From NCBI GenBank assembly GCA_903832775.1, contig CAILCX010000022.1, positions 1-32,878 of the forward strand: DNA of 32,878 nt, given 5' to 3'. The notes under the pieces are model-generated. The model did no database searches. It saw only the letters and a program-made list of their open reading frames with translations, and was not told the DNA's origin. Source of the DNA: an uncultured Methylobacter sp. (lineage in GTDB: Bacteria; Pseudomonadota; Gammaproteobacteria; Methylococcales; Methylomonadaceae). The position numbers were made by a program, and so were the translations under genes. Below, piece by piece: positions 1 to 32,878 of this stretch (positions are counted from its first letter, which is position 1; the number at the start of each line of letters is the position of its first letter).

Positions 1-327
1 CTTATTCATTTTCCGCCTACCAAATTTCACAGCCACCTGAATCAATAAATTACCAAACTAAATTTTCAAATCAAAACAACCAATCCATTTAATTAAATAA
101 TTATTAAATATAACAATAGCTTAATAAAAAAACCAGCTGAAAGGGCCTTGACTTTATAATTGTAAATCTTTTCAATAACCTTATATCAACTGTGCATCCA
201 ATTTAAATCCAGCCAAACATTTGATGTGCAAAAAATCTACTTACTCTGTAGTTTTTATGATTTTTTCAATTATAATCAATTAACGCATTTTGCTTTTAAG
301 ACCAAAAAACCAGACTTCGTCAAAATC
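1..327. other. AT-rich upstream region of the HDOD-GGDEF gene
   Basis: No gene is seen here. The stretch is strongly AT-rich and contains one plausible promoter, listed separately, plus an in-frame GTG at 226 that could serve as an alternative start for the following gene. I see no repeats or RNA genes. Confidence 0.5.
148..176 (+). promoter_or_regulatory. Possible sigma70-type promoter of the HDOD-REC-GGDEF gene
   Basis: TTGACT at 148-153 is followed after 17 bases by TTCAAT at 171-176, a 5/6 and 4/6 match to the consensus. It faces the downstream gene. In AT-rich DNA such matches arise by chance, so this is a weak call. Confidence 0.3.
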
Positions 328-2226
328 ATGAATATAATATTTGAAGAACTCAAAGCTTCCGGCAATCTTCCTTCCCCCTCTGGAGTTGCCAAAGAAATCA
401 TGCGCCTCACTCAAAATTCGAACGTCACCATTGAAGAATTGGTGCATCAAGTCAAAGTTGATCCTGCATTAACAGGGCAATTACTTAAAATTGCAAATTC
501 TGCCTTTTCAGGCCGATCAGAACCCGTCATCGCTGTTAAAGATGCAGTGATCAGATTGGGCAGTAAAATCCTGTCGAGGTTAGCCCTATCTCTCTCGGTA
601 TTAGACTCAAATCGGATGGGTAGATGCGCCGCCTTTGACTATGATAGTTTCTGGTCAACTTCATTGCTTCGCGGACTCGCAATGCAAGCCATTTCAGTTC
701 ATCAAAGAACGATTGCACCTGAAGAGGCTTTTACAGTAGGTCTGATATCAGAAATTGGCCGACTGGCCTTGGCTCAAATTTACCCTCTTGAATACAGTCA
801 CTGCCTGGAATCCGATTCTGAAAATTTACTGATACATGAACAAATTGCTTTTGCTATCGATCATAACAAAATAACCCTGGCCATCTTGGAAGACTGGGGC
901 TTACCAGAAACCGTTATAGATGCAGTACAAATTTTCCAACAGTTCGACCCACAAACCTGTTTCCATAACCATCCGTCTGAAAAACTCGCCGCCCAATTAC
1001 AACTGGCATCGCTCCTGGCGGATGACCAGAACTTGAATTTGAATTTTCTGAGCATTCAATCATTATTAAATAGATTCGATATCAACAGCCTGCAATTTAA
1101 TGTTCTAAAAAAGCAACTTTTATCAGACTGGTATGAATGGGGAGAACTTTTATCAATTCCAGTCAGTAAAACCCAGGAATCAGTTAAAGAGAACGATCAA
1201 CTCCAAACCATTACTCTCGCTCATAATGAGAAATCAGGCTTAAGCATATTGCTGATAGAGGATGATAGAATTCAGCTGGAAATATTAAGCAGTTACTTGT
1301 CAAATCAGGGGCACCACATAACTACAGCTCAAAACGGTGAACAGGCATTAAAGAGCTTGTTAACGTCTACACCACAAATCATCATTACCGATTATAAAAT
1401 GGCGCCAATGGATGGACTAACCTTGTGTAAAACATTAAGGGCAAATAGTCAAACCCAACATATTTACCTTATCCTGATTACAGCCGATAAAGATATGACT
1501 ACGATGACTGAAGCATTTGCTGTCGGGGCAAACGATTTTATAAGAAAGCCGATTACTCATAACGAGTTAAATGCGCGAATTTTGGGAGCTCAACGGACCA
1601 TCCATCTACAAACTGAAAATAATATAAGACAAAAAGGCATCCAACGTCTTGCTTTCGATCTGGCGGCTACAAAACGACGCTTGGAAATGGTGGCCGCAAC
1701 CGACCAGCTAACCAGTCTGCCTAACCGCCGACATGCAATTACAATCCTTACTCAGGAATGGCAAAAGTATCGACGCCATAATCGCCCACTTTCATTATTA
1801 AGCCTGGATCTTGATCTCTTTAAACAAATTAATGACAATTTTGGTCATGCTACCGGCGACATGGTTTTAATCCATTTTGCAAATATCTTGCGCCAGTCTA
1901 TCCGAGCTGGCGATACTGCCTGCCGAATCGGGGGGGAAGAATTCTTGGTCATTCTTCCGGATACCGACTTGCAAACCTTGCGTATACTAAGTGAACGCAT
2001 CCGCAATATGGTCGAAAACAACCAACCCGAACAGCTATACTTGTCACGTTTAGTAACCGTCAGCATCGGCGCAGCAGTAGCAGATTTGAAAGTGGATGAG
2101 AACGGCTGGGAAAATACGCTCAACCGATCTGACCAGGCGCTTTATTCGGCAAAAACATCAGGGCGGAATAGGGTTAAAATTTTCGAAGACCTCCCTTCAG
2201 ACGCTCCTTTAAAGACTAAAAGTTAA
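328..2226 (+). CDS. HDOD - response regulator receiver - GGDEF diguanylate cyclase
   Basis: A cytoplasmic signalling protein of three fused domains. An HDOD domain covers about residues 5-200; it begins near NLPSPSGVAKEIM and contains the DPALTGQLLKIANS block. A receiver domain covers about 304-424, with acidic residues in LIEDD, phosphoacceptor D355 in ITDYKM, and the conserved T and K in LITAD and RKP. A GGDEF domain completes the protein, with GGEEF at 535-539 and an RxxD inhibitory site (RAGD) five residues before it. GGEEF with its I-site predicts active, product-inhibited c-di-GMP synthesis. I chose ATG at 328 because HDOD proteins normally begin about a dozen residues before the NLPS block. 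A GTG at 226 would add 34 atypical residues. Neither start has a clear Shine-Dalgarno. The gene stands alone, convergent with the next one. Confidence 0.88.
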   Translation: MNIIFEELKASGNLPSPSGVAKEIMRLTQNSNVTIEELVHQVKVDPALTGQLLKIANSAFSGRSEPVIAVKDAVIRLGSKILSRLALSLSVLDSNRMGRCAAFDYDSFWSTSLLRGLAMQAISVHQRTIAPEEAFTVGLISEIGRLALAQIYPLEYSHCLESDSENLLIHEQIAFAIDHNKITLAILEDWGLPETVIDAVQIFQQFDPQTCFHNHPSEKLAAQLQLASLLADDQNLNLNFLSIQSLLNRFDINSLQFNVLKKQLLSDWYEWGELLSIPVSKTQESVKENDQLQTITLAHNEKSGLSILLIEDDRIQLEILSSYLSNQGHHITTAQNGEQALKSLLTSTPQIIITDYKMAPMDGLTLCKTLRANSQTQHIYLILITADKDMTTMTEAFAVGANDFIRKPITHNELNARILGAQRTIHLQTENNIRQKGIQRLAFDLAATKRRLEMVAATDQLTSLPNRRHAITILTQEWQKYRRHNRPLSLLSLDLDLFKQINDNFGHATGDMVLIHFANILRQSIRAGDTACRIGGEEFLVILPDTDLQTLRILSERIRNMVENNQPEQLYLSRLVTVSIGAAVADLKVDENGWENTLNRSDQALYSAKTSGRNRVKIFEDLPSDAPLKTKS

Positions 2227-2230
2227 GGCG

Positions 2231-2254
2231 TCAAAAGAGACTTACCCCTTTTGA
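2231..2254. terminator. Hairpin between convergent genes, possible bidirectional terminator
   Basis: TCAAAAG at 2231-2237 pairs perfectly with CTTTTGA at 2248-2254 around a 10-base loop. It lies between the stops of the GGDEF gene and the DUF4062 gene. The stem is A/T-rich with no long U tract, so termination is uncertain. Confidence 0.35.
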
Positions 2255-2275
2255 AAGAATATAAATACTTAACGT

Positions 2276-3259
2276 TTATTGACCATTGGATTGCAATGGA
2301 AAATAGGGGGCTTTACCCAGCACCACACGAGCTTCATTGAAACTTTTTTTCGCCTCTGAACTGCAATGATACACGGATAAAAACGGTTTTATCTTGTCGA
2401 CCCCGGAAGATAATTCATCAAGCTTGTCTTTAAAGTCACTAAATGTTTCTGTAGCAAGCAGAGCGGCTCTAAACTGTCCGATAGTTATATTTCTATCTGA
2501 CAAAACCCTGAATGATTTATTTTGCTTAAGTGCTTCATTTTGTATGGCTTCATTTGCACCTTGTGGTTCCAACTGAATTAGTTCCAATACTTGATCCGGT
2601 TTAGGCTGGTCGCCCATGGAATTCATAGCGCGTTGTAAATTGGTATTGATAACACTTAGCGCCTCTATCTGCTTTGATAGTGTCAACAATTGCTCTTGAG
2701 TAGTCCTTAGCTGAAGTAATTCACCAAACAAACCCGCCCATTGTTCACGTAACCAAGCCATTCCATCAGAAACATGATCAAATGAATGAAATGGACTATT
2801 GTTTGAGCTTAAAAAAATCTCTTCAATAAGCTGAAAAATCCTCACCGAATCAGCATGCGCATATTCGACGTTTTCATTAGTTTTGTTTCGCAAATAGGTT
2901 TGATATTCAGCGTAAACTTTCACTTCTATCAAAATATATACGGGAATATTTCGAGAATATGCTGATTCCAGTTCTTTCTTGATTATGGCGTCATAACCTT
3001 CAAAAAACAATTCGCCCGTCTTATTCTCGACACCCGCTTTAAATCCGGAATCACCACCGATTACAAGTACATAGATATCAGCCTTGGTGACTTCGCGAGG
3101 CAAAAATCGATCAAATGGGGCATCCAGAGAAAACGAAATATCTGCTTTGTTTGAGGAAACGGACTGGTAACCCATAGTTTCAATAAAACAATCTACAGAA
3201 GATTGAACATGCTTCATGTCATAGTAAGCCGAACTTACAAAAACAGATGGTCGTGACAT
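2276..3259 (-). CDS. DUF4062 domain protein with C-terminal coiled coil
   Basis: A 327-residue protein. Residues 4-110 match the DUF4062 pattern: SVFVSSAYYDMKHV at the N-terminus, then ADIYVLVIGGDSGF (60-73) where family members usually have a D-I-Y-I-x-x-I-G-x-x-Y-G segment, and KELESAYSRNIPVYILIE (95-112). The fold is nucleotide-pocket-like and related to TIR/SLOG-type domains. In other bacteria it often precedes NTPase or repeat modules of defence-type proteins. No NTPase module is present here. Instead a leucine-rich stretch (about 177-215) looks like a coiled coil, followed by a helical tail. There is no membrane span. Function is unknown. It is monocistronic, with about 550 bp of gene-free DNA upstream; the recBCD operon lies beyond that. 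Confidence 0.75.
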   Translation of the reverse strand: MSRPSVFVSSAYYDMKHVQSSVDCFIETMGYQSVSSNKADISFSLDAPFDRFLPREVTKADIYVLVIGGDSGFKAGVENKTGELFFEGYDAIIKKELESAYSRNIPVYILIEVKVYAEYQTYLRNKTNENVEYAHADSVRIFQLIEEIFLSSNNSPFHSFDHVSDGMAWLREQWAGLFGELLQLRTTQEQLLTLSKQIEALSVINTNLQRAMNSMGDQPKPDQVLELIQLEPQGANEAIQNEALKQNKSFRVLSDRNITIGQFRAALLATETFSDFKDKLDELSSGVDKIKPFLSVYHCSSEAKKSFNEARVVLGKAPYFPLQSNGQ

Positions 3260-3812
3260 TTATTATTCCCTTAAACTTGGCCTGCTGCCAGAAAACTCAT
3301 CATTTAGGGTGGCTGTCGATACAGCCGATTACCCAAGATGCTCAAAAAAGCCGCCTTAGAACCGGATAGTAGCCTTAGTATAGCTATTTATTTTAACTTA
3401 ACCGATTAGTTTAAAGGGACTTAATTTTAAACTTGACCCCTAATGTTACCCAGTAATACGTTAAAGTAGCTATAGCTAAAGAACATCGAAGACTTACGAC
3501 CTACAGTTTTCAACGTTAAATTCAAATTGGAACTCACATGAAATTAAGTGGCGCTGTTGTTTTCCGAGCCTGTTTTTAAGGATCTTTCAGAGCTACGAGC
3601 ATATAGTATTTATGCCTGTCGCTTTCTGGCGGCCATTTGATTTAATGTCATTTTGGTAGCCATTTAATTTTCTGCTAAAGGTATTTGGCTAAAGCACTAT
3701 TAAATCGCATTATTCATCATTGTAATATCTAAGACTTCTTTTGTCAGCGCGGAGTCTAACAGGGAGGACTTTCAACGCTGTTTGACATGCTCGATTCGGA
3801 AATCACCTTGAT
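3260..3812. other. Gene-free spacer between recD and the DUF4062 gene
   Basis: No ORF with coding character is seen. The region holds a small perfect hairpin (GGCTGT / ACAGCC, 3311-3326) near the DUF4062 start, and a 27-bp-period direct repeat at 3627-3670 that may be an IS end (listed separately). Otherwise I see only AT-rich DNA with frequent stops. Confidence 0.5.
3627..3670. repeat. Two-copy direct repeat, possible degenerate IS terminal region
   Basis: TGGCGGCCATTTGATTT (3627-3643) recurs as TGGTAGCCATTTAATTT (3654-3670), matching at 14 of 17 positions with a 27-base period. Spaced short repeats of this kind occur at IS21-family ends, and the wording CTTTCTGGCGGCCA resembles such ends from memory only. 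No transposase remnant or second end was found, so this is a tentative relic. Confidence 0.3.
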
Positions 3813-5741
3813 TTATTGACACGTAGCCAATACAGCTTGATTAAAAATATTTGCCGCACTTTCCAGTAAGGTGAAATTTCCTTTTGCTCGGGTAATGCCG
3901 GTGTAAACCAGTTCCCGGGTCAATACCAGACTTCTGGTTTCCGGCAGAACCATCACCACATGATTAAACTCGGAGCCTTGGGATTTATGTACGGTCATCG
4001 CGAACGCCGTTTCCACATCCGGCAGACGCAGGGGCGAGATCCAGCGCATGCCAAACTCGTCGTCAGGAAATGCCACCCGTAGCTTATTGTTGCTATCTTT
4101 AAGCGTAATACCAATATCACCATTCATCAGACCAAGATTGTAGTCATTACGCGTAATCATGACGGGACGACCTTCATACCATAGCGCTGGTTTTTGATTG
4201 GAAAACAGCCACTGCTCTATGCGTTGATTTAGACCTGCCACACCCCATGGACCTTGACGTACAGCACATAAAACCTGGAAGGCGTCGAAAGCCTCAAGCA
4301 CCTGCTTTGCCCATTGTGGACAGTCATTTTGATCCGAAGGACGCTCTTTATTGATAACAGCACGATAATAACCATAGCCTTGATGCTGCGCTGGCTTACC
4401 GTCGTCCGACACTCCTGTATTTGCAGTTACCAAGCGCTTTAAGACTTCATCGGCTGGATGACTCAACACAAAGTGACTAAGATCTTTATATTTAACAGTA
4501 TCTTTTAAGATGGCTAGTGCGCGTTTAGCATCACCGTTATTGACAGCCCGGGCTAATTGCCCGATGCCGCTATGCTCATCAAAACGGTGGCTGTAGCGTA
4601 GCATGATGGTTTGTTGATTCAACGCAGTGCCAACTGTGGCTGGATTGCCAAGTATCGCTCCAGCAAATTGTTTAAGCCAATCCCTCGTTAGTTCATCATA
4701 AGCGGCGTTTTCAGCACCATGACATAAGTCACCCATTACCGAACCGGCTTCGACTGACGCCAATTGATCTTTGTCACCCAACAGTATTAGTTGGGCGGAT
4801 TCGGATAGCGCATCTAATAACGCTGACATCATCTCCAAATCAATCATCGACGCTTCATCGACAATCACAATATCAGCCACCAACGGATTATTCCTTTGAT
4901 GAATATAGCTTCGGGAATCATGGCGACTGCCCAATAAACGATGCAGAGTGTTGGCTTTTTTCGGGATGTGTTGTTTAATCTCGTCTGCAATATCAAGTTT
5001 TCCCAAGGCCTTACCAATCGACTCACTGACTCGCGCAGCTGCTTTGCCAGTCGGTGCAGCCAGTAAAATAGTCGGCTTACGCGTGTTATTCGATTCGATC
5101 TTAGCCAACTGAATCAACAAGGCCAGCAGCTTGGTCAAAGTAGTCGTTTTACCGGTGCCTGGGCCGCCGGTGATAATCGCAAAACGGGCACGAAGTGCCA
5201 ATACGCAGGCTATCTTCTGCCAATCGGGATTTTCTACGCTATCTGGAAACAAAGACTGTAATTGCTGTTGTAACGTTGCAGGAAGAGCATCCCTGACAGG
5301 TAACAAGCGTTCCTGAATGGCTACATTCAGAGTTTGCTGATATTGCCAAAATCGCCTTAAATATAATCGGTTGCCATTCAGAACCAATGGAGTACTGCCA
5401 TTTCCTGATCCGACTAACAATGATTCCCCTAGAGCAATTTGCCATTGTTCGAGGTTATAGGACTTAAAGAAGCATAAACAGTCGTCGGCTTCCGACTGTA
5501 ACTCATCGTCACTGGCGATAACCAGCGACAGTTTTGGTTGTTTACAAAGTTTTTCCAAATCCAGATACACTTCACCGCTACTTAATTGATGGCTGACCAA
5601 CGCTCCAGCCCAGAGCACCAGCTCACTAGCAGTAGAATTCTGGTCAAGTAAAAACAAGACAAAAGCCCTGTCCAATGGACTCAACCAACCACGACCAACC
5701 CATGATTTAATGCTTTCAAGAACTGATGATGGATCTGTCAT
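3813..5741 (-). CDS. recD: RecBCD exonuclease V, alpha subunit RecD
   Basis: The 5'-3' superfamily 1B helicase subunit of RecBCD, which unwinds and degrades double-strand DNA ends and feeds RecA loading in recombinational repair. It is 642 residues, against about 608 for the E. coli protein. Walker A GGPGTGKT is at 192-199, the Walker B/motif II box DEAS at 295-298, motif III GDKDQL at 322-327, and the C-terminal motifs TVHKSQGSEF and YTGITRAK are intact. The N-terminal 180 residues correspond to the RecB-contacting region. The ATG overlaps the recB stop as ATGA (5738-5741), so translation is likely coupled. It is the last gene of the recC-recB-recD operon. No strong terminator was seen after it. 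Confidence 0.96.
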   Translation of the reverse strand: MTDPSSVLESIKSWVGRGWLSPLDRAFVLFLLDQNSTASELVLWAGALVSHQLSSGEVYLDLEKLCKQPKLSLVIASDDELQSEADDCLCFFKSYNLEQWQIALGESLLVGSGNGSTPLVLNGNRLYLRRFWQYQQTLNVAIQERLLPVRDALPATLQQQLQSLFPDSVENPDWQKIACVLALRARFAIITGGPGTGKTTTLTKLLALLIQLAKIESNNTRKPTILLAAPTGKAAARVSESIGKALGKLDIADEIKQHIPKKANTLHRLLGSRHDSRSYIHQRNNPLVADIVIVDEASMIDLEMMSALLDALSESAQLILLGDKDQLASVEAGSVMGDLCHGAENAAYDELTRDWLKQFAGAILGNPATVGTALNQQTIMLRYSHRFDEHSGIGQLARAVNNGDAKRALAILKDTVKYKDLSHFVLSHPADEVLKRLVTANTGVSDDGKPAQHQGYGYYRAVINKERPSDQNDCPQWAKQVLEAFDAFQVLCAVRQGPWGVAGLNQRIEQWLFSNQKPALWYEGRPVMITRNDYNLGLMNGDIGITLKDSNNKLRVAFPDDEFGMRWISPLRLPDVETAFAMTVHKSQGSEFNHVVMVLPETRSLVLTRELVYTGITRAKGNFTLLESAANIFNQAVLATCQ

Positions 5742-8700
5742 GCACTTTCTCCCTGGAGAGCAGATCCTGAAAACAGGCTATCCATACTTTCAATCAAAAC
5801 TTTAGGCGGTTTAATTATTATTCGACCACCGGTCGAACCATGCGCACCTCGTAAAAACAGGTAAAGACCGCCGCCGACATGGCTATCATAATCGTAACTA
5901 AGACCAAGCCTTACTTTCAGCAAACGATGCAAGGCTAACAGGTACAGGGTACATTGCAGATCATAGCGTTTTGTTAACATTGCAGCTTCCATGACATCTT
6001 CTGTGTAGTCAGCATCATTATTACCCAGGCCATTAAATTTATAATCGGCGACATAGTATTGCTGGTTGTGGACAAAAACAAGATCGATAAAGCCTTTCAA
6101 TAGACCATTCAACTGACCAGGCAACAAGCAAGGACGAGGTCTCGCGGCAAAGGTATGGTTGGTAACCAAACGATCCAGTATTTTTACATTGACCTCATTG
6201 CTTCCGATAAGAAACTCGAGTTCAACTTGAAATTGATTAGGACCCAGGTCCGCCAAACAAGCAGACTTACCTTCAAGCAAGGGCATTGATAGCCATTGCA
6301 GCAGTGCCCCGGCAATAATTTCTCGCTTGTTATTCCATGTATCGTTAATAAAAATCTTATTGATCAATTGCTGGCGTAGCTCCGACGATTCCCGCATTAC
6401 TTTAAAACCTTGATAGGCGCACTGCTCCAATAGTTCATGAATTAACACCCCTGGACCTGCGCCTCTTGGCAAGCTATGAATGCCGGATAACGTTTTTGTT
6501 AATGATCTAACATTGATATCGGCTTCATCGCTCTGTTTGTCATCCCGAGATGTTTCAGGTACGGGCAATTCATCGCCCTGAATTACACCTTTAACTTCAG
6601 TTTGCAAGGCGCTGTAACTGGCTATCCACCAGTTATCAGCAATCCTGGCGGTTGACACTCTGGCTAAATCCAACATTTCCTGTTGTTGAGTAGGATAATA
6701 ATTATCCAGAGTCGACATGGGAAATGCTGCTAGCGTAATTGCTATGCAATCACCTTTAAGCCGAGTCAGATGGCTGATTAATTCACTGGCTGGTGTTTTT
6801 GCTTGCCAACCCAAAACATAGCCTATTGCGGACTTATCCAGTTGCGATTCTCTTGCACTACCCATTTTTACCGGTGCAATACCCAACCAACAAGCATGTT
6901 GCGCGCGGGTCATCGCGACATAAAGCAAGCGCAAATCTTCTTGGTGTCGCTCCCTGTCGCTCAAGGCTTTGATAGCCTCATCTTTACTCAAATCAATGAC
7001 TAAATGCTGATTCTCATCATGATATTTATAGTAGGCATTACGACCACTGACTTCCCTGAAACTACAGATAAAAGGCAAAAACACCAATGGATATTCCAGT
7101 CCTTTTGATTTATGGATAGTGATAATCTTGATCAGATTCGCGTCACTTTCCAGACGGATAACATTTTCATCGCTGACCTGATTGTTTTGATCAGCAATGG
7201 CCTCCGCCAAATGCCGAATCAAGGCTTGCTCGCCTTCTAGTTGACTGCTGGCTTGCTGAAGTAGTTCCGCCAGATGCAGAAGATTGGTTAAACATCGTTC
7301 ACCGTCATGATCGAGTTTCAGTTGTCTATGCAGCCCGAAATCATTGATCAGTTGCCGCAAGGTGGGCAAGATGCCATCTTGCTGCCACCGCTGCTGGTAA
7401 CTGATAAAACGTTCAAGTTGTTGCTCCCAACCGGGTTCATCCTGGGTGAGATGATGTAATGCCTGATAAGTCCAACCCAGAGTGGCTGTACTCAGTGCAG
7501 CACGCACCTTTCGTTCGTTTCGTGGATCGGCCATGGCTTTAAGCCAGATTAACAAGTCGCCTGCTGTGGCGGTTTCATAAATGGAATCACGCTCGGACAG
7601 ATAAACGCTGCGCAATTCTCTGCTTGCCAAAGCATTGCGCATGATTTTAGCTTCTTTGCCGGTTCGTACAAGAATTGCAATATCTTCGGGTTGCAAGGCA
7701 CGAAAAGTATCAGCCAATTTAAAGCCGGCAGCCCCCTCATTTGCCAAATTCAGCAAACGCACAATCTCGCTGGCGGTTACTTCTGCCATCTCATTACGAT
7801 ATGCTGGCAAACCGATTGGCTCGGGTAACTCGTTATGCCATAGTGTTAAAGCAGCTGCGGATTGTCCATTGACCACCCACTCCTCTTTTCGACCCTGCGC
7901 GTTAACCTGAATGAACGGCAACGGATCATCGGCTCCATTTTTAAAGCGGAATACCCCTTCGCCTTGATGATCAGCCTGAGAAAAAACCTGATTGACTGCA
8001 CTTACCAGCGCAATGGTGGAGCGATAATTGGTAGCTAGCGTGTAATGCCTACCGATTGTAACTTTATGGGCTTTAAGATAAGTATAGATATCGGCGCCCC
8101 TAAACGAATAGATCGCCTGCTTGGGATCGCCGATCATAAAACAACCTAAGTCGTTAGTTGAAGGGCTAGCATACAACCGCTCGAAAATCCGGTATTGCAC
8201 GGGGTCAGTGTCCTGAAACTCATCTATCAGCGCAACGGGGTATTGCTGACGAATTACGCTTGCCAGTTGTTCACCATTGGCACCCAGCAGAGCCTTATCC
8301 AGACGTGTCAACATGTCATCGAAGGTCATTTGCGCCAGACGTTGTTTTTCTATGTCATAGCGATTTCTTACCCAATGAATAGCATGCTTGATAAGTATTT
8401 CGCTGATACCCAATTCTTGTTGGGTATGACTGATGAAATCATCAAGGGCTTGAAAAGCCTCATGACTTAATTCAACAGCTTTGTCTTGATGTGCTTTGAC
8501 TAATCCCGACTGTAATTTTTGTGAGCCGAATTTTACCAGCGTATCAATATCGGGATTAATGCCAATTTTCGCCCATAAAGCCAGTTCCGCCAATTTGCTG
8601 TTAAATGTCGCCACCCGGTATTGGTTGCCATTTAACCAGAGATTGGCAGAGGCATTATTCAACACCGTCTCGATAGTCTTCTGGTTGTTTAACCAAAGAC

Positions 8701-9427
8701 TGCGGGCTTTCGTTTCAAGGCTGCGCCGATGTTGTTCCCAGTCCCCCCATATTTTAAAAACCGCTACTAGGTCTGCATCTTCACAGTCAAGCCCCCATGC
8801 TTCGGTTTCAGACAATAAGGGCTTAAGTAATTGAGTCAAGTCTTCAGGTGACTTTGCCAGTTTAAAGACAGCCGGACACGAGAATTCAGGTAAAGGATAA
8901 AAAAATGTCCGCCAATAATCGCGAACCACTTCGTTCAAAAGCTCGGCATCGTTAGTATTTACCTCCTGCCGGAACAGACTCCCGCTATCAAACGCATGTT
9001 GTTGCAACATGCGATTACACCAACTGTGTATCGTGTACACAGCGGATTCATCCATCCAGTTAGCGGCCAGTTCCAGACGACGGGCACAAGCGCCCCATTG
9101 ATTTGAGTCAGTATAATAAGCCCGCAGTTGTTCCAGAAAAGGATCGCTATCCACCGCTTGTTGACGAAAAAAGCGCGCTGTCTGGGTAAGACGGGCACGG
9201 ATACGGTCGCGTAATTCTTTGGTGGATGCCTCAGTAAAGGTAACAACCAAAATGTCAGGGGGTAATAACTCTCGTCTTGGCAACTCATTATCGGCAACAT
9301 GCCCAAGAATCAGACGGACATATAAGGCCGCGATGGTATAGGTCTTACCGGTTCCCGCGCTGGCTTCAATCAAGCGGGTGCCGGATAATGAAAAAGTTAG
9401 CGTATCCAGTGGCTGGGCGACGCTCAT
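5738..9427 (-). CDS. recB: RecBCD exonuclease V, beta subunit RecB
   Basis: The 3'-5' superfamily 1A helicase and nuclease subunit of RecBCD (1229 residues from the chosen start, near the family's usual 1180). Walker A ASAGTGKT is at 22-29. Further helicase motifs are ALIDEFQDTDP, GDPKQAIYSFRGAD, ATNYRST, IITIHKSKGLEYP and LLYVAMTRA. The C-terminal nuclease domain keeps its metal-binding signature, FIDLVF followed by VADYK, so the nuclease should be active. I chose ATG at 9427 rather than an in-frame start at 9487 because it forms an ATGA overlap with the recC stop (9424-9427), mirroring the recB-recD junction, and because MSVAQPLDTLTFSLSG matches the usual short lead into Walker A. Confidence 0.96.
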   Translation of the reverse strand: MSVAQPLDTLTFSLSGTRLIEASAGTGKTYTIAALYVRLILGHVADNELPRRELLPPDILVVTFTEASTKELRDRIRARLTQTARFFRQQAVDSDPFLEQLRAYYTDSNQWGACARRLELAANWMDESAVYTIHSWCNRMLQQHAFDSGSLFRQEVNTNDAELLNEVVRDYWRTFFYPLPEFSCPAVFKLAKSPEDLTQLLKPLLSETEAWGLDCEDADLVAVFKIWGDWEQHRRSLETKARSLWLNNQKTIETVLNNASANLWLNGNQYRVATFNSKLAELALWAKIGINPDIDTLVKFGSQKLQSGLVKAHQDKAVELSHEAFQALDDFISHTQQELGISEILIKHAIHWVRNRYDIEKQRLAQMTFDDMLTRLDKALLGANGEQLASVIRQQYPVALIDEFQDTDPVQYRIFERLYASPSTNDLGCFMIGDPKQAIYSFRGADIYTYLKAHKVTIGRHYTLATNYRSTIALVSAVNQVFSQADHQGEGVFRFKNGADDPLPFIQVNAQGRKEEWVVNGQSAAALTLWHNELPEPIGLPAYRNEMAEVTASEIVRLLNLANEGAAGFKLADTFRALQPEDIAILVRTGKEAKIMRNALASRELRSVYLSERDSIYETATAGDLLIWLKAMADPRNERKVRAALSTATLGWTYQALHHLTQDEPGWEQQLERFISYQQRWQQDGILPTLRQLINDFGLHRQLKLDHDGERCLTNLLHLAELLQQASSQLEGEQALIRHLAEAIADQNNQVSDENVIRLESDANLIKIITIHKSKGLEYPLVFLPFICSFREVSGRNAYYKYHDENQHLVIDLSKDEAIKALSDRERHQEDLRLLYVAMTRAQHACWLGIAPVKMGSARESQLDKSAIGYVLGWQAKTPASELISHLTRLKGDCIAITLAAFPMSTLDNYYPTQQQEMLDLARVSTARIADNWWIASYSALQTEVKGVIQGDELPVPETSRDDKQSDEADINVRSLTKTLSGIHSLPRGAGPGVLIHELLEQCAYQGFKVMRESSELRQQLINKIFINDTWNNKREIIAGALLQWLSMPLLEGKSACLADLGPNQFQVELEFLIGSNEVNVKILDRLVTNHTFAARPRPCLLPGQLNGLLKGFIDLVFVHNQQYYVADYKFNGLGNNDADYTEDVMEAAMLTKRYDLQCTLYLLALHRLLKVRLGLSYDYDSHVGGGLYLFLRGAHGSTGGRIIIKPPKVLIESMDSLFSGSALQGESA

Positions 9428-12400
9428 GCTTGTGCTCCCGAAAGCTTGATCTGTGTAAATGCTGACAGGTAAAGTGTGTTGGCCCATTCCACAAAACCCT
9501 CTGTTTCAGAATCGAGAAATAAACTGGTAAAGCTCGGAAAAAACCGGGCCAGGTAAACATCTTGATCCACCTCACCCCTGCTCCAGTCATCGCCCTCGTA
9601 TTTTGTTTGAGCTACAGCCAGCGCCTTATCCGGTGAGGCGCTTAACCAAACAAAGGCTGTTCTGCAAGCCACTGGCAACGGAGATTGCATGCCCAGTTTC
9701 CAGGCTTCTACAAGCATTGTGAGCTGGGCTTTAGCTTCGGATTGGGCTATGGCATCAATCTCAATCACCGTATCCAAACCTACCACCCTTGTTTGCAGAT
9801 TCATACCGATCGCGCAACCCGCCAGATGCTGTACCCAGTAAGTCAACAAGTTGTAATATTTTATTTTTTTCTCATTAGTCAGCGCTTGTGCGGTTAAATG
9901 AATCATAACGCAGTGCTGACAATCACTGCTTTGCCGTAAATTACTCAGCTCGCCGGTTAACTGAACAGTGCTGTTATCGGGGAACGCAAAACTCAAGTCA
10001 ACAACACGAGAGTCCATTTCACTTGGCCATAAAGCCAGTAATGCCTGATAATGCTCCCAGACCTGATTGACCGGAACGGCAAGGTCAGAAAAGGCCGTAT
10101 GGACAAAGCCTCCCAATGGCAGATTGCCTTTTCGAGCCATGACCGAGCATTGCTGCTCAAAAAATGTTCCGGTGTCGACAGGTTTTTCGCTATGCAAAAC
10201 TTTCAGCAAATCGTTGCGCAGCTCATAACTTTCAAGTGGATTAAATCCAAATGGTTCATTGTCTTCACTGGTGACGGTATCTGTATCGAAACCAAACTTG
10301 AGAGTGTGATTGCAAAAACTTTTAACCGGCGCTTTCAGGAAACGAGCTAAAGAACTGAGCGTTAGCAGGTTATTTTCATCATTGGCCAGTTTATTAACTC
10401 CTAATGAGCCGCTTAAAACGGATTCCTCAAACCATTCCCGTGCATAAGTGAATAAACGCGGATCACGCTGTTTCAACAAATACTCTGCGCTGAAAGGTTG
10501 CAACGGATGTTCGACGGTTATCGCTTTAAGCAACTCCGGAGAGTTATCGGGTAGTTGCCAGCCCTGACTCAGCGTATCGCGTAATTGACTGATCAATACT
10601 GAAGGTGGACGCTCACTGTTATCACGAATATTACGGCCTACCCAACTAATATAAAGTTGTTGCCGTGCAGAAAGCAAGGCTTCCAGAAACAGATATTGAT
10701 CGTCCTGTCTACGCGAGCGATCGCCAGGACGATAGTGTCCACGCTGACTCATCAAATCAAAGCTTTGTGGTTGCTGACTGCGCGGATAATCACCATCATT
10801 CATGCCCAGCAAACAAATCAACTGAAAGGGAATCGCACGCATCGGCATCAAAGTGCAGAAATTGACTCGGCCACTGAGAAAGCGTTGGTGCAGACCAGGT
10901 TCATCTACAGCAGATAGCCAAGCTTCCCTAACCACAGACAAAGGTAAAGTTTCAGTTGCAGTCAATCCGGCTTGTTCGCAACATTGCCCCCAATCTGTCA
11001 AGGCATGAGTCAGTGTTTCCTGCATTTTCCTGTCACGCTCGTCACTGATAAGGAAAAAATCTTCCAGTAATTTCAATAGCACATGTTGCCAGTCATCCGG
11101 GTTTTGAACTTGCCGCAATAAAGTCGCGTAGTTTTCCAGTGTTTCCATTAAAAATGACAAACCGCCTAGCCATTGCGCCTCCAGGCCACCGATTTCGGGA
11201 TAGGGTTCGATAGTATTGAAAGCGGCACCGGCTCCGACCGCATAACCGAGCAACATCCGCCGTAACCCGAATTGCCAGGTATTGGCATCCATATCTTTGG
11301 GCATAGCGACAGACTGAGTGCGTTGCCCGGCATTCAAGCCCCACCGAACACCCGCTTCTTCAACCCACCGATGCAAGGTGGGAATGGAGGCTTCTTCAAT
11401 TGCAAAGCGCTTCCTTAAAGCCGGCACTTCCAGCAAACCTAGAAATTCACTAACGGTAAAGCGTGACTCAGGCAGATTAAGCAATACCTCAACCGCCACC
11501 AACAAGGGATTTTGGCCTCGCTGTTGCTGATCGGCCAAACTGTAAGGTATATAACGAGGATCATCAGGTTGCACACTCCCAAAAACAGCGCGGATATGCG
11601 GAGCGTATTTATTAATGTCCGGCACCATGACAATCACATCGCGCGGTTTTAACGTCGTGCCGTTTTGGACGGCAATATTAAAACGGTCTAACAACTGATC
11701 GTGTAATATTTCCACCTCCCTTTGCGGACTATGGGCAATGTGAAACACCAAAGACAAATCCGTCCCAGGGAGTTCGACAGGGTCAGCGGGTATAGGCTCT
11801 AAATCCAGTATTGATTGTTGTAAGTGTTGCAACAGACTGCGTTCTTGAGGCTCTCCGTAATCCTTGAACAAATCAATTTTATTGTCCGGCCAATGCCAGT
11901 TTGCATAGGCTTGGGTTTCATCAAACTGATCAAGCAAACGAATATAATCACGCCCCTGTTTGCCCCAGGCAGCAAGTAAGGGTTGCGCATGAAGGTGGAG
12001 TTCATCATCAGACAACGAGGCAGACATGCCTGTTTTATACAATTGGCGATGCCGTTCCGCTTTTAACAGTTCTTTATCTTCAATAATATCGGCCCAGTAA
12101 TGCTGGCAGGGATTATGAATAAACAATACGATTTGGCAAAACTTACCTAATTTAGCCAGCACTTCGAGCGATTGCTGTGGTAAGGAAGATAAACCAAAAA
12201 CCATTATCCGGCGCGGTATAGCTGCTGGAGGCTGCTCCAGTTTATCAATATTAACCATAAACTGTGAATGTACCGAAGCTCGACTCGCAGATAAAGTATG
12301 ATCGGGGCCCAAATCATCGAGCACTGCTCGCCACAAGCCGGCTTGCCAACGATGCTGTACAGGCAAATCAAGCAATTCCCCAAGGGCATTACGCAAACCA

Positions 12401-12903
12401 TACTCACCATTTGCCCAATCGGTAAGCCAATCCGAACGATAAACCTGATATTGGTCAAATAGATCAGCCAGTTGTTCAGCAAGTTGATAGCGTTTGCGGC
12501 TGTTGTTATCGTCTGCTAAAAAAATCGTCAGGTTATCAAATTCGGGTTGGGCGATTAATACAGGCAATAAACGGTATAATCGCCAGGTGAGTGGAGCTTT
12601 TGCCAGAAGTTGTTCTTTGGGAATTTGCTGCCCTATGACTGCACGATAAATACTCCAGATAAACAAGGAGGGCAATTTCATTTCAATCGCTGCCGCAATC
12701 CCGAGAGAATTATTTTGCGCCAGACTTTGCTTTAACCATTGCCCCATGCCATTACTTTGCACCAGAAATACATCGTTTTCCAGAGGCGACAAGGGATGTT
12801 GTTTCAACCAATATTCCACGACATCACGCAAGGCTTCGAGCTGATTGGAATGGATTACGGCAATACCGCTTTCAAGCGCCGTCAGATGGCTAGCTTCGGT
12901 CAT
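9424..12903 (-). CDS. recC: RecBCD exonuclease V, gamma subunit RecC
   Basis: The scaffold and Chi-recognition subunit of RecBCD, with an inactivated helicase-like fold (1159 residues; E. coli RecC is about 1122). Recognisable segments are the N-terminal VQSNGMGQWLKQSLA, VMVPDINKYAPHIRAVFG in the first half, and LLGMNDGDYPRSQ in the middle, which is characteristic of RecC. No Walker A motif is seen, as expected. It is first in the operon; recB follows with a 4-base overlap. Gene order recC-recB-recD lacks the ptrA gene that sits between recC and recB in E. coli. The Shine-Dalgarno before the ATG is weak. A perfect 6-bp hairpin (12949-12971) lies in the leader. Confidence 0.95.
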   Translation of the reverse strand: MTEASHLTALESGIAVIHSNQLEALRDVVEYWLKQHPLSPLENDVFLVQSNGMGQWLKQSLAQNNSLGIAAAIEMKLPSLFIWSIYRAVIGQQIPKEQLLAKAPLTWRLYRLLPVLIAQPEFDNLTIFLADDNNSRKRYQLAEQLADLFDQYQVYRSDWLTDWANGEYGLRNALGELLDLPVQHRWQAGLWRAVLDDLGPDHTLSASRASVHSQFMVNIDKLEQPPAAIPRRIMVFGLSSLPQQSLEVLAKLGKFCQIVLFIHNPCQHYWADIIEDKELLKAERHRQLYKTGMSASLSDDELHLHAQPLLAAWGKQGRDYIRLLDQFDETQAYANWHWPDNKIDLFKDYGEPQERSLLQHLQQSILDLEPIPADPVELPGTDLSLVFHIAHSPQREVEILHDQLLDRFNIAVQNGTTLKPRDVIVMVPDINKYAPHIRAVFGSVQPDDPRYIPYSLADQQQRGQNPLLVAVEVLLNLPESRFTVSEFLGLLEVPALRKRFAIEEASIPTLHRWVEEAGVRWGLNAGQRTQSVAMPKDMDANTWQFGLRRMLLGYAVGAGAAFNTIEPYPEIGGLEAQWLGGLSFLMETLENYATLLRQVQNPDDWQHVLLKLLEDFFLISDERDRKMQETLTHALTDWGQCCEQAGLTATETLPLSVVREAWLSAVDEPGLHQRFLSGRVNFCTLMPMRAIPFQLICLLGMNDGDYPRSQQPQSFDLMSQRGHYRPGDRSRRQDDQYLFLEALLSARQQLYISWVGRNIRDNSERPPSVLISQLRDTLSQGWQLPDNSPELLKAITVEHPLQPFSAEYLLKQRDPRLFTYAREWFEESVLSGSLGVNKLANDENNLLTLSSLARFLKAPVKSFCNHTLKFGFDTDTVTSEDNEPFGFNPLESYELRNDLLKVLHSEKPVDTGTFFEQQCSVMARKGNLPLGGFVHTAFSDLAVPVNQVWEHYQALLALWPSEMDSRVVDLSFAFPDNSTVQLTGELSNLRQSSDCQHCVMIHLTAQALTNEKKIKYYNLLTYWVQHLAGCAIGMNLQTRVVGLDTVIEIDAIAQSEAKAQLTMLVEAWKLGMQSPLPVACRTAFVWLSASPDKALAVAQTKYEGDDWSRGEVDQDVYLARFFPSFTSLFLDSETEGFVEWANTLYLSAFTQIKLSGAQA

Positions 12904-13191
12904 GGGGATATGCCTAGAATTGGAAATTCGGTGAAGTTATTAATGTGCTTCCGGATTTCCCAAAACCGGAAAATCTTAGGCGGTTAGACCTTTTGCACTA
13001 AGTATTATTCATTTGCTATCTTATCAAACATCACATTTAAGCAATGCACAGCCAACTTCTGTCATGGTTTTTTGGTCATATTTTTCTCTAAAAAAATATT
13101 TTAATCAATTGCCCGATGAATACAGATATTAGGAAACACCGACATCAAAAAATAATCCGTATACGACAATAACCAGCAAACACAAGATAGT

Positions 13192-13282
13192 ATTAATCGC
13201 CCCATAAGTTCCCGTCTCAACCAGCCTTAGTTTCTTTAGTATCAGTAAAAATAAAGCATGCAAAACTTATGGGACGATTAAT
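13192..13282. repeat. Inverted-repeat element, copy 1 (MITE-like)
   Basis: ATTAATCGCCCCATAAGTT (13192-13210) pairs with AACTTATGGGACGATTAAT (13264-13282) at 18 of 19 positions, the exception allowing a G-U pair. The 53-bp interior has no ORF. The flanks read AGT on both sides, a possible 3-bp duplication. A second element with both arms alike and nearly the same length lies at 21781-21870, which suggests a dispersed miniature element rather than a local terminator. Confidence 0.5.
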
Positions 13283-13296
13283 AGTTTGCCAAGACA

Positions 13297-13322
13297 GGTA
13301 GTTTGAAATTACTGAAACTATC
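13297..13322 (-). terminator. Weak hairpin downstream of the PhoQ-like kinase gene
   Basis: GGTAGTTT (13297-13304) and AAACTATC (13315-13322) pair at 7 of 8 positions with a 10-base loop, about 45 bases past the kinase stop. There is no U tract on the minus strand, so a terminator role is only possible. Confidence 0.25.
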
Positions 13323-13367
13323 AGGCCAACTTAAAAAAATCGAACTTCGGGATTTTGTGAAACATTC

Positions 13368-14711
13368 TTACGGCAAATAAACATTCCATTTCATGCCTCC
13401 CAGAGTTTCACTTTTTTTTCCTTCCAAAATGCCGCCCATCAAACTAACCAATTCATAAACGACAGCCATTCCAATACCATGCCCATGAATATTTTCGTCG
13501 GCACGCACACCTCTTTTTAGTATTTCAGCAAGTTTATCGGGTGGGATACCTGTGCCATCATCTTCTACCTGTAACAAAACCGCAAACTCACGACGACCTT
13601 TGTTCTCATTCAAGGTAACACTAACTTTTACGGTTCTCTGGCACCACTTACAAGCATTATCCATCAGATTGCCGGCGATTTCGTATAAATCGCCTTCTTC
13701 ATAATAAATCAAATTTTGTTCCGGCATATTTAAATCGAACGTTATGTTTTTATTGATATAAACCTTATCAAGCGACGCCTTTATTTTGTTTATAACCAGA
13801 GACAAATCTACCGTTCCTGTCGTTTTATGCTGGCCCTTTGCCGCAGCTCTTTGTAATTGATACTCGACAATTTCGTCCATACGATAAATCTGCTCTTTTA
13901 CTGAGTCGTTATTAGCACTGAAAGACTCGGCGTAACCACGCAATATCGACAGTGGCGTTTTCAGACTATGCGCAAGGTCAGCCAAGGCATTGCGATAACG
14001 TTCAAGATGGGCACGTTCACTGTTGATAAAGGCATTTAGATTTCCAGCCAAACCTTTTAGCTCTGTCGCATAATTCCCGTCTAAATGTGTTTTTTTACCC
14101 TGCTCAATAGCCTCAAGATCTGTTACGATGAGCCTCAATGGTTTTAAACTCCAGCGTAATAAAATTAGCTGAATCAATATCAACACCAAACCCAAGGCCA
14201 ACAACCATCCTCTCAGCGTTTTTCTAAAGCGTTCAACCTGATTTCTAACAAACTGGGCATCTTCAGTTACGGTAAAAATATACTCATGCTCAACACCCGC
14301 CATATTTTTCCAAATAACTGCGTAATGCAGAGCGTAACGATCATGTTCGGTTAATAAAAACGCGAAATTCCCGGGTGGTAGGTCTGGTGGCAAAGTGACC
14401 TGAAGACCAATAGCCGATGGAGATCGCCAAAGCAGATTTTGTTTTGCCCTGTGTATAAAACCATAAAGACCTGAACCAGGTGTTGCGAATTGTGGCTCAG
14501 GCAAACTGGTCGGCATACTTAACTCGCCAGAGCTTTTCAGCTCGGCAACTGATAAAAGAGAATAGACATAAACCTGGAGTTTTTCCTGTAAGGCTTGCTC
14601 GGCACTTTCTCTAAAACCTTGCTCCAGCACCACAGAAACCAGCGCAAAAAATGCTGCAAGCACTAAACCTGCAGAAAAAAACAATCGGTAACTTAAAGAT
14701 TTAATTTGCAT
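13368..14711 (-). CDS. PhoQ-like membrane sensor histidine kinase
   Basis: A two-transmembrane sensor kinase of 447 residues. The first span is at about 10-29 and the second at about 168-186, enclosing a periplasmic sensor of some 135 residues. A HAMP-like linker follows, then the dimerisation/phosphoacceptor helix with H248 in DLAHSLKTPLS. The ATP-binding domain has N box NLMDNACKWC, DDGTGIPP, and a final glycine box HGHGIGMAVV. The wording of the H, N and G boxes is closest to PhoQ among kinases I know. Whether it senses Mg2+, acid or peptides cannot be told from the sequence. It follows the response-regulator gene by 119 bases; that gap contains CCACGAA and TTCGTGG arms (14784-14824), which could form a hairpin with a long loop. 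Confidence 0.88.
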   Translation of the reverse strand: MQIKSLSYRLFFSAGLVLAAFFALVSVVLEQGFRESAEQALQEKLQVYVYSLLSVAELKSSGELSMPTSLPEPQFATPGSGLYGFIHRAKQNLLWRSPSAIGLQVTLPPDLPPGNFAFLLTEHDRYALHYAVIWKNMAGVEHEYIFTVTEDAQFVRNQVERFRKTLRGWLLALGLVLILIQLILLRWSLKPLRLIVTDLEAIEQGKKTHLDGNYATELKGLAGNLNAFINSERAHLERYRNALADLAHSLKTPLSILRGYAESFSANNDSVKEQIYRMDEIVEYQLQRAAAKGQHKTTGTVDLSLVINKIKASLDKVYINKNITFDLNMPEQNLIYYEEGDLYEIAGNLMDNACKWCQRTVKVSVTLNENKGRREFAVLLQVEDDGTGIPPDKLAEILKRGVRADENIHGHGIGMAVVYELVSLMGGILEGKKSETLGGMKWNVYLP

Positions 14712-14830
14712 TTAGAGGCACTGGATTAACGTGAAAGTCTTTTAGTCACAACGGGAAAGATTTAAAACACAGTGAAAAAACATCCACGAAAAAAAACCAA
14801 CTCTTGTACTTTAAGGCTTCGTGGTAAATA

Positions 14831-15508
14831 TCAATCAGGCTGACCAGAGATCAGATAACCTCGACCACGTAAAGTTTCAATCGGTTTACGCGTTCCGTCA
14901 GGATCGAGTTTTTTTCTTAATCGGCCTATAAAAACCTCAAGCACATTACTGTCGCGCTCGAAATCTTCATCGTAAATATGAGCAGTCAAAACGGATTTTG
15001 AAACCACTTCACCTTTACGAAACATCAAATATTCCAGCACCTTATATTCGTAAGCAGTTAACTCAAGAGCAATACCGGAGACTTTAACTTCTTGCGCCAC
15101 GGTATCCAGCTCGATGTTATCATGAACTAAAACCGGATGAGGCTGACCGGCTGAACGCCTGATCAAGGCATTAACTCTTGCCAACAACTCTTCATAATGA
15201 AAAGGCTTTACGAGATAATCATCAGCACCCGCTTCCAGTCCCTCTACTTTTTCCTGCCACCGACTACGAGCTGTTAGAATCAAAATAGGAACTCTTACCT
15301 TGTCTTTACGCAATCGCTTAATCAATTCGATCCCGGAAAAATCGGGTAAGCCAATATCTATAACAGCCGCATCAAGAGGATATTCCTTGCCCATGTAATA
15401 ACCATCGAGACCATTATGTGCAGTATCAACGGCAAAACCCTTGTCCGCGAAGAAATCGTGGATCTGTTCGCAAAGCTTTATCTCATCTTCTACAATTAAA
15501 ATGCGCAT
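14831..15508 (-). CDS. OmpR/PhoP-family response regulator
   Basis: A 225-residue transcription factor. The receiver domain (1-115) has the acidic pair at E7/D8, phosphoacceptor D51 in VIDIGLPD, T79 and K101, the same numbering as PhoP. The C-terminal winged helix (about 125-222) has ELTAYEYKVLEYL, the recognition-helix region SNVLEVFIGRLRKKL, and TLRGRGYLI. It should be phosphorylated by the kinase encoded 119 bases downstream and bind DNA as a dimer. A PepSY protein gene ends 18 bases upstream, so the three probably form one operon. I did not find a convincing PhoP-type direct repeat upstream, so autoregulation is unproven. Confidence 0.92.
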   Translation of the reverse strand: MRILIVEDEIKLCEQIHDFFADKGFAVDTAHNGLDGYYMGKEYPLDAAVIDIGLPDFSGIELIKRLRKDKVRVPILILTARSRWQEKVEGLEAGADDYLVKPFHYEELLARVNALIRRSAGQPHPVLVHDNIELDTVAQEVKVSGIALELTAYEYKVLEYLMFRKGEVVSKSVLTAHIYDEDFERDSNVLEVFIGRLRKKLDPDGTRKPIETLRGRGYLISGQPD

Positions 15509-15526
15509 TTATTGACTTACCTAAAG

Positions 15527-15787
15527 TTAACTGACTAATTGGCCGGTTTCGGCATCAATTTTATAATAATGAATACGTCCATCAGGAGTCAAAACCTTAA
15601 TAATATAAATTGTTTTACCGCCGACTGTTTCCGTATGTGCCTCAAGCACTTTATTGTATGTTCCTTCAATTATTTGTTTAGTCGCCTCATCCAGACTAAC
15701 ACTTGCAAGAACGTAAGCTTGGGCAAAAAAGTTACTGAAAAATAATAAGGCAAGAAGGACAACTTTAAACATAATTTTTATGCGCAA
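15527..15787 (-). CDS. Small secreted PepSY domain protein
   Basis: An 86-residue protein with an N-terminal signal peptide (hydrophobic FKVVLLALLFFSNFFAQAYVLA) and a single PepSY domain: SLDEATKQIIEGTYNKVLEA, then TIYIIKVLTPDGRIHYYKID and a closing AETGQLVS. Such PepSY proteins act in the periplasm or at its membranes. Several are encoded beside two-component systems, where a role in modulating the sensor is suspected but not settled. It is the first gene of the likely operon with the PhoP/PhoQ-like pair. The first ATG is used here; a second ATG five codons later (MFKVVLL) is equally possible. Confidence 0.8.
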   Translation of the reverse strand: MRIKIMFKVVLLALLFFSNFFAQAYVLASVSLDEATKQIIEGTYNKVLEAHTETVGGKTIYIIKVLTPDGRIHYYKIDAETGQLVS

Positions 15788-15859
15788 TGCAATATTTTAC
15801 AAAACAAAAGTACACAATCTGCGCCCTACAGCTTATCCGTAAAAGAGGTATCATAAAAA

Positions 15860-15886
15860 TAAATTAAGTTCTTTGGCTTTAATTTA
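15860..15886 (-). terminator. Likely intrinsic terminator after the S49 peptidase gene
   Basis: Read on the minus strand, a TAAATTAAAG arm and a CTTAATTTA arm form an AT-rich stem around an 8-base loop and are followed directly by TTTTTA. The upstream arm overlaps the peptidase stop codon. The U tail supports termination; the stem is weak. Confidence 0.4.
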
Positions 15887-16844
15887 AGTGCCAGCCTTGA
15901 ACCAGGCTACTAATTTCATGCCCGAATGAAGCGCCAAGCTTACCTGCAATTTTATCAATTAGATGCTCTTGCTGACTAAAGTCAACCAGTGTCTCAGCGC
16001 CTATTAGATCTTTAGCTACCGTGTCCTGATTGCTAATTCCGTCAACAATACCCAGTTTTAGACCTTCTTCACCTGTCCAAACCAGACCTGAAAACATATC
16101 AGGACTTTCTTTTAGCCTATCACCTCGGCCTGCTTTAACCGCTGATATAAACTGCTGGTGCACTTGATCTAGCAGACCTTTCATATATTGTGTTTCATCA
16201 GCTTTAGGCGGCGAAAACGGATCCAACATTGCTTTATGTGTGCCCGCAGTCAGCAATCGGCGTTCAACGCCTAGCTTTTGCATCACATCTACAAAACCAA
16301 AGCCGTCCATGAGTACACCTATGGAACCTACTAAACTGGACGGATTAACAAATATTTTGTCACTGGCAGAGACAATAAAATAGCAACCTGAAGCGCACAT
16401 ATCGCTAACAACGGCATAGATCGGCAAGTCGGGATGCTCTTTTTTTATTTTTCTGATCTCTTCATACACATAAGAGGATTGAACCGGACTGCCACCCGGT
16501 GAATTGGCATGTAAAATAATGCCTTTAGTATGTTCATCTTTGACTGCATTTCTTAAGCTTTCAATAATGCTGTCAGCATTCGCCTCCTTATCCTCGGCAA
16601 TCATACCGACTACATCAACAACTGCGGTATGATCCTTACTATCACTTCCTATGTTATGGCTTAACTTTGGGTAGATCGCCACACCAAATACAGCAACTAA
16701 ATACACAAACATCAAACTCTTAAAAAAAACACCCCATCGTCTGGCCCTTGTTTGCTCGTTAATTGCAGCTAAAGCCAATTTTTCGATAACTTCTCGCTCC
16801 CAGCCCAATGTGTTTGTAACTTCTTGTTTATTTTGATTATCCAT
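15879..16844 (-). CDS. sppA: S49 family signal-peptide peptidase, short SppA type
   Basis: A membrane-anchored serine protease that degrades residual signal peptides, of the short single-domain type (321 residues). A cytoplasmic N-terminal segment is followed by one membrane span (about 42-58), then the protease domain on the periplasmic side. The Ser-Lys dyad is visible: S152 in CASGCYFIVSASDKI and K204 in AGTHKAMLDPFSP. The oxyanion-region signature ANSPGGSP lies at 113-120. Cysteine replaces the usual glycine after ASG, a minor variation. It is the last gene of a tight rluC-HAD-sppA cluster, starting 6 bases after the HAD gene. SohB is the nearest alternative name. Confidence 0.88.
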   Translation of the reverse strand: MDNQNKQEVTNTLGWEREVIEKLALAAINEQTRARRWGVFFKSLMFVYLVAVFGVAIYPKLSHNIGSDSKDHTAVVDVVGMIAEDKEANADSIIESLRNAVKDEHTKGIILHANSPGGSPVQSSYVYEEIRKIKKEHPDLPIYAVVSDMCASGCYFIVSASDKIFVNPSSLVGSIGVLMDGFGFVDVMQKLGVERRLLTAGTHKAMLDPFSPPKADETQYMKGLLDQVHQQFISAVKAGRGDRLKESPDMFSGLVWTGEEGLKLGIVDGISNQDTVAKDLIGAETLVDFSQQEHLIDKIAGKLGASFGHEISSLVQGWHLN

Positions 16845-16850
16845 GACGCT

Positions 16851-17504
16851 CTAACCTCTAATAATATTCAGTAATTCCGCTGGCTGCTGTACGCACATCA
16901 ACGGATGGTATTGTTGTAAGATTGCTTTAGGATGAGCTCCACACAACACAGCGACGGATGATATTTGGGCATTCATTGCCATTTGCAAGTCATAACTGGA
17001 ATCGCCCAACATCAATGTCCTCTCATACCCAACATTTGTATATTGAACTATCTCATGCAACATAAGTGGATCAGGCTTTGAAGCAGTTTCATCGGAACAA
17101 CGGGTAATGTTAAACAGGTCCTCGGTTGCTGTAGCTCGCAACGCTTGTTGCAACCCCGTCCTTGTTTTACCGGTAGCGACCGCCAATTGATAACCTGAAT
17201 TTTTTAACTCCACCAACATATCGTAAACACCGGGGAATAAATCGTTTCGACTAATTTCCCAAGATAAATAAGTTTGCTGATAACTAGCCGCTAATTTCAT
17301 TACCATCTCTTGGTCGACGCCAGGAAACAAATTGCTGAAGGCGTTTGCAATACTTAAGCCGATAACGTCTTTTGCAGCCTGATCTTCAGGAATGTTGCAA
17401 CCACAATGTCTGGCCGCTGATTGCAGGCAATTTACGATCCAATCTATTGAATCGATCAAAGTACCATCCCAGTCAAAAACAATTAAATCAAACCTGTTCT
17501 TCAT
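16851..17504 (-). CDS. HAD-superfamily (subfamily IA) phosphatase
   Basis: A 217-residue cytoplasmic hydrolase with the Rossmann-like HAD fold and a helical cap. Nucleophile D11 and acid/base D13 lie in FDWDGTLIDS, motif II is AVATGKT, the motif III lysine is in ETASKPDP, and motif IV is LGDSSYD. The sequence resembles phosphoglycolate-phosphatase (Gph) and related enzymes, but substrate cannot be assigned from motifs. Its start overlaps the rluC end by 17 bases. HAD phosphatases in this position next to rluC are frequent in gammaproteobacteria (from general knowledge). Confidence 0.85.
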   Translation of the reverse strand: MKNRFDLIVFDWDGTLIDSIDWIVNCLQSAARHCGCNIPEDQAAKDVIGLSIANAFSNLFPGVDQEMVMKLAASYQQTYLSWEISRNDLFPGVYDMLVELKNSGYQLAVATGKTRTGLQQALRATATEDLFNITRCSDETASKPDPLMLHEIVQYTNVGYERTLMLGDSSYDLQMAMNAQISSVAVLCGAHPKAILQQYHPLMCVQQPAELLNIIRG

Positions 17505-18447
17505 GTTTTAACAAGTCCTCCAGTTGCTGTGGCAAAGGAGCCAAAATTGTCAGTGGATCCCCAGTAACGGGATGTTGAAATTTTAATTTTTCTGCATGCA
17601 GGAACATACGCTTATAACCACGACCTTTAAATTTATGGTTAATATCATCCCTGCCGTAACGATCATCGCCAATGATCGGATGACCAAGACTGGCAGCATG
17701 AACGCGAATTTGATGAGTTCGCCCCGTTTTTGGTGAAGCCTCAACCAACGTCGAATCGCTAAATAATTTTACGCGCCGAAAAAGGGTCTCTGCTTCCTTA
17801 CCCGCCGAACTAATAACAACTATCCTCTCACCACCTTTGTTGATATTTTTCAATAAAGGTGCGGTAACTATCAATTTCTTCCTGGCCCATTGCCCGGCCA
17901 AAAGAGCAAGATAAGTTTTATGAATGTTATTTTCACGAAAAAGCTCATGTAAAAGCTTTAGGGTACTGCGTTTTTTTGCGATTATCAGACAGCCTGACGT
18001 GTCTTTATCAAGCCTGTGAACCAATTCTAAAAAATGTGCTTCGGGCCTTAATAGACGTAAACCTTCAATAATTCCAGAACTTACGCCACTACCACCATGC
18101 ACCGCAAAGCCGGCTGGTTTGTTTATAATCAGAAAACCATCATCTTCAAATAAAACACCGTGATGCAAAGCTGCTTGTAATCCCTGAGGAACATATGAAA
18201 CTTCGCTACGCTCTGCAATCCTGACCGGAGGTATTCTAACTATATCACCAGCAACAAGACGATATTTAACGTCGACGCGTCCTTTATTAACTCTTACTTC
18301 ACCTTTACGCACAATGCGGTAAATACGACTCTTAGGGACACCTTTTAATTGGGAAATTAGAAAATTATCCAAACGTTGGTCCGAGTTTTCTTCGGAAATT
18401 TCGACCAGTTGAACTTTAGGGGTTAGGTTTTTTTCATCACTATTCAT
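17488..18447 (-). CDS. rluC: 23S rRNA pseudouridine synthase RluC
   Basis: An RluA-family pseudouridine synthase of 319 residues. In E. coli, RluC modifies U955, U2504 and U2580 of 23S rRNA. An N-terminal S4 RNA-binding domain (about 20-75) contains RLDNFLISQLKGVPKSRIYR. The catalytic domain has D147 in ELVHRLDKDTSGCLI and the KTGRTHQIRVHAASLGHPI block near the C-terminus. The divergent arrangement with rne matches the E. coli neighbourhood and supports RluC over RluD or RluA. It is first of the rluC-HAD-sppA cluster. Confidence 0.93.
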   Translation of the reverse strand: MNSDEKNLTPKVQLVEISEENSDQRLDNFLISQLKGVPKSRIYRIVRKGEVRVNKGRVDVKYRLVAGDIVRIPPVRIAERSEVSYVPQGLQAALHHGVLFEDDGFLIINKPAGFAVHGGSGVSSGIIEGLRLLRPEAHFLELVHRLDKDTSGCLIIAKKRSTLKLLHELFRENNIHKTYLALLAGQWARKKLIVTAPLLKNINKGGERIVVISSAGKEAETLFRRVKLFSDSTLVEASPKTGRTHQIRVHAASLGHPIIGDDRYGRDDINHKFKGRGYKRMFLHAEKLKFQHPVTGDPLTILAPLPQQLEDLLKHEEQV

Positions 18448-18946
18448 TTCACAAATAATACCAGTATCTTGCTTCGATTGATTCTTTAAATTGATGTATA
18501 GCGATAAGATTGCTATATTAAGACAGTTTTTATTATTAAAAACATACTTTTGCTCAGCGGTTTCAGCTACGAAACTGCCTTAGAGCACTATCAATATTGA
18601 TTAAAATAGCGGTGGATTACCACGCCAAGTCAATATTGTAAGATTTTTGGGTTCATTGTTCGACCCTAGACGAACGATTAATAACTCCTGTTTAAGACAG
18701 AATTTACAACCAAGACTGAATATAAACTTTATTTACTTAGAACTCTGTTCGTGAAAACAACACATTCTGCTTCCTTAAAGATGAAGATGGGTTATCCTCA
18801 AATAGAACATGCAGACCCGGTATATTTATTCCGAAAATCTAAGTTTTGCAGGCCCTTATAGCCATGCCTCTAAATAAACACGATCATTAAATCAAGTCTG
18901 TTAAGTAAAATCTGACTATGGAACAGGAAACAACAAGGAATATTGA
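18448..18946. other. Divergent rluC/rne intergenic region with probable long rne leader
   Basis: This 499-bp divergent spacer contains several small inverted repeats: TATAGC/GCTATA (18497-18517), GTGG/CCAC (near 18612-18624) and GTTCG/CGAAC (18658-18675). In E. coli the long rne 5' leader folds into hairpins through which RNase E autoregulates its own mRNA. A similar structured leader is plausible here, but I cannot place the transcription start. A good Shine-Dalgarno (AAGGA) precedes the rne ATG. Confidence 0.45.
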
Positions 18947-21388
18947 ATGAAAAGAATGCTTATCAACGCTACGCAGGCTGAAGAACTGCGAGTCGCCTTG
19001 GTAGACGGTCAAAAACTTTATGATTTTGACATAGAAGTACCATCTAAAGAACAAAAAAAGTCAAACATTTACAAAGGAATAGTAACTCATGTAGAACCCA
19101 GCCTAGAAGCTGCTTTCATCAATTATGGTGCTGATAAGCACGGCTTTTTACCTTTTAAAGAAATTTCTCCTCTCTACCGTAATCTTCAGGTAGGCGTTGA
19201 AAATGATGGTCGTCGTCCTGCCATTAAAGATCTTATCAAAGAAGGCCAGGAAATAGTCGTCCAGATTGAAAAGGAAGAACGTGGCAATAAAGGCGCTGCT
19301 TTAACTACCTATATCAGCCTTGCTGGCACCTATTTGGTATTAATGCCTAATAACCCTAAAGCGGGTGGAATTTCTCGTAGAATCGAAGGCGAAACTCGTA
19401 GCGACCTACGTGAAGTGATGGAAGCATTAGAGATTCCTGAAAGCATGGGTTTAATTGTCAGAACAGCTGGCTGCGGAAAAAATGCAGAGGAACTGCAATG
19501 GGACCTAAATTATTTGCTGCAATTATGGGAAGCCATTGAGCGCTCAGCAAATGAAAACTCCGCACCATTCTTAGTCTTTCAAGAAAGTAACGTTATCATC
19601 AGAGCTTTGCGCGACCATTTACGTGGTAATATTGACGAGATATTAATAGATAATGAAGAATCTTTTAAACTGGTACAAAACTTCTTGAAACAAGTTATGC
19701 CCCATTTTTTACCCAAGGCAAAACTTTATCAAGACGCAGTTCCTTTATTTAATCGCTACCAGATTGAATCACAAATCGAAGTTGCTTATGGGCGGGAAGT
19801 CTCACTCCCATCCGGCGGCTCACTGGTAATCGACCATACAGAAGCATTAACCTCAATCGACATTAATTCCGCCAGAGCGACTAAAGGCAGTGATATCGAA
19901 GAAACAGCTTTGAATACCAATTTGGAGGCTGCTGATGAAATTGCTCGTCAATTGAGATTGCGTGACTTGGGAGGTCTATTTGTTATCGACTTCATTGACA
20001 TGATGTCGAATAAAAATCAAAAGACAGTCGAAAATCATTTACGTGATGCTCTTAAAATCGATCGCGCACGCATCCAGACCAGTCGTATTTCACGATTTGG
20101 CTTGCTAGAAATGTCCAGACAAAGAATGCGGCCTTCTTTAGGAGACTCCACTCAACTTCCATGTCCTCGTTGCAAAGGCCAAGGTACAATTCGTAATGTA
20201 GAATCAGTTGCTCTTTCTGTATTACGCATTCTTGAAGAGGAGGCAATGAAAAAAGGCACTGAAAAGGTAATTGCCCACTTACCTATAGAATGCGCGACTT
20301 TTCTATTGAACGAAAAACGTAGTGCAATTGAGCATATAGAAAACAGGCTAAAAGTAGGCATTGTTATACTGCCAAGTAAGCATCTGGAAACTCCAGCTTA
20401 TGACATTGAGCGCATCAAAGAAAAAGAAACTAGCGACAGTAAACCTAGCTACTTACAAATAAAAGCTGAAGAGATCAGCATTCCTGAGTTTGCTCAACAA
20501 GTAAAACCAAGTGCTACAAAAGCAGCAGTCAAAGAATTCCTTCATGACTCTCCGGCTCCAACGCAAAATAAAAACGAAGCTGCAAGCCTTATCCAACGCT
20601 TTTGGCAAAAATTAATTGGCTCTACCCCTGAATCTACTTCTGCTGTACCTACAGTACAGGTCAATGAAAGACATCATCTAACTGAAGGTAACCAACCAAA
20701 TAGGAATCGCGGCAACAGACCTGCCCAAGGACAAAATCAGGAAAGGGGCCGAAGTCGTGGCCGAGGTCAAGGTCGAGGTAAAAATCCTAATCAGGAAAGC
20801 AACCAATCTACTGAGCAAATCCAACTCCCAAAACCAAAGCCGGTTCAAAATGCAGAGACGCCTCGCCCTAACCGCCCTCCTCGCGGTCAAAACAGGAATG
20901 TGAGAAGAAATATTGATCCCGAAAGCCTACCTGTAGAAATAATCGGGAATGCTAAAAACGAGACCACAGAAGTTATTGAGCTTATTTCTACAGCAACGGA
21001 TGATTCATTAATTGAGTTAAATGGAAGTGAGCAGCCTAAAAGAAATAATGCTAGACGCGGACCAAATCGCAGACGTCCACGCAATCCTAACTACAAAAAA
21101 CCTGAATCTGATGGGGATACAAGCTCACCGTCACTGATTGATGACTTTAGCACGAGTACTGACGCTTCTAGTGCTGTATCTATTCGCCCTGTTGTGAGCG
21201 AACAATCTGAATGGGTTGGAAAATCTGAATCTGTACCTATCGAATCACATAAACATAAATCTATCACTGAAAGCAACGAAGTAGTTATTCCTGAATTCAA
21301 AAATCCAACAGAAATTACTGAATCTACTCAGAATTCCGAGTCAACGAAGAACACAATATCGGTTGATTTAGAAAAACAAGAATCTTAA
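18947..21388 (+). CDS. rne: Ribonuclease E
   Basis: The essential endoribonuclease of mRNA decay and rRNA/tRNA processing and the core of the RNA degradosome (813 residues; E. coli RNase E is 1061, so the tail is shorter). The S1 RNA-binding domain (about 35-125) contains [19 protein letters not shown]. Catalytic metal ligands D305 ([10 protein letters not shown]) and D348 (VIDFIDMM) and the zinc-link cysteines C406 and C409 (LPCPRC) sit two residues after their E. coli equivalents (303, 346, 404, 407). After about residue 510 the protein becomes a low-complexity, arginine- and glycine-rich tail ([14 protein letters not shown]) typical of the disordered RNA-binding scaffold. RNase G is excluded by the long tail and the rluC context. 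Confidence 0.96.
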
Positions 21389-21397
21389 TCTGAATAT

Positions 21398-21421
21398 GAT
21401 CGGGGCGTTACTGCCCCGATC
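21398..21421 (+). terminator. Rho-independent-type terminator of rne
   Basis: GATCGGGGC (21398-21406) pairs perfectly with GCCCCGATC (21413-21421) around a 6-base loop, ten bases after the rne stop, and is followed by CTTTAGTGT. The stem is strong and GC-rich; the U tract is short. Confidence 0.75.
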
Positions 21422-21780
21422 CTTTAGTGTATTCACTAAGGATATTTTGCTAACACCTTTAAAAAAGGTTTACGAAGTAGATTATTACATTAACACCCGT
21501 TAATTTTCGCTATATACAATTATTAACTAAATTTACGCCCATTCAAATCTAAATTAGGTTTAACTTAATATCATTAATTTGACACCCAAGCACCATTATC
21601 TCTTTAATCAAATGTAAATCCTCATTTCACTCTTAAATGTTAAATTTCTGAATCTTTATGATATGCAGAATATACTTATTTTATTGTACAATTAAAAAAT
21701 TACATTCAAATCATAAACTTAATCGTAAATAAACAGAAGAAAGCCCAACTGCTTTTTTTCAACCAGACCAAAAACCAAAC

Positions 21781-21870
21781 ATTAATCGCTGCATAAGTTT
21801 TCGCATGAAATAAGATCAAATTTCATGGCATACAACATGAAAAAACGCATAAACATATGGGAGAATTAAT
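21781..21870. repeat. Inverted-repeat element, copy 2 (MITE-like)
   Basis: ATTAATCGCTGCATAAGTTT (21781-21800) faces AAACATATGGGAGAATTAAT (21851-21870), an imperfect inverted repeat. Compared with copy 1 at 13192-13282, the left arms match at 17 of 19 positions and the right arms at 16 of 19; the lengths are 90 and 91 bp. The interiors differ, although this copy has a nested GCATGAAAT / ATTTCATG pair. No ORF lies inside. Confidence 0.5.
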
Positions 21871-22100
21871 ATATTAATTGGAATTTTATACAATCAATAT
21901 ATTGCAAGGAAATTATTCGTTACAAAGGCCAGTATAAGTATCTTTTAAATAACTTTACAGAATTCATGGGAGGGGAGCGAGAACCAGTTAATACTAAAAA
22001 CTGTTACTTTACTTGAGCTGGAAACGAACTTCATAAAATTTTCTGACCGCAATCAACTGTATTGAAACAATAATCAAACGGCCAGAAAAAACCATAACTA

Positions 22101-22619
22101 TTATTTAGTTAATTTTGCACTTAACTGGCCGGACCACTGACCAAAGAAAGCACCAACAACAATTGAAATAGATATTACAACGAGAGCATTATCTAATGAT
22201 GCACTGAATAAAATTTCTTTAGTTAGCTTACCAGGAGTTTGCAACAAATAGGCAAAAGTAGATGAATACCCAAGAACACTTGCAGGTATTGTTGCTAACG
22301 CAGGAATATTAGCAGCAAGACACATCACAACAACTGAAAATATTACCGTTACAGCGGCCCAAAAAGGAAAGCCAAGAATTGCTGTAGCAGGAATATTAGT
22401 AATCTGAATAGCTGCTAACCAGGCCATAAATACCCCGAAAATTCCACATACTATAGTGTTTTTTAACGCTTCAGGTGTTGCCCCCAGAAAGAAATAAGCT
22501 GCCCATGCAATAGTTGCCGCCCATATGAAGAAAATACCGCTAAGTGGCCCAACAGCCAAAAATGTCGCTAACCCAGCTAAACAGGCAATACTAATGGAAA
22601 GTGCTGTAAGATTGTTCAT
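22101..22619 (-). CDS. DUF1097 family inner-membrane protein
   Basis: A 172-residue hydrophobic protein with about five predicted membrane segments (LTALSISIACLAGLATFLAV, GIFFIWAATIAWAAYFFLG, a third around residues 55-75, VIFSVVVMCLAANIPALA, and ALVVISISIVVGAFFG). The overall pattern matches DUF1097, the family of E. coli YcdZ, whose function is not known to me. It is monocistronic and flanked by gene-free DNA on both sides. No catalytic motif is visible. Confidence 0.72.
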   Translation of the reverse strand: MNNLTALSISIACLAGLATFLAVGPLSGIFFIWAATIAWAAYFFLGATPEALKNTIVCGIFGVFMAWLAAIQITNIPATAILGFPFWAAVTVIFSVVVMCLAANIPALATIPASVLGYSSTFAYLLQTPGKLTKEILFSASLDNALVVISISIVVGAFFGQWSGQLSAKLTK

Positions 22620-22871
22620 AATTTGCTTCCAAAAACCACCTCAATTAATATTTAGTCAGAGTTCGCATGAGGTGTATCTACGAAACTTAACATCTTGAAT
22701 TGATTATGTAAAAAAACATGTGTTTTAAAACCACATTTACTATTTTCTCACAATTCTTTGAAATTTCTTGTTAACTCAGATCCACATACATTAAATCAGT
22801 ATATATTGTATAAATTACTTATATAACACTTTATGACTTATAGGAAAACTGTTATGGCAAAACACTTAATC

Positions 22872-22903
22872 ATCCGGCAAATACATCTAGATATATGCCG
22901 GAT
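22872..22903 (-). terminator. Strong hairpin downstream of transaldolase
   Basis: ATCCGGCA (22872-22879) pairs perfectly with TGCCGGAT (22896-22903) 12 bases past the tal stop. The loop contains a further palindrome (ATCTAGAT). The minus-strand sequence after it has only a short T run (GTGTTTTG), so it may terminate weakly or protect the transcript end. Confidence 0.55.
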
Positions 22904-22915
22904 AACTATATTGTA

Positions 22916-23902
22916 TTAGCCTTCCAGAACTGCCAAACGATCTGCAAGTATTTCTTCTAGTGATTCCAATGCTTTTGTAAATCCGTCAATACCTTCTGCA
23001 AGTTTATCAGATGCCATTCTGTTTTCAGCATGCATTCGATCAAATGTTGATTTATCAATTGATAATTTCTCAATTTCTAAGTTAACAGCATTATCTGGAT
23101 TCAGCTTACGATCAAGATTCGCTTCGGTAGATTGCAATTCAGCTAACAAAGAAGGAGCTATTGTCAATAAATCACAGCCTGCCAATTCAACAATTTCTCC
23201 CACATTACGGAAACTCGCACCCATAACTTCAGTTTTATAACCAAATTTTTTGTAATAATTGTATATTTCAGTTACTGATAAAACACCAGGATCTTCAACA
23301 GGCTCATAAGAGTCACGACCTGTATCCTTTTTATACCAATCAAGTATTCGTCCAACAAAAGGAGAAATCAGGGTAATACCACTTTCTGCACAGGCAACTG
23401 CTTGATGAAGGCCAAATAACAAGGTCAGGTTACAATGAATTCCTTCCTTTTCAAGAATTGCAGCGGCTTGAATACCTTCCCAAGTTGCAGCAATTTTAAT
23501 CAATATGCGCTCACGTAAAACACCTTGAGCTTCGTACATAGATATCAATTCACGCCCTACAGCAACGCTGGCTTCTGTATCAAAAGAAAGTCGAGCATCG
23601 ACCTCAGTTGATACACGACCAGGAATAACTTCTAATATTTTTTTCCCAAAAGAAACAGCTAGCCTTTCAAATGCTAATGTTGCAACTTGTGCAGCTGAAG
23701 CAGAGTCTCCTAAAGTTTCTCTTGCTCCTTTCAAGGTATCATCAACAATACCTTGATATTGAGGCATTTGAGCCGCAGCAGTGATTAACGATGGATTTGT
23801 CGTTGCATCACGAGGCATAAATGTTTCTATTGCCTGAATATCGCCAGTATCAGCAACAACTACTGTCATTTCTCTCAATTGTTCAAGTAAATTTTGTGTC
23901 AT
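22916..23902 (-). CDS. tal: Transaldolase, class I TalB type
   Basis: Cytoplasmic transaldolase (328 residues) that transfers a dihydroxyacetone unit between sugar phosphates. In the RuMP cycle it helps regenerate ribulose 5-phosphate. The Schiff-base lysine is K136 in [12 protein letters not shown] (E. coli TalB K132). The family signature DATTNPSLI (32-40), [12 protein letters not shown] and GRILDWYKK are present. A strong Shine-Dalgarno (AAAGGAG, about 7 bases) precedes the ATG. It is in the same orientation as hxlA-hxlB-tkt and the repeat-protein genes, but a 353-bp gap upstream suggests its own promoter. Confidence 0.95.
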
Positions 23903-24255
23903 TAGGGGCTCCTTTGTATTGTAAATTTAAAAACTTTGGGATATTACATTTGTTATTTCTTTTCAGGAAAGACAAACTTATCCAATTTATTATAATGATT
24001 TTAAAGCGTGTGACAGTGGAGATGATTAATCAAAATCAATTCAATCCAACAGCAAGGGATAATGAGGAGCAATTTAGTTTAACAACTTTTACATCAAATT
24101 ATTATTCCATTTGAAATTATTAAATAAATTTAAATCTCCTCAATTTTCTTCAATTTTAAAAAAAATCTCACTTGGTTACAATTAAAAACCATATTGCAAC
24201 CAATGAATATAAATCATCTTATTTACATTCAATACAGCAAACATTTAATTAAAAC
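23903..24255. other. Gene-free spacer between the repeat-protein gene and tal
   Basis: A 353-bp AT-rich stretch. One plus-strand ORF of 39 codons (23995-24114) lacks a ribosome binding site and was not called. It presumably holds the end of the repeat-protein transcript and the tal promoter, but no clear -35/-10 pair or terminator stands out. Confidence 0.4.
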
Positions 24256-25404
24256 TTAAACTCTTTCAGAATCAACTCTAGCAGAAATAATTTTCCTAGA
24301 CATATACCTAGATACTCCACTCGAAACAGGTAAAACTGCCTGCCTTTCCATATATTTTGCAACACCACTGATTCTAACAATTTGCTTTACAATTTTAGAC
24401 TCCCTTTCAAGATACCTATCTACTCCACTTAAAGTAGATTTTTCTTTTACCTGTAAAGTTTGTTTTGCTACGTACTTGGAAACACCACTTAAAATTGGCG
24501 CTTCTTTGCCAGATACAATTTGTTTTGCTACATACTTTGCAACTCCACTTACCGGGGGCCTTTCTTTCGCTAAAATTGCTTGTTCTTCAAGATACCTAGC
24601 TACTCCTGTTGCCGCTAAACTAGCCATAGATCTTTCCTTAGCCTTTTCAAACTCTTTTTCAATGGCTAATTGCAACTCAATTTCTTTTTCTTTTTCTTGC
24701 TCTTTTGCAAATATCCGCTGTTCTTCCAAGTATCTTGCAACTATAGTGGCAGCTGCTGCTTTTCTTGCTGCAAGTGACTCATCTTGCAGATATTTTGCAA
24801 CTCCAGTGGTTGCACCAGCATTCCTTTCGGAAATAGATATATTTATTAAATATTTGGCTACACCTGTAATAACTGGCGACTTCGCTTGCCGATCCACATA
24901 CTTGGCAACCCCACTTATTTTAGCTGGAGTTGTTTTGCTTACACCATTTATAGCCAAGTACCTTTCCACTCCACTCTTTTTTGGTGCATTTTTAGCTAAA
25001 AGAGCTTGTCTTGCCATATATTTAGCAACACTGCTTATTGGAGACTGATTAACTTTCTCCAGATATCTGGCAACACTACTGAGTGATACTTGAACTTTAA
25101 CAAGATCTGTTTGATATGCCACTTCAGTCTCTGGCAATGACACCAAATGTGCTGTTAAACCTTCATCTTGAACTTCCAAGCATTGTACAATCTCTGTTAT
25201 TGATGATTCTTCTTTGCTCTTTAAATACTTCGCAACTCCGCTTAAAGCTGGAACCACTTCCTTGCTTTTTAAATATCTGTCAACTCCACTTAGCCCATTT
25301 GTTTCGCGAACAAATGTTATATCCTTAACGTGAGCCAGTGATTCAACTTTTTTTGTTGAACCAAAAAGTCCGGACACTAAATTGATCAAATAATTTTGAT
25401 CCAC
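24256..25404 (-). CDS. Soluble SGVxKYL-repeat protein, unrecognised family
   Basis: I do not recognise this 382-residue protein. It consists mostly of a repeated motif S/T-G-V-x-K/R-Y-L/V/M, with 15 clear copies beginning near residues 39, 55, 109, 124, 144, 164, 180, 200, 220, 266, 286, 306, 326, 346 and 362, plus one degenerate copy near 70. Spacing is mostly 20 or about 16 residues. The linkers are helix-prone and rich in K, E, Q and A; a charged, coiled-coil-like insert lies at about 230-262 (EQEKEKEIELQLAIEKEFEK). There is no signal peptide, membrane span or enzyme motif. Translation starts at GTG behind GGAGGTGAT, a near-perfect complement of the 16S 3' end, 3 bases after the stop of the membrane-anchored repeat protein. 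Position between tkt and tal suggests a link to RuMP metabolism. A scaffold role is inference. Confidence 0.8.
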   Translation of the reverse strand: MDQNYLINLVSGLFGSTKKVESLAHVKDITFVRETNGLSGVDRYLKSKEVVPALSGVAKYLKSKEESSITEIVQCLEVQDEGLTAHLVSLPETEVAYQTDLVKVQVSLSSVARYLEKVNQSPISSVAKYMARQALLAKNAPKKSGVERYLAINGVSKTTPAKISGVAKYVDRQAKSPVITGVAKYLINISISERNAGATTGVAKYLQDESLAARKAAAATIVARYLEEQRIFAKEQEKEKEIELQLAIEKEFEKAKERSMASLAATGVARYLEEQAILAKERPPVSGVAKYVAKQIVSGKEAPILSGVSKYVAKQTLQVKEKSTLSGVDRYLERESKIVKQIVRISGVAKYMERQAVLPVSSGVSRYMSRKIISARVDSERV

Positions 25405-25412
25405 TTATCACC
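25395..25412 (-). promoter_or_regulatory. Exceptional ribosome binding site of the soluble repeat-protein gene
   Basis: On the minus strand, CGG AGG TGA closes the upstream gene and at the same time supplies GGAGGTGAT, a 9-base match to the anti-Shine-Dalgarno complement, followed by AAGTG with GTG as start. Spacing is about 6 bases from GGAGG. It decides the GTG start and predicts efficient, coupled translation. Confidence 0.7.
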
Positions 25413-26076
25413 TCCGGTTGCGCATGTACTTTTCAACACCGGTACTAGCTTCAGCTGCTTTTTCTTTTGCAGATTTAGCTTGTTTTTCAAGGTACTTTTC
25501 AACTCCACTTACTGCGACAGCATCCTTTGCAGTTGCAATCTGACTCTCCAAATATCTTGCAACACCGGTTAATTCAGCCATATTATGCTTTCTAAGATAT
25601 CTCGCAACACCTGAAAGTCCACTGGCATGATTGCTAAATACTTGATTCGCAGTTGTCTTGGCTGATGCATTATCCCGTTTTCTTAAAAAACCAAAACCTG
25701 CCGCTGCAAATACTGCTAAGCCCAACAAGTAACTCATCATAGAATCTTCTTCTACTTTAACCGCTGCACTCACATCCAAATCGGCTTGTTTTGTAGATTC
25801 AGATTTCGAAGCGACCGTTGAAGACTTTCCTGGCTTATAGTCAGCGTCCTTGTATAGAACCTTTGGCTCAAAATCTGCTGCTGGAAATTTTGAATCTACT
25901 TCTGCAGATTTAACTTGTTTAGCAGATCCTGGAGCAGAGTTACTTTGAGCGCTACTATCTTGATAAATTATTTTTGGCTTAAAATCCGATGCAGGATATT
26001 CTGTATCAGCACCGGCTATCGGACTGGCCAATAATAGCGCAGCAACTAAACCATTTGTCAGATTATTTATTTTCAC
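25408..26076 (-). CDS. Membrane-anchored SGVxKYL-repeat protein, unrecognised family
   Basis: A 222-residue protein of no family I know. It has a signal peptide (1 to about 23, ending PIAGA) and a periplasmic part with two copies of a motif, YPASDFKPKIIYQD (27-40) and FPAADFEPKVLYKD (64-77), in Ser/Lys-rich linkers. One membrane span (about 114-131, MMSYLLGLAVFAAAGFGF) is followed by LRKRD. A C-terminal tail carries four SGVxRYL-type repeats at about 155, 170, 190 and 212. The positive charges after the span place the tail in the cytoplasm, where the 382-residue partner with the same motif should be. The start is GTG with a G-rich Shine-Dalgarno (GAGGGGG) and no in-frame ATG upstream. It lies 107 bases after tkt and 3 before the soluble partner. 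Confidence 0.8.
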   Translation of the reverse strand: MKINNLTNGLVAALLLASPIAGADTEYPASDFKPKIIYQDSSAQSNSAPGSAKQVKSAEVDSKFPAADFEPKVLYKDADYKPGKSSTVASKSESTKQADLDVSAAVKVEEDSMMSYLLGLAVFAAAGFGFLRKRDNASAKTTANQVFSNHASGLSGVARYLRKHNMAELTGVARYLESQIATAKDAVAVSGVEKYLEKQAKSAKEKAAEASTGVEKYMRNRR

Positions 26077-26110
26077 GTATGAATCCCCCTCTATGCATTG
26101 TTTTTAGAGT

Positions 26111-26175
26111 AGCCATATCTGCTTTGCATTTTTGAATCAAATAACAATTAATCATTGAACAATGCAAATATGGCT
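26111..26175. repeat. Long inverted repeat between tkt and the repeat-protein genes
   Basis: AGCCATATCTGCTTTGCATT (26111-26130) faces AATGCAAATATGGCT (26161-26175). The arms pair over TTGCATT (7) and AGCCATAT (8), interrupted by a bulge of about 5 bases on one side, with a 30-base loop. It lies 8 bases past the tkt stop. It could be an mRNA processing or stabilising hairpin, an attenuator, or an operator. A T-rich tail is present only for plus-strand transcription. Confidence 0.5.
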
Positions 26176-26183
26176 TTTAATAT

Positions 26184-28169
26184 TTATAGTACTGCTTCTA
26201 CATTTTTGACTACGTTTTCGACAGTAAAGCCAAAGTGCTTCATCAATTCGCCGCCTGGTGCAGACTCACCAAAAGTATCGATGCCGACAACTCCACCTTC
26301 TAAACCTACATACTTACGCCAAAAATCAGTAATACCTGCTTCAATTGCAACACGTTTTACACCTGGAGTTAATACACTGTCTTTATAAGCTTGATCCTGA
26401 CGGTCGAATACATTTGTTGATGGCATTGAAACTACGCGCGCTTGAATACCTTTCTCTGCTAAGGCTGCTTGTGATTTAATTGCTAAATCAACTTCAGAAC
26501 CGGTTGCAATAAGTATAACTTGAGTATTTCCGGCTGCTTCAGAAACAACGTATGCACCTTTACGAATAGCTGCGATTTGTTCATCAGTACGCATTATAAA
26601 AGGCAAGCCCTGACGACTTAACACCAAGCTTGAAGGCCCAGTTTTACGTTCAATGGCCATTACCCAAGAAACTGCAGTTTCAGTGGTATCAGCTGGTCGC
26701 CACACATCCATATTTGGAATGTAACGCATAGCAGAAGTATTCTCAATCGGCTGATGCGTTGGACCGTCTTCCCCTTGACCAATAGAGTCATGAGTTAAAA
26801 CTGCAATAGTGCGAATTTTCATTAATGCTGACATACGCAATGCGCTTTTCGCATAATCAGAGAACATGTGGAATGTTCCACCGAATGGTAATAATCCCCC
26901 ATGCAATGCCATACCATTCATAATAGTATACATACCGAACTCACGCACACCGTAAGAGATGTAATTACCATTCTCTTTACCGCTGACATGCTTAAAGCTA
27001 CTGCAACTGGTTAAGTTGGAACCTGTTAAGTCCGCAGAACCACCTAAAAACTCAGGTAATGTTGGCGCTAATCCACCAATTACTTTTTGTGAAGATTGAC
27101 GTGTGGCAAGAGTTTCTGCTTTTTCGTTGGTTTCAGCAATTAAAGCGTCAGTAGCTGCTTTCCAATTTTCAGGTAATTCACCCGCCATACGACGTTTGAA
27201 CTCCGCTGCTAATTCTGGATATGCAGTTTCGTAGGCTGTAAATTTTGCATCCCATGCCGCTTCTGCTTTCTCACCTTTGGCTTTAGCATCCCAACCCGCA
27301 TAAACATCTTCTGGAATTATGAATGCTTCGTGATCCCAACCTAAAGCTGCTTTGGTCAAATTGATTTCTGGTTGACCCAAAGCAGATCCATGACATTCAT
27401 GTGTACCTGATTTGTTTGGCGATCCAAAACCAATAGTTGTTTTGCAGCAAATTAATGAAGGCATATCAGTCATAGCTTTAGCCATGACGATTGCTTTGGA
27501 AATTTCTTCAGGATTATGTCCGTCTACCGATAGAACGTGCCAGCCGTATGCTTCAAAACGTTTTACCGTGTCATCTGTATACCAACCCTCAATGTGACCA
27601 TCAATTGAGATACCGTTGTCATCCCAGAAAGCAATCAAATTGCCTAAACCCCAAGTACCCGCTAAAGAACAGGCTTCATGAGAGATCCCTTCCATTAAAC
27701 AGCCATCACCCATAAACACGTAGGTATGATGATCAACGATTTTATGTCCATCTTTATTGAACTGGTCGGCCAGTAGCTTTTCTGCCATTGCGAAACCAAC
27801 ACCATTCGCAATACCTTGACCTAATGGTCCGGTCGTTGTTTCAATACCTGGAGCATAACCGTACTCAGGATGTCCAGCACATTTTGAATGAAGTTGACGA
27901 AAAGAGGCCAACTCACTCATAGGCAAATCATAACCAGTCAAATGCAATAGTGAATATATCAGCATTGAACCGTGACCGTTAGAAAGAACAAAACGGTCAC
28001 GATCAGACCAATTCGGATTGGATGGATTGTGACGCAAGTGTCCATTCCACAAAACCTCGGCAATGTCTGCCATTCCCATAGGGGCACCTGGATGCCCAGA
28101 GTTTGCTTTTTGTACGGCATCCATGCTCAAAGCGCGTATGGCGTTCGCTAATTCTCTGTGCGAAGTCAT
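26184..28169 (-). CDS. tkt: Transketolase
   Basis: A thiamine-diphosphate enzyme (661 residues) transferring two-carbon units between sugar phosphates. In the RuMP cycle it regenerates the pentose acceptor for formaldehyde. Active-site histidines are H26 (SGHPGAP), H66 (SNGHGSML) and H100 (CAGHPEYG). The ThDP/metal motif begins at GDG (154-156) and runs through [11 protein letters not shown]; the pyrimidine-domain glutamate lies in [11 protein letters not shown]. Full length, with a good Shine-Dalgarno (AAGGAG, about 6 bases). It lies 137 bases after hxlB, with a hairpin in the gap, and 107 bases before the membrane-anchored repeat-protein gene. Distinguishing it from the methylotrophic yeast dihydroxyacetone synthase branch is straightforward: length and motifs are those of bacterial transketolase. 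Confidence 0.96.
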
Positions 28170-28272
28170 ATTCTTCTCCTTACTATTGATAGATTACTAA
28201 ATGGTGACTCTTCAGTCTGAATGACCTTGTCACGAAATATTCTTTCGGCGTTTTTACCTTAATTAAGGGTTA

Positions 28273-28298
28273 GAACGAGTGGTCATCGCCACTCGTTC
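28273..28298 (-). terminator. Perfect hairpin just after hxlB, terminator or attenuator
   Basis: GAACGAGTGG (28273-28282) and CCACTCGTTC (28289-28298) form a perfect 10-bp stem with a 6-base loop, 8 bases past the hxlB stop. The minus-strand sequence beyond it (TAACCCTTAATT) lacks a U tract, so partial termination or protection of the hxlA-hxlB mRNA is as likely as full termination. Confidence 0.55.
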
Positions 28299-28306
28299 CT
28301 GTGCCA

Positions 28307-28840
28307 CTATTCTAGATTAGCGTGCCTTTCTCTCATTATTTCTTCAGGAATTCCTTTTTCATGAATAATATGTGAAATAGTTGCTTCCAAAAATAACAAG
28401 GTAGATAGCTCAAAAACAGTTCCCATGGGCATGCCTAAAACTTTACCATAAAGCTCCTGCTTGCCTACTTGAAATACGTCATCTGCAAGATCACCGATTG
28501 TTGAATCGTCTTTTGCAGATATCAGAACTATATTTGCACCTACTTTTTTTGCATTTTTGGTAAATGCTATTAATTGCTCAGTCTCTCCAGATCCGGAAAT
28601 AATGATCAATAAATCACCGCTTTTAATGCTTGGCGTCACAATTTCACCTACGACACTTACATCGTAGCCACCATGGACGAGTCTCATCGCAAAAAAATTG
28701 CCTACTAACTTCGAACGTCCAGCGCCAGCGATAAATATGCGCTTGGCGTTATCAAGCAACTCCGTCAACTTTGCATCATACGTATCATCTGTAGCTTCAA
28801 GAACACCTGAAATCTTTTCTATGATAAGTTGCTGATGCAT
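28307..28840 (-). CDS. hxlB: 6-phospho-3-hexuloisomerase
   Basis: The second enzyme of the RuMP formaldehyde-fixation pair, converting D-arabino-3-hexulose 6-phosphate to fructose 6-phosphate in the cytoplasm. At 177 residues it is essentially one SIS (sugar isomerase) domain: RIFIAGAGRSKLVGNFFAMR, then SGDLLIIISGSGETEQL, then a C-terminal helix ending in PEEIMRERHANLE. Length and motifs match the archaeal/bacterial PHI family. It begins 2 bases after the hxlA stop, so the two are co-transcribed and probably translationally coupled. They are separate genes here, not the hps-phi fusion found in some methylotrophs. Confidence 0.94.
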   Translation of the reverse strand: MHQQLIIEKISGVLEATDDTYDAKLTELLDNAKRIFIAGAGRSKLVGNFFAMRLVHGGYDVSVVGEIVTPSIKSGDLLIIISGSGETEQLIAFTKNAKKVGANIVLISAKDDSTIGDLADDVFQVGKQELYGKVLGMPMGTVFELSTLLFLEATISHIIHEKGIPEEIMRERHANLE

Positions 28841-28842
28841 AA

Positions 28843-29484
28843 TTATACCGCGTCAACCAATTCGCGAATTTCACGTGCTGCATCTGCAGGAGAAGCCGCA
28901 CCATAAATTGCCGCGCCAACAACGATGATGTTTGCACCCGCTCTAACTACGTCTTGTACAGTTGAAGCTTTGATACCGCCAGCTACTGAAATTCTTACAG
29001 GCAAGCCCAATGATGCGATATCAGTCAAATCAGCAAAAGGTGTGTGACCAGCTGCTTGTGCGTCTAGACCTGTGTGGATACCCATGATGTGAGCGCCAGC
29101 TTCACAAGTAGCTCTTGCACAAGCGACTTTATCACCAACGTTAATCAAATCAATTTGAGCTTCTGCTCCATATGCGTTGGCTGCTTTAATAACGCCAGCA
29201 CAAGTAGCAAGACCAGAAACACCTAATACTGTACAGATATCAGCACCTGCAGCGTAAAAAGGAGTTGCTTCGTACTCGCCAGCGTCCATAGTTTTAAGGT
29301 CAACTAACAATAATTTATCTGGGAATCTTGCTTTAAGCTCTCTAACCAGATTAACACCATTGTGTTTAATACAAGGTGTTCCGATTTCAAAAATGTCAAC
29401 ATGCGGCGCTACTAATGTGGCCAATGCGACAGTTTGGTCGAAATCTAATGAATCTAATGCCATTTGTATTAATGGTTTTGCCAT
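28843..29484 (-). CDS. hxlA: 3-hexulose-6-phosphate synthase
   Basis: The formaldehyde-fixing enzyme of the RuMP pathway: formaldehyde plus ribulose 5-phosphate gives D-arabino-3-hexulose 6-phosphate. It is 213 residues, a single (beta/alpha)8 barrel of the orotidine-monophosphate-decarboxylase superfamily. The Mg2+-binding and catalytic DxKxxD motif is D62-K64-D67 in LVDLKTMDAGEYEA; the phosphate-binding end has SVAGGIKAST and NIIVVGAAIYGA. The Shine-Dalgarno CGGAG lies about 8 bases before the ATG, and a promoter with a perfect -35 box lies some 70-95 bases upstream. It heads the cluster hxlA-hxlB-tkt-repeat proteins-tal and is the main reason for calling the organism a methylotroph. Confidence 0.96.
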   Translation of the reverse strand: MAKPLIQMALDSLDFDQTVALATLVAPHVDIFEIGTPCIKHNGVNLVRELKARFPDKLLLVDLKTMDAGEYEATPFYAAGADICTVLGVSGLATCAGVIKAANAYGAEAQIDLINVGDKVACARATCEAGAHIMGIHTGLDAQAAGHTPFADLTDIASLGLPVRISVAGGIKASTVQDVVRAGANIIVVGAAIYGAASPADAAREIRELVDAV

Positions 29485-29552
29485 GATGCGTGCTCCGATG
29501 GGTTATAGTAATAGTTATAATTTTAGTTACTTACTCTTAATGCGAATGCAAC

Positions 29553-29580
29553 TTTAAAGTAGAAAGGGGACAGATGTCAA
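29553..29580 (-). promoter_or_regulatory. Predicted hxlA promoter
   Basis: On the minus strand a perfect TTGACA (-35) is separated by 16 bases from TTTAAA (-10, 4 of 6). The implied start of transcription leaves a leader of about 60 bases before hxlA. A consensus -35 suits a gene expected to be strongly expressed; the -10 is weaker. Confidence 0.45.
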
Positions 29581-29590
29581 TGCCCAATGC

Positions 29591-29725
29591 TCAATGTTCT
29601 GAGTTGAGACATGTATAACAGCTGAATGGACCGTTTATTCCAAGTTGCTTTAATCTGTTTAAAGCCACGTTCTCGGACCTTTCATCACCTTTACTCCTAA
29701 CCACAAAACCCATTTTTTTCAACAT
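29591..29725 (-). CDS. Small hypothetical protein upstream of hxlA, 44 residues with CxxC
   Basis: An ORF encoding 44 residues, beginning MLKKMGFVVRSKGDERSENV and containing CYTC near the C-terminus (residues 37-40). GAGG lies 8 bases before the chosen ATG. An alternative ATG two codons earlier is too close to it. The composition is that of a soluble, basic protein with one C-x-x-C pair that could bind metal or form a disulfide. I recognise no family. It is in the hxlA orientation and ends just upstream of the hxlA promoter. It could be a real small gene or the decayed tail of a longer one. Confidence 0.4.
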   Translation of the reverse strand: MLKKMGFVVRSKGDERSENVALNRLKQLGINGPFSCYTCLNSEH

Positions 29726-29907
29726 TCCCATAACCTCTTTTTTAAGCTCTAAATTTTATATAAGTCATTATTTTAACTACAAACAATCTACTGATAACAT
29801 CAAAAATATTACACTGATTTTTTGTACAACGCATGGCATTATCTATCAATCTAACGCCATAAATATCGAAAACCGAATCAATTGTTCGCGCCTTATACGA
29901 TGTAATT

Positions 29908-29913
29908 TATAAT
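29908..29913 (+). promoter_or_regulatory. Consensus -10 box of the HAD-IIA gene
   Basis: TATAAT matches the consensus fully and lies 32 bases before the start codon. No good -35 is found at 17 bases; TTGTTC occurs at a 20-base spacing. Moderate support only. Confidence 0.35.
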
Positions 29914-29945
29914 GTCATAAACAAACAATAGCGAGACATAACCTG

Positions 29946-30776
29946 ATGACCCCTTTTACTAATATTAGTGCTTTGATAATCGATATGGATGGTGTTCTAT
30001 GGCATGGTGACCAACCTATGCCCGGATTGCGCGACTTTTTCCAAACTCTACGCGACCAGCAAATCCCCTTTATTCTTGCAACTAACAATGCCCGCTCTAC
30101 TCAAGATCAATATGTCATTAAATTGGCACAAATGGGCGTAGAAGTATCTCCCAATGAAATCCTGACATCCAGTATGGCAACAGCACTATACTTGGCAGAG
30201 AATTTTAATCCGTCAACTACTCGCATATTTGTCATAGGTGAAGAGGGAGCCAGACAACCACTTACAGAGCGTGGCTTCACTTTAACTGATCTCTATGAGT
30301 TAAACGATGACAAAACCAACCCCAAAATGGGCGCTGACATTGTGGTCTGCGGAATGGATCAAAAACTATCTTGGGACAAGCTGGCAACTGCAACCTTAAA
30401 TATTAGAGCTGGTGCCAAATTCGTTGGCACCAATGCCGATACAACATTACCTACAGAACGCGGACTCACCCATGGGAACGGGGCAATTCTGGCAGCTTTG
30501 GAAGCCGCTACCGGTGTAACTCCTATTATTATTGGCAAACCGGAACCCATTATTTACCAACAAGCACTCGCTTTACTTGGTGTCGACCCCGATCTCACAA
30601 TTGCGATTGGCGATCGTCTGGAGACCGACATTCTTGGTGCAGTCCGTGCCGGCATTCGTAGCCTCATGGTTTTAACCGGTGTATCTACTGAAGAAGACTT
30701 TAATACAACAGATTATCGACCAACCTGGGTCATGCATGATATTCGTGCAGTGACAGAAGCATTAAAAAATCTCTAA
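29946..30776 (+). CDS. HAD-IIA family sugar-phosphate phosphatase (NagD-like)
   Basis: A 276-residue cytoplasmic hydrolase of the HAD subfamily IIA. Nucleophile D13 and D15 are in LIIDMDGVLWHGDQPMPG, motif II is ILATNNARST, the motif III lysine is in IIIGKPEPIIYQQAL, and motif IV is IAIGDRLETDILGA. The large C2-type cap between motifs II and III includes GTNADTTLPTERGL, typical of NagD, p-nitrophenylphosphatase and phosphoglycolate-phosphatase-like enzymes. The true substrate is unknown. The gene is divergent from hxlA and 88 bases upstream of dhaK in the same orientation, so it may share a transcript and act on a small sugar or triose phosphate. Confidence 0.86.
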   Translation: MTPFTNISALIIDMDGVLWHGDQPMPGLRDFFQTLRDQQIPFILATNNARSTQDQYVIKLAQMGVEVSPNEILTSSMATALYLAENFNPSTTRIFVIGEEGARQPLTERGFTLTDLYELNDDKTNPKMGADIVVCGMDQKLSWDKLATATLNIRAGAKFVGTNADTTLPTERGLTHGNGAILAALEAATGVTPIIIGKPEPIIYQQALALLGVDPDLTIAIGDRLETDILGAVRAGIRSLMVLTGVSTEEDFNTTDYRPTWVMHDIRAVTEALKNL

Positions 30777-30864
30777 CACTCACTTCTGTTCTGTAATGAA
30801 TTCAATTAATGTGTCATTTGGCACGCAGCATGAAACCACCCCTGCTTAACTTTAAGGAAAGTTC

Positions 30865-31854
30865 ATGAAAAAATTCATCAATAGCTCCGATACCTTACTA
30901 GACGAAAGCTTGTCAGGTTTTGCAAAAGCGCATGCTGATATTATTCAACTCAGCCGCCAACCTTATTTCGTCAAACGTAACATAGCCACCTTACCTGGCA
31001 AAGTTACCTTAATTTCAGGTGGCGGCTCAGGCCATGAACCCTTACATACCGGTTTTGTTGGCTTTGGAATGCTAGATGCCGCTTGTCCCGGACAAATATT
31101 CACCTCCCCTACCCCAGACCAAATGCTTGCCGCGGCACATTCTGTTGAAAATGGCGGTGGGGTTTTATTCATAGTCAAAAACTATGCGGGCGATGTCATG
31201 AATTTCGAGATTGCAGCTGAAATGCTGGATTGTCAGAATGACACACTATTAATCAGCGATGACATTTCCTTTGCTAAAACTCACAGCACCGGTCGACGCG
31301 GCGTTGCCGGCACATTGATTCTGGAGAAAATTGTCGGCGCCGCCGCACAACAAGGTTCCGATTTGGCAGCTTGTAAGTCATTAGGTGATAGAGTCAATCT
31401 TGTTACTGCGTCCATGGGTGTAGCTTTGAGCAGTTGCACTGTGCCTGCTTTGGGCAAGCCGACTTTTGAGCTCAGCGAGAACGAAATCGAAATGGGCGTA
31501 GGTATTCATGGTGAACGCGGTCGTGAACGCATGGCTTTAAGCTCCGCAACCGAAATCGTAGACTATCTAACCAAAGCAATTGACATCGAGCTCAAACCTC
31601 AAAGTGGCCAAACGGCTTTACTGCATGTAAACGGCTTTGGGGCAACGCCACTAATGGAACTGCATTTAATCTATGAACTAGCCTCGCAACACTGGGAAAA
31701 ATCCGGCATTACCATTAGCAGGTCCCTGGTTGGAAACTACACCACCTCCTTGGACATGGCCGGCTGTTCAATTACCTTAAGTTTACTTGATGAAGAAATG
31801 CTCCGACTTTGGGATGCGCCTGTTCATACTGCGGCTTTAAGATGGGGTTGCTAA
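30865..31854 (+). CDS. dhaK: Dihydroxyacetone kinase, DhaK subunit
   Basis: The substrate-binding subunit of dihydroxyacetone kinase (329 residues), which holds dihydroxyacetone covalently as a hemiaminal on a histidine. The signature SGGGSGHEPLHTGFVGFGML (51-70) and SPTPDQM are present. Active-site D109 is in NYAGDVMN and the substrate-binding histidine is H215 in GIHGERGRERM. Shine-Dalgarno AAGGA lies 7 bases before the ATG. The gene ends in a 4-base overlap with the stop of dhaL on the opposite strand, an unusual layout since dhaK and dhaL are normally co-directional. No dhaM (PTS phosphoryl donor) is seen. Related ketose or tetrulose kinases use the same fold, so the substrate is not certain. 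Confidence 0.92.
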   Translation: MKKFINSSDTLLDESLSGFAKAHADIIQLSRQPYFVKRNIATLPGKVTLISGGGSGHEPLHTGFVGFGMLDAACPGQIFTSPTPDQMLAAAHSVENGGGVLFIVKNYAGDVMNFEIAAEMLDCQNDTLLISDDISFAKTHSTGRRGVAGTLILEKIVGAAAQQGSDLAACKSLGDRVNLVTASMGVALSSCTVPALGKPTFELSENEIEMGVGIHGERGRERMALSSATEIVDYLTKAIDIELKPQSGQTALLHVNGFGATPLMELHLIYELASQHWEKSGITISRSLVGNYTTSLDMAGCSITLSLLDEEMLRLWDAPVHTAALRWGC

Positions 31855-32516
31855 GACTCTAATTGCTCTTTAAGAATCTCAATCACCGCACAAATCATTA
31901 ACTGACTGGTTTTAGCACCCGCATCAATATGTCCACGACTGCGTTCCTCCAAAAAAGAAGCGCGTCCCTGGGTAGCCAGCATATTTTTAGTGGACTCCAT
32001 GCCCGTTATTGCTGTTAGCACAACATTATCCAGAACCTCTGTTATTACAACGCACTTACTTGCATCGCACCGAAGACTTTCTGCAACAGGAATTAACACG
32101 TCCAGCATGGTTTTCTGACCTGCATCAGATTTACCACGTTTTTTGACTGCTTCAACGCCACTGGCAAATATCACGGCAAAATCCTGCAAGTTTATCGACC
32201 GCCCTACTTCGCCTATTACAAACTGTTCTCTTGCCGCTTTACTCATCGCAACAAATAAAGTGCCAAACAAAGAGCCTGAGGCACCACCGACCGACGTCAT
32301 TAAAGTCATACCCATTTTCTGCCAGGCCATAATCCAATCAAGCTGAGCAAGTTCGGCACTTTGAGCAGCCAGCGCTTTAAGGCCTCGCTGTAAATTAATC
32401 ACATGATCACCATCGCCGATAGCCTGATCCAGAGCAGTTACCTCTTCTGCATTGATGTCGATAGTATTGTTTATTGCCTTAAACAGGTCGGTTAATAAGG
32501 TGGGTTCAATTTGCAT
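31851..32516 (-). CDS. dhaL: Dihydroxyacetone kinase, DhaL subunit
   Basis: The nucleotide-binding subunit of dihydroxyacetone kinase (221 residues). The Mg2+-nucleotide-binding aspartates are in DQAIGDGDHVINLQRG, and the phosphate loop in SVGGASGSLFGT. GKSDAGQKTMLDVL and RSRGHIDAGAKTS complete the all-helical DhaL barrel. I chose ATG at 32516, because GGAG sits 6 bases before it; an in-frame ATG at 32534 would place the Shine-Dalgarno inside the coding region. It converges on dhaK, with the two stops overlapping. Without DhaM in sight, the subunit may use ATP directly or a donor encoded elsewhere. Confidence 0.91.
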   Translation of the reverse strand: MQIEPTLLTDLFKAINNTIDINAEEVTALDQAIGDGDHVINLQRGLKALAAQSAELAQLDWIMAWQKMGMTLMTSVGGASGSLFGTLFVAMSKAAREQFVIGEVGRSINLQDFAVIFASGVEAVKKRGKSDAGQKTMLDVLIPVAESLRCDASKCVVITEVLDNVVLTAITGMESTKNMLATQGRASFLEERSRGHIDAGAKTSQLMICAVIEILKEQLES

Positions 32517-32774
32517 GATATTCTCCAAATCCAAAAATATTCACAACCCTCGCCTAATCAATCTTAGCTAACAAAGGTTGTCACAGGTTAAGCCATCTTG
32601 AATCACTGACCCTATTAACCTTCATGTTAATATAGCTTGATAAAATCATCGACAAAAGTTATGGTTCGCGCCAATTAAAAGACACAGATGACTCTTGTCT
32701 TCGGCTCTAAAAATCTTAAAACGCCGCGTCATCTTAACTAAAATATCTAACACTCACATCTCAAGGTTCTATTA

Positions 32775-32878
32775 ATGCCCATTTCGCTCGTCGTTCTTGA
32801 AAGCATAATCCGCGAAGCCGGTTCTATCGCCATGACTCATTTTAAGGATCTGAAAAATCTGGAGGTAACCAAAAAAAG
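32775..32878 (+). CDS. Inositol monophosphatase family protein, 5' end only
   Basis: The first 34 codons of a gene cut by the window edge. MPISLVVLESIIREAGSIAM followed by THFKDL resembles the N-terminal helix of inositol-monophosphatase-fold enzymes (SuhB, CysQ and relatives), where I-x-x-A-G-x-x-A is conserved. The catalytic motifs lie outside the window, so the family is a reasonable guess and the member cannot be named. No clear Shine-Dalgarno was seen. It is divergent from dhaL with 258 bases between the starts. Confidence 0.55.
   Translation, partial: MPISLVVLESIIREAGSIAMTHFKDLKNLEVTKK

Follow-up and report, generated by a model that had tools for sequence, protein, structure and literature searches.

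The closest described counterparts of the system reported here are EPYC1, the linker of the algal pyrenoid, and CsoS2, the scaffold of the alpha-carboxysome, both of which gather a one-carbon-fixing enzyme. Within the RuMP pathway itself, the natural HPS–PHI fusion HxlAB (NF041755) also unites enzymes, in this case the first two of the pathway. An older report is said to have described the hexulose phosphate synthase of Methylococcus as particulate, and type I methanotrophs have stacked intracytoplasmic membranes. Formaldehyde toxicity and slow assimilation limit synthetic methylotrophy, and it is an open question how natural methylotrophs cope with this toxic intermediate when flux is high.

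Here we describe two adjacent genes, repA and repB, from a RuMP gene cluster of an uncultured Methylobacter sp. (assembly GCA_903832775.1, contig CAILCX010000022.1). The window, meaning the whole stretch of DNA that was analysed, is 32,878 nucleotides long. The two genes encode an undescribed protein family that carries arrays of a short motif, which we tentatively read as a scaffold for RuMP enzymes that is multivalent and tethered to the membrane, with belief and doubt close to balanced.

The Gene Pair and Its Motif

The cluster runs in the order hxlA-hxlB-tkt-repB-repA-tal, all on the minus strand of the window, and contains the following features.

28843..29484, minus strand: hxlA, 3-hexulose-6-phosphate synthase (TIGR03128, 239.7 bits, cut-off 200)
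28307..28840, minus strand: hxlB, 6-phospho-3-hexuloisomerase (TIGR03127, 196.5 bits, cut-off 160)
26184..28169, minus strand: tkt, transketolase (TIGR00232, 962 bits)
25408..26076, minus strand: repB, 222 aa, GTG start, predicted membrane-anchored, 4 motif copies on the predicted cytoplasmic side
25837..26004, minus strand: the two predicted periplasmic modules of repB, YPASDFKPKIIYQD and FPAADFEPKVLYKD
25406..25415, minus strand: GGAGGTGATA, just 5' of the repA GTG start, overlapping the 3' end of repB with its stop codon
24256..25404, minus strand: repA, 382 aa, GTG start, 15 motif copies, weak N-terminal hydrophobic helix
22916..23902, minus strand: tal, transaldolase (TIGR00874, 471.9 bits)

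The TIGR matches confirm the initial annotation, which had placed the gene pair between tkt and tal beside hxlA and hxlB. Judging by its letters and position, GGAGGTGATA is probably the ribosome-binding site for repA, with translational coupling of repB and repA. A plus-strand antisense ORF (24476-25048) was dropped as a gene because it mirrors the repeats.

RepA carries 15 copies of [STA][GSI]Vx[KR]Y[LVM], with 20 or 16 residues as the most frequent spacing; 12 of the copies follow a strict pattern, [ST]GVx[KR]Y[LVM]. The four copies in RepB are all strict and are spaced by 15–22 residues, and both counts reproduce those made at first reading. By chance, strict motifs arose with a mean of 0.0005 and a maximum of 1 in 2000 composition shuffles. 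Across 19 Methylobacter sequences per gene (Nei–Gojobori counts with the Jukes–Cantor correction), dN/dS was 0.066 at motif codons vs 0.252 elsewhere in repA, and 0.037 vs 0.216 in repB. Since motif codons have the lowest dN/dS, the motif is the part most kept by selection, and the shuffles and dN/dS together speak against a chance motif or a spurious ORF. The motif V and Y are invariant in the first two motifs of 23 aligned RepB sequences (alignment A1). The repeat pattern consists of an N-cap and one short predicted helix, often with a Pro ahead of the next repeat, and several copies lie in less conserved, poorly folded linkers, as expected of a multivalent scaffold.

Neither protein matches a Pfam or NCBIfam family over its curated cut-off, in agreement with the earlier remark that nothing beyond the motif could be recognised. 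One of the two best sub-threshold families was LPXTG_anchor (TIGR01167; 13.7 bits vs a cut-off of 15.9), and its failure to reach the cut-off also argues against an LPXTG-type sortase substrate. The other, U1snRNP70_N (PF12220), scored 20.3 and 14.8 bits against a cut-off of 23. Both families resemble RepA and RepB in a short local stretch only, a likeness that we judge to be chance. A repeat profile run against PDB sequences gave a best E of 1.1 and nothing relevant. None of six exact motif strings occurred in 5.39 million papers, a body of literature short of most subscription journals; nothing in print on the family was found there, nor any publication that joins RuMP, metabolon, hexulose and scaffold.

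Linkage to the RuMP Genes

In Methylobacter, repB followed by repA stands beside tkt in all 19 loci (L003-L021), and tal is on the locus in 18 of them, L010 ending first. Most other genera of the family keep the repB-repA pair in the same place, with 2–4 motif copies in RepB and 7–17 in RepA; a repB-type gene stands alone at the RuMP place in L050 and in the named contigs L146, L148 and L149. In L030 and L037 (M. buryatense) the hxlA-hxlB-tkt cassette is repeated, with a motif gene after each copy. The Methylococcus capsulatus genome paper (PMC517821) reports that RuMP genes form a direct repeat of 5,267 bp, and its passages on this duplication name no repeat protein.

Genomes of f4 have the motif gene directly upstream of hxlA in four of five motif-bearing cases (G051, G054, G060, G039) and after tkt in G046; f3 and f5 also have a motif gene (L051, L053, L061). 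In the Methylophagaceae (f10), the motif gene lies between hxlA and tal in 16/16 RuMP loci, a count that takes in the loci read, with the short L069-L074 set aside. The linkage is kept in all three gene orders and where the cassette has been amplified, and the genes nearest the motif gene across lineages are hxlA and tal. Such a tie to the genes of putative client enzymes is also expected of a multivalent scaffold.

For 61 relatives, among the matches listed, hxlA over cut-off and the motif occur together in 43 and neither occurs in 11. On the same matches, hxlA is found without the motif in six (G014, at 72% completeness; four f6 genomes; and G057), and the motif without hxlA in one, G029, where the contig ends beside the motif gene. 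Five f6 loci have hxlA-hxlB with no tkt, tal or motif nearby. These counts retain G052, a suspected contamination: the motif proteins of L056, the 11.2-kb contig on which its motif was found, are the same as those of the f3 contig L051; the sequence collection was made without L056 and L010.

Named contigs can be used to view the same linkage from the side of the enzyme. Among the best 80 of at least 532 relatives in a scan with HxlA, a motif ORF (at least 3 copies) lies within 8 kb in 62 of 72 stand-alone hxlA loci, and in the other 10 the contig runs less than 4 kb past hxlA. The RuMP link suggested by the initial annotation holds across families and is far stronger than that annotation could show. 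Fused hxlAB copies serve as an internal control: a motif gene is present in 0/8 of their loci from the same best 80, six of which have room for one. The named-contig and locus sets are not independent, because they share genomes and some genomes give two loci.

Specificity and Exceptions

How closely the motif follows the pathway can also be asked of whole genomes. A 35-column two-repeat profile (A4), run on 369 class genomes, gave seven matches, which include 6/6 genomes with hxlB over cut-off; two of the six (G000 and G032) had contributed rows to the profile, and the A4 and hxlB results apparently come from the same class draw. The seventh match, G278, is marginal (14 residues, E 0.008) and was not counted as real. 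G411 (f152) has an hxlB-like gene at 148 bits, under the cut-off of 160, and no motif. On 200 phylum genomes A4 gave one match, the window's own. Three class draws held hxlB-positive genomes only in f1, f4 and f10, with G411 of f152 below cut-off, in a sampled set without betaproteobacterial Methylophilaceae. The profile search proposed as a check on motif restriction found the motif to be near-exclusive to hxlB-positive genomes in one class draw. Plasmid-borne hxlB is on record 127 times, half of these in Staphylococcus, and no repA counterpart was found on plasmids. A mobile-element or phage origin was rejected, with no match for repA on plasmids, for repB in phages or for alignment A3 in viral contigs.

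Homologues without RuMP linkage, which the initial annotation had named as counting against its idea, do exist as a minority. Three loci (L032 in G026, L042 in G040 and L218 in G023) encode soluble motif proteins with a C-terminal CQA..GTQC...C..H tail and have no RuMP gene in sight; the two Cys/His-tailed proteins that were scanned had no Pfam match over cut-off. L207 (G046) carries a second repB-like gene with no RuMP gene on its 18 kb, and in L205 (G029, repB-like) and L038 (G033, repA) the motif gene sits at the edge of its contig, where no RuMP gene is visible. The remaining members of this minority are kinases of Methylophaga.

In the Methylophagaceae, a repB profile matched 54 of 57 genomes at E<=1, and its matches fall in the operon protein, in the kinase or in both; the count keeps G436, a suspected contamination (77% completeness, 5% contamination) whose full repB match is atypical for the family. 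The operon protein, measured from stop to stop, is 85–233 aa long and has 2–8 repeats of the T[GS]V type, as a rule spaced by 17 residues. In eight loci the motif also occurs 4–7 times in the linkers of a kinase of ~1800–2050 aa (truncated in L078, where the contig ends). Hpt, HATPase, CheW and receiver domains are present in the two of these kinases that were scanned, and we take the protein to be a chemosensory kinase of the ChpA/PilL type. How often motif position 2 is Ser varies in step between operon protein and kinase (8 genomes; Spearman 0.81, p 0.015), a pattern seen before the test and uncorrected for phylogeny. On sequence grounds, this Ser/Gly correlation would fit one partner common to operon protein and kinase.

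Such exceptions limit what the array can be needed for. Since f6 and G057 have hxlA-hxlB, and G411 an hxlB-like gene below cut-off, without the motif, RuMP chemistry can do without the array. Likewise, the motif genes at loci with no visible RuMP gene, together with the motif in the kinase, mean that binding to RuMP enzymes is not a required property of the motif.

Predicted Membrane Anchors and Structure

RepB has a signal-peptide-like N terminus, and its motifs lie C-terminal to a predicted transmembrane helix at residues 112-131, where two overlapping 19-residue Kyte–Doolittle windows exceed 1.6. From the N terminus, the 23 sequences of A1 show a signal peptide, between one and three copies of the YPAxDFxPKVxYxD module, a linker of low complexity, a transmembrane helix and then the motifs, which usually number 2–5 and often close with TGVEKYLRDRG. 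The predicted topology agrees with the earlier proposal of a membrane-anchored partner with cytoplasmic repeats. The periplasmic module also stands alone in a small periplasmic protein, of which the window genome has a copy downstream of an ABC transporter (L214), and recurs in f6 membrane proteins with a different, Arg-ending tail near a mutS-like gene (neighbours named by eye in both cases). As it is found without the motif half, the two halves of RepB are separable modules.

RepA had been called soluble, and it has no Kyte–Doolittle window above 1.6, but a short hydrophobic stretch at its start leaves this uncertain. Its relatives have a strong amphipathic or transmembrane-like helix at that place; one example is a 134-aa motif protein of L030 with a transmembrane-like N-terminal helix. 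The hydrophobic moment of the RepA N terminus is 0.54, the 90th percentile of its own shuffles, and that of other RepA-type proteins varies widely. In the Methylophagaceae operon proteins (e.g., MSEKGFFASICDFFSGLFSS, L086) the N-terminal moment is 0.59–0.65, at or above the 97th percentile of their own shuffles in 10/10 examined, drawn from the first 12 loci. This N terminus is probably, by these calculations, an amphipathic, membrane-binding helix in Methylophaga. The case for such a helix is strong only there and is modest in RepA.

An AlphaFold2 model of RepA from 23 sequences has low to middling confidence (mean pLDDT 66.9, pTM 0.28) and places a helix start at 14 of the 15 motifs, with no packed fold; the model of RepB reached a mean pLDDT of 58.4 and a pTM of 0.18. 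A Foldseek search of the pdb and viral sets with the low-confidence RepA model returned 0 matches at E<=0.001.

Possible Functions

The motif is absent from the enzyme ORFs (0/99 tkt, 0/113 tal, 0/169 hxlA and 0/127 hxlB, some from overlapping loci), so that none of the four is fused to it. The HxlA and HxlB positions that separate motif-linked from unlinked enzymes form no patch: they are V25, E205 and A212 in HxlA and the start Met only in HxlB, with an unlinked set that included two HxlA and one HxlB of L137, a locus with a looser motif. No usable candidate site for a partner came from these differences.

We infer that RepA and RepB may bind RuMP enzymes, assemble them and benefit the cell by doing so, in the following way. 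Within a flexible chain, each copy of [ST]-[GS]-V-x-[KR]-Y-[LVMI] would form a short helix with an N-cap, whose V, Y and L presumably share a face. The array would be tethered to the inner membrane on its cytoplasmic side, in Methylococcales by the transmembrane helix of RepB, with its N-terminal half periplasmic and its motif half cytoplasmic, and in Methylophaga by the N-terminal amphipathic helix. RepA, which in relatives reaches 17 copies, would lengthen the RepB array. The array might then gather HxlA or Tal at the membrane, followed by HxlB and Tkt; HxlA and Tal are proposed to come first because their genes are near the motif gene in all three gene orders. Formaldehyde would enter at the membrane from the periplasmic methanol dehydrogenase, and this toxic intermediate could be captured on entry. 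The initial idea of a scaffold or tether is thereby kept as regards the RuMP link and the predicted anchoring. Its tie to intracytoplasmic membranes finds no support as a general rule, because motif genes are present at every Methylophagaceae RuMP locus read and Methylophaga and its family are not known to oxidise methane or to form such membranes.

Alternatively, the motif may be a docking site for a signalling or adaptor protein common to the RuMP-operon protein and the ChpA-like kinase, reporting flux or localising a regulator. The motif copies in the linkers of the eight Methylophagaceae kinases and the Ser correlation both speak for docking, yet the window genome yields only repA and repB at E<=10, and arrays of up to 17 copies fit a scaffold better than a sensor; we consider this rather unlikely. 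If the motif helices instead bind each other, they could build a membrane-attached network that recruits no enzyme, for example a cytoskeleton-like or spacing element. That two adjacent genes have the motif in common, that enzyme ORFs lack it and that the HxlA/HxlB comparison gave no partner site would all follow, but the persistence of the RuMP linkage through rearrangement and amplification would be left without a reason, and we think such a network improbable.

The arrays could also bridge or shape the intracytoplasmic membrane stacks of type I methanotrophs, their RuMP location serving for co-expression only. RepB, a predicted membrane-spanning protein, is widely distributed in the window's family, a group that forms these stacks; the motif genes of the Methylophagaceae, and the presence of hxlA without the motif in four f6 genomes and G057 of the methanotroph order (among the matches listed), make a membrane-shaping role distinctly improbable. 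Least credible is a nucleic-acid binder or general basic protein whose RuMP linkage is historical. Net charges of +17 for RepA and +6 for RepB would suit it, but basicity is lost in Methylophaga, where, of 48 motif copies, 14 have Gln at position 5 and 45 have Glu at position 4, and neither the invariant V and Y in the first two motifs of RepB nor the recurrence of membrane anchors would be expected; we regard it as highly improbable. A formaldehyde sponge acting through Lys was rejected, position 5 being Lys, Arg or, in Methylophaga, Gln.

The scaffold reading can be extended. The periplasmic modules of RepB might read the periplasm, perhaps docking near methanol dehydrogenase, as the TGVxKYL array and RepA organise HxlA, HxlB, Tkt and Tal, giving a transmembrane formaldehyde-capture assembly whose motif, in Methylophaga, also couples a chemosensory kinase. 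Taken whole, this is an unlikely elaboration. If the scaffold itself is real, a native RuMP scaffold would be a missing part, portable as a motif tag. If the motif marks a common partner, carbon assimilation in Methylophaga would be tied to behaviour.

Comparison With Known Systems

Several known systems share one property or another with RepA and RepB. ChpA/PilL-type kinases have members in Methylophaga with the same motif in their linkers, but they are signalling enzymes and the remainder of the protein is unrelated. Fused HxlAB, found in some of the same genomes, is a covalent fusion of two enzymes, and none of its eight named loci (best 80 of at least 532 relatives) has a motif gene. Most alike in the way they would work are EPYC1 and CsoS2, which, as functional analogues only, are likewise weakly folded chains with several short helical motifs. 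RepA and RepB differ from both in their motif, in the pathway that they would serve and in having a predicted membrane anchor.

Motif genes in and beyond RuMP loci

Two RuMP loci, each with one motif gene, lie on separate contigs (loci L219 and L093) in G442, a Methylophagaceae genome that is 67% complete. In a methane-oxidising endosymbiont of Gigantopelta aegis, the motif array upstream of hxlA (L151:9059-9603) is spread over two frames and seems to be in decay, whereas tkt is followed by an intact repB-like gene. At L060, in the one-contig genome G039, hxlA, hxlB and tkt seem to be fragmented over several frames, more probably through errors in sequencing than because the genes are truly broken. 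Contamination is suggested for contigs L056 (G052, f6) and L051 (G038, f3), since they share their motif proteins and belong to genomes assigned to different families. Beyond tal, the window encodes the following protein, for which an NCBIfam search gave zero matches at E<=0.1:

22101-22619, minus strand, hydrophobic protein of 172 aa

The following motif genes have no RuMP genes in view around them, which for L207 means 18 kb:

L032:2737-3519, L042:9942-10769 and L218:8267-9046, motif proteins with a Cys/His C-terminal tail (CQA..GTQC...C..H)
L207:8610-9311, second repB-like gene of G046, three motifs

A Pfam match of the L042 protein to a diatom pyrenoid component was sub-threshold (17.7 bits against a cut-off of 70) and was judged to be chance.

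Periplasmic modules outside repB

Periplasmic modules were also found in other proteins:

L214:9089-9334 (contig C133 of the window's own genome), small periplasmic protein, two YPAxxFxPKVIY modules
L200:8736-9269, L201:8723-9364 and L202:8353-8997, f6 membrane proteins, YPAxxFxPEV modules outside

The L214 modules resemble the outer half of repB. Small proteins of this type also occur at L208, L209 and L212; they and the L214 protein are encoded downstream of an ABC transporter that was identified by eye as NitT/TauT-like. The f6 proteins have an acidic inside tail with Arg at its end and lie near a mutS-like gene, likewise named by eye.

Motif copies in chemosensory-type kinases

ChpA-like kinases of Methylophaga (L076, L078, L081, L085, L087, L090, L092 and L094) have linkers with 4-7 copies of the repA/repB motif, a possible connection of RuMP with surface behaviour.
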